NCBI RefSeq assembly: GCF_014736495.1
Contig: NZ_MDUX01000013.1
Coordinates: 1-64,000, forward strand
Direction of reading: 5' to 3'
Origin: Candidatus Dactylopiibacterium carminicum
GTDB lineage: Bacteria; Pseudomonadota; Gammaproteobacteria; Burkholderiales; Rhodocyclaceae
Length of the DNA: 64,000 nt
Below, piece after piece: positions 1 through 64,000 of the stretch. The position numbers were made by a program, and so were the translations under genes. The notes beneath the pieces were generated by a model that ran no database searches, was not told the DNA's origin, and saw only the letters and a list, made by a program, of their open reading frames with translations. Every line of letters starts with the position of its first letter. Position 1 is the stretch's first letter.

Positions 1-52
1 AAAACAGTATTTCATGAAGCTCGGGGCTGTCTAGGAAACCCGGGGCGATTCA
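1..52. mobile_element. Possible terminal end of an IS3-like insertion sequence (partial)
   Basis: Read on the minus strand from position 52, the sequence starts TGAATCGCCCCGGGTTTCCT, which from memory resembles the terminal inverted repeat of IS3-family elements (TGA... ends with a CCCCGGGTTTC core). It begins exactly where the neighbouring binding-protein gene stops resembling its family, and its first three bases supply that gene's stop codon. No transposase is visible because the window starts here. The assignment is an inference from the end sequence and the disruption; a non-IS rearrangement is possible. Confidence 0.45.
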
Positions 53-883
53 GAACGTGTCGGAACGCGTCATTTCGCCCGAGACGAGCGGCGCCTTGAT
101 GCCGATCTGCTTCAACTGTTTGACGAGCGGACCGGATTGGGCATCCGTGCCACCGTAGAAAATGACATCAGCTTGCTTGCTCTTGATGCGCGTAAGGATC
201 GACATGAAGTCGGTGGCCTTGTCAGTGGTGAACTCGCGTGCCACGAGCGTGCCACCAGCAGCCCTGGCAGCTTTTTCGAACTCGTCGGCGAGGCCCTGGC
301 CGTAGGCCGTGCGGTCGTCGATCACCGCGATGCGCTTAGCTGCAAGCTTTTCGACAACGAAGCGCCCCATCACGGAGCCTTGCTGGGTGTCGGAGGTCAT
401 GGAGCGGAAAGTGGTCTTGAATCCCTGCTGCGTGAAGGCCTGGGCTGTAGCCATGGCGATCTGCGGAATACCCGCGTCGGAGTAGACCTTGGAGGCAGGA
501 ATCGAGGTGCCTGAATTGAAGTGGCCGATCACACCGACCACGCCATTGTCGAGTACGCGCTGGGCGACCTGGGTGGCTGTCTTCGGATCAGCCATGTCGT
601 CTTCCACGACGAGTTCGAAGCGCACGGGCTCGCCGCCAATCTTCGGTGCGAGCGCGTTGGCGTCATCGAGTGCGAGCTGAACGCCATTCTGGTAACCCTT
701 GCCATAGTGCGACTGCGGGCCGGTCAGCGGCGCTGAGAAGCCGATCTTGACGACGCGGGCGGCGACTTCCGGAGCGCTACCAGAGGAGGTGGTCGCAGGC
801 TCTTCCTGCTTTTTGCTGCAGGCCCCTAGAACCAGCGTCAGCGCGAGCGCTGATGCGACCACCGTTTTCATTTTTTGCGACAT
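50..883 (-). pseudogene. Branched-chain amino acid ABC transporter substrate-binding lipoprotein, C-terminally truncated
   Basis: Periplasmic type I binding protein of the LivK/LivJ family, which captures branched-chain or related amino acids for an ABC importer. The product starts with a lipoprotein signal peptide (basic start, hydrophobic stretch, lipobox LVLGAC at about residues 17-22). It then has the family N-lobe (KIGFSAPLTGPQSHYGKG) and the start of the C-lobe (FYGGTDAQSGPLVKQLK). It ends at residue 277 just after SGEMTRSDTF, whereas family members run to about 375-400 residues, so roughly the last 100 are missing. The stop TGA coincides with a candidate insertion-sequence end. A GGGAG ribosome site lies upstream of the ATG at 883. 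No transporter permease or ATPase genes are visible. It is probably non-functional unless the missing part lies beyond the insertion. Confidence 0.8.
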
Positions 884-1088
884 GTAAGCACTCCCAAGGA
901 AATGAGTTGCGCAGGATACTGCATGATGGGCCTGCAGTTGGAGGGCAGGCGGACCGCCAGCCCGGCCCGATCGGTGCAGGCTGCTTTGCAGGAACGGAAA
1001 ACCCCGGTTGTTCCCAAGGTTTTTTGGAAAGCCAGAAACGTGCCGTATGTTTTATCAGGCCGCAAAGGAGGAAAATGCGGACGGATTG

Positions 1089-1125
1089 CTTCGCGCCGTG
1101 GCGAAGAGAGGCACCTCCAAGGTGC
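1089..1125 (+). promoter_or_regulatory. Two consecutive hairpins in the dehydrogenase leader
   Basis: CTTCGC (1089-1094) pairs with GCGAAG (1101-1106), and GCACCT (1111-1116) pairs with AGGTGC (1120-1125). Both stems are perfect 6-bp helices and end about 6 bases before the GGGAGG ribosome site of the next gene. Function is unknown; they could affect mRNA stability or translation. Confidence 0.35.
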
Positions 1126-1142
1126 AGGCTGGGAGGAATGGC

Positions 1143-2069
1143 ATGAAGGTTTCAGTGATCGGAATGGGTGCAGTAGGCACCGAAATAGTGGGCTTTCTCG
1201 TCAATATGAGTGAGGTCACCGAGATCGTTGCGGTCGACAAGGTCCGCGAGAAGGCTGAGGCGGAGCTCTGGGATTTTTCGCACACGACGCCTTTCACTTA
1301 TGCCAAGAACCCCACGCTGGTCGCGGGTGGCTTCGAGGAGACGGCAGGCAGCGATATCGTCGTCATCACGGCCGGCGCCCAGTTGCAGAAAGGTCAGACG
1401 CGTGATGATCTGGTGCGCATCAACAGTGGCATCCTGCAGGGGCTGATTGCCTCGGTGGAACGGCATTCGCCGCAGGGCATCGTCATCAACGTGACCAATC
1501 CGGTCGATGTGATGACGCAGGTTATGCTGAGGGCATCAAACTATCCACGCGAGCGCCTCATCTCGGCGGGCACACTGATCGATACGGCGCTATTCCTGCG
1601 CATCCTGAGCGACCATGTGAAGATCGATCCCAAGAATCTGTACGGCTACATGCTTGGCGATCATGGGGCGACCGGCTTCATCCCCTGGAGCCTGTGCCGT
1701 GTCTGTGGCACGGAAGTGGATACCTTTTGCCGTCTCAACGGCTTGCCGCCGGTCGATCGTGAGGCGGTACGGCTCCAGACGCTGGAGGCGGGGTTCCGCA
1801 TCTTCGAACGCAAGGGCAATACCAACCATGGCATTGCTGCCAGCGTATTCCGCATCATCCGCGCCATCGAGGGCAACGAGCAGTCCATCCTGCCTCTGGG
1901 GGTGTTGCTGCAGGGCGAATATGGTGTGGACGATCTGGTGATGAGCGTACCCTGCGTGGTCGGGCGGGGCGGTGTGGAACGCATCCTGTGCCACGAATTC
2001 GCACCTGAAGAGAATGCCGCCTTCCACGAGTCGGAGCGCCATCTGCGCGATTTGCTGGCGCTGGCCTGA
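1143..2069 (+). CDS. Malate/lactate dehydrogenase-like NAD-dependent 2-hydroxyacid dehydrogenase
   Basis: Member of the LDH/MDH superfamily (308 residues, normal length), which interconverts 2-hydroxy acids and 2-oxo acids with NAD. Visible landmarks are the Rossmann glycine motif GMGAVG (7-12), Arg87 in the mobile loop (QTRDDL), VTNPVD (117-122) with the conserved Asn119, Asp147 and the catalytic His174 in GDHG. The usual substrate-carboxylate arginine (Arg171 in dogfish LDH numbering, in the D-S-A-R box) is replaced: the box here reads DTALF with Leu150. Substrate therefore cannot be assumed. The frame stays open upstream to 1008, but the ATG at 1143 follows a good GGGAGGAA site and starts the family N-terminus (MKVSVIG). 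It is transcribed alone, divergent from the truncated binding protein. Confidence 0.8.
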   Translation: MKVSVIGMGAVGTEIVGFLVNMSEVTEIVAVDKVREKAEAELWDFSHTTPFTYAKNPTLVAGGFEETAGSDIVVITAGAQLQKGQTRDDLVRINSGILQGLIASVERHSPQGIVINVTNPVDVMTQVMLRASNYPRERLISAGTLIDTALFLRILSDHVKIDPKNLYGYMLGDHGATGFIPWSLCRVCGTEVDTFCRLNGLPPVDREAVRLQTLEAGFRIFERKGNTNHGIAASVFRIIRAIEGNEQSILPLGVLLQGEYGVDDLVMSVPCVVGRGGVERILCHEFAPEENAAFHESERHLRDLLALA

Positions 2070-2129
2070 GCAAGAAATGAATAGAAAAGGCTGCCCCGTG
2101 GCCTGCTAGTCGATCAGCCAAGACCATGT

Positions 2130-2157
2130 CGTCATTCCGGCTCTCGCCGGGATGACG
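2130..2157. repeat. Palindromic repeat (CATTCCGG type)
   Basis: CGTCATTCCGGC (2130-2141) and GCCGGGATGACG (2146-2157) form a 12-bp stem with one G-T pair around a TCTC loop. It lies between the 3' ends of the convergent dehydrogenase and gcvP genes and could act as a transcription end or mRNA-stabilising hairpin. Its core resembles the element at 5346-5381. Confidence 0.6.
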
Positions 2158-2234
2158 TCAATATGAAAGCGCCTGATCTCGACTGGCCGGCATTGGCCTT
2201 ACGACAGCTTTCTGAACGACTGAAGCCACGAATC

Positions 2235-5126
<2,892 letters not shown>

Positions 5127-5165
5127 AGTTTTAGCAGTTTCTGGGGAAGAAGCTTCGGTACGCTG

Positions 5166-5336
5166 TCAGTGCTTCCGGTGCCGGCGCAGGAAGCGCAGCA
5201 CGAAAAGGGCGAGCCAGCCGCCGATGAGCAGTGCCGTGAGCCATTTGCCACGTGTCAGCACGAGCATGACGACACTCATGCCACCCGCCACAAGCAGGTA
5301 TCTGAGCAGTTCATCGAGTGATTTGCGGCTGGGCAT
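5166..5336 (-). CDS. Small predicted membrane protein within the gcv cluster
   Basis: A 56-residue open frame, MPSRKSLDELLRYLLVAGGM..., ending in a basic tail RRHRKH. Two hydrophobic stretches (about residues 10-28 and 32-50) suggest a helical-hairpin membrane protein with a positively charged C-terminus. It lies between gcvH and gcvP on the same strand, 39 bases before the gcvP ATG, and just after the palindrome at 5346-5381. The ribosome site is weak. I do not recognise the family; a link to glycine metabolism rests on position only. Confidence 0.5.
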   Translation of the reverse strand: MPSRKSLDELLRYLLVAGGMSVVMLVLTRGKWLTALLIGGWLALFVLRFLRRHRKH

Positions 5337-5345
5337 CAGGGTCAG

Positions 5346-5381
5346 GCCCCTTCATTCCGGCTGGCACCGGAATGAAGGGGC
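5346..5381. repeat. Perfect 15-bp palindrome between gcvH and gcvP
   Basis: GCCCCTTCATTCCGG (5346-5360) and CCGGAATGAAGGGGC (5367-5381) are perfect inverted arms around CTGGCA. There is no T-run on either side, so it is not a textbook terminator. It may act as a partial terminator or an mRNA 3'-end protector separating gcvTH from gcvP expression. It shares the CATTCCGG core with the repeat at 2130-2157. Confidence 0.65.
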
Positions 5382-5389
5382 TGATTGGA

Positions 5390-5773
5390 TCAGGCTTCGT
5401 CGATAACCTTGGCGTAGCCGGCTGCGTCGAGCAGGGCATCGATGTCATCCAGATTGGCCGGCTTCAGCTTGAACAGCCAGGCACCGTACGGATCGCTGTT
5501 GACGCTCTCGGGCGAGTCGATGGCGGCACTGTTGGCTTCGATGATTTCGCCGGCTACCGGTGCATAGATGTCGGAGGCTGCCTTGACGGATTCGACCACG
5601 GCCACTTCTTCACCAGCTGTAACGCTGCGACCGGCAGTTGGCAGATCGAGGAACACGATGTCGCCAAGGGCTTCCTGGGCATGGTCGGTGATGCCGATGG
5701 TCAGGGTGTTGTCGGGCTCTTTGCGGATCCACTCATGGGATTCGGTGTAGCGCAGGTTGGCGGGAATGCTCAT
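5390..5773 (-). CDS. gcvH: Glycine cleavage system H protein
   Basis: Lipoyl carrier protein of 127 residues that shuttles the aminomethyl intermediate from GcvP to GcvT. The lipoylation lysine is in [10 protein letters not shown], inside a biotinyl/lipoyl domain of normal length, and the N-terminus reads LRYTESHEW as in the family. The frame is open upstream to 5824. I chose the ATG at 5773 because a GGAGAAA ribosome site lies just before it and the conserved protein begins there. It sits 136 bases downstream of gcvT and upstream of the palindrome and small membrane ORF. Confidence 0.96.
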
Positions 5774-5909
5774 TGGTTTCTCCAGAGATGGGGGAAGGTA
5801 AAGGAATAGGGGTGAAACCCGCATCCGTAGCCTGTCCCGGCGATCAAAAATAGTGAGGATCGAAAGTCGGGGGCGTTTGTATCTCTCCCCCTATCCCTTC
5901 CCTCTGCAT

Positions 5910-6995
5910 TCAAACAAGGATCTTGCCCCGACGCACGAACGGCAGTTTGACGACCCGGGCAGGCAGGCGCTTGCCGCGGATGTCCACCTCCACCGTGTCA
6001 CCTATGGCTACTGCGACCGGTACGCGGGCGAAAGCGATCGAGGCATTCAGGCTGGGGGCGAAACTGCCACTGGTGGTTTCACCTTCACCATGCGGGGTGA
6101 ACACTCGCATGTGGCTGCGAAGAATGCCACGGTCTTCGAGCAGCAGGCCGACAAGCTGGCGTTGCGGTGGAGTGGCTTGAAGCGCGCTGCGGCCGATGAA
6201 ATCGTGGTCGGCGGCGAAATTTACGGTCCAGCCTAGACCGGATTCCAGCGGGCCGACCGTCTCGTCCATGTCCGCGCCGTAGAGATTCATGCCGGCCTCC
6301 AGGCGCAAGGTGTCGCGCGCTCCCAGGCCGACTGGCGCCACACCCTGGGCTGCCAAGGCCTGCCAGACGCTGGCGGCACGCTCGGCCGGGAAGATCAGCT
6401 CATAGCCGGCCTCGCCGGTATAGCCAGTGAAACAGACCATCAGATCGTCTAGCCGGGCAGCCTGGAAATATTTCAACGGTGCGGTGACGGCTTCAGTACC
6501 GGGCAGGGCGGCCCAGACCTTGCACTGTGCGTTTGGCCCCTGCACGGCGATGATCGCCAGATCGCGGTGTGGTGTGATGCTGACGTTGCCCCCCGAGGGC
6601 AGCTTGCGCGCCACTTCGCGCATCCAGGCCACATCCTTGTCGGCGGTGCCAGCATTGACCACGATGCGATAGTCGTCGGATGCGAAGAAATAGACGATCA
6701 GGTCGTCGATGACGCCACCGCTCTCATTGAGCATGCAGGCGTACAGCGCCTTGCCCGGTTCGGTGAGCTTGGCCACGTCGTTGGCGAGCAGACGGCGCAG
6801 GAAAGCCTGGGCGCCCGCGCCAGTGATGTCGACCGGCAGCATGTGGGAAACATCGAACATGCCGGCATCTGCACGTACCGTCTTGTGCTCTTCGAGCTGG
6901 GAACCGTAATGGATGGGCATATCCCAGCCGGCAAAATCGACGAGCTTGGCGCCTGCGGCCAGATGAAGGGCATACAGAGGAGTCTGCTTGGGCAT
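5910..6995 (-). CDS. gcvT: Aminomethyltransferase, T protein of glycine cleavage
   Basis: Transfers the methylene group from aminomethyl-lipoyl GcvH to tetrahydrofolate, releasing ammonia. The 361-residue product shows the family N-terminus [20 protein letters not shown], a MFDVSHM motif, and a C-terminal barrel ending GKILV. The ATG at 6995 is preceded by GGAAGAG. An in-frame ATG at 7013 would add six residues but lies closer to the riboswitch hairpin and has no ribosome site. It is the first gene of the operon, directly behind the tandem glycine riboswitch, so excess glycine is expected to raise its expression. Confidence 0.96.
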
Positions 6996-7016
6996 GGTTC
7001 TCTTCCAGGACAAATG

Positions 7017-7050
7017 AAAAGGGCCGGACTCGTCATGCGAGCGCGGCCCC
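7017..7050 (-). terminator. Terminator-like hairpin in the gcvT riboswitch expression platform
   Basis: On the minus strand GGGCCGCGCTCG and CGAGTCCGGCCC pair with a two-base internal mismatch around CATGA, followed by TTTTCATTT. It lies between aptamer 2 and the gcvT ribosome site. It is the likely switching element: either premature termination or sequestration of downstream sequence when glycine is low. Confidence 0.6.
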
Positions 7051-7228
7051 CATCTGTCTTTGGTACCTGAGAGATTTCAACGCCTCTGCGTTGAGTGCCC
7101 CTTCGGTGGATGCGCTGAGCGCATCGCTCTCCAGATTTGCTGTTTTTCGTTCGGTCCTTTTGCCTGAGCGTTCCCGGGGGGTTGCGCCTTCGGCGGCCTG
7201 AATCATGCCAGCTCTCTCCCGAACGAGC
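7047..7228 (-). promoter_or_regulatory. Tandem glycine riboswitch (gcvT motif)
   Basis: Two glycine aptamers are readable on the minus strand. Aptamer 1 (about 7228-7150) contains GGGAGAG, CCGCCGAAGGCGCAA and ACGCTCAGGCAAAAGGACCGA. Aptamer 2 (about 7138-7047) contains TGGAGAG, CACCGAAGGGGCA and AATCTCTCAGGTACCAAAGACAGA. These match the conserved core of the glycine riboswitch, joined by a short linker. Position directly upstream of gcvT fits the known on-switch role, activating glycine cleavage when glycine is abundant. Exact aptamer ends are approximate. Confidence 0.95.
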
Positions 7229-7283
7229 CGCGACTCTAACCCGAGCCCGGACCGAACTCAAGGGGCTGCGCTAAACTGTTTCC

Positions 7284-8123
7284 ATGAAAGCCTTCAATGC
7301 TGATCTGCACTGTCATTCAACCTTCTCGGACGGGCTCTTGCCGCCGGCAGAGCTGATACGCCGCGCTCACGCCAATGGCGTCAGCCTGCTGGCACTGACC
7401 GACCATGACGAAACCGGCGGCCTTCCTCAGGCTCGGGCCGAGGCGGAAATCCTAGGTTTGCGTTTCGTGAATGGCGTGGAGATCTCCGTTTCCTGGCTGG
7501 ACCAGTCGGTTCATATCGTCGGTTTGGGATTCGATGCAGCCGATCCTGCGCTGCTGGCCGGGTTGGCGCAGGTGCGGGGCGGGCGTGATGCACGTGCGCA
7601 GCGCATGGGAGATGCGTTGGCGAAGATCGGCATCAAGGGCGTGTATGAAGGGGCATTGGCCTACGCTGGCAACCCGGCCCTGGTCTCGCGTGCCCATATC
7701 GCACGCCATCTGGTGAAGATCGGTATCGCGCGCGACGTGGCCAGCGTCTTCGATCATTATCTGGTGCGTGGAAAGCCCGGCTTCGTCGAGCATGAATGGG
7801 CCAGTCTGGAAGAGGCGTTGGGCTGGATCCATGGCGCCGGCGGCATTGCGGTGATCGCCCATCCGGGGCGCACGCGGGTCGACAAGGCCGGCATGGAGGC
7901 CTTGTTTGCCCGTTTCAAGGACCTGGGAGGGGAGGCTATCGAGGTCGTCTCCAGCACTCAGTGTGGCGCGGCTGCGCTGGAATTTGCCCGTGTGGCACGT
8001 CGTTATGATTTCCTCGCCTCGCGTGCCTCGGATTTTCATGGCCCGGGTGAGAGCAGCGTGGATCTCGGCCGGGCCGAGGTGTTGCCGCCGGATCTGACGC
8101 CGGTCTGGTCGCGTTTGGTGTAA
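7284..8123 (+). CDS. rnm: PHP-domain phosphoesterase (RNase AM / nucleoside 3',5'-bisphosphate phosphatase family)
   Basis: Metal-dependent PHP-fold hydrolase of the E. coli YciV/TrpH family, which removes phosphates from nucleoside 3',5'-bisphosphates and matures rRNA 5' ends. The 279-residue product has the PHP metal motifs DLHCHSTFSDG (7-17) and LTDHDE near residue 40, a histidine in AVIAHPGR, and a late metal motif ASDFHGPG. It is divergent from the riboswitch-controlled gcv operon and 33 bases ahead of yciO. The same pairing occurs in E. coli, which supports the assignment. The exact substrate is from the family, not from this sequence. Confidence 0.85.
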   Translation: MKAFNADLHCHSTFSDGLLPPAELIRRAHANGVSLLALTDHDETGGLPQARAEAEILGLRFVNGVEISVSWLDQSVHIVGLGFDAADPALLAGLAQVRGGRDARAQRMGDALAKIGIKGVYEGALAYAGNPALVSRAHIARHLVKIGIARDVASVFDHYLVRGKPGFVEHEWASLEEALGWIHGAGGIAVIAHPGRTRVDKAGMEALFARFKDLGGEAIEVVSSTQCGAAALEFARVARRYDFLASRASDFHGPGESSVDLGRAEVLPPDLTPVWSRLV

Positions 8124-8156
8124 GGTGCGCGCTTTCCGCCGCCGTGTGAATCCATC

Positions 8157-8780
8157 ATGGCTCAGTTCTTCGAGATCCATCCCGAGCACCCCCAGCCCCG
8201 CCTGATCTGTCAGGCGGCAGAGATCCTGCGTCACGGCGGCCTGATCGCTGTGCCCACCGAGTGCGCCTATTCGCTCGTCGGTCTGACGGGAAATGCCGAT
8301 GTGCTGGATCGTATCCGCCGCATCCGTGGCGTGGATGATCGGCACCACTTCACGCTGATGTGTCGCGATCTTTCCGAGATCGCCACCTATGCGCGTGTGG
8401 ACAATGCCCAGTATCGTCTGCTCAAGGCCACCACGCCGGGGCCTTACACCTTCATTCTCGAAGCGACGCGTGAATTGCCGCGCCGGGTGCTCCACCCCAA
8501 GCGCAAGACCATCGGCCTGCGCGTGCCCGAACACGCCGTGATCAGCGCCTTGCTGGCCGAAGTGGGCGAACCCCTGCTGTCGTCCACACTGATGCTGCCG
8601 GATGAGGACGAGCCGCTGGACGAGGCCGACGAGATCCGTTCCCGTCTCGAGAAACTGCTGGATCTGGTCATCGATGCCGGCCGGTGCGGTCGCGAGGCCA
8701 CCACGGTGGTGGATCTGAGTTCGGGCGCTCCCGAGCTGCTGCGTGCGGGCAAAGGCGCTCTTGCACCTCTCGGCCTGTAG
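8157..8780 (+). CDS. yciO: YciO/Sua5/YrdC-family protein
   Basis: A 207-residue member of the YrdC-like fold, which in TsaC/Sua5 makes threonylcarbamoyl-AMP for tRNA t6A. The sequence has the family features GGLIAVPTECAYSLVG (ATP/threonine pocket), the KRKTIGLRVPEH segment and the C-terminal SSTLMLPDEDEPLDEADEI. Sequence layout and position after rnm fit the YciO subgroup rather than TsaC itself. The ATG at 8157 has no strong ribosome site. The M50 protease gene follows after only 9 bases. Confidence 0.88.
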   Translation: MAQFFEIHPEHPQPRLICQAAEILRHGGLIAVPTECAYSLVGLTGNADVLDRIRRIRGVDDRHHFTLMCRDLSEIATYARVDNAQYRLLKATTPGPYTFILEATRELPRRVLHPKRKTIGLRVPEHAVISALLAEVGEPLLSSTLMLPDEDEPLDEADEIRSRLEKLLDLVIDAGRCGREATTVVDLSSGAPELLRAGKGALAPLGL

Positions 8781-8789
8781 AATCGCACC

Positions 8790-9447
8790 ATGAATGAAAT
8801 CATCTACAACATCGCCGTCTGGGCGATTCCAGTGATACTGGCAATCACGCTGCACGAAGCGGCTCACGGCTACGTGGCACGCATGTTCGGCGATCCGACC
8901 GCACACGTGCTCGGGCGCATCACGCTCAATCCACTGAAGCACGTCGATCCGATCGGCACGCTGGTAGTGCCGGGTTGCATCGTGCTGATGAATGCCGTCA
9001 CTGGTGCAGCCTTTCCACCCTTTGGTTGGGCCAAGCCGGTGCCCGTGGATTTCGGTCGTTTGCGCAACCCGAAGGCAGACATGTTCTGGGTGGCTGCGGC
9101 AGGGCCTGCGACCAATTTTGTACAGGCGTTCGCGTGGGCCGTGTGCATCGGCTTTCTGCAACGCATGCAGATGGGGCCAGACAGCTTCTGGGCTGATCTG
9201 GCCTTGCGTGGCATGCTGGTCAATGTCGGGGCTGGCCTTGATCAATCTCGTGCCTATTCCGCCGCTGGATGGTGGCCGCATTGCGGTGAGCCTGCTTCCC
9301 ATGCGCCAGTCCATCGCGTGGTCGCGTCTGGAGCCTTATGGCTTCTTCATCCTGATTGGCCTGCTGTATTTCGGCGCTCTGGACTATCTATTCCGCCATG
9401 TGGCGCAGCCGATCCTGAAATTCCTGCTGTTCTTCGCCGGGGCCTGA
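8790..9447 (+). pseudogene. Site-2 protease family (M50) membrane metalloprotease, frameshifted
   Basis: Intramembrane zinc protease of the M50 family, usually about 218 residues. The first frame gives hydrophobic segments and the zinc motif HEAAH (about residues 23-27), followed by family sequence to VNVG. From about 9232 the homology continues in the next frame with LINLVPIPPLDGGRI, the third M50 motif, and ends at the TGA at 9445-9447. One extra G in the GGGG run at 9228-9231 explains the break: with three Gs the reading would be VNVGLALINLVP. The undisturbed upstream frame runs on into scpA, making a false 493-residue fusion. It could be a real mutation, a sequencing error or programmed slippage. 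Confidence 0.88.
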
Positions 9448-9452
9448 GTTCC

Positions 9453-10271
9453 ATGTTGCAGGTGCCGCAGCAAGGCGAACTGGTGCTCGCCCGCATCCAC
9501 GGCGAGCCCTTGCGCGAACTGCCCACGGATCTCTACATCCCGCCGAATGCGTTGGAGGTCTTTCTGGAAACCTTTGAGGGACCGCTGGATCTGCTGCTGT
9601 ATCTGATCCGGCGCGCCAATCTGGATATCCTCGACATTCCGATGGCTCCGCTGACAGCGCAGTATCTGGTCTATGTCGAAGCGATGCGCTCGAGCAATCT
9701 GGATCTGGCTGCGGATTACCTGCTGATGTCAGCGACGCTGCTGGATATCAAGTCGCGCATGTTGTTGCCCCGGCCGCCGCGCGAGACGGAGACCGAAGAA
9801 GAGGATCCGCGCGCCGAGCTGGTGCGACGGTTGATGGAGTATGAACAGATCAAGCGTGGCGCCCAGATGCTCAATGGCATTCCACGCGTCGAGCGGGATT
9901 TCGAATGGGTTGCGGTGCATGTGGCCGAGAAAACCGTGGAGCGCTTGCCCGAGGTCAGCCTTGCTGATCTGCAGACCGCCTGGTTGGCCCTGTTGCAACG
10001 GGCGCGCCTGCATCAGCATCACCGCATTCAGCGTGAGGAGTTGTCCGTGCGCGAGCACATGACAGGCATCCTGCGCCGGCTGCAGGGCGCCGGCGATCTA
10101 CCCTTCGAGCAGCTGTTCGAATTGACGCATGGTGTGGCCAGCCTCGTCGTGGGCTTTCTGGCTGTGCTGGAACTATGCAAGGAGCGCCTGGTGCGGGTGA
10201 CACAATTGGCGCCGATGGAACCGATCTATGTCCGACTCAACGACGCCACCGAACCCGTCCCTGCTGTCTGA
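9453..10271 (+). CDS. scpA: Segregation and condensation protein A
   Basis: Kleisin subunit that bridges the SMC heads in the bacterial condensin complex with ScpB. The 272-residue product has the family N-terminal segment FEGPLDLLLYLIRRANLDIL and the DYLLMSATLLDIKSRMLLP block, then a C-terminal winged-helix region. I start it at the ATG at 9453, five bases after the protease stop. The longer open frame from 8790 only exists because of the protease frameshift. It overlaps scpB by 44 bases, implying coupled translation. No smc gene is visible nearby. Confidence 0.92.
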   Translation: MLQVPQQGELVLARIHGEPLRELPTDLYIPPNALEVFLETFEGPLDLLLYLIRRANLDILDIPMAPLTAQYLVYVEAMRSSNLDLAADYLLMSATLLDIKSRMLLPRPPRETETEEEDPRAELVRRLMEYEQIKRGAQMLNGIPRVERDFEWVAVHVAEKTVERLPEVSLADLQTAWLALLQRARLHQHHRIQREELSVREHMTGILRRLQGAGDLPFEQLFELTHGVASLVVGFLAVLELCKERLVRVTQLAPMEPIYVRLNDATEPVPAV

Positions 10272-10962
10272 GGAAGCCGAACCGGCGGATGATCTGCTGG
10301 CCAGTGCCGAGGAGATGCTATCGGCCGGCATTGACGTGGCCTTTGCCAAGCAGGTGCTGGAGGCCGCGCTGCTATCCACGGCCGAGCCGTTGCCGCTGAG
10401 TATCTTGCGCCGCGCTTTCGAACCGGATCTTGGAACTCCCGTGCTGCAGCGCTTGCTGGCCGATCTGCAAGCCGACTGGCGTGGCCGACCGGCGGAGCTT
10501 GTCCGGCTGGCCAGCGGCTGGCGTTTCCAGACACGCGAGGATCTGCAGCCTTGGCTAGAGCGTCTTAAGGACACCCGGGCGCCGCGTTATTCGCGCGCAG
10601 TGCTGGAAACCTTGGCAATCATCGTGTATCGTCAGCCCGTCACGCGTGGAGACATCGAAGATATTCGCGGCGTGACCGTTTCCAGCCAGATCATAAAATT
10701 GCTGGAAACCCGGGGCTGGATCGACACGATCGGCCATCGCGACACTCCGGGCCGCCCGGCCCTTTATGCCACCACCCGAAAATTTCTCGATGATCTCGGC
10801 CTGCGTAGCCTGACCGAGTTGCCTCCACTGGCCGAGCTTGAAGGAGTATTAGACCTTGTCGACACCGCAGAAGCCGCGTCGTCCGCGTCCGCACAACCAG
10901 AAGAAGAACAGTCCGTTGCGCCGTCCCCAGCCGAAGACGCTGGCCCCGGCTCCGGAAATTGA
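10228..10962 (+). CDS. scpB: Segregation and condensation protein B
   Basis: Winged-helix partner of ScpA in the SMC condensin complex that organises and segregates the chromosome. The 244-residue product carries tandem winged-helix sequence, including [28 protein letters not shown] and the following [19 protein letters not shown]. An acidic, alanine-rich tail follows. It starts inside the end of scpA, and its last 107 bases overlap the proposed start of rluB in another frame. The extended acidic tail may simply reflect that overlap. Confidence 0.92.
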
Positions 10963-12172
10963 TTTCGATTCGCCCGATTTCATTGAGGGCGAAGACGACG
11001 GTCAGTTGGCCTTCATTGATCGTCTCGAACAGACCCGTGATCTGGATCTCGGCGTACCTACCGGTAGTGGGCGCTGGGGGCAGGGGAATGGCGTCAAGAA
11101 AGTGATCACGGCGCCGGGCGAACGTATTCAGAAGGTGCTAGCCGAGGCCGGCTATGGTTCGCGCCGCGAGATCGAAGATTGGGTTGTCGCCGGACGTGTG
11201 AGCGTGAATGGCGAGCCTTCATTCCTGGGGCAGAAGATCGGCCCGGGCGATCGCGTCAAGGTCAATGGCAAGCTGGTGAACCTGCGCTTCGCGGCCGAGC
11301 AGAAGAAACGTGGGCCTCGGGTGTTGATGTATCACAAGCCGGAAGGCGAGATCGTTTCCAAGGACGATCCGGAGGGCCGTCCCAGCGTGTTCGATCGTTT
11401 GCCGACGATCAACAAGGGTCGTTGGATCGCCATCGGTCGCCTGGATTTCAATACATCCGGACTGTTGCTGTTTACCGACAACGGTGAGCTTGCTAACCGC
11501 ATGATGCATCCGCGCTACGAGATCGAGCGCGAATACGCAGTGCGCCTGCTCGGTGAGCTGACGGACGAACAGAAGCAACAACTGACCGATGGCATCACGC
11601 TTGAGGATGGGGTTGCCAAATTCACCACGCTGAGCGATGAAGGCGGCGAGGGCGCTAATCACTGGTATCGCGTCACCTTGTCCGAAGGGCGTAATCGTGA
11701 AGTGCGCAGGATGTTCGAGGCCATTGGTCTGACGGTCAGCCGTCTGATGCGCGTGCGTTACGGCGCGGTGGAACTGCCCAGCCGTCTCAAACGCGGCATG
11801 TACGAGGAAATGCAAGCTGAGCAGGTTGCGGTACTCACCGGTCAGCCGATGGAAAAGCGTCAGCAGCGCCCCGAGGAAAAGCGGCGTGCGGCCAAACACC
11901 AGGGGCCGCGCAGTACACGACCGCACGATAAGCCCAAGACTGAAGGCACTCCGGGCGAAGGTGAGCAGCAGCCTGCGCGCAAGCGTTCGCGGCGTAGTCG
12001 TTCGCGTCGCAACGAACAGGGCGGTGCGGCGTCGCAGGATGGTGCTCCGGCAGCGGTGGTTGCTGCAGTCGTGGATGCTCCGGTCGCTACTCAGGATGCG
12101 CCTGCCGTGCGCAAGAGTCCGCGTCGGCGTGGTCCGCGCAAGCCGCGTGCGGTGGAGGCTGCTCCGCAGTAG
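10856..12172 (+). CDS. rluB: 23S rRNA pseudouridine(2605) synthase
   Basis: Pseudouridine synthase of the RsuA/RluB family acting on 23S rRNA. Domain order is a basic N-terminal extension, an S4 RNA-binding domain ([19 protein letters not shown]..., about residues 86-145), then the catalytic domain with Asp197 in [10 protein letters not shown] long Arg/Lys/Ala-rich tail (RRSRSRR type, last 110 or so residues) follows. I use the TTG at 10856 because AAGGAG lies about 10 bases upstream; a later start would lose only the basic extension. The gene overlaps scpB by 107 bases. scpA-scpB-rluB is a common bacterial cluster. Confidence 0.88.
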
Positions 12173-12187
12173 TGAGTCAGTCGTCGG

Positions 12188-12223
12188 CTGGAAATGGCGG
12201 CGGGATGCTGTCGCCATTTCCAG
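12188..12223. terminator. Perfect 12-bp stem-loop after rluB
   Basis: CTGGAAATGGCG (12188-12199) and CGCCATTTCCAG (12212-12223) are perfect inverted arms with a 12-base loop, starting 16 bases after the rluB stop and ending just before the rimP promoter. There is no U-run, so termination would not be canonical. It may insulate rluB from the rimP operon or stabilise the rluB mRNA end. Confidence 0.5.
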
Positions 12224-12230
12224 TCCAGGA

Positions 12231-12260
12231 TTTACCTTGCCTGTCGTGGCATGTTATAAT
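12231..12260 (+). promoter_or_regulatory. Sigma-70 promoter of the rimP-nusA-infB operon
   Basis: A consensus -10 TATAAT (12255-12260) lies 18 bases after TTTACC (12231-12236, four of six matches to TTGACA). The predicted start near 12267 gives a leader of about 85 bases before rimP. Confidence 0.7.
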
Positions 12261-12314
12261 CCTCGCGATTTTGTTGATCCGCGTGCGGTTTGCATGCCGA
12301 GGCGGGTGATCGAG

Positions 12315-12337
12315 ATGGGCTTTTAGCCCATTTTTTA
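12315..12337 (+). terminator. Leader terminator/attenuator before rimP
   Basis: ATGGGCT (12315-12321) pairs with AGCCCAT (12325-12331) around TTT and runs directly into TTTTTTATTT. This is a clean intrinsic-terminator shape inside the transcribed leader, 14 bases before the rimP ATG. Partial readthrough could tune the nusA-infB operon, possibly with NusA feedback (inference). Confidence 0.6.
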
Positions 12338-12351
12338 TTTGTGGCGTCGGA

Positions 12352-12780
12352 ATGGATCTCGTACAGCTAGTCGAACAAACCCTTGCAGGCCTCGGTTACG
12401 AGCTGGTGGACATTGAAGTGTCGCCGCGCTCGCGTCTGTTGCGCGTGTTCATCGATATCGAACGTGGCATCACGGTCGATGATTGCGCTACGGTGAGCAA
12501 CCAATTGCAACGGGTGTTCGAAGTGGAAGGGGTGGATTACGACCGCCTGGAAATTTCGTCTCCGGGGCTGGATCGACCGCTCAAAAAGCAGGTCGATTTC
12601 GAGCGTTTTGCCGGAGAACAGGCCCAGATCCGTATCCGTCTGCCTATCGAGAATCAACGCAATTTTGTTGGGGTACTGCAGGGCGTGCGCGAAGGCGCGG
12701 TGATCCTGCTGACCGAAAAGGGGGAGCGTGCATTGCCGCTGGATCAGGTGGAGCGTGCGCGCCTGGTGCCCAAGTTTTGA
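12352..12780 (+). CDS. rimP: Ribosome maturation factor RimP
   Basis: Cytoplasmic protein needed for maturation of the 30S subunit. The 142-residue product has the family N-terminal block LVEQTLAGLGYELVDIEV and the segment DYDRLEISSPGLDRPLKK, followed by an SH3-like C-terminal domain. It is the first gene of the rimP-nusA-infB-rbfA-truB operon, behind a strong -10 and an attenuator-like hairpin. The ATG at 12352 has only a weak ribosome site (GTCGGA). Confidence 0.95.
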   Translation: MDLVQLVEQTLAGLGYELVDIEVSPRSRLLRVFIDIERGITVDDCATVSNQLQRVFEVEGVDYDRLEISSPGLDRPLKKQVDFERFAGEQAQIRIRLPIENQRNFVGVLQGVREGAVILLTEKGERALPLDQVERARLVPKF

Positions 12781-12808
12781 TTGAATTCGCATTCAGGGGA
12801 ATGAAACG

Positions 12809-14281
12809 ATGAGCCGCGAGGTCTTGCTGCTTGTAGACGCATTGGCGCGTGAGAAAAACGTCGCCAAGGAGATCGTCTTTACCGCGCTGGAAATGGCGCT
12901 CGCTTCCGCCACGAAGAAGCGGATTCATGACGATGCCGACGTCCGCGTGTCCATCGACCGCGAATCCGGTGACTATGAATCCTTCCGCCGTTGGCAGGTC
13001 CTGCCTGACGCCGAGGTGGAGAACGACGAAGCGCAGATGGGCATCATCGATGCGCGCGAACAGTTCCCGGATATCGAGGTGGGCGAATTCGTCGAGGAGC
13101 CCCTGGAACCCATCGATTTCGGCCGTATCGGTGCCCAGGCCGCCAAGCAGGTGATCCTGCAGAAAATCCGTGATGCCGAGCGCGAACAGATCCTCAATGA
13201 TTTTCTGGATCGTGGCGAGCATCTCGTCAATGGCAGCATCAAGCGCATCGAGCGCGGCAATGCCATTGTCGAAGTCGGTCGCCTGGAGGCTTTGCTGCCG
13301 CGTGAACAGCAGATTCCGAAGGAGAACCTGCGCGTGGGCGACCGCGTCCGTGCCTATCTTCTGCGTATTGACCGCGGTGCCCGTGGCCTGCAACTGATCC
13401 TGTCGCGCAGCGCGCCGGAATTCATCGTCAAGCTGTTCGAGCTTGAAGTGCCGGAAATGGAAGATGGTCTGCTGGAAATCAAGGCGGCGGCTCGTGACGC
13501 CGGCCTGCGTGCCAAGATTGCAGTCAAGGCCAACGATCCGCGTATCGATCCGATCGGCACCTGCGTCGGCCTGCGTGGTTCGCGTGTGACCGCCGTGCGC
13601 AACGAGCTGGGCGGCGAGAACGTCGATATCGTGCTGTGGTCTCCCGAGGCTGCACAGTTCGTGATCAATGCACTGGCGCCTGCTGAAGTCAGTTCCATCG
13701 TCGTGGATGAGGAAAGCCATTCGATGGACGTGGTGGTCGATGAGAGCAATCTCGCAATGGCCATCGGCCGTGGTGGTCAGAACGTCAAACTGGCTACCGA
13801 ATTGACCGGTTGGAACATCAACCTGATGACCGAACAAGCTGCCGCCGAGCGTACTGAAGCAGAGCAGGAGCGTCTGCGCCGCCTGTTCGGCGACAAGCTG
13901 GATGTCGACGATGAAGTGGCCGACATCCTGATTGAGGAAGGGTTCTCTTCGCTTGAGGAAGTGGCTTACGTACCACTGGCCGAGATGCTGGAGATTGAGG
14001 CCTTCGACGAAGATACGGTCAACGAGTTGCGCCAGCGCGCGCGCAACGTATTGCTGACCGAAGCCATCGTCAACGAAGAACAGCTCGAAGGTGTATCCGA
14101 CGATCTGCTCGATCTCGAAGGCATGGACAAGGCGCTGGCTGCCAAACTTGCGAGCGGCGGCGTGAAGAGTCGTGACGACCTGGCTGATCTGGCCGTCGAC
14201 GAATTGATGGAGCTGGGGGAGATCGATGAGCCCACAGCCAAGGATCTGATCACCAAGGCGCGTGCGCACTGGTTCGAGTAA
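12809..14281 (+). CDS. nusA: Transcription termination/antitermination protein NusA
   Basis: RNA polymerase-binding factor that modulates pausing, termination and antitermination. The 490-residue product has the N-terminal RNAP-binding domain ([21 protein letters not shown]), an S1 domain starting near residue 134 ([17 protein letters not shown]), two KH domains ([38 protein letters not shown]), and two acidic C-terminal repeats with helix-hairpin-helix character. This is the long gamma/beta-proteobacterial form. It lies 28 bases after rimP with a GGGGAATGAAACG leader, in the conserved operon. Confidence 0.97.
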
Positions 14282-14299
14282 GAGGGGGAGAAGCACACG

Positions 14300-17131
14300 A
14301 TGGCGCAAATGAGCGTGGCGGAGTTTGCCACCGAACTAAAAATGCCGGCCCCGGTCCTGCTCGAACAATTCGAGAAGGCCGGTGTACCAAAATCCGGGGC
14401 TGCCGATGTAGTCAGCGAACAGGACAAGGCACGCCTGCTCGAATACCTGCGCAAGGCGCATGGCGATACTTCCGGCAAGTCAAAGATCACCCTAACGCGC
14501 AAGCAGACCACCGAGATCAAGGCGGCGGACGCTTCCGGCAAGGCACGTACGATCCAGGTCGAAGTGCGCAAGAAGCGTACTTTCGTCAAACGCGATGAAA
14601 TGGATGGCGGGCTGGAGTCTGGGGCGGAAGAACGCGTAGCCCTGGCATCGTCTGCACCTGAAGAGGTAGTGGAGGAGCCCAATATCGAGCCGGTGGAAGC
14701 CTTTGTGCCGCCGCCCGAACCCGTTCCGGAGCCTGTAGCGGTTGCTCCCGAACCCGAACCTGCTCCAGAGCCTGAACCTGAACCCCAGCCGGAGCCACAA
14801 CCCGAGCCCGAGCCTATTCCGGAGCCGGCGCCAATTGAGCCCGAGCCCACTCCGGTGGTCGAGCCGGTACCTGCTCCTGCACCAGCTCCCGTGGTCGCAC
14901 CCGCGCCAGTCGTCAAGAAGGCCCAGGTTGCTCCGCGTGAGGAAACGCCGCGTGAACGTGAGGAACGTCGTCATCGCGAGTTGCTCGAACGCCAGGCTTC
15001 GGACAAGCGTGCCCGCGAGAATGAGGCCGCTGCCCGCAAGGCCGCCGAAGAGGCTCGTCTCGTACGTGCCAAGCAAGAGGCCGAGGAGGCTGCTGCAGCC
15101 AAGGCGCGTGAAGCAGCTGCTCCGCAACGCAAGGAAACAAGCAATACGCTGCACCGCCCAGTCAAGGCTGCGGCTGGTGATACCGCCAAAAAGGGCGCAG
15201 CTCCGGCGCGTGGCACGGCTCGTGAAGATGATTCACGCAGCAAGCGAGGCGGCCTGAAGACGCGTGGCGATACGGCTGGCGGAAATGCCGGCTGGCGGAC
15301 AGGCCCCAAGGGGCGCGGCGGTCGCCATGGCAATGACAACGCACAACAGCACTTCCAGGCGCCTACCGAGCCGGTGGTACGCGAGGTCCACGTGCCCGAG
15401 ACCATCTCGGTTGCCGATCTGGCACACAAAATGTCCGTGAAGGCTACTGAAGTCATCAAAAAAATGATGATGCTGGGCCAGATGGTGACCATCAATCAGG
15501 TGCTGGATCAGGAAACCGCGATGATCGTGGTGGAAGAGATGGGGCACCAGGCTGTGGCTGCCAAGCTGGACGATCCGGAAGCCTTCCTGATCGAAGGTGA
15601 CGAAGCCAAGGACTTTGAGGCCACGCCACGTGCGCCGGTAGTGACCATCATGGGTCACGTCGACCACGGTAAGACCTCCTTGCTCGACTACATCCGTCGT
15701 ACCAAGGTGGCGGCAGGCGAAGCAGGGGGCATCACGCAGCACATCGGCGCCTATCACGTCGAAACGCCGCGCGGCATGATCTGCTTCCTGGATACCCCGG
15801 GTCACGAAGCCTTCACGGCCATGCGTGCTCGCGGCGCCAAGGCGACCGACATCGTGATTCTGGTGGTGGCCGCTGACGATGGTGTGATGCCGCAGACCAA
15901 GGAAGCGATCCACCACGCCAAGGCGGCTGGTGTGCCCATCGTGGTGGCGGTCAACAAGATCGATAAACCTGAAGCTAACCCTGATCGTGTCAAGCAGGAA
16001 CTGGTGGCCGAAGGCGTGATCCCTGAGGAGTACGGCGGTGATTCGCCTTTCTGCCTGGTTTCGGCCAAGGCAGGCCTGGGTATCGACGAGCTGCTGGAAA
16101 ACGTATTGCTGCAGGCAGAGGTGCTGGAACTGACTGCCCCGATCGAAGCGCCGGCCAAAGGCCTGATCGTGGAGGCTCGTCTGGACAAGGGGCGTGGCCC
16201 AGTGGCAACGATGCTGGTGCAATCGGGCACCCTGCGCCGTGGCGATGTGGTGCTGGCTGGCGCCACCTTCGGCAAGGTGCGTGCGATGCTCGATGAGAAT
16301 GGCAAGCAGATCGCCGAGGCGGGTCCTTCCATTCCGGTGGAGATTCTGGGCCTTTCCGAAGTGCCGTCCGCTGGCGATGAAGCCATGGTGATCACCGATG
16401 AGCGCCGTGCCCGCGAAATCGCACTGTTCCGTCAGGGCAAGTTCCGCGACGTGAAGCTTGCCAAGCAGCAGGCCGCGAAGCTCGAGAATCTGATGGAGCA
16501 GATGACCGAAGGCGAGGTCAAGGCGCTGGCCCTCATCGTCAAGGCCGACGTGCAAGGTTCGCAGGAAGCGCTGGTTCAGTCGCTGCAGAAGCTCTCCAAC
16601 GAGGAAGTGCGTGTCAACGTCATCCACGGTGCGGTGGGCGGTATCTCCGAATCCGACGTCAACCTGGCGCAGGCTTCGCAGGCTGTCATCATCGGCTTCA
16701 ACACCCGTGCCGATGCCGGTGCGCGCAAGCTGGCCGAAAACTTCGGCGTGGATATCCGCTACTACAACATCATCTACGACGCGGTCGACGAGGTGAAGCA
16801 GGCGCTGTCCGGCATGCTGGCGCCCGAGAAGCGCGAGCAGGTGATCGGTACGGTGGAAATCCGCCAGGTGATCGTGATCTCCAAGATCGGGACCATCGCC
16901 GGTTGTTATGTGCTTGACGGTGTGGTGCGTCGCAATTCGCGTGTCCGTCTGGTGCGTGACAACGTCGTGGTATTCGACGGTGAACTCGATTCGTTGCGTC
17001 GCTTCAAGGATGACGTCAAGGAAGTCAAGGCGAACTACGAGTGCGGTCTGTCGTTGAAGAATTTCAGCGACATCAAGGAAGGCGATCAGCTGGAAGTCTA
17101 CGAAATCCAGGAAATCGCCCGCACGCTGTAA
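14300..17131 (+). CDS. infB: Translation initiation factor IF-2
   Basis: GTPase that delivers fMet-tRNA to the 30S P site and joins subunits. The 943-residue product has an N-terminal IF2N domain, a long low-complexity linker and the conserved GTPase core. The linker is rich in Pro-Glu repeats (about residues 135-205), then in charged Lys/Arg/Glu/Ala helix. The core carries G1 GHVDHGKTS near residue 450, G3 DTPGHEAF and G4 NKID. A second IF2N-like segment ([20 protein letters not shown]) precedes the core. The open frames opposite the Pro-Glu linker are shadows of its composition. It lies 18 bases after nusA. Confidence 0.97.
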
Positions 17132-17191
17132 GTGTGTAAATCTGTTCGGTCGCCCGCCGTCCTTGCGATGCGGGTGGCACAGACAGCCAAG

Positions 17192-17212
17192 CGGGCCCTG
17201 CGGGGCCCGTTT
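17192..17212 (+). terminator. Weak hairpin between infB and rbfA
   Basis: CGGGCCC (17192-17198) and GGGCCCG (17203-17209) pair around TGCG, followed by only three Ts, just before the rbfA ribosome site. It may reduce or protect rather than end the transcript. Confidence 0.35.
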
Positions 17213-17226
17213 GTACTGGAGAGAAG

Positions 17227-17631
17227 ATGGCAAAGGAATTTTCCCGCTCGGCCCGTGTGGCCGAGCAGATCAAACGCGAACTGGCCGAGCTGATCCGTCT
17301 TGAGGTGAAGGATCCACGTGTCGGCATGATCTCGCTGACCGATGTGGAGCTCACGCCCGATTACGCGCACGCCAAGGTGTTCTTCACCTCGATGCAAGGC
17401 GAACAGGGGCTGGAGGAACTGCTGGTCGGCCTGAACCGGGCCAAGGGGTTCCTGAGGCGGGAACTGGGGCGCCGCGTACGCATCCATACCACGCCGGATC
17501 TGCATTTCGTCTATGACCGCTCGGTTGAGCACGGCAGTTACCTCTCTGCCCTGATCGACAAGGCTGTTGGCGAGGATCGTGCCTTGCGTGGCGAGGATGA
17601 CGACAGTAATCAGGAAGAGCCGAAAGCATGA
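17227..17631 (+). CDS. rbfA: 30S ribosome-binding factor A
   Basis: Cold-responsive 30S assembly factor with a KH-like fold. The 134-residue product has the family start SRSARVAEQIKRELAELIRLEVKDP and the central KVFFTSM segment. The ATG follows a GGAGAGAAG ribosome site. Its TGA overlaps the truB ATG (ATGA), indicating coupled translation, in the usual infB-rbfA-truB order. Confidence 0.96.
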   Translation: MAKEFSRSARVAEQIKRELAELIRLEVKDPRVGMISLTDVELTPDYAHAKVFFTSMQGEQGLEELLVGLNRAKGFLRRELGRRVRIHTTPDLHFVYDRSVEHGSYLSALIDKAVGEDRALRGEDDDSNQEEPKA

Positions 17632-18530
17632 GTCAGCCTGTGGCGCGCAAGCGCTGGCAGATCGTGGATGGTGTGCTGTTGCTGGACAAACCGGGGGGGC
17701 TGAGCTCCAACGATGCGTTGCAGAAGGCACGGCGTCTGTTTTCGGCGGCCAAGGCCGGGCATACCGGTACGCTGGATCCCATGGCGACCGGCTTGCTGCC
17801 ATTATGTTTCGGTGAGGCCACCAAGTTTTCCAATCGTCTGCTGGATGCCGACAAGACCTATCTGGCGACGATGCTGCTTGGTGTGAGCACCAGTACCGGA
17901 GATGCCGAAGGTGAGATCATTCGTCAGGCACCGGTGATGGCCGAACCTGCTGCCATCCATGCGGTTTGTGCCGGTTTTCTTGGCGAGATCGAACAGGTGC
18001 CGCCGATGTATTCCGCGCTCAAGCATCAAGGGAAGGCCTTGTACGAGTACGCACGCCAGGGCGTCGAAATCGCCCGCGAAGCGAGACGCGTGACCATCTA
18101 TGCCCTGGAGGTGAAGCGGATCTCGGGGGCCGAGGTGGACATTCTGGTTCGTTGCAGCAAGGGGACCTACATACGGACCCTGGCCGAGGATATCGGCAAT
18201 GCCCTGGGTTGCGGTGCCCATCTGACAGCCTTGCGGCGTACAGCCATTGGCCCGCTGACGCTGGAAGGCGCATTCACGCTGGATGCTCTGAACGAGTTGC
18301 CGGAAGATGCGCGCGGGCCTTTGCTGGCCCCAGTGGATTCCTTGTTGGGTAATCTGCCCGCCGTACAGCTCGACGCTGCACAGACAGCCTCATTCCTGCA
18401 CGGGCAGGCCGTGCCGCAGATGCTGGAGACTGGGGAATACCGGATCTATGGCGAGACTTTCGTCGGTCTCGGCCGCGCCGATGGTGAGGGACTACTGCAG
18501 CCGGTACGGCTGATCGCCAGCAGGACCTGA
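17628..18530 (+). CDS. truB: tRNA pseudouridine(55) synthase
   Basis: Makes the universal T-loop pseudouridine 55 of tRNAs. The 300-residue product has GLLLDKPGG-like N-terminal sequence, the catalytic Asp50 in GHTGTLDPMATG, and the conserved RCSKGTYIRTLAEDIG block, with a short C-terminal PUA-like region. It is the last gene of the rimP operon, four bases overlapping rbfA. It converges on pit with a hairpin between them. Confidence 0.96.
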   Translation: MSQPVARKRWQIVDGVLLLDKPGGLSSNDALQKARRLFSAAKAGHTGTLDPMATGLLPLCFGEATKFSNRLLDADKTYLATMLLGVSTSTGDAEGEIIRQAPVMAEPAAIHAVCAGFLGEIEQVPPMYSALKHQGKALYEYARQGVEIAREARRVTIYALEVKRISGAEVDILVRCSKGTYIRTLAEDIGNALGCGAHLTALRRTAIGPLTLEGAFTLDALNELPEDARGPLLAPVDSLLGNLPAVQLDAAQTASFLHGQAVPQMLETGEYRIYGETFVGLGRADGEGLLQPVRLIASRT

Positions 18531-18555
18531 ATCGGGATTTACTGGGGGTTTTTGA

Positions 18556-18588
18556 CCGGGGGGGTTATGACGAACCTTCGTCCCCCGG
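18556..18588. terminator. Nested hairpin between convergent truB and pit
   Basis: CCGGGGG (18556-18562) pairs with CCCCCGG (18582-18588), and an inner GGTT/AACC stem lies within. It sits between two 3' ends and may serve both directions. No clear U-run follows on either strand, so canonical termination is uncertain. Confidence 0.45.
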
Positions 18589-18597
18589 CATCATCGT

Positions 18598-19605
18598 TCA
18601 CCGTAGCTGCTGTGCCAGCCACCAGGCGAGTGCCGAAATCAGTGCGCAGGCCGGGATGGTGCAGATCCAGATCCACAGGATACGGCCAGCCAGCCCCCAG
18701 CGTACTGCCGAGAAGCGTTGCGACGAGCCTACGCCGACGATGGCGCCTGTGATGGTATGTGTCGTGGATACCGGGATGCCCAGCATTGCGGCAATGAACA
18801 AGGAGAGTGCACCGCCGGTTTCGGCGCAGAAACCGCCGATGGGTTTGAGGCGTGTGATCCCTTGGCCCAGCGTGCGCACGATACGCCAGCCACCGAAGAG
18901 CGTGCCCAGCGCGATCGCGGCATAGCAGATCACACTGACCCAGCCGGGCAGGGCGTCGCCCGTGTGCGCATAACCGGTAGTGAGCAGCAGCAGCCAGAGA
19001 ATGCCGATGGCTTTCTGTGCATCGTTGCCGCCATGGCCAATGCTGTAGGCTGCAGCGGAGGCCAGCTGCAGACGGCGGAACCAGTTGTCCACGCGCATCG
19101 GCGAGCGCCCGACGGCCAGCCAGGACATTGCCAGCATCAGCAGAGAAGCGAGGAAGAAACCCAGCAACGGAGACAGCAGAATGAAAGCCAGTGTCTTGAT
19201 CACACCGTCCCAGATCAAGGGAGTGGTGCCGGCCTTGGCCAGCGCTGCTCCCAGGATGCCGCCCAGCAACGCATGCGACGAACTGGATGGAATCCCCTGA
19301 TACCAGGTGACGAGATTCCAGCCGATGGCCGCGATCAATGCGCCGAACACCACGTAATGATCGATGGCCGCTGGATCGACGATGCCGCGCCCCACTGTTT
19401 CCGCGACCGTCAGATGGAAAATGAAGATCGCCAGAAAATTGAAGCAGGCAGCCAGGATCACAGCTTGCCCGGGCTTGAGGACGCCGGTGGAGACGATGGT
19501 GGCAACTGAGTTGGCCGCGTCGTGAAAGCCGTTGATGAAGCTGAAACACAGCACCAGGCCGACGAGCAGTACCACCAGCAACAGGCTTTGCTGAGCGATT
19601 TCCAT
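18598..19605 (-). CDS. pit: PiT-family inorganic phosphate transporter
   Basis: Low-affinity phosphate (metal-phosphate) permease of the inner membrane, driven by ion gradients. The 335-residue product is strongly hydrophobic with about ten membrane segments. It holds the duplicated family signatures: FINGFHDAANSVATIVST near the N-terminus and IGHGGNDAQKAIGI in the second half, and IPSSSSHALLGG and IPVSTTHTITGAIVG. It follows the DUF47 gene by four bases, the usual pairing in which the DUF47 protein modulates the transporter. Confidence 0.93.
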   Translation of the reverse strand: MEIAQQSLLLVVLLVGLVLCFSFINGFHDAANSVATIVSTGVLKPGQAVILAACFNFLAIFIFHLTVAETVGRGIVDPAAIDHYVVFGALIAAIGWNLVTWYQGIPSSSSHALLGGILGAALAKAGTTPLIWDGVIKTLAFILLSPLLGFFLASLLMLAMSWLAVGRSPMRVDNWFRRLQLASAAAYSIGHGGNDAQKAIGILWLLLLTTGYAHTGDALPGWVSVICYAAIALGTLFGGWRIVRTLGQGITRLKPIGGFCAETGGALSLFIAAMLGIPVSTTHTITGAIVGVGSSQRFSAVRWGLAGRILWIWICTIPACALISALAWWLAQQLR

Positions 19606-19609
19606 GGTG

Positions 19610-20290
19610 TCAGAGGTTTTCCAGCACCAGGCCTTCGATCACCTTGCTGACGTTCTCGCAGGCATCGCTGATCTTCTCCAGTCCTTCGTAGATGGCTTTC
19701 AGCTTGATGACTTGAAGCGGATCGCGTTCATCCCTGAAGACGCGGGCCAGTGCCGTGCGCATCACGCGGTCGCAGTCGGATTCCAATCGCTCGATCTCAC
19801 GGCAAGTGGAGATGATGTCACGCCCGTGATCAAGATCCTTGAGCAGACCGACGATGTGGCGCACGCGGGTGGCGCAGGAAAGGGTCAGCTCGGCAAGCTG
19901 CACGGCATCTGGCGTGAGGCGGCGCAGATTGTAGAGGCTGATGCCTTCGGCCACGTCCTGCGTTGCATCGACGATGTCGTCCATCTCGTTGACCAGCGCA
20001 TGGATGGCGTCGCGGTCAAAGGGCGTGATGTAGGTGGTGTGCAGCAATGCCACGGTATCGTGGGTGATCTTGTCTGCTTGCGTCTCGATCTCGTCGATGG
20101 CCGCGACGATGGGCGCCATGCCTTCCTGAGAGGCAGACATCAGCGCCACCAGTTGTTCGGCGGCAAGTACGACCTGTTCCGCATGCGCATTGAACAGCTC
20201 GAAGAATCGACCTTCACGGGGCATGAAACGACCGAACATGGCTTGATATCGCGGTAAGGGCCGCCGGTGGGTTTCGGCGGCGGGCTTCAT
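19610..20290 (-). CDS. DUF47/PhoU-like phosphate transport regulator
   Basis: Helical PhoU-like protein (226 residues) of the DUF47 family, found next to PiT transporters and thought to adjust their activity. The family block [20 protein letters not shown] lies near the N-terminus and repeated charged helices fill the rest. The ATG at 20290 overlaps the ispH stop as ATGA, favouring this start by coupling. The ATG at 20239 (MFGRF) matches the conserved family start but lacks a ribosome site. Expected function is accessory to phosphate uptake. Confidence 0.85.
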
Positions 20291-21219
20291 TCTGCGTGCA
20301 ATTCACGGGGGATGGGGAAGGTCACGTTCTCCAGTGCGCCATCCAGCGAGCGTACATTGCCGGCTCCAAGCTCGCGCAGGCGGGCAATGACTTCCTGTAC
20401 CAGCACCTCGGGGGCCGAGGCTCCGGCTGTGATACCCACGCGGCGTACGCCAGCCAGCCAGGTAGGATCCACGCCGGCAGCGTTGTCTACGAGATAGGCA
20501 GGCACGTTACGCAGCGCTGCCACTTCCCGCAGGCGATTGGAGTTGGAGCTGTTTCTGGAGCCGACCACGATGACCAGATCCACCTGGGGAGCCATGAATT
20601 TCACGGCATCCTGGCGATTCTGCGTGGCATAGCAGATGTCATCCTTCTTTGGTCCGACGATGGCCGGGAAGCGCGCCTTCAACGCGTCGACGATCACTTG
20701 GGCATCATCGACAGACAGCGTGGTCTGGGTCACGTAGGCAAGCATGTTTTCGTCACGGACCTGCAGGGCGGCTACATCCTCGACCGAGTCAACCAGATAC
20801 ATGCCGCCTTCTGCCTGGCCCATAGTGCCTTCCACTTCCGGATGCCCCTTGTGGCCGATCATCACGATTTCGCGGCCAGCATCGCGCATCCTGGCGACCT
20901 CGATGTGCACCTTGGTCACCAGGGGGCAAGTGGCGTCGAACACGCGCAGGCCGCGTGTGTCAGCTTCTTGACGCACCGCCTTCGAGACACCATGAGCGGA
21001 AAAGATCACTGTAGAGCCTCTCGGCGCTTCATCGAGTTCTTCGATGAAGATGGCTCCCTTGGCGCGCAGGTCTTCGACCACGAACTTGTTGTGAACCACT
21101 TCGTGACGCACATAGATCGGGGCACCGTACTGGCGCAGGGCGCGTTCGACGATCTCGATGGCACGTTCCACACCGGCGCAGAAGCCGCGAGGGTTGGCGA
21201 GGAGGATTTCTGAGCTCAT
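20287..21219 (-). CDS. ispH: 4-Hydroxy-3-methylbut-2-enyl diphosphate reductase
   Basis: Last enzyme of the MEP isoprenoid pathway, an iron-sulfur reductase forming IPP and DMAPP. The 310-residue product has the cluster cysteines in [13 protein letters not shown] (Cys14), [11 protein letters not shown] and a late [10 protein letters not shown] segment, plus the substrate motif [10 protein letters not shown]. It normally ends the ribF-ileS-lspA-fkpB-ispH operon. Here a 145-bp palindromic element separates it from fkpB, so it may have its own promoter or reduced readthrough. Confidence 0.96.
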
Positions 21220-21256
21220 GGACTCCGGATGACGATTTGAGGGTTGGGGAGGCGTC

Positions 21257-21401
21257 AGAACCTATTCATGGTTTTGCTGCGAACTCCTGATCAGGGCTGA
21301 TGTGCTGCTCGGAATCCTCATGTGTCTGAATGCACTTCGGTTCCTGCGCCACGCTTCACCCTGCTGAGGGACTCTCGCGACAGAGACTCTGAACAGGTTC
21401 T
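21257..21401. repeat. 145-bp MITE-like element bounded by inverted repeats
   Basis: AGAACCTATTCA (21257-21268) and TGAACAGGTTCT (21390-21401) are inverted arms with one mismatch, enclosing about 121 bases with no open frame. The right arm overlaps the fkpB stop codon. Layout is that of a miniature inverted-repeat element inserted in the fkpB-ispH gap of an otherwise conserved operon. I cannot see other copies in this window. Confidence 0.5.
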
Positions 21402-21829
21402 CAGATCACGCCGATGATTTCCACCTCGATGCTGACGGCCTTACCGGCCAGTGGGTGGTTGAAGTCGATCACAGCGTAGTCGTCGGAGAGCTCGCGCACC
21501 AGTCCGGGATAACGGCTGCCATCGGGGGCGATGAAAGAGAAGAGGGTGTCGACCTCAAGTGCCATGCCTTCCGGTACATGTTTGCGGTCTACCCGCTCGA
21601 TCAATGCGTCGGTGTATTCACCAAAGGCTTCGCCAGGTGCGAACAGCAAGGTTTCACGCGCGCCTGTCGACAGGCCGATCAGCCGGCTTTCCAGCGCCGG
21701 CATCAGCTCGCCGGCACCGACCTGCAGTGTCATCGGTGTCGATTCAAAGCTGGAATGGAAGACTGTACCCGTGTCTGCATCCGCTATACGCACATTCAAG
21801 GTGACCAGGCTGTGAGAGTCGACGTTCAT
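21401..21829 (-). CDS. fkpB: FKBP-type peptidyl-prolyl isomerase (SlpA/FkpB family)
   Basis: Prolyl isomerase and chaperone with an FKBP domain and an inserted flap domain. The 142-residue product shows LQVGAGELMPALESRLIGLSTGARET and the SlyD/FkpB-like C-terminal stretch IDFNHPLAGKAVSIEVEI. Its ATG overlaps the lspA stop by four bases (ATGA). The TGA abuts the MITE-like element. Position between lspA and ispH matches E. coli fkpB. Confidence 0.92.
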   Translation of the reverse strand: MNVDSHSLVTLNVRIADADTGTVFHSSFESTPMTLQVGAGELMPALESRLIGLSTGARETLLFAPGEAFGEYTDALIERVDRKHVPEGMALEVDTLFSFIAPDGSRYPGLVRELSDDYAVIDFNHPLAGKAVSIEVEIIGVI

Positions 21830-22320
21830 GGCTGCTGGATCCTCTGTTGTTTCTCGCGCCGGTTTTCCTGGATCTGGGCCAGCAGCATCAGTACGACACC
21901 CAGACAGATAGCCGAATCGGCGAGGTTGAAGGCTGGCCAGTGTTGTCCACCAAGATGGAAGTCGAGAAAATCCACCACGCGGCCGTGGATCAGACGGTCG
22001 ATCACATTGCCGATCGCACCGCCTGTGATCAGCGAAAACCCGGAAGGTTGCAAGCGCTCCGACCGATGTATCCAGGTCAGGCGTAACAACCAGGAACAGA
22101 TGGCAGCGGCCAGGATCACGAAGAACCAGCGCTGCCAGCCATCATGCCCGGCCAGAAAGCTGAAGGCCGCACCCAGGTTGTAAACCAGCACCAGATTGAA
22201 GAAATCCGTAACCGGGCGCGCCTCGTATTCCATGAAATGCGCCAGTACCGTGAATTTGCTCCATTGATCGAACGCGATCACCAGCAAGGAGAGGCCAAGC
22301 CAGAGCGCGAAGCGCTTCAT
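21826..22320 (-). CDS. lspA: Lipoprotein signal peptidase
   Basis: Inner-membrane aspartyl protease that removes signal peptides from diacylglyceryl-modified lipoproteins. The 164-residue product has four membrane segments and the family boxes [25 protein letters not shown] and FNLADSAI, which hold the conserved aspartates. The frame is open upstream to 22434. I use the ATG at 22320, which overlaps the ileS stop as ATGA and gives the usual length. Confidence 0.95.
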
Positions 22321-25115
22321 GCGTGGCTCCGTGCTTCGCCGGCACCGTGGAGATTGTCGTCGCAACGTCCGCACAGTTCGGGATGTGCAGGATTGCGGCC
22401 GACATCGGCGCGGTAGTGCCAGCAACGGCCACACTTCTGGTGAGTACTGGGCGTGACGGTGATCTTCTCGTCCGCTTCGCTGGCGACCTGTACGACTTGC
22501 GCGGCAGATGTGATGAATACGAAGCGCAGATCCTCACCCAGCGAGGCCAGCGCAGCGTATTTGTCGCCCGCAGCCTGAACAGTGATCTCTGCCTGCAGCG
22601 AGGCGCCGACTTGGCCTGCCGTGCGAACGGCTTCGATCTCTTTCATGACCTCGGCGCGCACGGCGCGGATAAGGCTCCAGCGGGCCTCCAGCTCGGAATC
22701 CGAGGCGGTCTGCGGCAGCTTGTGGAAGCTGTGCAGCATCACGCTGTCCTCGGCGTTGCCGCTCATCACCGCCCAGGCTTCCTCGGCGGTGAAGGCCAGG
22801 ATCGGTGCCATCAGCTTTACCACGGTCTGTGTGATGTGCCACAGCGCGGTTTGTGCCGAACGTCGTGCCACGGATTTCGGGGCACTGGTGTAGAGGCGAT
22901 CCTTGAGGATGTCCAGATAGAAGGCACCCAGATCCTCCGAGCAGAACAACTGCAATGCCTGTACCACGCGATGGAATTCGTACTTCGTGTAATCGGTCTC
23001 GGCGCGGGCCACCAGATCGCGGGTAAGGCCCAGTGCATAGCGATCGATCTCGAGCCACTGTTCGACCGGCAATGCGTCGGTGTCGATATTGAAGTCGGCG
23101 GTGTTTGCGAGAAGGAAGCGCAGCGTGTTGCGCACACGGCGATAGACCTCGACCACGCGGGCCAGGATTTCCTTCGAGGCGGCGATTTCGCCCGAGTAGT
23201 CGGTGCTGGCCGCCCACAGACGCAGGATCTCGGCGCCCATCTTGTCGGTGATCTCTTCCGGCGCGATGGTGTTCTTGAGCGACTTGCTCATCTTGTAGCC
23301 CTTCTCGTCCACCAGGAAGCCGTGGGTGAGCAGGGCGCGGTACGGCGCGTGGCCATCGATGGCGGCGCCGGTCAGGAGCGAAGAGTGGAACCAGCCGCGG
23401 TGCTGGTCCGAGCCTTCGAGATACAGGTCGGCGCGCGGACCTTGCGCGTGGCCGTCGTTGTGCGAGCCGCGCAGCACATGCCAGTGCGTGGTGCCGGAGT
23501 CGAACCAGACGTCAAGGATGTCGGTGGTCTTCTCGTACTGGGCCGCCTCGGCACCGAGCAGCTCGGCGGCGTCGAGCTTGAACCAGGCTTCGATGCCTTC
23601 GCGCTCGACGCGCTGCGCGACTTCCTCCATCAGCTCGACGGTGCGCGGATGCAGCTCGCCCGTCTCCTTGTGCAGGAAGAACGGAATCGGCACGCCCCAG
23701 TCGCGCTGGCGCGAGATGCACCAGTCCGGCCGGCCGGCGATCATCGCGTGCAGGCGCGGCTGGCCCCAGGCGGGGTAGAACGCGGTGTCCTCAATTGCGG
23801 CCAGCGCGCGTTCGCGCAGCGTCGGGCCTTCGTTCGGCTGCTTGTCCATGCCGACGAACCACTGCGCGGTGGCGCGGTAGATGATCGGCGTCTTGTGGCG
23901 CCAGCAGTGCATGTAGCTGTGCGAGATCGTCTCGTGCTTCAGCAGCGCGCCGACTTCGCGCAGCTTCTCGACGATCTGCGGATTGGCCTTCCAGATGTGC
24001 TGGCCGCCGAAGAATTCCAGGCTGGGGCCATATACGCCGTTGCCCTGCACCGGACTCAGGATCTCGTCGAAGCTGCGGCCGTTGGCGCGCCAGATGTTGA
24101 AGTCGTCCACGCCGTAGGCCGGGGCGCAGTGCACGATGCCGGTACCCGCATCGACGCCGACGTACTCGGCCAGATACACGATCGAGACGCGGTCGTAGAA
24201 CGGATGACGGAACTCCAGCCCGGCCAGACGCGTGCCCTTGGCGGTGCCGATCACCGTGCCCTGCAGGCCGTAGCGCTTGAGGCAGGGCTCCACCAACTCG
24301 GCCGCCAGGATCAGCAGACGATCGCCGACATCGACCAGCGCGTAGTCGAATTCAGGGTGGATGTTCAGCGCCTGGTTGGCCGGGATGGTCCAGGGCGTAG
24401 TGGTCCAGATCACAACGGCGGCCGGCTTGGGCAGGCTATCGAGGCGGAAGGCTGCGGCAAGCGCTTCGGGCTGAGTGCAGGTGAACGCAACATCAATGGC
24501 GTCGGACTTCTTGTCCTCGTACTCGACTTCGGCTTCCGCCAGTGCAGAGCCGCAGTCGAAGCACCAGTTCACCGGCTTGAGCCCCTTGAAGACAAAACCT
24601 TTCTTGACGATCTCGGCGAGTGCGCGGATCTCGCCGGCTTCGTTGGCGTAGGCCACGGTCAGATAGGGATTGTCCCAGTCGCCCAGCACTCCCAGGCGGA
24701 TGAAGCCCTTTTTCTGGATTTCGACCTGTTCGGCAGCGTAGGCACGCGACAGTTCGCGCACCTTGTCGGCGGGCAGGTTCTTGCCGTGGGTGACTTCGAT
24801 CTTGTGCTCAATCGGCAGGCCGTGACAGTCCCAGCCCGGCACATAGGGGGCGTCGAAACCGGCTAACGTCTTGCTGCGCACGATGATGTCCTTGAGCACC
24901 TTGTTGAGTGCGTGTCCCAGGTGCAGGCTGCCATTGGCGTAGGGAGGGCCATCGTGCAGGATGAACTTTGGTCGGCCTGCGCTGGCCTCGCGGATCTTCT
25001 GATAGAGCTTCTGTTGCTGCCACTGCTGGATCCAGCCGGGTTCGCGTTTGGGCAGGTCGCCGCGCATGGGAAACGCGGTATCGGGCATGTTCAGCGTGGT
25101 TTTGTAATCAGCCAT
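22317..25115 (-). CDS. ileS: Isoleucyl-tRNA synthetase
   Basis: Class I aminoacyl-tRNA synthetase charging tRNA-Ile, with an editing domain. The 932-residue product has the HIGH-type motif [15 protein letters not shown] near residues 58-72, the [14 protein letters not shown] editing-domain block, KMSKS in [10 protein letters not shown], and a C-terminal zinc site ([12 protein letters not shown]... CGRC). It overlaps ribF by eight bases and lspA by four. The 847-residue open frame on the opposite strand is a shadow. Confidence 0.97.
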
Positions 25116-26067
25116 GTTGTTCTCGCAAGCTCAGGTATTCGGGGTGCGTGGAAAACCACGCACGTACATCGTCACAGTCCTTGCCGATCGCGGCTTTCAG
25201 CGCGTCCAGCGTGTCGTATTTCTTTTCGTCGCGCAGCTTGTGCCAGAAACGTACGGACAGACGTTCCCCATAAAGATCGCCGGAGAAGTCCAGCACAAAG
25301 ACTTCCACACGAAGGCCAAGCCCGGCGCCAATGGTTGGCCGATAGCCGATGCTGGCCGCGCCGATCGCGTGCCGCAGCGGTCCGCCATCCACGGTTACCG
25401 CGAAGATGCCGGACAGTGGCAGCGTCTGCTGGCGCATGCGGATGTTGGCAGTCGGAAAACCGATGGTGCGGCCGATCTTGTCACCGTGCTGCACCCAGCC
25501 TTCGACCACGAAGGGCTCGCCGAGCAGGCGGGTAGCATGTTCGATTTCTCCACCTTGCAAAGCTTCGCGGACAGCCGAACTGGATACGCGCTCTCCGGAA
25601 ACGGTCTGCGTCGTCATGGCTTCCACCGCGAAGCCATGACGTTCGCCCGCTGCAAGCAATGTGGAAAAATCCCCGTCACGGCCACGACCGAAGCGGAAAT
25701 CGTCACCGATCATCAGATGTCGGACCTGCATGCCCTGCACCAGCACCTGCTCGATGAATTCCTGTGCTGAAAGACCGGAGAACCGCGCATCAAAGCGCTG
25801 CATGCAGATCTGATCGACTCCGGCTGCCTGCAGCAGCGCCATCTTGCGCCACATGCTGCATAGACGGGGAGGCGCGGAGTCGGGCGCAAAGAATTCGCGC
25901 GGATGCGGCTCGAAGCACAGTACCGTGGCCGGTAGCCCGGTGGCGTCCGCACGTGCGCGGAGCTGGGCAAGCAAGGCTTTATGCCCCAGGTGCACGCCAT
26001 CGAAGTTGCCGATGGTCAGCACGCAGGGCTCGCTCAGGTGTGCCCGGACGCTCCTGTAAATACGCAT
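25108..26067 (-). CDS. ribF: Bifunctional riboflavin kinase/FAD synthetase
   Basis: Converts riboflavin to FMN and FAD. The 319-residue product has the nucleotidyl-transferase N-domain ([17 protein letters not shown]) and the riboflavin-kinase C-domain ([13 protein letters not shown]). A TTG-initiated extension to 26091 is possible, but the ATG at 26067 gives the family start MRIYRS and lies downstream of a consensus -10. It is first in the ribF-ileS-lspA-fkpB-ispH operon. Confidence 0.94.
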
Positions 26068-26090
26068 GGAAGCCGCTGAAAAAAGGGACA

Positions 26091-26096
26091 ATTATA
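26091..26096 (-). promoter_or_regulatory. Candidate -10 of the ribF operon
   Basis: TATAAT is read on the minus strand at 26096-26091, 23 bases before the ribF ATG. No convincing -35 was found at 16-18 bases, so support is the -10 and position only. Confidence 0.4.
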
Positions 26097-26126
26097 GCCC
26101 GGTCAGACAGGCTTCTGCGCGTTGCG

Positions 26127-26894
26127 TCATCCGGTGAGGTGCTGATGCAATGCGATGAACTCCTGCGTCAGCTTGTGGCGGGCGTCCAGGTGGATCATCG
26201 GACGCGCCGACTGATGGCTTTCCCGGATTTTCACCGAGGCCGAGAGGTAGGCCGGCAGTATGGGTAGCCCCTCGTCACGGAGTTCCTGTACGAGTTTCTG
26301 TGGCAGGCTGGCCCGGGGCTGGAACTGGTTGACCACGATGCCTTCTACCCTGAGCGCCGGGTTATGGTCCGCTCGGATCTCGTCCACGCTGTCGAGCAGC
26401 GCATACAGCGCGCGGCGTGAGAAGTCATCGCAATCGAAGGGGATCAGGCAGGTGTCGGCAGAGATCAGTGCGGAGAGCGTGAAAAAGTTCAGTGCCGGTG
26501 GCGTGTCGATGTAGATCTGGTCGAAAGTTTCGTCCAGCTCATCCAGTGCTTCGCGCAACTTGTAGATCTTGTGCCGGGATTCCAGCTTGCTCATCAGCTC
26601 CTCCAGGCGTGGCGAGGAAGGCAGCAGGAAAAGATCCGGAAAGGGCGTTGGTTGAGCGTAACCCTGAGAGGGACGTTGCTCGAAGCGCAGTGCCAGCGTT
26701 TGCTCGAAGAGGTCGGCGAGGCCGGGGCCTGCACCTTCGGCAGCATCGCCCAGCAGATAATGTGTGGAATTTCCCTGGGGGTCGAGATCCACCACCAGTG
26801 TGCGCAGACCCTGTGCGGCCGAGATGGCGGCCAGGTTGCAAGTGATGGTGGATTTGCCGACGCCGCCCTTCTGGTTGAATACCACGCGTTTCAT
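26127..26894 (-). CDS. Solo ParA/Soj-family ATPase
   Basis: Deviant-Walker ATPase of the ParA/MinD class. The 255-residue product has the signature NQKGGVGKSTITCNLA (residues 7-22), VVDLDPQGNSTHYLL and the IYIDTPPALNFFTLSAL block, all intact. The frame is open upstream, but the ATG at 26894 follows a GGGGAGG ribosome site. No parB or parS-like site is seen beside it. Such orphan ParA proteins often position cellular cargo (chemoreceptors, carboxysomes, flagella) rather than DNA. The cargo cannot be read here. Confidence 0.8.
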   Translation of the reverse strand: MKRVVFNQKGGVGKSTITCNLAAISAAQGLRTLVVDLDPQGNSTHYLLGDAAEGAGPGLADLFEQTLALRFEQRPSQGYAQPTPFPDLFLLPSSPRLEELMSKLESRHKIYKLREALDELDETFDQIYIDTPPALNFFTLSALISADTCLIPFDCDDFSRRALYALLDSVDEIRADHNPALRVEGIVVNQFQPRASLPQKLVQELRDEGLPILPAYLSASVKIRESHQSARPMIHLDARHKLTQEFIALHQHLTG

Positions 26895-26974
26895 GCCTGC
26901 CTCCCCGGATGGAAATGCTGCACTGCACATATTGCCAGAAACCCGGGTTGGTACGTGGGGCAGCCCGGACGGGC

Positions 26975-26980
26975 TAGAAT
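26975..26980 (+). promoter_or_regulatory. Candidate -10 of the small exported-protein gene
   Basis: TAGAAT (five of six matches) lies 22 bases before the ATG at 27003. No good -35 at normal spacing was found; TTGGTA lies 21 bases upstream, which is too far. Confidence 0.3.
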
Positions 26981-27002
26981 GAGCGAACTGGAGGGAGGTT
27001 GG

Positions 27003-27449
27003 ATGAAAACACGCGTCTGGGGAGTGTTCGCGCTCTGTGCGGGCTTGGTGAGTGGAGTGCAGGCTGCCGAGCTGTTGTCTTTCGGCGGTGGTTCGCTACA
27101 TTTCGAGCGCGATCTCGGGCATAACGAATTCAATTACGGTCTGGGGTATGAGCGCGACTGGAGCGAGGATATCTCCTGGTCGGTCGGCGTCTATAAGAAC
27201 AGCATCCGGCGGGCCACTTTTTATGGCCTGGCCAACTGGTATCCCTGGGCGTGGGATAGCGGTATCCGTGCCGGCCTTTCCGGCGGCCTGATGACGGGAT
27301 ATCACAAGTCCCCCGTCATCGGCACCTTGATGCCCACGCTGGAATGGCGCGGAGAGCGCCTGGCGTTGCAGGCTTATGTGGTGCCTACGATCAAACCTTA
27401 TGTAGATGGCGCAGTGGTTGTGCAGGTCAAGTATCAGTTCCGGCGCTGA
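27003..27449 (+). CDS. Small exported protein, possible outer-membrane beta-barrel
   Basis: A 148-residue product with a clear Sec signal peptide (MKTRVWGVFALCAGLVSGVQA, cut after about residue 21). The mature part alternates aromatic and polar residues (FNYGLGYERDW, DISWSVGVYKN, MPTLEWRGERL) and ends VKYQFRR, as expected of a small beta-barrel. No known catalytic motif was found and I do not recognise the family. GAGGGAGG upstream supports the start. The in-frame open region before it to 26571 overlaps the parA gene and is not coding. It is divergent from parA and its TGA directly abuts the msrB stop. Confidence 0.65.
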   Translation: MKTRVWGVFALCAGLVSGVQAAELLSFGGGSLHFERDLGHNEFNYGLGYERDWSEDISWSVGVYKNSIRRATFYGLANWYPWAWDSGIRAGLSGGLMTGYHKSPVIGTLMPTLEWRGERLALQAYVVPTIKPYVDGAVVVQVKYQFRR

Positions 27450-27857
27450 TCATTCGTCAGGCTTCACTGGCTCCAGCAGGACGGAGGCTGAATTGATGCA
27501 ATAACGTAGCCCTGTTGGCGCCGGGCCATCGTCGAAGACGTGGCCCAGGTGTGCGCCGCACTGGCGGCATACGACTTCGATGCGGTACATACCGTGAGAG
27601 AAATCTTCACGCTGCTCTACGTTTTCAGGTTCCGCCGTGGAGTGAAAGCTTGGCCAGCCACAGCCTGCGTCGAACTTGCTGGTCGAATCGAACAGCTCTA
27701 CGCCGCAGCAGCGGCAGCGATAGTCGCCCGCAGACCATTCGTTCCAGTACCTGCCGGTGAACGGATGTTCCGTGCCAGCCTGGCGCGTGATCCGGAATTC
27801 TTCCGGGCTCAATTGCTCACGCCATTCGGCATCCGTTTTCTCGATTTTTCGTGTCAT
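27450..27857 (-). CDS. msrB: Peptide-methionine (R)-S-oxide reductase
   Basis: Repairs oxidised methionine (R-sulfoxide) in proteins. The 135-residue product has the zinc cysteine pairs Cys48/Cys51 and Cys97/Cys100, the GCGWPSF block, and the catalytic Cys120 in RYCINSAS. There is no signal peptide, so it is cytoplasmic. It converges with the small exported-protein gene with no gap and is divergent from purL. Confidence 0.95.
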
Positions 27858-27930
27858 TTCGAGGCTCTCTGTTTTATGGGTGTGTCAGACCTTACGGCAT
27901 TCTGGTCCGGTTTTGGAAGGGCGCTTCCGC

Positions 27931-27936
27931 TATAAT
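27931..27936 (+). promoter_or_regulatory. Candidate -10 of purL
   Basis: A consensus TATAAT at 27931-27936 would start a leader of about 130 bases before purL. No good -35 hexamer is visible at 16-18 bases. Confidence 0.4.
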
Positions 27937-27940
27937 CCGC

Positions 27941-28050
27941 CCTCCCTTGAGGGGAGGTCTTGGGCTTGCCGCCGGATCTTCCCGGCCCCTTTGGGGCGGC
28001 TCGATATCTGTCTGTCGAGCCGGGAGCCTGCCAACACCGGCCTGTGCCGG
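27941..28050 (+). promoter_or_regulatory. Structured purL leader with three hairpins
   Basis: CCTCCC/GGGAGG (27941-27957), CGGCTCGA/TCGAGCCG (27997-28004 with 28015-28022) and CCGGC/GCCGG (28037-28041 with 28046-28050) form consecutive stems in the leader. No known riboswitch signature was recognised. It could be an untyped regulatory leader or simply a GC-rich structured leader. Confidence 0.35.
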
Positions 28051-28073
28051 ATTCAATCCCCGAGTACCGCTCC

Positions 28074-31000
28074 ATGTCCGACATCCTCAGTCTTCGCGGC
28101 GCACCGGCCTTTTCGGCCACGCGCCTGTCCCGTCTTTCCGAATCACTGACTGGCGCCGGCGTGAAGCTGCGCGGCCTGTCTGCCGAGTTCTGGTATTTCG
28201 TGGAGCTGAAGGAGGCTCTTTCCGCGCAGGAGTCGGAGCGTCTGGTCGATCTGCTCGATGCCCGCCCGACCAGTGCCACGCGGCCTGCCGGCGCCTCCCT
28301 GCTGGTGACCCCGCGTCTGGGCACGATCTCGCCGTGGTCCTCGAAAGCTACCGACATCGCCCACAACTGCGGCTTTACCAAGGTGGTTCGCATCGAGCGC
28401 GGCATCCAGTTCGTCCTGGACGGCAAGTTCGAGCGGGATGCAGTGCTGCCCTTGCTGCACGACCGCATGACCGAGTCGGTACTGGATTCCGTGGACGCCG
28501 CCGCAGGCCTTTTCGCCCACTACGCACCGCAGCCGCTGACTTCGGTCGATATCCTCACCGGCGGTCGCTCCGCGCTGGAAGCCGCCAACGTCGAGCTGGG
28601 CCTCGCGCTGTCGGACGACGAGATCGACTACCTCGTCGACAACTTCATCAAGATGCAGCGCAATCCGACGGATGTGGAGCTGATGATGTTCGCGCAGGCG
28701 AATTCGGAGCACTGCCGCCACAAGATCTTCAATGCTGACTGGATCATCGACGGCCGCAAGGAAGAGAAGTCGCTGTTCGGCATGATCAAGGACACCCACA
28801 GAGCCCACCCCGAAGGCACCGTGGTGGCCTACTCGGACAATGCCTCTGTGATCGAGGGTTTCGAGATCGACCGTTTCTACCCGGATTCGCAGGGCGAGTG
28901 GAAGTACCGCCAGGAGCTGACCCACATTCTCGCCAAGGTGGAAACCCACAACCATCCGACGGCGATTTCTCCTTTTCCGGGCGCTTCGACCGGCGCTGGC
29001 GGCGAGATCCGTGACGAAGGCGCGACCGGCCGCGGCTCGCGTCCGAAGGCTGGCCTGGCTGGCTTCTCGGTGTCCAACCTGAACATCCCGGGGGCCGTGC
29101 AGCCTTGGGAGAAGGCCTATGGCAAACCCGAGCGCATCGCTTCCGCGCTGGACATCATGATCGAAGGCCCGCTCGGTGCGGCTGCCTTCAATAACGAATT
29201 CGGCCGTCCGAACCTGGCCGGTTACTTCCGCACCTTCGAGCAGGAAGTCGAAGGCGAGGTACGTGGCTATCACAAGCCGATCATGATCGCCGGCGGTTTG
29301 GGCATGATCCAGGATCAGCAGTCCTTCAAAGCCCACTTCGAACCCGGCACCTTGCTGATCCAGCTCGGCGGGCCGGGCATGCTGATCGGCCTGGGCGGCG
29401 GTGCGGCTTCCTCGATGACCACCGGTACCAACACCGCCGATCTGGACTTCGCCTCGGTGCAGCGCGGCAACCCGGAAATCGAACGCCGCGCGCAGGAAGT
29501 CATCGACGCCTGCTGGCAGCTCGGCGACAAGAACCCGATCCTGGCGATCCACGATGTGGGCGCTGGCGGCCTGTCGAATGCCATGCCCGAGCTGGCCGAC
29601 CACGCCAGCCTCGGCGCGCATTTCGAGCTGCGCAACGTGCAGATCGAGGAGCCGGGCATGAGCCCGCGAGAGATCTGGTCCAATGAGTCTCAGGAGCGCT
29701 ACGTGCTGGCCGTTGCGCCCGAGTCGTTGCCGGTCTTCGAAGCCTTCTGCGTGCGTGAGCGCTGCCCCTTCGCGGTGTTGGGTACGGCCTCGACCGATGG
29801 TCGTCTGATCGTGAGTGACGCGCACTTCGGCAACAACGCGGTCGACATGGACATGCAGGTGCTGCTCGGCAAACCGCCGAAGATGTTGCGCGATGTGGCC
29901 TCCCGCGCGATCCATCTGCCACCTTTCGAAGTAGCCGACATCGACGTGAAGGACGCCGCGCTGCGCGTGCTGCGCATGCCGGCCGTGGCTTCCAAGAACT
30001 TCCTCATCACCATCGGCGACCGCTCGGTGGGGGGGCTGACCGCGCGCGACCAGATGGTCGGCCCCTGGCAGACTCCGGTGGCCGACGTGGCCGTGACGGC
30101 GATGAGCTTCCACGGCTACAAGGGAGACGCCTTCGCCATGGGAGAGCGCACTCCGCTGGCTTGCGTGAGCCCGGCTGCTTCCTGCCGTATGGCCATCGGC
30201 GAGGCGGTGACCAACCTGCTCGCTGCCGACGTGGCCGAGATCGGTGACATCAAGCTCTCCGCCAACTGGATGGCCGCCTGTGGCCAGCGCGGCGAAGATG
30301 CGCGTCTGTTCGAGGGCGTCAAGGCCGTGTCCGAATTCTGTATCGGCGCGGACCTGTCGATCCCGGTCGGCAAGGATTCGCTGTCGATGCGCACCACCTG
30401 GAAGGAAGGCGAAGAGGCGAAATCCGTGACCTCGCCGCTATCGCTGATTGCTACCGCCTTCGCGCCGGTGCAGGACATCCGCAAGACCCTCACGCCGCAG
30501 TTGCAGCTCGAAGCAGGCGTGGAAACCCAGCTGGTACTGATCGATCTGGGCAAGCAGCATCATCGCCTCGGAGGTTCGGTGCTGGCCCAGGCCTACAACT
30601 CGGTTGGCGAGCATGCACCGGACGTGGATGCCGAGACGCTCAAGGCCTTCTTCACGGGCGTGACCGCCCTGAAGCGCGACGGCCTGCTGTTGGCCTATCA
30701 CGATCGCTCGGACGGCGGCCTCTTCGCGACTCTAGCCGAAATGGCTTTCGCCTCGCGCTGTGGCCTTTCCATCGAGCTGGATTCGGTCTGTTATGACGAA
30801 ATGCTTTCCGATGTGGATGGCAGCGAAAAACGTCCGGACATGCTCCGCGGCCGTTTCAACGACCGTATCTTCGGCGCGTTGTTCGCCGAAGAGCTGGGGG
30901 GCGTGGTGCAGATCCGTCGCGCGGATCGCAATCAGGTGCTGAAGACCCTGTCGGATGCGGGTCTCGGCGCCTGCAGTCATTTCATCGGTTTCCCCAACGA

Positions 31001-31997
31001 CAAGCGCGAACTGCGCATCCGCCGCAACGCCAAGATGGTGTTCGAGGCCGATGTGTTCGAGCTGCTGCAGGCTTGGTCTGAGGTCAGCCACGAGATCGCC
31101 CGCCTCCGCGACGATGCCGAGAGCGTCGATCAGGAATTCGCGGCGCTGGCCGACAGGGCCGATCCGGGACTCTCCGTGGCGCTGAGTTTCGATGCCGCCG
31201 AAAACGTGGCCGCGTCCTACATTGCCAAGGGCATACGCCCGAAGATCGTCATCCTGCGCGAGCAGGGCGTAAACTCACAGAACGAGATGGCCTCGGCCTT
31301 CGAGGCAGCCGGCTTCGCAGCCTTCGACGTGCACATGTCGGATCTAATGGCCGGCCGTGTCAATCTCGCGGATTTCCACGGTCTGGCCGCCTGCGGCGGT
31401 TTCTCCTACGGCGACGTGCTCGGCGCGGGGCAGGGCTGGGCCAAGTCCATCCTCTTCAACGACCAGTTGCGCGAGCAGTTCTCGGCCTTCTTCCAGCGCA
31501 AAAATACTTTCGCGCTGGGCGTGTGCAACGGATGCCAGATGATGAGCAACCTCGCCGGGATCATTCCGGGCGCGGATGCCTGGCCGCGTTTTGCGCGCAA
31601 CCGCAGCGAGCAGTTCGAGGCGCGTACGGCCATGGTGGAAGTGCTGGAATCGCCCTCCATCCTGCTCGCCGGCATGGCCGGTAGCCGCATGCCGATCGTG
31701 GTCAGCCACGGCGAAGGCCGGGCGGATTTCAGCCAGTATGGCAATCAGGCTGAAGTTCTGCAGGCGATGCGTTTCATCACCAACAACGGCGAGGTGGCAA
31801 ATAGTTACCCGGCCAACCCGAACGGTTCTCCAGCCGGCATCACGGGTCTCACCACGGCGGATGGGCGCTTCACCATCATGATGCCGCACCCCGAACGCTG
31901 CCGCCGCACGGTGCAGATGAGTTGGGCGCCGGCGACGCTGGGTGAGGACTCGCCATGGATGCGTATGTTCCGCAACGCGCGTGTCTGGCTCGGCTGA
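28074..31997 (+). CDS. purL: Phosphoribosylformylglycinamidine synthase (large, fused form)
   Basis: Purine-pathway enzyme converting FGAR to FGAM using glutamine and ATP. The 1307-residue product is the fused proteobacterial type: an N-terminal domain, the synthetase core ([34 protein letters not shown]), then a glutamine amidotransferase domain with the nucleophile Cys in [11 protein letters not shown] and a late His/Glu in [10 protein letters not shown]. The frame is open 38 codons upstream; the ATG at 28074 (MSDILSLRG) fits the family. It stands alone behind its own leader. The long minus-strand frames are shadows. Confidence 0.97.
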
Positions 31998-32026
31998 CAA
32001 CCCTCAAGACAGAAGGAGAGACTTCG

Positions 32027-32188
32027 ATGTCGAAGACCGGCTCACTCGTGTTGATCCTGGTGGGGATCTTCTTTCTGCTGCATAACCTGGGGTTTCTGCG
32101 TTTCGCGCAGATCGGGCAGTTGTTGCAGACTTGGTGGCCGCTGGCCCTGATCGTCGTGGGCGCTATCGGTTTGGCACGCAAGGGTTGA
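32027..32188 (+). CDS. Small LiaI/LiaF-like transmembrane protein
   Basis: A 53-residue protein with two hydrophobic segments (about residues 6-25 and 33-50) joined by FLRFAQIGQLLQTWWP. It resembles the LiaI-LiaF-like transmembrane domain (DUF5668 type) found in many short bacterial proteins. AGAAGGAGAG ahead of the ATG is a strong ribosome site. It follows purL by 29 bases and may be cotranscribed. Function unknown. Confidence 0.65.
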   Translation: MSKTGSLVLILVGIFFLLHNLGFLRFAQIGQLLQTWWPLALIVVGAIGLARKG

Positions 32189-32204
32189 GAAGAGGTTCTT
32201 TGCC

Positions 32205-33698
32205 TCAGCCCTTGGCGTTACTTGTCAGCGGGACGTTTTCGTCAATCGCTTCTAGTCTGGCGGTGAACCAGAATGTCGCGCCGTTGCCAGGGGCGGAGTC
32301 GACGCCGACTTCACCTCCCATGGCTTCGGCGAGCTGCTTGACGATGGAAAGTCCGAGGCCGCTGCCCGAACGACGATGACTGTCTGGCGTGGCGACCTGA
32401 ACGAAAGGTTCGAACAGCTGGGCCACCTTGTCGGCATCGATGCCGATTCCGGTATCGGTCACGGAAAAGGCGACGCAGTTGTTGGCTTGCATGACGTCCA
32501 GATGGATGTTGCCAGCGTCGGTGAATTTGATCGCATTGCTGATGAGGTTTGTCAGCATCTGCATCAGACGTGGGCCGTCACCCAGCATTTGCGCGGAGAG
32601 GTCCGGGGCGATCCTGAAGCTCAGTCCCAGATTCTTGCTGCGAGCAAAATCTTCTTGCAGCGTGACGGTGTCTTCGACCAGTTGGTGCAGATCGAAGGGA
32701 GAGGACATCAGTTCCAGTTTGCCGGCTTCGATTTTCGCGAAGGCGAGAATGTCGTTGATGATCCCCAACAGCCACTGGCCAGCTTTCTGGACATTGAACG
32801 CATAACGGCGTTGTTTGTCTGTCAGATGGGTGCCCTGGAGCAGCTCGTTCATGCTCAGGATAGCGTGCATCGGCGTGCGAAGATCATGACTCATGGCCGC
32901 CAGGAAATCGGACTTCATGCGGTTGGCCTTGTCGGAAGCATCCCGCGCCAGGATCAGCTCCTTTTCGCGCTCCTCGATATTGCGTAGCAGCTGATTGAAT
33001 CCATTGACCAGTACCCCGAATTCGTCTTCGCGCTGTTCAGGTACGCGGACGGAATAATCCCCTGGATTGTCCCGCACATGGGACATGGCTGCGACCAGCG
33101 CATCGATCGGTTTGATCACGAAATGCTGCAGCAGTTTGTAGAGCAGAAGCAGGCTGAAACCAGCGACAAGCAGGCCGACAGAGCCTCCCAGCGCCATCGT
33201 GTGCGATATCGTTGCTTCGACCAGTGAACTTGGAAAACCGACGACACTGGTGGCCACCCGACTGCCGGCGGGATCATAGACCGGCATCAGTACGAGATAG
33301 TGGCCGTCCTCCGGTCGCTGTGCGACCAGCTCTCCGATTTGCAGGCTCTCTCCGAGCAAAGGGGTCTGCAGCCGGGTGCCGGTATGGCCGGGCCGGTTAT
33401 CGAACAGGACGATACCGTCCAGGCCGACGATCTGTGCGAAAGCCACGCCAGGATAGGCACGCACCGCTTCCTGGCATTGCTCTTCGAAGCCGACGATGTC
33501 GCCGACAGCAATACCGAGCCCCGCCAGTCGCTCAAGCTGGATTGCCAGGCTGCGCGCCACCGCGCTGGAGCGGGACTGCAGGGTTTCCACGTGATGAGAG
33601 ACATAGAGCCAGGTCGCCGTGATCGCGATGGAGGCCGTGGTGGCGAATGTCATGAGCGCTGCGCTCAGGATGATCTTGCTGCGCAGGCCGAACTTCAT
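32205..33698 (-). CDS. Membrane sensor histidine kinase
   Basis: A 497-residue transmitter kinase without receiver domain. Layout: first membrane helix about 10-32, a periplasmic sensor of about 130 residues, second helix about 168-190, HAMP about 190-245, then HisKA with phospho-His271 in SHDLRTP. A HATPase domain follows, with the N box NLISNAIKFTD, DTGIGI and the G box GSGLGLSIVKQL. It lies three bases after the binding-protein gene on the same strand, suggesting the two work as one sensory unit. No response regulator is adjacent, so the output is unknown. Confidence 0.88.
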   Translation of the reverse strand: MKFGLRSKIILSAALMTFATTASIAITATWLYVSHHVETLQSRSSAVARSLAIQLERLAGLGIAVGDIVGFEEQCQEAVRAYPGVAFAQIVGLDGIVLFDNRPGHTGTRLQTPLLGESLQIGELVAQRPEDGHYLVLMPVYDPAGSRVATSVVGFPSSLVEATISHTMALGGSVGLLVAGFSLLLLYKLLQHFVIKPIDALVAAMSHVRDNPGDYSVRVPEQREDEFGVLVNGFNQLLRNIEEREKELILARDASDKANRMKSDFLAAMSHDLRTPMHAILSMNELLQGTHLTDKQRRYAFNVQKAGQWLLGIINDILAFAKIEAGKLELMSSPFDLHQLVEDTVTLQEDFARSKNLGLSFRIAPDLSAQMLGDGPRLMQMLTNLISNAIKFTDAGNIHLDVMQANNCVAFSVTDTGIGIDADKVAQLFEPFVQVATPDSHRRSGSGLGLSIVKQLAEAMGGEVGVDSAPGNGATFWFTARLEAIDENVPLTSNAKG

Positions 33699-33701
33699 GA
33701 T

Positions 33702-34655
33702 CTATTTGGCCCATTCGAAATTCGTGACCACCGTGGCTGACAGCAGCACGGTCGAGCGGGGCGTGATACCGAGTTGGCGTGCGCGTGCCAGCTTGCCGGC
33801 AGCCAGCCCCTGCTCATGCCCGGAGACCACCACGCCAGCGAGCGTGCCGTGATACATGCGGTCTTCCCAAAAGGAAACATCAGGCAAGCGGGCATTCTCG
33901 ACGTACCAGCGCTGCAGCACCGGATAGGGAACATCAGCGCCTTTTTCATCCTTGAAATTGAAATTCCCCAGCATGAGGTTGGCATCCGCCTGATTGGGGT
34001 TCTCCAGGGCGATGTGCTGGAATTCCGCGAAAGTGATGGGTTGGGCAACGCCCGCCAGTTCCAGGTCCGGATGCTCGCGGAAAAGTATGCGGATGCGGCC
34101 GATGACCTGAGGCCAGTAAGCGGCATTGTCCGAGATGACCTGGATGCGTTTGACGCCTGGTTTCAGTGCTTGCAGAAGCCGAATGGTTTCCAGGATGTGT
34201 TCCCGTTCCAGGACCCCGGTAACGTTCTGCACGTTGTCCAGGCCATGGGCACTTGCAGTCTTGTTCACTCCGCTGAAGACGAATGGAATGCGGGTGTTGT
34301 AGAAGTGTCGGGCCACCATCTCAAGGGCGTCGTCATCCGAGGTGAATACCAGATCGGGATGCCAGCGCTCGACCAGTTCGCGCCCTTCACGTGCGGTCTG
34401 TGCCATTTCCGTGGGTGAGCTCTTGCGCTTGGTGTCGAGCTGATAGATCTTGTATTCGACCTTCACATCGCTGCCCAGGCCAGCTTTGAAACCATCAAGC
34501 TGGGCGTCCGTCCAGCGATAGGGTGAGTTGAAACTCATGATGTGCAGGATGCGGAACCCCTGCTGCGCTGGCTGGCTGGCATCCTGTGCGTACGTGGGGA
34601 CGGACGATGCGAACGGCAGGATGATCAGAACTGCAGCAAGGAACTGGCGGATCAC
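33702..34655 (-). CDS. Periplasmic ABC-type substrate-binding protein linked to a histidine kinase
   Basis: A 317-residue exported binding protein of the ABC_sub_bind (PF04392-like) family. It has a signal peptide of about 24 residues ending TYAQ, then two Rossmann-like lobes (ILHIMSFNSPYRWTDAQLDG; PDLVFTSDDDALEMVARHFYN; IPFVFSGVN). No permease or ATPase lies nearby. The immediate downstream neighbour is a histidine kinase, and by analogy with TorT/TorS-type pairs the protein may present a ligand to the kinase (inference). Ligand unknown. Confidence 0.78.
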   Translation of the reverse strand: MIRQFLAAVLIILPFASSVPTYAQDASQPAQQGFRILHIMSFNSPYRWTDAQLDGFKAGLGSDVKVEYKIYQLDTKRKSSPTEMAQTAREGRELVERWHPDLVFTSDDDALEMVARHFYNTRIPFVFSGVNKTASAHGLDNVQNVTGVLEREHILETIRLLQALKPGVKRIQVISDNAAYWPQVIGRIRILFREHPDLELAGVAQPITFAEFQHIALENPNQADANLMLGNFNFKDEKGADVPYPVLQRWYVENARLPDVSFWEDRMYHGTLAGVVVSGHEQGLAAGKLARARQLGITPRSTVLLSATVVTNFEWAK

Positions 34656-34812
34656 GTCAGAACTCCGGTGGTTGGTCGGTACTCAGAGCGCCTGCGGCAA
34701 CGAAGCCTTGCTCCTGTATGGCAAAGCCATGCACGGACAGGTCGCGGTGAGCGCCGCTTTGCTGCAGAATTGGCGTCCTTTTCCAGACCCAATGTGCCTT
34801 CAGGCTACCGTT

Positions 34813-35571
34813 ATGCAGACATCCGTTTCACACAACCTGCCCACAGATACGCTTGCGGAACTCGCACCGGAGGACGTCCAGCAGCAGGCCGCAAGGCTTG
34901 TGCAGGAAGCCTTTGGCGTAGCCTTGCGCCTTGCAACTTCTCAGGGCCTGCCGCGAGAAGAGGCGATCAACCGCCTGGCGGGCCATCTGCGGGAATGGAC
35001 GGCGTTGAGCAGCAGTGAGCAGACGCAGTTGCGCATGGCCATGCTGTTGGGAGGGCTGGATCAATGGGGGCTGGCCTACAGTCAGTTGCTCACCGCGACT
35101 GAGTTGGCGGGGGTGTCCATGTTGATCGGGGATTTACGCGCTGGCCTGGATCTTTCCGCCGAGGCCTTGTGCCAGCGTTTTCTGGATGGTTTGCGCGAGG
35201 ATGAGGCGAGTGCCCTGAGTTACAAGATCCTCTTGCGCCGGGAACTGCATCTGTCCTTGTGGCATGCACTGATTTCCTGCAATTCGCGCGAAGAGGCAGA
35301 ACCTGTCATGCGTCTGCTGGTAGGGATGTTGTTGGCCCTGGTGCAGGCGATGCCGCAGCTTGGCTGGCGCTTGATCGCCGATGCCATGGCCTCCATCCAG
35401 ATCCGTTGCTTGCAGCATGGGCTGGCGGTGGAAGGGCTTTCACGCGATCTGACGGAAGGCCTTTTCGCCTCATTGAGCGAAGCCTTGCCGGAGGCCGCTC
35501 GTGCCCAGGTCGTTGATCACGCTGCGGAGGCTGCACGTGCTTGGCGTGATGCTTCTCAGCCGAAGCATTGA
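34813..35571 (+). CDS. Hypothetical helical protein upstream of pgeF
   Basis: A 252-residue, alanine/leucine-rich protein with no signal peptide, predicted to be mostly alpha-helical (AARLVQEAFGVALRLATSQG; VMRLLVGMLLALVQAMPQLG). I do not recognise the family. I start it at the ATG at 34813; an ATG at 34792 would add seven residues, and neither has a strong ribosome site. The open frame back to 34528 overlaps the divergent binding-protein gene. The stop is 11 bases before the pgeF ATG, suggesting cotranscription. Confidence 0.6.
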   Translation: MQTSVSHNLPTDTLAELAPEDVQQQAARLVQEAFGVALRLATSQGLPREEAINRLAGHLREWTALSSSEQTQLRMAMLLGGLDQWGLAYSQLLTATELAGVSMLIGDLRAGLDLSAEALCQRFLDGLREDEASALSYKILLRRELHLSLWHALISCNSREEAEPVMRLLVGMLLALVQAMPQLGWRLIADAMASIQIRCLQHGLAVEGLSRDLTEGLFASLSEALPEAARAQVVDHAAEAARAWRDASQPKH

Positions 35572-35582
35572 GTGTGCGGATC

Positions 35583-36323
35583 ATGCCGGAGTCTCTGGAA
35601 TTGATTCTTCCTGATTGGCCGGCACCGCGCCATGTGCGAGCCTGCTTCAGTACGCGTGTCGGGGGCGTCAGCCAGGGCAGGTATGCCGCGCTGAACCTGG
35701 CGACGCATGTGGGTGATGATCCGCAATCGGTGCAACAGAACCGGGCCCGTCTGCAGGCCCATTTGCCAGCAGGCCCCTGTTGGCTTGAGCAGGTCCATGG
35801 AGCCACGGTGGTAGACGCTACGCATGCTGCCAATGGTGCGCGGGCCGACGGCGCGATATCACGTCAGGCGGGAGTGGTCTGTGCCGTCATGACCGCGGAT
35901 TGTCTGCCGGTGCTGTTCTGTACTGCCGATGGCCGTGCGGTGGGTGCCGCACACGCGGGTTGGCGCGGGTTGGCCGCTGGTGTGCTGGAAAACACACTGA
36001 CGGCGCTGCAGGCAGCGCCTACGGGCGTGATGGCCTGGTTGGGGCCGGCAATCAGCCAGACGGCATTCGAGGTCGGTACCGAAGTGCGAGAAGCTTTTGT
36101 TGGTCGTTTGCCAGCGGCCGCCGAAGCATTCGTGGCGACCGGCCCTGGCAAGTGGCATGCGGATCTGTACCTACTGGCGCGCCAACGCCTGCGTGCTGCG
36201 GGCGTCAGTCAGATCTTCGGTGGCGGTCTATGCACCTATTCAGACAGCAGGCGCTTCTTCTCTGCGCGTCGCGATGGCACGCAATCCGGCCGGATGGCTG
36301 GATTGGTCTGGATTGATGCGTAG
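35583..36323 (+). CDS. pgeF: Laccase-domain purine nucleoside phosphorylase-like protein
   Basis: YfiH/PgeF family, annotated as multicopper polyphenol oxidase in older records but shown to act on purine nucleosides or edit peptidoglycan stems. The 246-residue product has FSTRVGGVSQGRYAALNLATH, the conserved Cys/His sites in ADCLPVLFC and AAHAGWRGLAAGV, and CTYSDSRRFFSARRD near the end. The ATG at 35583 is preferred; the TTG at 35568 is also open. It converges with hisC. Confidence 0.9.
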   Translation: MPESLELILPDWPAPRHVRACFSTRVGGVSQGRYAALNLATHVGDDPQSVQQNRARLQAHLPAGPCWLEQVHGATVVDATHAANGARADGAISRQAGVVCAVMTADCLPVLFCTADGRAVGAAHAGWRGLAAGVLENTLTALQAAPTGVMAWLGPAISQTAFEVGTEVREAFVGRLPAAAEAFVATGPGKWHADLYLLARQRLRAAGVSQIFGGGLCTYSDSRRFFSARRDGTQSGRMAGLVWIDA

Positions 36324-36331
36324 ATCGACGC

Positions 36332-37396
36332 TCAGGCCGCCAGGATTTCAGTCAGCGCCTTGACCAGCAATTGGCATTCCGTGTCGGTGCCGATACTGAT
36401 GCGCAGGTACTGATCGATACGCGGCAGTTTGAAATGGCGCACGATGATGCTGCGCGTGCGCAGGGCTGCAGCGAGCTCGGCGGCATCCTGTTCAGGATGG
36501 CAGGCGAATATGAAGTTTGCCGCGGAGGGCAGAACTTCGAAGCCCTGCGCCTGCATCTGCCGGGTCAGCCATGCCCGGCTGTCCATCACTTTGCGGCGTG
36601 TTTCCTCGAACCAGTCGACATCGGCCATGGCCGCGCTAGCGCCAACGATAGCAAGCCGATCCAGCGGGTAGGAATTGAAGCTGTTCTTCACGCGTTCCAG
36701 ACCTTCGATGAGAGCAGGGTTGCCAATGGCATATCCTGCACGCAAACCAGCCAACGAACGGCTCTTGGACAGCGTCTGGATCACCAACAGGTTTGGGTAG
36801 CGTTGTGTCAATGCGACGGCGCTCTCGCCGCCGAAATCGATGTAGGCCTCGTCGACGACCACCACTAGGTCCTGCCTGGCGGCAACCAGGCGTTCAACTT
36901 CGCCCAGCGCCAGCAGGCGGGAAGTCGGTGCGTTCGGGTTGGCCAGGATGATGCCGCCCGCTTCGCGCTGCAGGTAGTCTTCCACGCGGATACTGAAATC
37001 CTCGCTCAGCGCGACCGTCTCGTACTGGATTCCGTACAGACCGCAGTAGACCGGATAGAAGCTGTAGGTGATGTCCGGGAACAGCAGGGGGCGTGAATGC
37101 TGGAGCAGGGCAAGGAATGCGTGGGCGAGGACTTCATCGGAGCCGTTGCCCACGAAGATGCACTGGCTGGGAACCCCGTGAAAGGCTGCCACAGCTTCAC
37201 GGAAACGATCCGCATTCGGATCGGGATAGAGGCGCAGCGAATCACCGGCCTCTGCTGCGATCGCCGAGAGAGCCTTGGGCGAGGGGCCGTAAGGGTTCTC
37301 GTTGGTGTTGAGTTTGACGAGGTTGGTGAGCTTGGGCTGCTCGCCTGGTACATAGGGGGTCAGGCGACGGACCGTGTCGCTCCAGTATCGGCTCAT
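36332..37396 (-). CDS. hisC: Histidinol-phosphate aminotransferase
   Basis: PLP aminotransferase of histidine synthesis. The 354-residue product has [32 protein letters not shown] and the PLP-lysine segment [18 protein letters not shown]. The frame extends upstream to 37456; I use the ATG at 37396 (MSRYWSDTV), which matches the family start. It is inverted relative to hisB-hisE, which start 161 bases away on the other strand. hisG and hisD, its usual partners, are not in the window. Confidence 0.93.
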
Positions 37397-37482
37397 GGTA
37401 ATGCTCGGTATTCTGCTCGGGAAATGAGGTGCGGGAAATGCGGCCATCGTGCTCATTGGCTGGCGTCCGCGCTGTTCGCGGA

Positions 37483-37491
37483 TGCTATCAT
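37483..37491 (+). promoter_or_regulatory. Candidate extended -10 of hisB
   Basis: TGCTATCAT carries an extended -10 (TGn plus TATCAT) 66 bases before the hisB ATG. No clear -35 is seen, as is usual for extended -10 promoters. Confidence 0.4.
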
Positions 37492-37556
37492 AGGGCCGTG
37501 CCGCGGCCTTCTGGTGGGTGCTTTCTCCTTTTTCGACTTATTTTCCGAGTTCCGTC

Positions 37557-38144
37557 ATGCGGCAAGCCGAGATCTCTCGCAACACCTTGGAAACCCAGAT
37601 CAGCATCAGCTTGAATCTGGATGGCAGCGGGGTCGCCCAGCTTGATAGCGGGGTGCCCTTCCTGGATCACATGCTGGATCAGATTGCACGGCATGGTCTG
37701 GTCGATCTGAGTGTGAAAGCCAGGGGTGACCTGCATATCGATGCCCACCATACGGTGGAAGACATAGGTATCACCCTGGGACAGGCATTTGCGCGTGCGG
37801 TGGGCGACAAGAAGGGCGTGCGTCGCTATGGTCACGCTTATGTGCCACTGGATGAAGCCTTGTCGCGAGTGGTGATTGATCTTTCCGGGCGCCCCGGATT
37901 GATCTTCGACGTGACTTTCACTCGGGCGACGATCGGTGCTTTCGACGTGGATCTTGTGCGCGAATTCTTCCAAGGCTTCGTGAACCATGCCGGCGTGACG
38001 CTGCATATCGACAATCTGCGTGGCGAGAATGCTCACCATCAGTGCGAAACCGTGTTCAAGGCTTTTGGTCGTGCTTTGCGTGCCGCAGTCGAATTCGACG
38101 AGCGTGCCCTGGGGCAGATGCCTTCCACCAAAGGCTGCCTCTGA
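37557..38144 (+). CDS. hisB: Imidazoleglycerol-phosphate dehydratase
   Basis: Manganese enzyme of histidine synthesis. The 195-residue monofunctional form has the metal-binding segments [43 protein letters not shown] and [14 protein letters not shown], each with the expected His/Glu residues. The frame is open to 37518, but the ATG at 37557 (MRQAEISR) gives the normal length. First gene of hisBHAFIE. Confidence 0.96.
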
Positions 38145-38206
38145 TTTCGAGGCGGAGATTCCGTCCTTCGCGTCATCTCTCTTTTTCGATTTGCTCCGGT
38201 TCAAAC

Positions 38207-38842
38207 ATGAAGATTGTCGTTGTCGATTACGGCATGGGTAACCTGCGTTCGGTTGCCAAAGCCATCGAGAAGGTAGCGCCTGCCGGTGCCAGAGTGGAAA
38301 TCTCCGCTGAAGCCGGAAGGATCGCTGCCGCAGACCGCGTGGTGGTGCCGGGGCAGGGCGCCATGCATGACTGCATGCGCGAATTTCTGGCGCGCGATCT
38401 GCGCGAAACCGTACGGCAGGCAGCCCAGTCCAAACCTTTTCTGGGTATATGCGTAGGCATGCAGATGCTTTTCGAGCATAGTGAAGAGGGCGATACCCCC
38501 GGTTTGGGCTTCATTTCGGGGCGTGTTCGTCGGTTTGCTGACGGCATGAGCGGTCCTGATGGCGCCCGCCTGAAGGTGCCGCACATGGGCTGGAATGAAG
38601 TGCACGCCACCACAACACACCCTCTCTGGCAGGGAATTGCGCCGGACGCTAGGTTTTATTTCGTGCATAGCTATTACTGCCAGCCCGAGCACGGGGCGGC
38701 GACGGCTGCCACGACCGAGTACGGGCATCGCTTTACCTCGGCAGTAGCCCAAGCTAATATCTTTTCGGCCCAGTTTCACCCCGAGAAGAGCGCCGCCGCC
38801 GGGCTGCAGCTTCTGTCCAATTTCGTGACCTGGCAGCCCTGA
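38207..38842 (+). CDS. hisH: Imidazole glycerol phosphate synthase, glutaminase subunit
   Basis: Glutamine amidotransferase partner of HisF. The 211-residue product has [13 protein letters not shown], the nucleophile Cys in [13 protein letters not shown], and a His/Glu pair in AQFHPEKSA. The frame is open upstream inside hisB; the ATG at 38207 starts the family sequence. Located 62 bases after hisB. Confidence 0.96.
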
Positions 38843-38910
38843 GCGAGAATTCCGCACGGCCTCCGGTCGTATCCTCGATTTCCCTGTATCAGCGCTTCAA
38901 TCTATCCATC

Positions 38911-39660
38911 ATGCTGCTCATTCCCGCGATCGATCTCAAGGACGGCTACTGCGTACGTCTGCGCCAAGGCGACATGGACGATGCAACCGTGTTTTCCGAA
39001 GACCCCCGCGCCATGGCACGCCACTGGCTCGACCAGGGCGCCCGCCGCCTGCATCTGGTGGACCTCAATGGTGCCATTGCCGGCAAGCCGAAAAACGAGG
39101 CCGTCATCAGGGCCATCCTGGATGAGGTCGGTGCCGAGATTCCGGTTCAGCTCGGCGGTGGCATCCGTGATCTGGATACCATCGAACGCTATCTGGATGC
39201 CGGGATCTCTTACATCATCATCGGTACTGCGGCGGTCAAGAATCCAGGCTTCCTGCATGACGCCTGCAGCGCTTTCCCGGGCAGCATCATCGTTGGTCTG
39301 GATGCCAAGGACGGCAAGGTGGCCGTGGATGGCTGGTCCAAGCTGACTGGGCATGATGTGGTCGATCTGGCGAAGAAATTCGAGGATTACGGCGTGGAGT
39401 CCGTGATCTACACCGATATCGGCCGTGACGGCATGTTGAGCGGGGTGAATATCGAAGCGACAGTGAAACTCGCCCAGTCCTTGCGTATTCCGGTGATCGC
39501 CAGTGGCGGCATCACCGATCTGACAGACATCGACGCTCTGTGCGAAGTCGAATCCGAAGGCGTGATCGGTGCCATCACTGGACGTGCCATCTACGAAGGT
39601 TCGCTGGACTTCGCTGCTGCGCAGGCGCGGGCCGATGCGCTCAACGGAGAGGCAGCCTGA
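38911..39660 (+). CDS. hisA: ProFAR isomerase
   Basis: TIM-barrel isomerase of histidine synthesis converting ProFAR to PRFAR. The 249-residue product begins [20 protein letters not shown] and contains the catalytic aspartates in PAIDLKDG and [12 protein letters not shown]. It is four bases ahead of hisF and 68 after hisH. Confidence 0.97.
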
Positions 39661-39663
39661 GCG

Positions 39664-40422
39664 ATGTTGGCAAAACGCATCATTCCTTGCCTGGACGTGA
39701 CTGCCGGACGCGTGGTCAAGGGGGTCAATTTCCTGGAGCTTCGTGATGCTGGCGATCCGGTCGAGATCGCCCGTCGTTATGACGAGCAAGGCGCCGACGA
39801 GCTGACCTTTCTGGACATCACCGCCAGTTCCGACGAGCGCGACATCATTCTGCACATTGTCGAGCGGGTGGCCGAGCAGGTCTTCATCCCCCTGACGGTT
39901 GGCGGCGGTGTGCGCAGCGTGGCCGATGTCCGGCGCTTGCTCAATGCCGGTGCCGACAAAGTCAGCATGAACAGTGCGGCCGTGGTCAACCCTGATCTGG
40001 TGGCTGAAGCCTCTGCCAAGGTCGGCAACCAGTTCATCGTGGTGGCCATCGATGCCAAGCAGACTGCACCGGGGCAATGGGGGGTCTTCACGCACGGTGG
40101 CCGCAAGCCGACGGGGCTGGATGCCGTCGAATGGGCACGCAAGGTGGAATCGCTGGGGGCTGGCGAGATACTGCTCACCAGCATGGACCGCGATGGCACC
40201 AAGAGTGGTTTCGATCTGGCGCTGACGCGTGCCATCTCCGATGCGGTGAACATTCCCGTGATCGCCAGTGGCGGAGTTGGTAATCTGCAGCATCTGACCG
40301 ATGGCGTGATCGATGGCCGTGCAGATGCAGTGCTGGCTGCCAGCATCTTCCACTACGGCGAGTTCACCGTGCGCGAAGCCAAAGAATACATGCGCGCGCG
40401 TGGGGTTGAAGTACGCCTGTGA
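39664..40422 (+). CDS. hisF: Imidazole glycerol phosphate synthase, cyclase subunit
   Basis: TIM-barrel cyclase that uses ammonia from HisH to make IGP and AICAR. The 252-residue product starts [20 protein letters not shown], with catalytic Asp in PCLDV and [15 protein letters not shown]. Operon position is between hisA and hisI. Confidence 0.97.
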
Positions 40423-40453
40423 GCCACTGAGGCTGCTGCCTGGAGTAGATGAG

Positions 40454-40855
40454 ATGAATGCCGGTACACGCTGGTTGAACGAAGTGGTCTGGGATGAGCA
40501 GGGATTGCTTCCTGCCATCGCCCAGGATGCCGATACGGGCGAGGTGCTGATGTTCGCCTGGATGAACCGCGAAGCGCTTGCGCTGACCGCCGAGCGCGGG
40601 GAAGCGGTGTACTGGTCCCGCTCGCGGCGCAAACTCTGGCACAAGGGCGAGGAATCGGGGCACATCCAGAAAGTCCGCGAGATCCGCATGGATTGCGATG
40701 GCGATGTGATCCTGCTGCGTGTGGAACAGGTGGGCGGTATCGCCTGTCACACTGGTCGGCGCAGCTGCTTCTTCCATAAACTGCTGGGTGAGGGAACCTG
40801 GGAGGAAGTCGAGCCTGTGCTCAAGGACCCTGCCCAGATCTACTCTCCCAAGTGA
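40454..40855 (+). CDS. hisI: Phosphoribosyl-AMP cyclohydrolase
   Basis: Zinc enzyme opening the adenine ring in histidine synthesis. The 133-residue monofunctional form has [29 protein letters not shown], the DCDGD metal motif and the cysteine motif [11 protein letters not shown]. The frame overlaps hisF upstream; the ATG at 40454 gives the family start. hisE follows as a separate gene. Confidence 0.95.
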
Positions 40856-40871
40856 CTCCTTCAGGATTGAC

Positions 40872-41195
40872 ATGACTCAGATCGATATCCTGCAGCGTCT
40901 GGCGGCCACGCTGGCCCAGCGCAAGCAGGCCGCTCCCACCGCTTCCTATGTCTCGGGGCTGTATGCCAAGGGGACGGACGCCATTTGCAAGAAAGTGGCC
41001 GAAGAAGCGGCCGAAACCATCATGGCGGCCAAGGATGGTGGTGGCGAGCATCTGGTATACGAAGTGGCGGATCTGTGGTTTCACAGCATGATCCTGCTCA
41101 CGCATTTCGGACTTTCGCCCGAGGACGTGCTGCGCGAACTCGAACGTCGCGAAGGGGTTTCGGGCATCGAAGAAAAAAAGGCACGCCAAGCATGA
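40872..41195 (+). CDS. hisE: Phosphoribosyl-ATP pyrophosphatase
   Basis: Second step of histidine synthesis. The 107-residue helical product has [31 protein letters not shown] and [14 protein letters not shown], with the acidic metal-binding residues of the MazG-like fold. Its TGA overlaps the hinT ATG (ATGA), indicating coupling. Confidence 0.95.
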
Positions 41196-41536
41196 GCGAT
41201 TGCATCTTCTGTCGTATCGCGCGGGGAGATCTTCCCAGCAACAAGGTCTATGAAGACGAAGAGTTCTTGGCGTTCAAGGATATCCACCCGCAGGCGCCGG
41301 TGCACATCCTGATCATCCCGAAAAAACATATCTCCACACTGGCGGAAGCCTCGGCGGAAGACGTTCCGCTGCTTGGCCGAATGCTGGAGCTGGCACCTCG
41401 CATTGCCAGGGAACATGGGGCTGAAGAGGGCTTCCGTACCATCATCAACACCGGTCGGCATGGTGGGCAGGAGGTGTATCATCTGCACCTCCATATCTTG
41501 GGCGGGCAGCCCTTGCCAGCCATGCTGAAGCACTGA
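41192..41536 (+). CDS. hinT: HIT-family nucleotide-binding protein
   Basis: Histidine-triad hydrolase of adenosine phosphoramidates. The 114-residue product starts [20 protein letters not shown] and ends with the triad HLHLHILGG. It is translationally coupled to hisE and is followed by tatA after 11 bases, a common betaproteobacterial order. Confidence 0.93.
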
Positions 41537-41547
41537 GGAGATTACAC

Positions 41548-41757
41548 ATGGGTTCGTTTAGCATCTGGCACTGGCTGATTGTCCTGGTGATCGTTTTGCT
41601 GGTGTTTGGCACCAAGAAGCTGCGCAACATCGGTGAGGATCTGGGCGGCGCCGTGAAGGGTTTCAAGCAAGGCCTGAAGGAAGGCGCCGACGAGAAGCCC
41701 GTACAGCAGATCGCCTCCGATACCGTGGAAGGCGAGGCACGCGAGAAGAAGGATTGA
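41548..41757 (+). CDS. tatA: Twin-arginine translocase subunit TatA
   Basis: Pore-forming subunit of the Tat export system. The 69-residue product has one N-terminal membrane helix ([22 protein letters not shown]), the Gly hinge and an amphipathic helix ([15 protein letters not shown]), then a charged tail. GAGGAG precedes the ATG. A terminator-like hairpin follows before tatB. Confidence 0.95.
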
Positions 41758-41776
41758 CCGGAACTCGTGCCTGAAG

Positions 41777-41810
41777 GGGGCGCATGCAGCGCCCCTTTAT
41801 TTTTGTTTTT
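41777..41810 (+). terminator. Terminator-like hairpin between tatA and tatB
   Basis: GGGGCGC (41777-41783) and GCGCCCC (41789-41795) pair perfectly around ATGCA, followed by TTTATTTTTGTTTTTT. It has the form of an intrinsic terminator inside the operon. Partial termination would give more TatA than TatB/TatC, matching the known excess of TatA in Tat complexes (inference). Confidence 0.75.
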
Positions 41811-41842
41811 TCGAGCGCTCGCAGCAAGCCGACAGGTAAGAC

Positions 41843-42325
41843 ATGTTTGACATTGGTTTCTCCGAGATCCTCGTCATCGGAATCGTCGCGCTGGTGGTTT
41901 TCGGCCCCGAGGAACTGCCGCGCGTGGCGCGTACCGCTGGCCATTGGCTGGGCAAGTTGCGGCGCTATGTGAGCGCCGTGAAGGCCGATATCGACCGCGA
42001 GATCGAAGCCGCCGAGCTGAAGACGCTGGTAGATGACGTGCAATCCTCCGCGCGCAAGTTGCAGGCTTCGCTTACGGAGCAGGCAAGCGCCTTCGAAGCC
42101 GAGCTGAGCAGGGAAGTGACTCCCGTGGCGGCAGAAGCCCGCGCCCTTGAACAGGAGATTCAGCAGTCTCTCCGTATCGATGAAGCAGCTCCTCAGGTCA
42201 TAGCGGAAACCTCTGTTCAGGACGTTCCTGTCGTGCCGGATACTCCGCCGGATGAGGTACAGGCGGAGTCCGACGATAAGCAACTCGATCTTTTTGCCGC
42301 CCCGGGCGAATTGCGCAAGGAGTAG
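41843..42325 (+). CDS. tatB: Twin-arginine translocase subunit TatB
   Basis: Receptor-complex subunit of Tat export. The 160-residue product has the N-terminal helix MFDIGFSEILVIGIVALVVF, the GPEELPRVART turn and a long amphipathic and charged region rich in Glu/Ala. It lies 85 bases after tatA, beyond the hairpin, and five bases before tatC. Confidence 0.95.
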   Translation: MFDIGFSEILVIGIVALVVFGPEELPRVARTAGHWLGKLRRYVSAVKADIDREIEAAELKTLVDDVQSSARKLQASLTEQASAFEAELSREVTPVAAEARALEQEIQQSLRIDEAAPQVIAETSVQDVPVVPDTPPDEVQAESDDKQLDLFAAPGELRKE

Positions 42326-42330
42326 TTCGC

Positions 42331-43053
42331 GTGGAGCAAGAAAGTTTCATCTCTCATCTGGTCGAGTTGCGCAATCGGCTGATCTATTCCTTGCTGGCCG
42401 TGCTGGCGGTATTTCTGTGCCTGGTCTGGTGGGCCAAGGATCTCTATTCCCTGCTGGCTGCTCCCTTGCTGGCTGTGTTGCCGCAGGGCGGGCAGATGAT
42501 CGCGACCGATGTGGTCGGCGTCTTCCTGGTGCCCATGAAGGTCACGGCATGGGTTTCGCTGTTGATTGCCATGCCGTTCGTGCTTTATCAGGCTTGGGCG
42601 TTCGTCGCCCCAGGGCTGTATGCCCATGAGCGTCGGCTGGCGCTGCCATTGCTGGTTTCCAGTTGTGTGCTGTTCGTGCTCGGAATGTGTTTCGCCTATT
42701 TCGTGTTCTTTCCGGGCATGTTCAAGGTCATGACCAGCTTCACGCCGGAAGGTGTGGCGTGGATGACCGATATCGACAAGTACCTGGGTTTCGTGATGGG
42801 CATGTTCCTGGCCTTCGGCGCCGCTTTCGAGGTGCCGGTGGTGGTGGTCCTGCTGGTGTTGCTGGGGGTCGTGGATACACGGAAGCTTGCCGCCGCACGC
42901 CGCTATGTGATCGTAGGGGCCTTCGTTGTCGCTGCCGTGGTGACTCCGCCCGATGTGGCGTCGCAGTTCATGCTGGCAGTTCCCATGTGCCTGCTCTTCG
43001 AGGTTGGGCTGCTGGTCGGCCGGCTGATCGAGCGCAGGCAGTCGTCGGACTGA
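42331..43053 (+). CDS. tatC: Twin-arginine translocase subunit TatC
   Basis: Six-helix membrane core of the Tat receptor that binds RR signal peptides. The 240-residue product starts MEQESFISHLVELRNRLIYS (GTG start at 42331 behind AAGGAG), has FVAPGLYAHERR in the first loops and the conserved late segment VTPPDVASQFMLAVPMCLLFE. Cytoplasmic N-terminus residues match the family. Confidence 0.96.
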   Translation: MEQESFISHLVELRNRLIYSLLAVLAVFLCLVWWAKDLYSLLAAPLLAVLPQGGQMIATDVVGVFLVPMKVTAWVSLLIAMPFVLYQAWAFVAPGLYAHERRLALPLLVSSCVLFVLGMCFAYFVFFPGMFKVMTSFTPEGVAWMTDIDKYLGFVMGMFLAFGAAFEVPVVVVLLVLLGVVDTRKLAAARRYVIVGAFVVAAVVTPPDVASQFMLAVPMCLLFEVGLLVGRLIERRQSSD

Positions 43054-43075
43054 GCATCCGCCAGCCGCTGCGTCC

Positions 43076-44254
43076 ATGCTGGCACGCCTGTCGCTGTATT
43101 ACTTTGCCTATTTTTCCTTCATCGGCGTGTTCATGCCGTATTTCGCGCTCTACCTCGATCACCGGGGGCTGAGTGGTGGCGAAATCGGCATGGTCATGGC
43201 GTTGATGCAGGTGATGCGCCTGCTGGCACCCAACCTCTGGGGATGGCTGGCTGATCGCAGTGGGCAATCCCTGATGGTGCTGCGTCTGGCCGCCTTGATA
43301 TCCAGTCTGGGCTTTGCTGCTCTGGTCGCCGGGAATGGGCTGTTCGCCATTGCTGCCTGTGTGACGGTGATGTCCTTCTTCTGGACGGCGCAGAGTCCCC
43401 TGGCGGAAGCCTTGACGCTTGATCTGCTGCGTGAGCGGCAAGGGGGTTACGGCAGGGTACGGGGATGGAGATCTGCAGGCTTCGTCTGTGCCGTGCTGCT
43501 CATGGGGTTCTGGCTGGAACAGGCCAGTCTGGAACACATCTATCATGGAGGCCTTCTTTGTCTGCTGGCGATCTTTGCCTGTGCTTGGCTGCTGCCGTCG
43601 CCACGCCTTTCAGTCTGCAGCAATGCCACGCCGCCCGCGCCCCTGCGTGAAATTCTATTGCGTCCGGAGGTCTGGAAGCTGCTGCTGGCCTGCCTTCTGA
43701 TGACGGGCGCGCACGGTGCGTTCAACGTCTTCTACTCGATGCATCTGGTCGATGCAGGCCACTCCAAGACGGTGATCGGTGCCTTGTGGACGCTGGGTGT
43801 GCTTGCCGAGATCGCGATGTTTCAGTGGGCGCCCAGTTTGATGCGCCGATACAGCGTGACCGGCATGTTGCGTTTTGCTCTGTGCGTGGCGGTAATCCGT
43901 TTTGCGCTGATCGGCTGGACCGCAGACAGCCTGGTGTTGCTGCTGCTGGCGCAACTGGCGCATGGCATCACCTTCGGGCTTACGCATATCGTCGCCGTTT
44001 CGGCCATCAGCCAGTATTTTGGCGAAGGACAGGCTTCGCGTGGCCAGGCCGTGTATGGCAGTGTGGCTTACGGTGCCGGCGGAATCCTAGGCAGCCTCGT
44101 CAGCGGTTGGGTGTGGCAGGCAGCCGGTGGCGCCTGGGCTTTCACGGCATGTGCCGTGCTGGCCGGAGTCGGCGTGCTGGTCGTTGTGACGAAACCGGGC
44201 CGGCCTCAGTGGTGGCGGTCTTCAAGCAGCGAGACAGCGTCGAACTCGCGCTGA
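43076..44254 (+). CDS. MFS transporter, phenylpropionate-permease (HcaT) type
   Basis: Twelve-helix major facilitator of 392 residues, closest in layout to the 3-phenylpropionate permease (PPP) family: N-terminus LSLYYFAYFSFIGVFMPYFA, DRSGQSLMVLRLAAL loop and GLTHIVAVSAISQYFGEGQ in the second half. Substrate is not established. It follows tatC by 22 bases and converges with lplT, overlapping its 3' end by 49 bases. Confidence 0.85.
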   Translation: MLARLSLYYFAYFSFIGVFMPYFALYLDHRGLSGGEIGMVMALMQVMRLLAPNLWGWLADRSGQSLMVLRLAALISSLGFAALVAGNGLFAIAACVTVMSFFWTAQSPLAEALTLDLLRERQGGYGRVRGWRSAGFVCAVLLMGFWLEQASLEHIYHGGLLCLLAIFACAWLLPSPRLSVCSNATPPAPLREILLRPEVWKLLLACLLMTGAHGAFNVFYSMHLVDAGHSKTVIGALWTLGVLAEIAMFQWAPSLMRRYSVTGMLRFALCVAVIRFALIGWTADSLVLLLLAQLAHGITFGLTHIVAVSAISQYFGEGQASRGQAVYGSVAYGAGGILGSLVSGWVWQAAGGAWAFTACAVLAGVGVLVVVTKPGRPQWWRSSSSETASNSR

Positions 44255-45468
44255 TTTGCCAGATGGCGCAGGCGTACCAGCCACATGCTGCCTGCGATGA
44301 ACATACCGAACATCACGACGACGACATTGACCGAGAGACCGCTACGGATCAGTAGTGCATACAGACCCGTCATGGCCAGGATGCTGAGGTTCTCGTTGAA
44401 GTTTTGTACGGCGATCGAGTGACCCGCTCCCATCAGCACATGGCCGCGATGTTGCAGCAGGGCATTCATCGGCACCACGAAGAAACCCGCCAATGTACCC
44501 ACTGCCACCATCAGCAGCATGGCCGGCGGAATATGGTGAATGAAAACCATGATGTTGATGCCGATGCCCATGGCGATGCCCAGGGGAATCACGGACGGGG
44601 AGCGGCGCAGTGTCACGAATTTGGCTGCTAGCACGGAGCCTACTGCCACACCGAGGGCAACCACGCCTTGCAGGCTGGTCGCCTCCGAGAGATTGAGCTG
44701 AAGGTTGGCTGCAGCCCAGTCGAGCACGATGAATTGCAGGGTGGCGCCAGCGCCCCAGAACAGGGTGGTAACGGCCAGTGATATCTGCCCCAGCCTGTCT
44801 CGCCAGAGCAGGGCGACGCAATGCGAGAACTCGTGAATCAGATAGAGCGGATTGTTGCGCAGCGGTTTGTGATCGACGCCGGTATCCGGAATGTAGGCAT
44901 TGAAACCGGCGGCTATCAGATAGAGCAGACCGATGCCGAGGATGCTGAGATCGAAGGGGCTGTCGAAGATAGGGCCGATCTGTGGGATGCCGAGATGCGC
45001 TATCGCGTTGCTGATGTGTGGATGGATCAGCACGCCACCCAACAGGGTGCCCAGGATGATGGCACCCACCGTGAGCCCCTCGATCCAGCCGTTGGCGATC
45101 ACCAGTTTCCCCGGCGGCAACATCTCGGTGAGAATGCCGTACTTGGCCGGGGAGTAGGCTGCGGCCCCCAGACCGACCACGGCATAGGCCGCCAGCGGAT
45201 GGACGTCGAAGAACATCAGCGCGCAGCCACCGATCTTGATCGTGTTGCTGATCAGCATCACCCGTGCCTTGGGCATGGAGTCGGCGAATGCACCCACAAA
45301 GGCGGCCAGCACCACGTACGAGATCGTGAAGAAGAACTTCAGCAACGGGATCTGTTCTGCGGGTGCGCCAGTCTGCATGAGGAGGGCGATGGCAGCGATC
45401 AGCAATGCGTTGTCGGCCAAGGCTGAGAAGAACTGCGCGGCCATGACCAGATAGAAACCAGAACCCAT
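44206..45468 (-). CDS. lplT: Lysophospholipid transporter LplT
   Basis: MFS flippase moving lysophospholipids inward for reacylation. The 420-residue product starts MGSGFYLVMAAQFFSALADN, has KFFFTISYVVLAAFVGAFADSMPKA-type sequence early and a second-half MNALLQHRGHVLMGAGHSIAV. Its usual partner Aas (acyltransferase) is not adjacent. The 3' end overlaps the MFS gene by 49 bases on the other strand. Confidence 0.93.
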   Translation of the reverse strand: MGSGFYLVMAAQFFSALADNALLIAAIALLMQTGAPAEQIPLLKFFFTISYVVLAAFVGAFADSMPKARVMLISNTIKIGGCALMFFDVHPLAAYAVVGLGAAAYSPAKYGILTEMLPPGKLVIANGWIEGLTVGAIILGTLLGGVLIHPHISNAIAHLGIPQIGPIFDSPFDLSILGIGLLYLIAAGFNAYIPDTGVDHKPLRNNPLYLIHEFSHCVALLWRDRLGQISLAVTTLFWGAGATLQFIVLDWAAANLQLNLSEATSLQGVVALGVAVGSVLAAKFVTLRRSPSVIPLGIAMGIGINIMVFIHHIPPAMLLMVAVGTLAGFFVVPMNALLQHRGHVLMGAGHSIAVQNFNENLSILAMTGLYALLIRSGLSVNVVVVMFGMFIAGSMWLVRLRHLANQREFDAVSLLEDRHH

Positions 45469-45592
45469 GCAAATCCCGACAATTGGCGGATCAACCGATC
45501 CGGCGGCTGGACGTTATAACACATTGCTCCTACGGCTCCTTGATCCATGAAGGTGTGCCGGAAATTTTCACATGGGTGGGGGCTTTTCCCAC

Positions 45593-45621
45593 TCGACGCG
45601 CGTGAAAGCGCGACGTAGAAT
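45593..45621 (+). promoter_or_regulatory. Promoter of the LysR gene
   Basis: TCGACG (45593-45598, four of six matches) and TAGAAT (45616-45621, five of six) are 17 bases apart, directly upstream of the LysR-box palindrome and 29 bases before the ATG. Confidence 0.5.
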
Positions 45622-45636
45622 ATAAACAGCGTTTAT
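45622..45636 (+). promoter_or_regulatory. LysR-type operator palindrome
   Basis: ATAAAC-AGC-GTTTAT is a perfect 6-bp inverted repeat with the T-N11-A signature of LysR-family binding sites. It lies just after the -10, so binding here would block initiation and suggests autorepression. lplT starts upstream on the other strand and may share regulation. Confidence 0.65.
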
Positions 45637-45649
45637 CGAAAGGTGACAA

Positions 45650-46609
45650 ATGGCTGATCGCAAATTGCAGGTCTTTTATGCCGTGGCCAAGCACGGATCC
45701 TTTACCCGTGCTGCGGAAACGCTGTACATGACTCAACCCGCGGTGACCTTCCAGATCAAGCAACTGGAGGAGCAGTTCAATATTCGCCTGCTGGATCGAG
45801 GGCATGGCCGGGTCACCCTGACGCCTGCGGGCGAGATCGTGTTTGCCTATGCAGAGCGGATACTCGGGCTCTCGGACGAGATGGAGACGCGCATTGCCGA
45901 GCTGACCGATGAGCTGACCGGCGTGATCACCATCGGAACGAGTCAGACGATTGCCGGCTACTGGCTACCGCAGTTGCTGCACAAGTTCATGGCCTTGCAT
46001 CCGCGCGTGATTCCGCGGGTCTTTGTGGCCAACTCGGAGAACATCGAAAACCGTGTGGCTTCGCATGAGTTGGATGTGGGGCTGGTCGAGAAGCAGTCGT
46101 CCGATCCCACCCTGGAATGCAGCCTGGCTTGCCAGGATGAGCTGAAGGTCATCGTGGCGCACGGCCATCCGTTGGCCGAGGCGACCTCGTTGAAGGCCAC
46201 CGATCTGCAAGGACATTCCTTTGTCGATCGCGATCCCGGTGCGGCCATCCGCGCGTTGGCTGAAGATTTCTTCCGCCGCAACGGCGTGCCGCCGGAAAAT
46301 CTCAATCGTCGTGCCGAGCTGGGATCCTTGCCCTCCATCCTGCATCTGGTGAAGCAGGGGCTGGGCTTTGCCATCGTTGCCAAGGCGGCACTGAACGATT
46401 ACAACAACCGCGGTCTGGTCGGTATCTCACTGGATCCGCCGCTCTATTCCTCGCTTAACGTGCTGGTGCCCAAGGATCGCTTCCGCGCGCGCTTGCATTC
46501 CACCTTTGCGGAATTCGCGATCAAGCTGTTTTCCAGCTTCGAGCGCGATGCTGACACCCCGGCTGAAGTGGTTTCGGTTGTCGAATCCGGGGAGAACCGC
46601 GCATCGTGA
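45650..46609 (+). CDS. LysR-family transcriptional regulator
   Basis: A 319-residue regulator with the N-terminal winged helix (LQVFYAVAKHGSFTRAAETL... TQPAVTFQIKQLEEQ, residues 6-50) and a substrate-binding effector domain. Sequence type is close to CysL/CbbR-like LysR proteins; the effector is unknown. AAAGGTG precedes the ATG. Its GTGA end overlaps the alr start. It lies between lplT (divergent) and alr-radA. Confidence 0.9.
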   Translation: MADRKLQVFYAVAKHGSFTRAAETLYMTQPAVTFQIKQLEEQFNIRLLDRGHGRVTLTPAGEIVFAYAERILGLSDEMETRIAELTDELTGVITIGTSQTIAGYWLPQLLHKFMALHPRVIPRVFVANSENIENRVASHELDVGLVEKQSSDPTLECSLACQDELKVIVAHGHPLAEATSLKATDLQGHSFVDRDPGAAIRALAEDFFRRNGVPPENLNRRAELGSLPSILHLVKQGLGFAIVAKAALNDYNNRGLVGISLDPPLYSSLNVLVPKDRFRARLHSTFAEFAIKLFSSFERDADTPAEVVSVVESGENRAS

Positions 46610-47673
46610 GTCGTCCGATCTTTGCGCGGATCGATCCGCAGGCTTTCCGTCACAACTATCTGCTTTGCAAGCAACGTGCCGCCGGTGCGAAGACCCTGGC
46701 CATCGTCAAGGCCAATGCCTATGGGCATGGCTTGCTGTGTTGTGCCGAAGCCGTACGCGACGTGGCCGACGGCTTCGGGTTGCTGGAAATCGGCGAGGCG
46801 TTGCAGTTGCGCAATGCCGGCTTCACACAACCCATCGTGATGCTGGAGGGGTTCTTCGCCGAGGCTGATCTGCTGATGGCCAGTGAAGCGCGCATCCAGG
46901 TGGCGCTGCATTCCGACGCCCAGCTCGGTTTGCTGGAGATGACCGAGCTGCCGGCGCCGCTGGATGTCTTCATCAAGCTCAATACCGGTATGCAGCGCCT
47001 GGGATTTCCGCCCGAGCGCTTCGCCGAAGTGCTGGCTCGTGTGCGGGCCTGCGGCAGGGTGGGCGAGATCGGTGTGATGACGCATTTCGCCTGTGCCGAT
47101 GCTGCGGGTATCACCCCCCAGCTGGCCTGCTTCGACGCTGCCGTGGCAGGTAGCGGTCTGCCGCGCAGCGTGGCCAACTCGGCTGCTTTGCTGCGCAATC
47201 CGGAGGCTCGCTACGAATGGGTGCGGCCAGGCATCGTACTCTATGGCGGTTCGCCGATGCCGGATCTACAGAGCGCCGAGCAGATCGGTCTGCGTCCGGT
47301 GATGAGCTTTTTCAGCCGGATCATCTCCGTGCAGGATCTGCAACCGGGCGATGCTGTCGGTTATGGCGGTCTGTTCGTAGCCGATAAACCCATGCGTATC
47401 GCCACGGTGGCCTGCGGTTATGCAGACGGCTATCCGCGCCATGCCGGCACCGGTACGCCCATCCTGGTGAATGGTCAGCGCACGCGCACCATCGGCCGGG
47501 TGTCGATGGACATGCTTTGCTGCGACATTACCGGGCTGGAAGCTGGCGTGGGCAGTTTGGTGACCCTCTGGGGCGAAGGGCTGCCGGCGGATGAAGTGGC
47601 TACGGCTGCCGGCACCGTGAGCTACGAGCTGTTCTGTGCACTGGCACAACGTGTGCCGGTCACGAGCTGCTGA
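46606..47673 (+). CDS. alr: Alanine racemase
   Basis: PLP enzyme making D-alanine for peptidoglycan. The 355-residue product has the PLP Lys35 in AIVKANAYGHG, YGGSPMPDLQSAEQ and RIATVACGYADGYPRH in the C-terminal barrel region. It starts with GTG at 46606, overlapping the LysR stop, and its TGA shares one base with the radA ATG, so the genes are probably coupled. Confidence 0.95.
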   Translation: MSRPIFARIDPQAFRHNYLLCKQRAAGAKTLAIVKANAYGHGLLCCAEAVRDVADGFGLLEIGEALQLRNAGFTQPIVMLEGFFAEADLLMASEARIQVALHSDAQLGLLEMTELPAPLDVFIKLNTGMQRLGFPPERFAEVLARVRACGRVGEIGVMTHFACADAAGITPQLACFDAAVAGSGLPRSVANSAALLRNPEARYEWVRPGIVLYGGSPMPDLQSAEQIGLRPVMSFFSRIISVQDLQPGDAVGYGGLFVADKPMRIATVACGYADGYPRHAGTGTPILVNGQRTRTIGRVSMDMLCCDITGLEAGVGSLVTLWGEGLPADEVATAAGTVSYELFCALAQRVPVTSC

Positions 47674-49037
47674 TGGCAAAGGCCAAGACCGCACACGTTT
47701 GTAGCGAGTGTGGGGCACAAAGCCCGCGATGGCAGGGGCAATGCCCTGGTTGCGGCGCCTGGAACACCCTGGGCGAAAGCGTGATCGAGCGCGAGCCTGC
47801 GAGCCCTCGTTTTGCCGCACTGGCGGCGAATGTGGGCAAGTTGCAGAAACTTGCCGAAATTGATCCGAGTGAATCACCGCGTCAGGCCACCGGCATCGAT
47901 GAGCTGGATCGTGTCCTGGGCGGAGGGTTCGTGCCCGGCATGGTGGTGCTGATCGGTGGCGACCCCGGCATCGGTAAATCCACGCTGTTGTTGCAGGCGT
48001 TGGCGAATCTCGTGGGCCGACAGAAGGTCCTGTACGTCAGCGGTGAGGAGTCGGCAGAGCAGGTCGCCTTGCGCGCGCGCCGGCTGCAGCTGGACGAAGC
48101 TGGTGAATTGCCGCTGCTGCCGGAGATCTCGCTCGAAAAGATCGTCGCCACCTTGCGCGAGAGCCAGCCCGACGTGGCTGTGATCGATTCCATCCAGACG
48201 CTGTATTCCGAAACCCTGCAGTCCGCGCCCGGTTCCGTGGCGCAGGTGCGCGAATGCTCGGCGCAGCTCACACGCCATGCCAAGGCTGCTGGCATGGTGA
48301 TGGTGCTTGTCGGCCATGTCACCAAGGATGGTGCGCTGGCCGGGCCGCGCGTGCTTGAGCACATCGTCGATACCGTGCTGTATTTCGAGGGTGACACGCA
48401 TTCAAGCTTCCGTCTCGTCCGGGCCTTCAAGAACCGCTTCGGCGCGGTCAACGAGCTGGGCGTCTTCGCCATGACCGACAAGGGGCTGCGCGGCGTGAGC
48501 AATCCGTCCGCCTTGTTTCTCTCGCAGCATGCGCAGCCCGTGCCGGGCAGTTGCGTGCTGGTCACGCAGGAAGGCACGCGGCCGTTGCTGGTGGAGATCC
48601 AGGCGCTGGTCGATTCCGCGCACATGAATCCCCGGAGACTTTCTGTCGGCCTGGAGCAAAACCGTCTGGCCATGCTGCTGGCGGTGTTGCACCGGCACGC
48701 CGGTATCCAGTGTGCCGATCAGGATGTGTTCATCAACGCCGTCGGTGGTGTGAAGATCGCCGAGCCGGCTGCCGATCTGGCTGTCTCGCTGGCAATCGTT
48801 TCCTCGCTGACCGGGCGCGCCTTGCCCGCGAAACTCATCGCCTTCGGCGAGATCGGCCTGGCTGGCGAGATCCGCCCGGCGCCACGTGGCCAGGAGCGTC
48901 TGAAGGAAGCCGCTAAGCTTGGATTCGAATTGGCTCTGATCCCTGCGGCGAATGCGCCGCGTCAGCCAATTAAGGGCTTGCGCGTTATCACGGCGGAGCG
49001 CATTGAAGGCGCGCTGACGGCGCTGCGTGAGTTATGA
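47673..49037 (+). CDS. radA: DNA repair protein RadA
   Basis: Hexameric helicase-like recombination factor. The 454-residue product has a C4 zinc finger (CSECGAQSPRWQGQCPGCG, about residues 10-28), Walker A GGDPGIGKST (95-104), the RadA-specific KNRFG motif, and a C-terminal Lon-protease-like domain (GEIGLAGEIRPAPRGQERLKE). It acts in branch migration and recombination repair with RecA. It follows alr with a one-base overlap and precedes tpiA. Confidence 0.95.
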   Translation: MAKAKTAHVCSECGAQSPRWQGQCPGCGAWNTLGESVIEREPASPRFAALAANVGKLQKLAEIDPSESPRQATGIDELDRVLGGGFVPGMVVLIGGDPGIGKSTLLLQALANLVGRQKVLYVSGEESAEQVALRARRLQLDEAGELPLLPEISLEKIVATLRESQPDVAVIDSIQTLYSETLQSAPGSVAQVRECSAQLTRHAKAAGMVMVLVGHVTKDGALAGPRVLEHIVDTVLYFEGDTHSSFRLVRAFKNRFGAVNELGVFAMTDKGLRGVSNPSALFLSQHAQPVPGSCVLVTQEGTRPLLVEIQALVDSAHMNPRRLSVGLEQNRLAMLLAVLHRHAGIQCADQDVFINAVGGVKIAEPAADLAVSLAIVSSLTGRALPAKLIAFGEIGLAGEIRPAPRGQERLKEAAKLGFELALIPAANAPRQPIKGLRVITAERIEGALTALREL

Positions 49038-49124
49038 CGGGATGAAAGCAGCGGGCTGCTGGTGTAAGCTTCGCGGCCTTGGCAAACACGGATGGGGCCG
49101 CAAGGCCCGGACAAGGAAGGCGTG

Positions 49125-49904
49125 ATGAAGAAGAAATGGCTGATCGGCAACTGGAAAATGCATGGCAACCTGGCCAGCAACAAGGCCCTGATCGAGGGAA
49201 TCCGCGCCGAACTGCCCGAACCTGATCCGCGTGCCGAGCTGGTCGTCTGTCCGGCTTTCCCTTATCTCTACCAGCTCAAGGATCTGACTGCCGGCACCGG
49301 TATTTATGTTGGTGCCCAGAATGCTTCCGATCACCTGCAAGGTGCCTACACTGGCGAGACTTCGCCTCTGATGATCAAGGAGCTGGGTGGTTCATTCACC
49401 ATCATCGGCCACTCCGAGCGGCGCCAATATCAAGGCGAGAACGATGGTCTGATGGGCCGCAAATCCCTGGCTGCCATCGATGCCGGCCTGATTCCCGTGA
49501 TCTGCGTGGGTGAGACTGCCGAAGAGCGTGATTCGGGGCGCACCCACGAAGTGCTGGCCCGCCAGCTGGATGCTGCCTTTGGCTACATCCGTACCGCGCA
49601 TGACAAAATCATTCTGGCCTACGAGCCTCGCTGGGCCATCGGCACCGGGATTGCCGCCACACCGGAAATCGTGCAGGCCGAGCATGAATTCCTGCGTCAG
49701 CGCATCGCCATCCGTGACAAGGAATTCGCCGCGCGCCTGCCCATCATCTATGGCGGCAGCGTGAAGGCAGCCAATGCGATTTCGCTGTTTTCCATGCCCG
49801 ACGTCGACGGTGGCCTGATCGGTTCGGCCGCGCTGAATGCCACCGAGTTCGTGGCGATCTACCGCGAGCTGCTGCAGACCATTCCTGCTGACGAGGCCGC
49901 CTGA
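49125..49904 (+). CDS. tpiA: Triosephosphate isomerase
   Basis: Glycolytic TIM-barrel isomerase. The 259-residue product has Lys11 in GNWKMHG, the catalytic His in GHSERR and Glu in YEPRWAIGTG, and the phosphate loop YGGSVKAANA. The ATG at 49125 follows AAGGAAGG; the frame is open upstream to 49092 but the family start is here. A GGGCC-GCAA-GGCCC hairpin sits just before the ribosome site. Its TGA shares one base with the dnaQ ATG. Confidence 0.97.
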   Translation: MKKKWLIGNWKMHGNLASNKALIEGIRAELPEPDPRAELVVCPAFPYLYQLKDLTAGTGIYVGAQNASDHLQGAYTGETSPLMIKELGGSFTIIGHSERRQYQGENDGLMGRKSLAAIDAGLIPVICVGETAEERDSGRTHEVLARQLDAAFGYIRTAHDKIILAYEPRWAIGTGIAATPEIVQAEHEFLRQRIAIRDKEFAARLPIIYGGSVKAANAISLFSMPDVDGGLIGSAALNATEFVAIYRELLQTIPADEAA

Positions 49905-50605
49905 TGCGCCAGATCGTTCTCGACACCGAAACCACCGGGCTGGACTGGCGCACCGGAGATCGCATCGTCGAGATCGGTTGCGTCGAAATGATCGATCGAC
50001 GGCAGACGGGGCGTACCTTCCACGTCTACCTGAATCCGGAACGGGATGTTGGTGACTCCGAACGGATTCACGGGCTTTCCGACGAGTTTCTCGCCGGGAA
50101 GCCGCTTTACACCAGCGTGGCCAGCGAATTCGAGATCTTCGTCGCGGATGCTGAACTGATCATCCATAACGCCAGTTTCGACGTCGGCTTCCTCAACATG
50201 GAGCAGGAGCGCCTGGGGCGGCCCCGGATTGCCGAGCTGTGCCCGGCGGTGGTGGACACGGTCAAGCTCGCCAAGGAGATGTTCCCGGGCAAGAAAGCTT
50301 CGCTGGACGCTTTGTGCGAACGCTATGCGATCAGCAACGCGCATCGCGTGCTGCACGGCGCCTTGCTTGATGCGCAACTGCTGGCCGAGGTCTACCTCGC
50401 CATGACGCGGGGCCAGGAAAGCCTCATGGATGTCTTCGAGCAGCCGCTCGAACTGGGGGGCGCGCACAGCGGGCCTCGCAGCGACCGCAAACCCTTGCGT
50501 GTCTTGCACGCCAGTGAGGCCGAACTGGCCGCGCATGAAGCGGTGCTGGATCAGATGGCGGGAAAAGGCCCCTGCCTCTGGCGGCCGCCAGTGTCTCAGG
50601 GCTGA
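49904..50605 (+). CDS. dnaQ: DNA polymerase III epsilon subunit (proofreading exonuclease)
   Basis: 3'-5' exonuclease of the replicative polymerase. The 233-residue product has exo I DTETTGL (7-13), exo II HNASFDVGF, and exo III HGALLDAQLL, with the DEDDh histidine. The C-terminal region (DVFEQPLELGG...) is long enough to bind the alpha subunit. It is coupled to tpiA by a one-base overlap. Confidence 0.93.
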   Translation: MRQIVLDTETTGLDWRTGDRIVEIGCVEMIDRRQTGRTFHVYLNPERDVGDSERIHGLSDEFLAGKPLYTSVASEFEIFVADAELIIHNASFDVGFLNMEQERLGRPRIAELCPAVVDTVKLAKEMFPGKKASLDALCERYAISNAHRVLHGALLDAQLLAEVYLAMTRGQESLMDVFEQPLELGGAHSGPRSDRKPLRVLHASEAELAAHEAVLDQMAGKGPCLWRPPVSQG

Positions 50606-50624
50606 TTCACGCGGAGTACCCCCC

Positions 50625-51506
50625 ATGTCACTGCCGCGAATGCTCTGGCACCTGGCCTGCGAACGCCTTGCACGCCAAACGGTGGCGAGGGTCCCGGAGC
50701 CGGACCTGGTGATGACGGACCCCGTGCAGGTCGATGCCTTCCGCGAGGCAGGGCAAACCGATGGCATCCTGACCGCCATCAACCTTTTTCATGCCATCCA
50801 GACTCTGCCATTGTTCAAGGCTGGAGACGTGGTGCTGGATCTTGCTTGCGGGCCGGCTACACTGTTGACGCAACTCGCCAGGCTGCACCCGCAGGTGCGC
50901 TTCATCGGTGTGGATGCTTCGGATGCCATGCTCACACTGGCCGAACGGACCCTGTCGCAATACGGTGTACGCAATGTCGACCTGCATCAAGGAGACATTA
51001 CCCGGCTGGAGGGGCTGCCCGCTGCATCCGTAGATGGGCTCACCTGCAATCTTTCCCTGCATCACCTGCCGGATCTCGCGGCCCTGCACACGGCATTCAC
51101 CTGCATAGCACGCGTGCTCAAACCCGAAGGCAGCGTCTACATCTCCGATTTCTGCCGTTTCAAGCGCGCGGCAACGCAGGAATATTTCGCAACGGACAGG
51201 GCAGGGGAGCAGTCTGCCGCTTTCACCGATGATTTCCGTAACTCGTTGCGTGCCGCCTTCAGTGAGGCAGAGTTGCTGGGGGCGGCTGCTCCGTTGCGCC
51301 CACGAGCGCGCATCTATCGCAACATGCTGTCGCCATTGATGCTGGTGCTGCGTGGTCCGGTCCGTGCCGAACCAAATGCAGCAGAGGTACCTGCGCGTGT
51401 GGCTGCGCTCTACGAAGCATTGTCGACGGAGCGTCGCGAGGATTTTCGTGATTTTTTGCGCTTCTTTCAGATGGGTGGTTTCCCGCTTGCCTGCAAGCCC
51501 TGGTGA
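50625..51506 (+). CDS. Class I SAM-dependent methyltransferase
   Basis: A 293-residue methyltransferase with a helical N-terminal extension, then motif I DLACGPATLLTQLA, acidic GVDASDAMLTLAE, GDITRLEGLP and motif IV NLSLHHLPD. A C-terminal segment of about 90 residues ends PLACKPW. Substrate unknown; the pattern is typical of ubiquinone/small-molecule methyltransferases. ATG at 50625; the upstream open frame overlaps dnaQ. The nearest downstream structure is a weak terminator. Confidence 0.8.
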   Translation: MSLPRMLWHLACERLARQTVARVPEPDLVMTDPVQVDAFREAGQTDGILTAINLFHAIQTLPLFKAGDVVLDLACGPATLLTQLARLHPQVRFIGVDASDAMLTLAERTLSQYGVRNVDLHQGDITRLEGLPAASVDGLTCNLSLHHLPDLAALHTAFTCIARVLKPEGSVYISDFCRFKRAATQEYFATDRAGEQSAAFTDDFRNSLRAAFSEAELLGAAAPLRPRARIYRNMLSPLMLVLRGPVRAEPNAAEVPARVAALYEALSTERREDFRDFLRFFQMGGFPLACKPW

Positions 51507-51583
51507 GGTTGCCGCCCTTGTTTTTCGCATATGGCGGCAGGATTTGCCGGTTTTGATGCGATTGGGGTTCGCTGAGTGGGCCT

Positions 51584-51608
51584 AAGCATGGCTTTGCTTG
51601 CTTTTTTT
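51584..51608 (+). terminator. Weak intrinsic terminator after the methyltransferase gene
   Basis: AAGCA (51584-51588) and TGCTT (51595-51599) pair around TGGCTT, followed by GC and seven Ts. The stem is short, so support is moderate. It separates the methyltransferase from the flgKL sigma-54 promoter. Confidence 0.4.
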
Positions 51609-51654
51609 CTGAAAACACGTTGTTGTTGTTTGTTTTTATTGGGTTTTTTTTGAT

Positions 51655-51672
51655 CTGGCAATCCTTTTGCTA
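51655..51672 (+). promoter_or_regulatory. Sigma-54 (RpoN) promoter of flgKL
   Basis: CTGGCAATCCTTTTGCTA has the -24 GG (51657-51658) and -12 GC (51669-51670) with the exact spacing of sigma-54 promoters (consensus TGGCA...TTGCT). It is preceded by a T-rich stretch and lies 36 bases before the flgK ATG. Expression would require RpoN and an enhancer-binding activator such as a flagellar FleQ/FlrC-type protein, not seen here. Confidence 0.8.
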
Positions 51673-51707
51673 TTCGAGTGCGTAGATAGCAGCAGGAGAC
51701 CCGGATC

Positions 51708-53888
51708 ATGGCCGGCCTACTCAGTATTTCGCTTACCGGTATCAACGCAGCCCAAGCGGGGCTGAGCACCACCGCGCACAACATCGCGAACGCGAAGGTT
51801 GATGGCTATAACCGTCAGCAGGTGGTTCAGGGCACTGCGGATCCGATGTTCTCGGGTGTTGGCTTCTTCGGCCAGGGCACCCGGGTTGATACCGTACAGC
51901 GGGTCTACAGCCAGTTCCTGGCTTCACAGGTGCTCTCGGCAGATACCGCGCGCGCCCAGTACGAGACCTACTACAACCAGATCAAGCAGGTCGACAACCT
52001 GCTTTCCGATACCACCGCCGGGTTGAACCCCGCGCTGGACTCCTTCTTCGAAGGTGTGCAGCAGGTGGCGGCCGCCCCTTCCAGCGTGCCCTCGCGCCAG
52101 TCCATGCTGTCGTCCTCGGAATCCCTCGTCTCGCGCTTCCAGGCCATGTCCGCACGCCTGCAGGAAGTCCGTGACGGTGTGGAAGTTCAGATCACCCAGG
52201 TCGTCGATGAAATCAACGTCCTGGCACAGAAGATCGCGGATCTGAACCAGAAGATCGTGATGGCGCAGGCCGCAGGTACGGGTGTGCCGGCAAACGATCT
52301 GCTAGATGCGCGGGATCGCGCCGTGGCGGATCTCAATGCCAAGATCAAGGTCACCACCACGACCAACAACGCGGACGGCACGGTGAACATCTTCATCGGC
52401 AGTGGTCAGCCCCTGGTGATGAATACCGACGTGTTCAAGCTTTCCACGGCCCCCTCGTCGGTGGACCAGAACCGTGTGCAGGTCGGCGTTCAGCTGGCAA
52501 GCGGCGGTGTGGTGACCATTCCCGAGGATCTGCTGACTGGCGGCGAACTGGGTGGCCTGATCAGCTATCGCGCGGAAGCGCTGGATGCGGCCGAGAATTC
52601 CCTGGGGCGTATCGCACTGAGCCTGGTCACCCTGTTCAATGCGCAGCACAAGCTCGGCCAGGACCTCAACGGTGACATGGGCGGCAATTATTTCGTGGCG
52701 CTGCAGGCTGCCATGCAGAATTTGCCGAATCTCACCACCGGCAATACCTCGACGGCCAATCTGTCGGTCAGTGTGACCAGCGTGGCCGGGCTGACCAACA
52801 GCGACTATGTGCTCAGCTACGACGGTAGCACCTATACCCTGGCCGAGGCCTACACGGGCAAGGTGGTGTATTCCGGTAGCCAGATGCCCGGTCAGGCGAG
52901 TACCCAGACCGCTGGGACGTCCGGTGCCGTCTTCAGCATGACGCCCACAAGCAATGCCACGGGCGGCGCGCAGAACTACAACATCAGCTACGACGGTACG
53001 AACTACACGATCAGCAAGGCCAATGGCGGTGGGGTGGTCTATTCGGGCGCGCTGCCAGCCACGGTGGAAGGCATCGTCATCAATCTGGCCAGCGGCACGC
53101 CGGTTGCCGGCGACAGTTTCAGCCTGCAACCGGCTGTCGATGGCCTCTCGATCAGCGGCACCATGAGCGCGGGCGACCGCGTGCTGATCCAGCCCACGCG
53201 CTATGCCGCGCGGGACATCTCTCTGGCGATCAAGGATACCTCCCTGATCGCCGCCGGTTCGCCAGTCCGTGCCACGGCGGCCAACACCAACTCGGGCACC
53301 GGCTCACTGACACAGCCTGTGGCTACCAGCCTGAATGGCATCCTGCCCGATGCGGCGGCCCACATCGCCACGCCGATCACGCTGACCTTCGATGCCGCCA
53401 ACAAGCAGTTTGTCGTCACCGGCGCCACGCCGGCCACGATTCCTTATGACCCGGTCAGCAATGCTGTGGGTACTGAATTCACGCTGGACGATCCCGCGCT
53501 GAAATTCACCATCGCGGGCACGCCGTCGAATGGTGACAGCTTCACCATCGACACCAATGTCGGCGGCGTGACCGATTCGCGCAACGCCAGCGCGTTGTAT
53601 GGCCTGCAGAGCACCAAGAACATGCTGGGGGGGACTGCGACCATTGGCTACGCCTATTCGCAGATGGTCAGCAAGGTAGGCACCCAGACCAACCAGGCCA
53701 AGATCAACGCGGAAGTCCAGCAGGGCCTGCTGGACCAGGCGGTGGCCGAGCAGCAGAGCCTCTCAGGCGTCAGCCTGGACGAAGAAGCCGCCAACCTGTT
53801 GCGCTACCAGCAGGCCTATCAGGCCAGTGCCAAGGCGCTGAGCATTGCTCAGACGCTGTTTGACGACATCCTTTCGATCATGAGGTGA
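51708..53888 (+). CDS. flgK: Flagellar hook-associated protein 1
   Basis: Hook-filament junction protein exported by the flagellar secretion system. The 726-residue product has the conserved N-terminus SISLTGINAAQAGLSTTAHNIAN...DGYNRQQV and C-terminus ANLLRYQQAYQASAKALSIAQ, both coiled-coil, with a long variable central domain. It is longer than the E. coli protein (about 550). AGCAGGAGA precedes the ATG. It is followed directly by flgL; no other flagellar gene is visible. Confidence 0.96.
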   Translation: MAGLLSISLTGINAAQAGLSTTAHNIANAKVDGYNRQQVVQGTADPMFSGVGFFGQGTRVDTVQRVYSQFLASQVLSADTARAQYETYYNQIKQVDNLLSDTTAGLNPALDSFFEGVQQVAAAPSSVPSRQSMLSSSESLVSRFQAMSARLQEVRDGVEVQITQVVDEINVLAQKIADLNQKIVMAQAAGTGVPANDLLDARDRAVADLNAKIKVTTTTNNADGTVNIFIGSGQPLVMNTDVFKLSTAPSSVDQNRVQVGVQLASGGVVTIPEDLLTGGELGGLISYRAEALDAAENSLGRIALSLVTLFNAQHKLGQDLNGDMGGNYFVALQAAMQNLPNLTTGNTSTANLSVSVTSVAGLTNSDYVLSYDGSTYTLAEAYTGKVVYSGSQMPGQASTQTAGTSGAVFSMTPTSNATGGAQNYNISYDGTNYTISKANGGGVVYSGALPATVEGIVINLASGTPVAGDSFSLQPAVDGLSISGTMSAGDRVLIQPTRYAARDISLAIKDTSLIAAGSPVRATAANTNSGTGSLTQPVATSLNGILPDAAAHIATPITLTFDAANKQFVVTGATPATIPYDPVSNAVGTEFTLDDPALKFTIAGTPSNGDSFTIDTNVGGVTDSRNASALYGLQSTKNMLGGTATIGYAYSQMVSKVGTQTNQAKINAEVQQGLLDQAVAEQQSLSGVSLDEEAANLLRYQQAYQASAKALSIAQTLFDDILSIMR

Positions 53889-53892
53889 TGTG

Positions 53893-55110
53893 ATGCGTAT
53901 CAGCACATCCATGCTCTACAGCACCAACGTATCGAGCATCAACCGCCAGCAATCCTCGTTGCTCCACAAACAGCAGCAACTGTCCACCGGGCGGCGCGTG
54001 GTTTCCCCCAGCGACGATCCAGTGGCAGCCGCACGCGCGCTCGAAGTTAGCCAGTCGATCGCCCGTGTAGGTCTGGAAACGAAGAACCAGGGCACCGCGA
54101 TGGATTCCCTGCGCAATCTGGACAGTCAGCTCGGGGCAGTCTCGGACGTGCTCAATTATGTGCGCGAACGCCTGGTGCAGGCGGGCAATGGCTCGCTCAG
54201 CGACGAAGATCGCAAGACCATGGCGACCGACATCCGTTCCCAGTTCGAAAGCCTGATGGGCGTGGCCAACACCCGAGATTCGGATGGCGAATACCTGTTT
54301 TCCGGCTATCAGGGGGAAGTCCAGCCCTTCACCGGCAGCATTGCCGGTGTCAGCTATCAGGGCGATCAGGGGACCCGTACCCTGCAGGTTTCCAGTACTC
54401 GCCATATTCCGACCAGCATCAGTGGCAACGAGCTGTTCATGAACATCTCGTCGGTCAATGGCGTGTTCAGCACCAGCGGCACGTCCATGACCGCGGCGAT
54501 CAGCGATGGCAAGGTGTCCGGTCCGGTGGCCTACGACGGCGGGCAATACGGGATCCGTTTCACCTCGGCGACGACCTTCGAGGTATTCGACACTGTGGCG
54601 GACCCGACCATGAGCGGCACGCCGCTGTTGACCGGCACCTATACCGACGGTGAAGCCATCAATCTGCCCGATCCCGGCAATGCGGCCACGGCCCAGATCC
54701 AGATCAGCATCTCCGGCTCTCCAGCCGTCGGGGATACTTTCAATGTCACCCCGGGCAGCAGTACCGACATGTTCGGCATTCTGCAGAACATCGTCGTCGG
54801 TCTGGAAAGCGTTACCGACCCGGAGGGGTACAAGCAGATGGTTGCCGACTCCCTCGGGCAACTCGACAATGCCCTGGAGAACGTGTTGCGGCTGCGTTCC
54901 CAGGTCGGCTCGCGTCAGGTTGAGGTCGAAGCGTTGCAGAACATCGGCGCTGACCTGAAGATCCAGTACGCGGATCGACTGGAACGGCTGGTGGGGCTGG
55001 ACTACGTCGAGGCCATCTCGGACTTCCAGCAGCAGAGCACCTACCTGGAGGCCGCACGCAATACCTTCTCCAAGATCTCCGGGCTGTCGCTGTTCAACTT
55101 TATCTCCTGA
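53893..55110 (+). CDS. flgL: Flagellar hook-associated protein 3
   Basis: Second hook-filament junction protein. The 405-residue product starts MRISTSMLYSTNVSSINRQQ with the STGRRVVSPSDDPVAA block and ends in a flagellin-like C-terminal coiled coil. The GTG three bases earlier is possible, but the ATG at 53893 gives the family start. It is four bases after flgK and under the same sigma-54 promoter. Confidence 0.95.
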   Translation: MRISTSMLYSTNVSSINRQQSSLLHKQQQLSTGRRVVSPSDDPVAAARALEVSQSIARVGLETKNQGTAMDSLRNLDSQLGAVSDVLNYVRERLVQAGNGSLSDEDRKTMATDIRSQFESLMGVANTRDSDGEYLFSGYQGEVQPFTGSIAGVSYQGDQGTRTLQVSSTRHIPTSISGNELFMNISSVNGVFSTSGTSMTAAISDGKVSGPVAYDGGQYGIRFTSATTFEVFDTVADPTMSGTPLLTGTYTDGEAINLPDPGNAATAQIQISISGSPAVGDTFNVTPGSSTDMFGILQNIVVGLESVTDPEGYKQMVADSLGQLDNALENVLRLRSQVGSRQVEVEALQNIGADLKIQYADRLERLVGLDYVEAISDFQQQSTYLEAARNTFSKISGLSLFNFIS

Positions 55111-55120
55111 GGCCTCTGCC

Positions 55121-55561
55121 ATGCGCCGGTACTTGCCCTGCCTGTTGATCGCATTGCTGCTGCCAGCATGCAACATCTTCTCGGGCAACATCCCGGGCAA
55201 GCACTCCATCGTTCCCAAGGGAGGCGTGAATCTTCTCCCGAACTACAGCATCGCCTATGCCGACATGGTGAACGTCGGCCTGCTGGTGGGCGCGGTCTAC
55301 ATGATCACCGATCCCACCGCACCGACCTGGGCGATCACCGAAACCCGCCTGCCGGACCAGCGCGTGCTCTACGCGCTGGACAAGCAGTATCTCAGTCAGG
55401 GCGGGGACGGCGAGGCGCGCTACGTGGTGGCCCGGCGTGCCGAAGCATTGGCGCGCGAACAAGGGCTGAGCGGCTATCGCATCGAGCGCTACGAAGAGGC
55501 CATCGACTCCCGCCTCTGGCTGCCGCGCCGTACAGCCTACGCGGAAGTCCGTCTGCTCTGA
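55121..55561 (+). CDS. Predicted lipoprotein of unknown function
   Basis: A 146-residue protein with a lipoprotein signal (MRRYLPCLLIALLLPAC, cysteine 17). The mature part has a short hydrophobic stretch (MVNVGLLVGAVYMI) and a charged C-terminal half (AEALAREQGLSGYRIERYEE). No family recognised. It starts ten bases after flgL, so it may be cotranscribed, but a flagellar role is not shown by the sequence. Confidence 0.65.
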   Translation: MRRYLPCLLIALLLPACNIFSGNIPGKHSIVPKGGVNLLPNYSIAYADMVNVGLLVGAVYMITDPTAPTWAITETRLPDQRVLYALDKQYLSQGGDGEARYVVARRAEALAREQGLSGYRIERYEEAIDSRLWLPRRTAYAEVRLL

Positions 55562-55760
55562 GATTTCCTCCATCCAGTGCCTGGTCATATTGGCGGATCC
55601 GCAAGCCAAGGCCTGCGGCTGTGCGCCATGTACGGCGGCATTCGGGCAAGGCTGATGCCGGCTTGTGGACATCGCGTTCTGCACTGGTGCGTGTCGCAGC
55701 CGGCCTGCCGATGAGGAACACGTTTTGGGGGCCGGGCAGATAAATTTTGCGCCACCTATT

Positions 55761-55794
55761 GCGTATTTATATACAGTGCTGTATAAAAATACAC
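55761..55794 (+). promoter_or_regulatory. Two SOS (LexA) boxes, back to back
   Basis: CTGTATAAAAATACAC (55779-55794) matches CTGT-N8-ACAG in seven of eight positions; GCGTATTTATATACAG (55761-55776) has a perfect right half and partial left half. The two are two bases apart, and their inner halves form the perfect palindrome TATACAG-TG-CTGTATA. They lie directly before the lexA ribosome site, indicating LexA autorepression. Confidence 0.8.
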
Positions 55795-55809
55795 TCAAAG
55801 GAGGCCGCC

Positions 55810-56448
55810 ATGCGCCAAGAACTTACCCGCCGCCAGCAGGACATTCTCGATTTCATCCGCGAGCAGATCGCACGTAACGGCATGCCGCCCACTCGTGCGG
55901 AGATTTCGGCGGCCTTCGGTTTCGCCTCTCCCAATGCCGCCGAAAGCCATCTGCGCGCGCTCGCCAGCAAAGGGGTGATCGTGCTGGAGTCCGGCTCGGC
56001 GCGCGGCATCCGCCTGCCGGCTGGCTGGCGTGCGGAAGTCGAGGACGAAGCCACCGGGCTGCCACTGATCGGTCGCGTGGCTGCTGGCTCGCCCATCCTT
56101 GCCCAGGCTCATGTGCAGCGTCATGTGGCCGTCGATCCACAGATGTTTTCGCCGCGAGCCGATTACCTGCTCACGGTGCGTGGCCTGTCGATGATCAATG
56201 CCGGCATTCTCGAAGGCGATCTGCTCGCCGTGCATGCCACGCCGCAGGCCCGCGAGGGGCAGATCGTGGTCGCCCGCGTGGATGACGACGTCACCGTCAA
56301 GCGCCTGCACAGCCGGCCCGAAGGCCTGATCGAACTGCAGGCCGAAAACCCGGATTTCTCGCCCATCCTCGTCGATCCGGCGCGTCAGAGCTTCGCCATC
56401 GAAGGGATCGCCGTGGGCCTGATCCGCGCCGGCGTGACCGCTTTCTGA
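55810..56448 (+). CDS. lexA: SOS repressor LexA
   Basis: Self-cleaving repressor of the SOS response. The 212-residue product has the N-terminal winged helix ([15 protein letters not shown]...[11 protein letters not shown]), the cleavage site Ala92-Gly93 in RVAAGSPIL, Ser127 in RGLSM and Lys164 in VTVKRL. The frame is open upstream to 55747, but AAAGGAGG and family alignment support the ATG at 55810. It is behind paired SOS boxes; a small ORF follows it. Confidence 0.96.
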
Positions 56449-56487
56449 GTTTCCCGATCCTGTCCGTGTATTTCCAGGAGCTTCATC

Positions 56488-56649
56488 ATGAATTTCCCAC
56501 GCTTGCGCAACACCAACCGCCCTGCCATTCCCGCCGTCACCCGTACCGTGATCCGCCCGCTCGCCCTGCTGGACGTGGTGCGCCGTCGTGGGCGCAGTTG
56601 GGGGCTGCTCGCCCAATACGAGGAAGCCCGCCTCGGCTTGCCGCGCTGA
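56488..56649 (+). CDS. Small arginine-rich protein downstream of lexA
   Basis: A 53-residue open frame starting MNFPRLRNTNRPAIPAVTRT and ending GLLAQYEEARLGLPR, with about ten arginines and no signal or membrane segment. CCAGGAG lies nine bases before the ATG. It starts 39 bases after lexA on the same strand and would share its SOS regulation (inference). No family recognised; it could be a short regulatory peptide or a chance frame. Confidence 0.45.
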   Translation: MNFPRLRNTNRPAIPAVTRTVIRPLALLDVVRRRGRSWGLLAQYEEARLGLPR

Positions 56650-56755
56650 CGGGGCCGATGCCTTTCTCCATCTTCAGGCCCGGGGCGAACTGCCGCGATC
56701 CGTCGCCATGCGGCCGGTTGGTGGCTCGTCGTTCGGTTGAGTGGATCCCCAAAAA

Positions 56756-58096
56756 TCAAGCAGCTTGTGGCACGGCCCCCAGCCGTTGCCAGGCAGGCCA
56801 TGTGTCGCTTTCAAAGGCAGCGAGCGCGTTTGCATCCGTGATTTCCGCGTCGAGGACACGCACCGCTGCCAGGAGCGCGGCGCCACGCAAGGCGGGGTCG
56901 CTGTCCAGCGCATGTGCGGCGAGCATCGCCGCGCGGCTGGCGGGCAGGGCGGAACCGATGGCCGGCGCGGCCACCCAGCCGTAGTCCCGCCCTTCCGCCG
57001 CCGCGCGCCACAAGGCGCGGTTGAGCGCCTGAGCCGGGGCCGCATCCGGTCCTGGCAGGCAGGGATGGAGATGACCCGCCCATAGCAAGATCTGGCAGGC
57101 CTGGTTGAGTAGGCCGCCGCGTCCGGCGTAAGCGGGTAGCGTCAGCAGTTGGCTGAAGGCGGCCGGGCGGCGGGTGGACAATGCTTGCAGCAGTGGCGAG
57201 AAGACTTCCGCCGCGCCGTCGACCGGACCGATGCGGGTGTTGAAGCGCAGGGCGCCGCCGGCGGGCGCGCCCGGCAGTGCGATGAAACGCTGTACCAGCA
57301 GCGCGGCACGGTGTTCCGCTGGCGTGAGCGGCTTCGCGTCGCGCTGATGGATGTCGCGGCGCAGCGTCTGGTTGCGGGCGATGTCCTTGGCGGTCTCACG
57401 CAGCGCCGTATCGGCGATGGTGCCGATCACGGCCTGCGCACCGCCGGGCAGCGATACCGCATCGATGTTCTCCAGGGGCGTGGCGCTGCCGACGTAGGTG
57501 CAGCCCACGTCGGCCGCTGCCGCGATCACATCGGCCACATGCAGGGGTTCCCAGTGTTCGCCGAGGAATTCATGGGCCAGGTAGCTCGGGGGCTGCCGCA
57601 TTACCTGATCGAGCTGTTGCCCCAATTCCGGTACCACCACGAACTGGCCTGCGCCGCCATCGCGCAAGCCGCGCAACAGATCGAGCCCCGAAGCCAGGCC
57701 CGGCGTTGCACCGGCGATTTCCGCGCTGCGCCGCAGCACGCGCTGCATCGCCATCATCGGTGCGCTGCCGGGCTGGCTCATGTAGGCCAGGCACGCGATG
57801 CCGCCGGGCTTGAGCCAGCGTTCGATGATGCGCATCACCGCCCGCCGGTTGTCCGGCGAAATCCACGACAGCACGCCGTGCAGCACGATGAAGTCCAGCG
57901 CTGGCAGCGCGTCTTCCTCGGCTTCGGCCAATTCGGCGAAGCTGCGCTGCTGGAAATGTACGTTGTCGAGTCCGGCCGTGCGGTGCCCCAGGGCGGTGGC
58001 GGTGGCGACGAGCCAGGCGGGCGTCAGCTCACGGTGAAAGAACGCCGGATAGGGCGTTCCGGTGTGATAGCCGTCGGTGTGGGCGGAGTTCGCCAT
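56756..58096 (-). CDS. Methyltransferase-regulatory-domain protein lacking the SAM motif
   Basis: A 446-residue protein of the class I methyltransferase plus regulatory domain (PF10119-type) family. Later methyltransferase motifs are present (LDFIVLHGVLSWISPDNRR, LKPGGIACLAYMSQPG) and the regulatory/C-terminal region is full. Between residues 40 and 41 (HRT then AGLDNVHF) the family normally carries about 50 residues with the SAM-binding GxGxG motif I and the acidic ribose-binding residue. These are absent here in frame. It is probably catalytically dead or altered. Neighbours: lexA side and the TonB receptor downstream. Confidence 0.75.
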   Translation of the reverse strand: MANSAHTDGYHTGTPYPAFFHRELTPAWLVATATALGHRTAGLDNVHFQQRSFAELAEAEEDALPALDFIVLHGVLSWISPDNRRAVMRIIERWLKPGGIACLAYMSQPGSAPMMAMQRVLRRSAEIAGATPGLASGLDLLRGLRDGGAGQFVVVPELGQQLDQVMRQPPSYLAHEFLGEHWEPLHVADVIAAAADVGCTYVGSATPLENIDAVSLPGGAQAVIGTIADTALRETAKDIARNQTLRRDIHQRDAKPLTPAEHRAALLVQRFIALPGAPAGGALRFNTRIGPVDGAAEVFSPLLQALSTRRPAAFSQLLTLPAYAGRGGLLNQACQILLWAGHLHPCLPGPDAAPAQALNRALWRAAAEGRDYGWVAAPAIGSALPASRAAMLAAHALDSDPALRGAALLAAVRVLDAEITDANALAAFESDTWPAWQRLGAVPQAA

Positions 58097-58191
58097 GTTT
58101 CAGGAAGAATCGATAAAAACGCCCGGCATTTGTCGGGCGGTGCATGTCAATCGAGCGGGCAGTATGCCACCCGCCCCGGACGGCAGATCTG

Positions 58192-60408
58192 TCAGAACGA
58201 TGCCGTCAGCGTGGCGTAGTAGGCACGCCCAGGCTCATTGTACGTATTGGCGCCGGCCGCCGAGCCATTGCCTTCACGGAACAATTGCTTGTCGAACAGA
58301 TTGCTGATGCCGATACGCCCCTTCAGATGCCTGTTGAAGGTATAGCCCGCGCCAATGCCCCACACCTGGTAGGCCGGCCGATCCCGGAGCGCGGCACTGT
58401 CGGTAACGGCCGCCCCGGTGCTGGCCGCGGTGGTGCGCGGCTTCTGCTTGCCATAGAAGGTACCGGTCACGATGAATGAAAGCGCATCGGTGGGTGCCCA
58501 GTCGAGCGTGGTGTTCACCGTGTATTTCGGGATGATGGACAGCGGCTGGCCGCGCTGGTCCTTGTTGCGCGACATGTAGGTGGCGTTGTTGCTCCAATTG
58601 AGGTTATGCGCCAGCGGAATCAGCAGATTGGCCTCGTAGCCGGCGATCGTCGCATCGGTTGCGTTTTCCCACTGCAGCACGCTGCCGGTGACGAGACCGG
58701 TGGTGTTCAGATTGGTCATGCCCGAGGTGATCTTGTTGTCGTACTTGTTGTGGAAATAGGTCAGACCCGCGTTCCAGCCGTTGTGGGTGTAGTTGATGCC
58801 GATTTCCTTGTTGAGGCTGACTTCCGGGTCCAGATCGGCATTGCCCAGCACATAGCAGGGGTTGGTCATGCCGACCGGGCAGCCGTTGCCCATGCTGTTG
58901 TACAGATAGTAGGGGTTGATCTGGTACAGATTGGGCGCCTTGAAGGCGCGGGCGACGCCGCCCTTCAGGGTGACTTCATCCGTGATCATGTAGGACGCAT
59001 TCAGCGACGGGCTCCAGTTGTCGCCGAATTCGCTGTGGTGGTCCAGACGCAGCCCCGGGGTGAGGAGCAGGTCGGAAATCAGCTCGATGTTGTCCTCGAC
59101 GAAGAAGGAGGTGATGGTGGCGTCGATGTCGGTCGGGCGCTGGTCGGCGGGGAGGACGCCGGGCCAACTGATGCCGGCGGCTACGGCGGCCTGGATCGAG
59201 CGCGGGTCGTCCAGCTTCTGATGGTTCCATTCCACGCCAGCGGTCAGCATCTGGCTGAAGCCGAACTGGAACGGAACGTCGACCTGGCCGTTGAGCGTGT
59301 AGCCGTTGAGCTCGCTGGTGAACTTCTCTGTGGTGTTGATGTTGCCCTCACCGCTGCCCGCGGCGCCTTCGCCCAGGCGCTTGTTCTTGGTGTTTTCGTA
59401 CTGGAAATAGGCGCTGGACTTGCCGAAGGACCAGTCGCCCTTGTGCGTGACCGCATAGGAAGTGCGGGTCATGGTATTGGTCTCCTCGCCGAGGAAGGAG
59501 GCCGGGTTGGTGCCGGTCGCGGCGTTCGGGTCGGTGGCGCTGCTGCCGACGTTGGTGTCGCCCGCGTAGATGTTGCCCTGGCGGGAGTAGCCGGCATCGA
59601 AATCCACCGTCTGGCCAGCCACCGGTTTCCAGCGCAGGGTGGCCTTGACGTCTTCGTTCTTCACGCCTTCGCGGCCTGCGGCGGTATTGGTGACGCCCGG
59701 AGCGGTCTGGCCGACGTTGATGTCCGGCGCATCGGCGTCGGTCTTGTTGTAGTTGCCATAAACGCGGAAGCCCAGCTGTTCGTTGATCGGGCCGCTGAGG
59801 TTGAAGTTGACGCGATTGGTGTCGCCTTCGGCGGAGTCCTCGGGCTGGTTGGTGTACAGCGATACCGAGCCGCGCAGTTCATCCGGGATGCCCTTGGTGA
59901 TGATGTTCACCACGCCGCCCGCAGCGCCGTTGCCATAGCGTGCCGCAGCGGGACCGCGGATGACTTCGATGCGTTCGACTTCCTCGACCGGTACCCAGTT
60001 GCTGTCACCGCGCGTGTCGCGTTCGCCGTTACGGCTGTAGCGCACCGAGTTGCGCGAGGTGACCGGCTTGCCGTCGATCAGGATCAGGGTGTTCTCCGGC
60101 CCCATGCCGCGCAGGTCGATCTGCCGGTTGTTGCCGCGCGCGCCGGTGGAACTGTTGCCAGTGAGGTTGACGCCCGGCATGCGGCGAATGATGTCCGAGA
60201 GGTCGTTGACCGGCGGGCGTTTCTCGATGTCTTCCGCCGTGATGGTGGAAACGCCGGGCATCTGCTTCAGGGTTTCCTCCGCGGTGGCGGTGACCTTGAC
60301 CGTATCCAAGGTGGTTTCGGCTGCTTCTTGGGCATGCACGGCGGCGCCCGGCAGCAAGGCGAGGGCGACGGCGATGGGTTTGAGCTTGAACAGATTGGAC
60401 TTCGACAT
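58192..60408 (-). CDS. TonB-dependent siderophore receptor, FepA/PfeA (enterobactin) type
   Basis: Outer-membrane ferric-siderophore receptor. The 738-residue product has a signal peptide (about 26 residues, ending VHA), a plug domain with the FepA-type blocks QIDLRGMGPENTLILIDGKPV and ERIEVIRGPAAARYGNGAAG, and a 22-strand barrel ending ATLTASF. Sequence and length fit the ferric-enterobactin receptor subgroup. A Fur-box-like palindrome lies upstream in the intergenic region. It is divergent from a two-component system, matching the Pseudomonas pfeA/pfeRS arrangement. No outer-membrane TonB or biosynthesis genes are visible. Confidence 0.92.
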   Translation of the reverse strand: MSKSNLFKLKPIAVALALLPGAAVHAQEAAETTLDTVKVTATAEETLKQMPGVSTITAEDIEKRPPVNDLSDIIRRMPGVNLTGNSSTGARGNNRQIDLRGMGPENTLILIDGKPVTSRNSVRYSRNGERDTRGDSNWVPVEEVERIEVIRGPAAARYGNGAAGGVVNIITKGIPDELRGSVSLYTNQPEDSAEGDTNRVNFNLSGPINEQLGFRVYGNYNKTDADAPDINVGQTAPGVTNTAAGREGVKNEDVKATLRWKPVAGQTVDFDAGYSRQGNIYAGDTNVGSSATDPNAATGTNPASFLGEETNTMTRTSYAVTHKGDWSFGKSSAYFQYENTKNKRLGEGAAGSGEGNINTTEKFTSELNGYTLNGQVDVPFQFGFSQMLTAGVEWNHQKLDDPRSIQAAVAAGISWPGVLPADQRPTDIDATITSFFVEDNIELISDLLLTPGLRLDHHSEFGDNWSPSLNASYMITDEVTLKGGVARAFKAPNLYQINPYYLYNSMGNGCPVGMTNPCYVLGNADLDPEVSLNKEIGINYTHNGWNAGLTYFHNKYDNKITSGMTNLNTTGLVTGSVLQWENATDATIAGYEANLLIPLAHNLNWSNNATYMSRNKDQRGQPLSIIPKYTVNTTLDWAPTDALSFIVTGTFYGKQKPRTTAASTGAAVTDSAALRDRPAYQVWGIGAGYTFNRHLKGRIGISNLFDKQLFREGNGSAAGANTYNEPGRAYYATLTASF

Positions 60409-60489
60409 CTAGCAGTTCTCCAGAGTGACCACGGCCGGGCGTTCGAGAGCGCTTGACCCGAATGCCGCGATAATTAAAATTCATGTTGT

Positions 60490-60504
60490 TGAGAACAATA
60501 CTCA
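60490..60504. promoter_or_regulatory. Fur-box-like palindrome between receptor and two-component genes
   Basis: TGAGAACAATACTCA matches the 7-1-7 Fur pattern (TGATAAT-N-ATTATCA) in 10 of 14 positions. It lies 82 bases before the receptor start and 62 before the regulator start, so iron-loaded Fur could repress both directions. Confidence 0.6.
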
Positions 60505-60565
60505 TTAACCGTTGTGAGTCTTTGTCAAAACGTGCCAGATCTGTGTCAATGAAGCCGGGGTTGAA

Positions 60566-61297
60566 ATGAATGAAGCGTTGCGCATCCTGATCGTGGATGA
60601 CCATGAAGACATCCGGGAGCCGTTGGCGGCCTTCCTTGCGCGCTATGGCCTGAGCGTGAGCACCGAGGCCGATGGCGGGGCGCTGCGCGAGCGCCTGCGG
60701 CGCGAGCAGTTCGATCTGATCCTGCTCGACGTGATGCTGCCGGGAGAGGATGGACTTTCCCTTTGCCGTCATGTGCATGAGCACCACGGCATTCCGGTGA
60801 TCCTGCTCACCGCGATGTCCGATCCGGCCGACCGGATCGCCGGGCTGGAGCTGGGGGCGGATGACTATGTGGTCAAACCCTTCGATCCACGCGAGTTGAT
60901 CGCCCGTATCCGCAGCATCTTCCGCCGTGCGCGCATGGCGCCGCGGGCCCTGTCGCGCCCGCTCGGCGGCAGCCAGTGCTATCGCTTCGCCGACTGGCAA
61001 CTGGATCTGAGCAAGCGCGAGTTACGCCATGCGCAGGGACGCGTGGTCGAACTCAGCGCGATGGAATTCCGCCTGCTCAAGACCCTGCTGGAGCATGCGA
61101 ATACCGTGCTCAGCCGCGAGCGCTTGCTGAATCTGATGAACAAGGCGGATGCGCCCGTCTTCGACCGCAGCATCGACAGCCAGGTCAGCCGCCTGCGCAA
61201 GAAGCTGGAGGACGACGCGCGTCATCCCCGCTTGCTGCGCACTGCCTGGGGTGACGGCTATCTGCTGTCGGCGGACGTGCATCTGCTCGCCACATGA
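60566..61297 (+). CDS. OmpR-family response regulator, PfeR-like
   Basis: A 243-residue receiver plus winged-helix regulator. Receiver residues are Asp11/Asp12, phospho-Asp55 in LLDVML, Thr82 and Lys104 (VKPFDP); the DNA-binding domain occupies about residues 135-240. Its TGA overlaps the kinase ATG (ATGA). Arrangement with a divergent enterobactin receptor matches PfeR, which activates pfeA in response to enterobactin (inference by analogy). Confidence 0.88.
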   Translation: MNEALRILIVDDHEDIREPLAAFLARYGLSVSTEADGGALRERLRREQFDLILLDVMLPGEDGLSLCRHVHEHHGIPVILLTAMSDPADRIAGLELGADDYVVKPFDPRELIARIRSIFRRARMAPRALSRPLGGSQCYRFADWQLDLSKRELRHAQGRVVELSAMEFRLLKTLLEHANTVLSRERLLNLMNKADAPVFDRSIDSQVSRLRKKLEDDARHPRLLRTAWGDGYLLSADVHLLAT

Positions 61298-62634
61298 GGA
61301 GGCTGTGGCCCGAAAGCCTGGCAGGGCAGCTGATCGGCCTGCTGCTGCTCGGATTGCTTGCCGCCGGCCAGGCGGCCCAGTATCTGAGCGGTACCGAGGC
61401 AGGGCGCATGCATGGCATCGCCAGCGAACAGATGCTGCAGCGCTATGCCAGCGCCTATCGCAGCCTGCTGGTCTGTTCCGCTGGCTGCGATGCCGAGCGC
61501 CTCGTGGCAGCGCTGCAGGCCCGCGATGCGCGCTTCGAGCTGTTGGAGCGACTGCCACCGCTGCCGCAGTCGAGCGAAGATGCCGTCTTGCTGGCCGCGC
61601 TGCGCCAGAAGATCGGTGGGCCGGCCGATCTGCCCTTGTTGTTGCGTGTGCGGACGGAGGATGCGCAGCTGTCTCCCCTCCGTGAGGAGACCTTGCTGTT
61701 CACCCGCGCGATGACGCTCAAAATCGCCGCCCGTCTGCCGGACGGACGCTGGCTGGCCGCGCAGCAATGGCCCGTGGTGCGGGATCTCTGGCATTCCCTG
61801 GGCTATTCCTTGCTCGCCAGCGGGTTGTCGGTGCTGGTGGTGGTGGTCCTGTTCGTGCGCCGTCTGTTGCGGCCCCTGCGGGCACTGGCTCGCGCCTCCG
61901 AACAGATCAGCCGGGGCGAAAGAGCCGAAACCCTGCCGGTGCGGGGGCCGCGCGAATTCCGCGAGCTGGCCATGGCTTTCAATCTCATGCAGGAGCGGCT
62001 CACCCGTTTCGTGGCGGACCGCACGCGCATGCTGGCCGCGCTGAGCCACGATTTCCGCACGCCGATCACCTCGCTGCGGCTGCGGGTGGAAATGGTGGAG
62101 GACGCCGGCCTGCGCCGGGCGATGACGCGCACCCTGGAAGAAATGCGCCAGATGGTGGAAGCCACGCTGCTTTTCGCACGCGATGAAAGCTTTGCCAGCG
62201 CGCGTGAAACCATCGACCTTGCCGTCTTGCTCGACTGCGTGCAGCAGGAGCACGGCGCACTGGGTCACGAGGTGAGCTGGCGCGGAGAATCAAGCCTGCC
62301 GTATCGCTGCAATCCGCTCGGCCTCAAGCGGGTGTTGGGCAATCTGGTCGACAACGCGGTGCGTTACGGCCAGCGCGCCCGTATCGCGCTGCTGCGCGAA
62401 GCGGATGGCGTGCACATCCACGTTGATGACGACGGCCCGGGGCTGGCCGAGGAATGGCTGGAAAAAGTGTTCGAACCCTTCGTGCGTCCGGATGCCGGGC
62501 AGGACCGCGCCTCCGGCGGAGTCGGCCTGGGGCTGGCCATCACCCGTGCCGGGGTGGTTGCGCACGGCGGCCGGCTGAGGCTGGAGAACCGCGCGGACGG
62601 TGGCCTGCGGGCGCATATCGTGCTGCCGTTGTGA
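61294..62634 (+). CDS. Sensor histidine kinase, PfeS-like
   Basis: A 446-residue kinase with membrane helices at about 10-28 and 169-187 flanking a periplasmic sensor, then HAMP, HisKA with His252 in SHDFRTP, and a HATPase domain (NLVDNAVRYGQ; DDDGPGL; GGVGLGLAITR). It is coupled to the response regulator by four bases and probably senses ferric siderophore, as in PfeS (inference). Three palindromic repeats lie downstream. Confidence 0.87.
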   Translation: MRRLWPESLAGQLIGLLLLGLLAAGQAAQYLSGTEAGRMHGIASEQMLQRYASAYRSLLVCSAGCDAERLVAALQARDARFELLERLPPLPQSSEDAVLLAALRQKIGGPADLPLLLRVRTEDAQLSPLREETLLFTRAMTLKIAARLPDGRWLAAQQWPVVRDLWHSLGYSLLASGLSVLVVVVLFVRRLLRPLRALARASEQISRGERAETLPVRGPREFRELAMAFNLMQERLTRFVADRTRMLAALSHDFRTPITSLRLRVEMVEDAGLRRAMTRTLEEMRQMVEATLLFARDESFASARETIDLAVLLDCVQQEHGALGHEVSWRGESSLPYRCNPLGLKRVLGNLVDNAVRYGQRARIALLREADGVHIHVDDDGPGLAEEWLEKVFEPFVRPDAGQDRASGGVGLGLAITRAGVVAHGGRLRLENRADGGLRAHIVLPL

Positions 62635-62763
62635 CTGGTTTGCCGGCCGGAGCGGATCTGTCCAGATTCTATGTTCGAGCGCAAGGTTTTGCGCTGGATC
62701 GTGTCCGCAGGTTTCGGGAGTCGGGAGTGGGGAGTCGCGTAGGGTGCGCCATCGCTTGGCACG

Positions 62764-62830
62764 CCAAATCCGTTCGCACCCTTAGACAATCTCAGGACAG
62801 GCTTCGAACCCTCAGTGCGAACGGATTTGG
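62764..62830. repeat. Palindromic repeat 1 (16-bp perfect arms)
   Basis: CCAAATCCGTTCGCAC (62764-62779) and GTGCGAACGGATTTGG (62815-62830) are perfect inverted arms with a 35-base spacer containing CTCAGGACAGGCTTCGAA. The spacer resembles the loop of the repeat at 62855-62888, so the two are probably related elements. Confidence 0.7.
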
Positions 62831-62854
62831 TTCAGACAAGCCCGCTGCCACAAC

Positions 62855-62888
62855 CCCGTTCGTGCTGAGGTATCGAAGCATGAACGGG
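62855..62888. repeat. Palindromic repeat 2 (CCGTTCGTGCTGAG type)
   Basis: CCCGTTCGTGCT (62855-62866) and AGCATGAACGGG (62877-62888) pair with one mismatch around GAGGTATCGA. It resembles the widespread proteobacterial interspersed palindromes of the form CGTTCGTGCTGAG...TCGAAGCACGAACG. Confidence 0.65.
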
Positions 62889-62914
62889 CGCCGACTGCCA
62901 TTGCAGTCACGTAG

Positions 62915-62945
62915 CCCGGATGCAGACCGAAGGCCGCAATCCGGG
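62915..62945. repeat. Palindromic repeat 3 (GTAGCCCGGATG type)
   Basis: CCCGGATGC (62915-62923) and GCAATCCGGG (62936-62945) form a stem with one extra base. The sequence GTAGCCCGGATG...GCAATCCGGG is a common interspersed element of beta/gamma-proteobacteria (from memory). Confidence 0.6.
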
Positions 62946-62986
62946 AAACCATCCGGTGTTCAGGCTCATGCCCGGAGCGGGGCCGT

Positions 62987-64000
62987 CTAGTCGATCTGTC
63001 TGCGCAGCACTCCAATGGGCGGCGCCCAGCTGTCCGCCGGCTTCTTCTTGCGCGTGACCAGGGTGAGCTGGGCGGGTTGAAAGACGTTGGCGTTGTGGGT
63101 GACCGGCGTGGTGATCAGGTATTGCGAGCGGGTGGCGCGCAGGAAGGCGCCGACGCGGTCGATGTTGGCCACGTCGAGGTGGGCGAAGGGTTCGTCGATG
63201 AACACGAAGCCTCCGGGGCGGGCGTCGTCCATCAGCAGACCGATCAGCAGGATCAGCGATTTCATCACCTGCTGGCCGCCCGAGGCCTCGCCGTCGTTGA
63301 GCGTCTGCGCGCCTTTCTGGTCGAAATCGAAGGCTACTTCGAGGCCGGCGGTGGCCAGCGTGGCGTCGTCGTTGTCCAGCGCCGGAACCGGGCATTCCAC
63401 ATGGATGCCGGCCAGCTCGCCCAGCGCGCGCAGGTTCTTGCCGTACTGGCGCACCGTGGCGCGCAGGCGCGCGATGTAGGCCGCGCGCGCCTCGTCCACC
63501 ATCTGCTTGGTGCGTTCGGCGTAGGCCATGCGCTGGCCGTAGTCTCCTTCGCGCTGGTGAAGTTCGAGGCCGAGTTTTTCCTTGATGACCAGCACGTTCT
63601 CGTCCGTGGGCCATTCGCTTTCATTGAGGCGGCGTTTGAGGCGCGAGAGTTCGTTGCGCGCGCCGGCCAGCCCGCCGTAATGCTCGGCGAGTTCCCCGAG
63701 CGCGGCGGGCGAAAGCCAGTCGCGCGGCATGCCGCGACGCTTGCCGCGTAATCTCAATAGGCGCGCGGTCTGCTCCAGGCGCTGCGGCCGCGATTCGCTG
63801 GCGATGCGGTTCAGCACCTCGCGTGCCTGCGCCAGATCGCGCGAGCGGCGGTCGGTTTCGATGGCGATGCCGGCCAGGCGCTCCTTGCATTGATCGACCC
63901 GGGCGCGTGCTTCGTTGAGCGTGGCTTCGGCATGTGCCAATGAGCCCTGCAGGCTCGCCTTGTCCTGTTCCGCAGCCTCGAATTCGCCCGCGCGCGCCAG
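62987..64000 (-). CDS. SMC-like coiled-coil ATPase, C-terminal part (runs off the window)
   Basis: The frame is open to the window edge, so only the C-terminal 337 residues or so are seen. Helical coiled-coil sequence (arginine/glutamate/alanine heptads) leads into an ABC-type head: signature EASGGQQVMKSL, Walker B GFVFIDEP, D-loop AHLD and switch His-like TTPVTHN. These are the head features of SMC/RecN/MukB-type proteins. Which system it belongs to (condensin, MksBEF, Wadjet JetC, Lamassu or another defence system) cannot be decided from this end. Repeats lie immediately downstream. Confidence 0.7.
   Translation of the reverse strand: MARAGEFEAAEQDKASLQGSLAHAEATLNEARARVDQCKERLAGIAIETDRRSRDLAQAREVLNRIASESRPQRLEQTARLLRLRGKRRGMPRDWLSPAALGELAEHYGGLAGARNELSRLKRRLNESEWPTDENVLVIKEKLGLELHQREGDYGQRMAYAERTKQMVDEARAAYIARLRATVRQYGKNLRALGELAGIHVECPVPALDNDDATLATAGLEVAFDFDQKGAQTLNDGEASGGQQVMKSLILLIGLLMDDARPGGFVFIDEPFAHLDVANIDRVGAFLRATRSQYLITTPVTHNANVFQPAQLTLVTRKKKPADSWAPPIGVLRRQID

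Follow-up and report, generated by a model that had tools for sequence, protein, structure and literature searches.

The 64,000-nucleotide stretch of Candidatus Dactylopiibacterium carminicum DNA analysed here (hereafter the window) ends inside an open frame on the minus strand (62987-64000) that encodes the C-terminal 337 amino acids of an SMC ATPase. The contig (G000:C69) has 71,182 bases, and reading another 7.2 kb past the window, in a numbering that continues the window's, gave the complete gene of 930 amino acids (C69:62987-65779, minus strand). The initial annotation, made from the window alone, had proposed an SMC-like ATPase truncated at the edge with its partners beyond it, and both points were borne out: the 930-residue protein matches Pfam SMC_N over residues 16-903 (1.7e-17), its ATPase motifs are intact, and kleisin-like and KITE-like genes lie to the right of the window. 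The ASGGQQ and FIDEPFAHLD sequences both fall in the 337-residue part, the Walker A sequence GPNGSGKTT lies close to the N-terminus, and the Walker A, signature and Walker B residues show no variation across 39 SMC homologues. The NCBIfam model SMC_prok_B gave only 97 bits against a cut-off of 567, so this is not the canonical Smc. As for the long coiled coil reported earlier, it stands as a prediction, the arms being placed at about residues 184-670 by the aligned SMC and JetC models.

In order of transcription, all on the minus strand, the genes are prfB (C69:68533-69435; named by eye), a Phd-type antitoxin (C69:68230-68505), a PIN toxin (C69:67859-68233), the 449-amino-acid kleisin-like gene (C69:66513-67862), the 237-amino-acid KITE-like gene (C69:65803-66516) and the SMC gene, with 4-nt overlaps at the junctions of antitoxin and toxin, toxin and kleisin-like gene, and kleisin-like and KITE-like genes. 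Past the 3' end of the SMC gene lie a sensor-kinase-like gene (by eye) on the opposite strand and an intergenic repeat (62911-62946), of which three further contigs of the genome hold copies 85-94% identical. The Phd-PIN pair is fronted by two copies of ACATGTACAT, seen by eye (C69:68230-68540, equivalent to L005:7731-8040), the second located at the antitoxin frame's first ATG. These copies could be a putative Phd-PIN operator, and thus the SMC operon may fall under toxin-antitoxin control in the window strain.

A scan of genome contigs yielded 101 relatives, and the 80 loci kept from it showed which of these genes belong together. The complete kleisin-KITE-SMC trio is present in 71 of the 80 loci; eight of the other nine are cut by the ends of their records, and L080 is a true exception. 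The only genes recurring in at least 30 of 87 clustered loci were the trio, prfB, lysS and a GGDEF gene (prfB and lysS named by eye, GGDEF by Pfam), the next best reaching 16. The toxin-antitoxin pair, tried as a conserved partner, was rejected and lies outside the conserved set: the antitoxin was matched in 2 of the 80 loci (L047 and L070) and the PIN toxin in the same two, in varying places. In both, antitoxin- and PIN-type genes stand before the kleisin gene and between the KITE and SMC genes (L047:1461-1688 and 3794-4422; L070:4239-4852 and 7130-7991). The gap between the KITE and SMC genes holds inserts of 0.3-1.7 kb in many loci and of 6 kb in L053. By eye, these are unrelated insertions that differ by lineage, and include a TrmA-like methyltransferase, a racemase-like protein and an MFS transporter (example coordinates L038:774-1880, L088:2498-3307 and L030:3311-4513). 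As the inserts differ between loci and none is recurrent, they were discarded as hidden partners. A single member (G030, L163:2179-3372) has a gene for an AAA_21/SMC_N-type ATPase between prfB and the kleisin gene.

The constancy of the kleisin-like and KITE-like partners bears on what kind of ATPase this is. Matches of the head and arms to the LmuB and Rad50 models could point to an SMC-like repair protein or an ABC-type defence ATPase (RecN, SbcC/Rad50 or Lamassu LmuB) with accidental neighbours. Besides its constant partners, however, the window SMC contains no CxxC, hence no zinc hook, and the four proteins encoded beside it (kleisin, KITE, PIN and Phd) gave no LmuA or LmuC in PADLOC and no Mre11 or SbcD in Pfam and NCBIfam, which makes this reading scarcely tenable. 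A RecN or SbcC among ordinary neighbours, which the initial annotation had named as evidence against a special system, is thus not what the locus holds. The partners suggested there were a kleisin, a nuclease or Jet- or Lmu-type genes: kleisin-like and KITE-like genes are present, and a nuclease and Lmu genes were not found. JetABD, MksEFG and LmuA/C, sought beside the SMC gene, gave no credible model match in the four neighbouring proteins, and the two partner genes were tentatively assigned from predicted folds and gene order.

By sequence, the 237-residue KITE-like protein had zero matches in Pfam, PADLOC and NCBIfam, and the 449-residue kleisin-like protein nothing credible in the same libraries; weak kleisin matches to an Rv3488-type small regulator (NCBIfam, far below the cut-off) and to JukB (PADLOC, 7.7e-5, likewise below it, in 1 of 41 members) were both read as a shared winged helix and set aside. 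The Jet models of PADLOC matched none of 41 kleisins. Pfam found nothing above chance common to many of 33 KITE homologues (one DUF4194 match, E 0.093), PADLOC gave one weak JetB1 match (E 0.0098) in two further KITEs, and a sequence-only search of solved structures with the kleisin and the KITE yielded no useful match. AlphaFold2 models were built on family alignments, that of the KITE being the L024 homologue, and are of middling confidence. The kleisin model (pLDDT 74, pTM 0.36) is laid out like a kleisin, with an N-terminal winged helix, long helices, a loose linker, and a C-terminal winged helix with a hairpin. In Foldseek it aligns best with a MukF-size chain of MukBEF (470 columns, E 1.2e-3, prob 0.96), at a TM of only 0.19 and an rmsd of 39. 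In VIA-align, helical exportin chains lead (Z 11.4 and 10.7), followed by MukF chains (Z 10.0-10.6, rmsd 10-25), a Wadjet-II JetABC chain (Z 9.8) and intermixed MarR-like chains. The KITE model is a winged-helix protein (pLDDT 66, pTM 0.48) whose top two VIA rows are JetB-size chains from JetABC of E. coli and of PA14 (Z scores of 7.7 and 7.3, with rmsd 5.5 and 5.4 across 104 residues), which MotA and MarR proteins equal, and whose Foldseek matches are mainly MarR-like winged helices (best E 0.053). In all these comparisons MukF, JetA and JetB were assigned to PDB chains by chain size, and the matches of both proteins have low TM-scores or high rmsd and are equalled by unrelated proteins. With hhalign, the kleisin and KITE profiles matched no known kleisin or KITE profile in our comparison panel (described below). 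In the controls known kleisin families missed one another in 3/3 pairs and known KITEs matched in 2/3, so the KITE-like protein is more divergent than the known KITEs are from one another. The weak structure matches, the constant gene order and operon logic together make kleisin and KITE the most suitable identities for the 449- and 237-residue proteins, but do not prove them.

The genomic position of the trio is also conserved. Upstream, prfB lies 5' of it in 56 of the 59 loci with more than 2.5 kb of room, and lysS lies 3' in 35 of the 63 with more than 4 kb. Among 61 relatives there are 17 SMC carriers, 13 of which have prfB 2.0-4.4 kb away; in one other (G005) prfB and the SMC gene are on separate contigs, and in three (G040, G049 and G056) prfB is elsewhere. 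Thirty of 60 prfB places were examined as loci, 16 of them from genomes without the SMC, and in 13 of these 16 lysS follows prfB within 1.4 kb (within 130 nt in seven of the 13). Since carriers have prfB 5' of the trio and non-carriers have prfB and lysS close together, the usual place of the operon in the family is between these two genes. Outside the family, prfB was beside the trio in none of the six carriers examined (G040, G049, G056, G426, G854 and G864); an ObgE-like GTPase gene (by eye) is 5' of it in G049 and G056.

Counting the window genome at every level, the SMC was found in 8/8 sampled genomes of the genus, in 63/199 genomes and 20/68 genera of the family, in 2/369 genomes of the class and in 4/349 of the phylum; in the class and phylum scans two candidates were scored per genome, so distant SMCs may have been missed. 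One pattern-based scan confirmed no SMC on viral contigs, and the kleisin occurs in no plasmid record and no phage record. On the 816-kb plasmid NZ_LR594690.1 of Variovorax sp. WDL1 (L205:7001-8902), a KITE fragment and a shortened gene for a 487-residue 'AAA family ATPase' lie between IS66 and IS1071 genes, and these pieces look like relics of the trio operon. The window genome also has a canonical Smc (C95:90857-94333; SMC_prok_B 1013.6 bits, cut-off 567) and, inside the window on the plus strand, its partner ScpA (9603-10235; PF02616). In G040, a genome given as 100% complete, Pfam found no ScpA, and the SMC trio might there be a stand-in for Smc-ScpAB.

To place the SMC among known systems, a comparison panel was assembled from operons that the Pfam MksE model picked out in 33 of 369 genomes of one class, with no hit in the window genome. 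It contains MukBEF-like, nuclease-less Mks-like and JetABCD-like sets, to which we gave the labels 'Muk', 'MksS' and 'Jet' on the basis of gene order and size. Library models are the sole representatives of Wadjet types II and III. The SMC profile matched JetC at 98.8%, the nuclease-less Mks-like panel at 97.2% and MukB at 86.7% (hhalign). In a tree of heads the family SMCs form a separate clade joined to JetC with 81% support, and mean head identities were 23.6% to Jet, 20.4% to Muk, 20.3% to Smc and 19.6% to the nuclease-less panel. The PADLOC JetC1 matches to the window SMC lie mostly over the arms. These results uphold the Jet-type relationship suggested by the initial annotation, as a Wadjet-related lineage some of whose members carry a linked JetD-like gene.

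Feature by feature, the trio resembles several systems and coincides with none. Like Wadjet (JetABCD, or MksBEFG), it has the order kleisin-KITE-SMC(-nuclease), a JetC-type SMC ATPase with intact Walker A, signature and Walker B and, in part of the family, a linked Toprim protein recognised as JetD. Unlike Wadjet, its kleisin and KITE go unrecognised by Pfam and PADLOC, whose Jet models give no JetA or JetB match for the window proteins; its SMC has 930 residues against 1124-1223 in the sampled JetC frames, with heads about 24% identical; and the nuclease was not found in most members of the family, including the window genome, where no JetD Toprim match was obtained, and the site is a housekeeping one. 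The trio shares with MukBEF the SMC-kleisin-KITE architecture and a kleisin model that aligns best with a MukF-size chain, but the two MukB sampled have 1472 and 1508 residues, and the window genome retains Smc and ScpA. It is, like Smc-ScpAB, a bacterial SMC complex with a kleisin and a KITE, but Smc and ScpA are separate in the window genome and the trio falls below the cut-offs of their models, SMC_prok_B included. With the MksBEF of Pseudomonas aeruginosa, as that system appears in excerpts of two papers (PMC7485682, PMC10586767), it has in common three genes in the same order, the absence of a nuclease and, probably, the status of an extra condensin beside Smc, a kleisin-KITE-SMC operon without a nuclease being what the window genome holds if the two partners are correctly assigned.

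This last likeness raises the alternative of a divergent MksBEF proper, of Pseudomonas type and originally nuclease-free, to which some lineages have added a JetD-like gene. The nuclease-less Mks-like operons agree with the trio in gene order and come close to it in SMC size (917-943 residues against 930 for the window SMC), and most carriers of the trio lack the JetD-like gene. On the other hand, the MksE model (PF21980), which does match in E. coli and Corynebacterium glutamicum, matched neither the window KITE nor 33 homologues, nor anything else in the window genome; the family SMCs form their own branch, with heads about 20% identical to those of the nuclease-less panel (a panel without the P. 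aeruginosa proteins), and by profile, identity and tree are nearer to JetC than to that panel. How the JetD-like gene is distributed also bears on the choice.

In the distant carrier G426 the next gene, for a 420-residue protein matched by PADLOC JetD1 (E 1e-10), overlaps the SMC stop codon. Homologues (hereafter D) stand behind the SMC gene in 15 of the 80 loci and are absent in 55 with more than 1.5 kb in view, ten loci being not judgeable. Since Pfam JetD_C (PF09983) alone is too insensitive for this D family, a family-specific profile was used instead; in a search of 80 genomes it found D in 17 of 71 SMC carriers and in none of nine non-carriers. All 17 D genes are on the contig of the SMC gene, on the same strand and downstream of it, the ends of the two matches lying some 10 nt to 5.5 kb apart. 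PADLOC JetD1 matched all 11 D members scanned (best E 3e-15 to 7e-9), and the 11 aligned members have the invariant Glu-Asn and DPDP-G motif expected for Toprim. In Pfam, DUF2399 was matched in 8/11, above the cut-off in five, and JetD_C in 1/11, below it. The hhalign score of D against six classical JetDs was 3.4%, in an alignment that still pairs both motif regions. D is thus best described as a putative divergent JetD-like Toprim protein, its JetD identity being taken from PADLOC.

In the window genome D was matched neither by Pfam JetD_C nor by the family's own profile, and that profile found none in seven other genomes of the genus; draft genomes may conceal the gene, although the window genome is 99% complete. 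A D remnant behind the window SMC was sought by relaxed tblastn and rejected, the hits being scattered (E 0.1-10); several D queries touch 62656-62766 at an unconvincing E of 1-3. Pfam JetD_C has hits in 5/61 relatives, and in three of them, the SMC carriers G002, G019 and G030, the hit is off the contig of the trio. D is broken in G504 (internal stop), G480 (two pieces) and L070 (frame closing after 47 residues), where sequencing error is possible. The IFDR motif of JetB, named in an excerpt of PMC10586767, was considered as a marker of contact with JetD, but visual inspection of KITE N-termini from 13 D-bearing and 14 of the 51 D-less members did not reveal it.

The history of D was followed on a quickly built tree of 75 SMCs, of which 15 have D; this tree carries long-branch warnings among distant rows and gives no direction of change. 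The presence of D requires at least 12 changes on this tree, 10 of them forced by starred branches, and shows hardly any clustering: shuffling gave a mean of 14 changes, and 42 of 500 runs needed as few as the real data. The close relatives of the window SMC, including L024, fall in one clade of 12 rows in which D is missing throughout; the deep lineages G426 and L098 carry it. Distances between D proteins follow those between SMCs (rho 0.74, n=12, Mantel p 0.0002), kleisins (0.72, n=11) and KITEs (0.64, n=11), and most groups are common to the D and SMC trees, L050 being an exception. Because D co-diverges with the SMC and changes state many times on the tree, an old D repeatedly lost would be likelier than a D repeatedly gained. 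The silence of the tree on direction leaves room for the MksBEF reading set out above, in which D was added, but the co-divergence and the presence of D in deep lineages weigh against it, and overall we hold it to be distinctly improbable.

Whatever the history of D, the nuclease-free trios are under strong purifying selection. In neighbouring pairs without D, the SMC gave a dN/dS of 0.03-0.20 (13 pairs); the kleisin spans the same range in 11 pairs, and the KITE has 0.01-0.25 in 12. Two D-bearing pairs gave 0.10 and 0.21 for the SMC. In no subunit was there a column fixed in the D-bearing trios yet below 30% in the D-less ones. From the low dN/dS and the lack of D-dependent columns, the trio seems to be kept by a function independent of D.

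We think it fairly probable that the SMC at the window edge belongs to a Wadjet-related (JetABCD/MksBEFG) branch not yet described, which in the window genome has shrunk to an SMC-kleisin-KITE complex that is nuclease-free and condensin-like. That the system is undescribed, as initially suggested, agrees with the finding of a conserved trio absent as such from the libraries used, and among the open-licence PMC papers retrieved none names this family in its title or abstract opening, the one paper with Wadjet and Thauera (PMC12013262) included. The SMC would be the motor of the complex, encoded in the order kleisin-KITE-SMC. In an early form of the branch, the gene immediately after the SMC would have encoded a Toprim nuclease resembling JetD; D would then have been lost in the window genus and many times elsewhere, with the other three genes kept by selection. 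The nuclease-free complex would most likely serve as a second condensin beside Smc-ScpA(B), in which the two SMC arms would meet at a hinge, the kleisin would close the assembly and the KITEs would help to hold DNA, so that upon ATP hydrolysis loops of chromosomal DNA would be extruded or held. We infer this role by analogy: in excerpts of PMC7485682 and PMC10586767, ATP-driven loop extrusion is thought typical of such SMC complexes, P. aeruginosa MksBEF is thought to act in this way on chromosomal DNA loops, and Wadjet is described as recognising smaller circular DNA, which JetD cuts.

Between the defence and condensin roles offered by the initial annotation, the condensin half is thus the better supported. 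Defence is possible in the nuclease-bearing relatives and, in the window genome, unproven and less likely, because no JetD-like gene was found there, all eight sampled genomes of the genus have the SMC, the trio sits behind prfB, and Smc and ScpA are also present. Even without JetD, the trio might nonetheless restrict phages or plasmids; it could trap or compact incoming circular DNA, or work with an unlinked or host nuclease. Such a function would suit the Wadjet kinship of the SMC and the linked D of its relatives, the patchy occurrence of the SMC outside the family, and the fusion of a Phd-PIN module to the operon in the window strain. It fits poorly with a gene that is constant in the genus, usually at one housekeeping site, with a kleisin missing from plasmid and phage records (where a single KITE fragment, on a plasmid, was found), with the failure of further partner genes to recur as the trio does, with the lack of a detected JetD-like gene in the window genome, and with the strong D-independent constraint on the trio; we therefore regard it as unlikely.

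The striking part of this finding is the family around the window gene, not the window gene itself. Related genomes hold the same three-subunit core with an intact, a damaged or an absent JetD-like gene, and since the same core exists with and without D, whether the SMC core does work by itself, and what the loss of the cutter changes, can be tested directly. As PADLOC misses the kleisin and the KITE, members with the nuclease probably fail to be registered as complete Wadjet systems. We consider it plausible, short of probable, that a plasmid-cutting SMC system has repeatedly, and recently, turned into a nuclease-free chromosome condensin within one family. If true, this would be an unrecognised further kind of Wadjet and a natural, independent case of the route proposed for MksBEF, and the system may illustrate the conversion of a defence machine into a housekeeping one.
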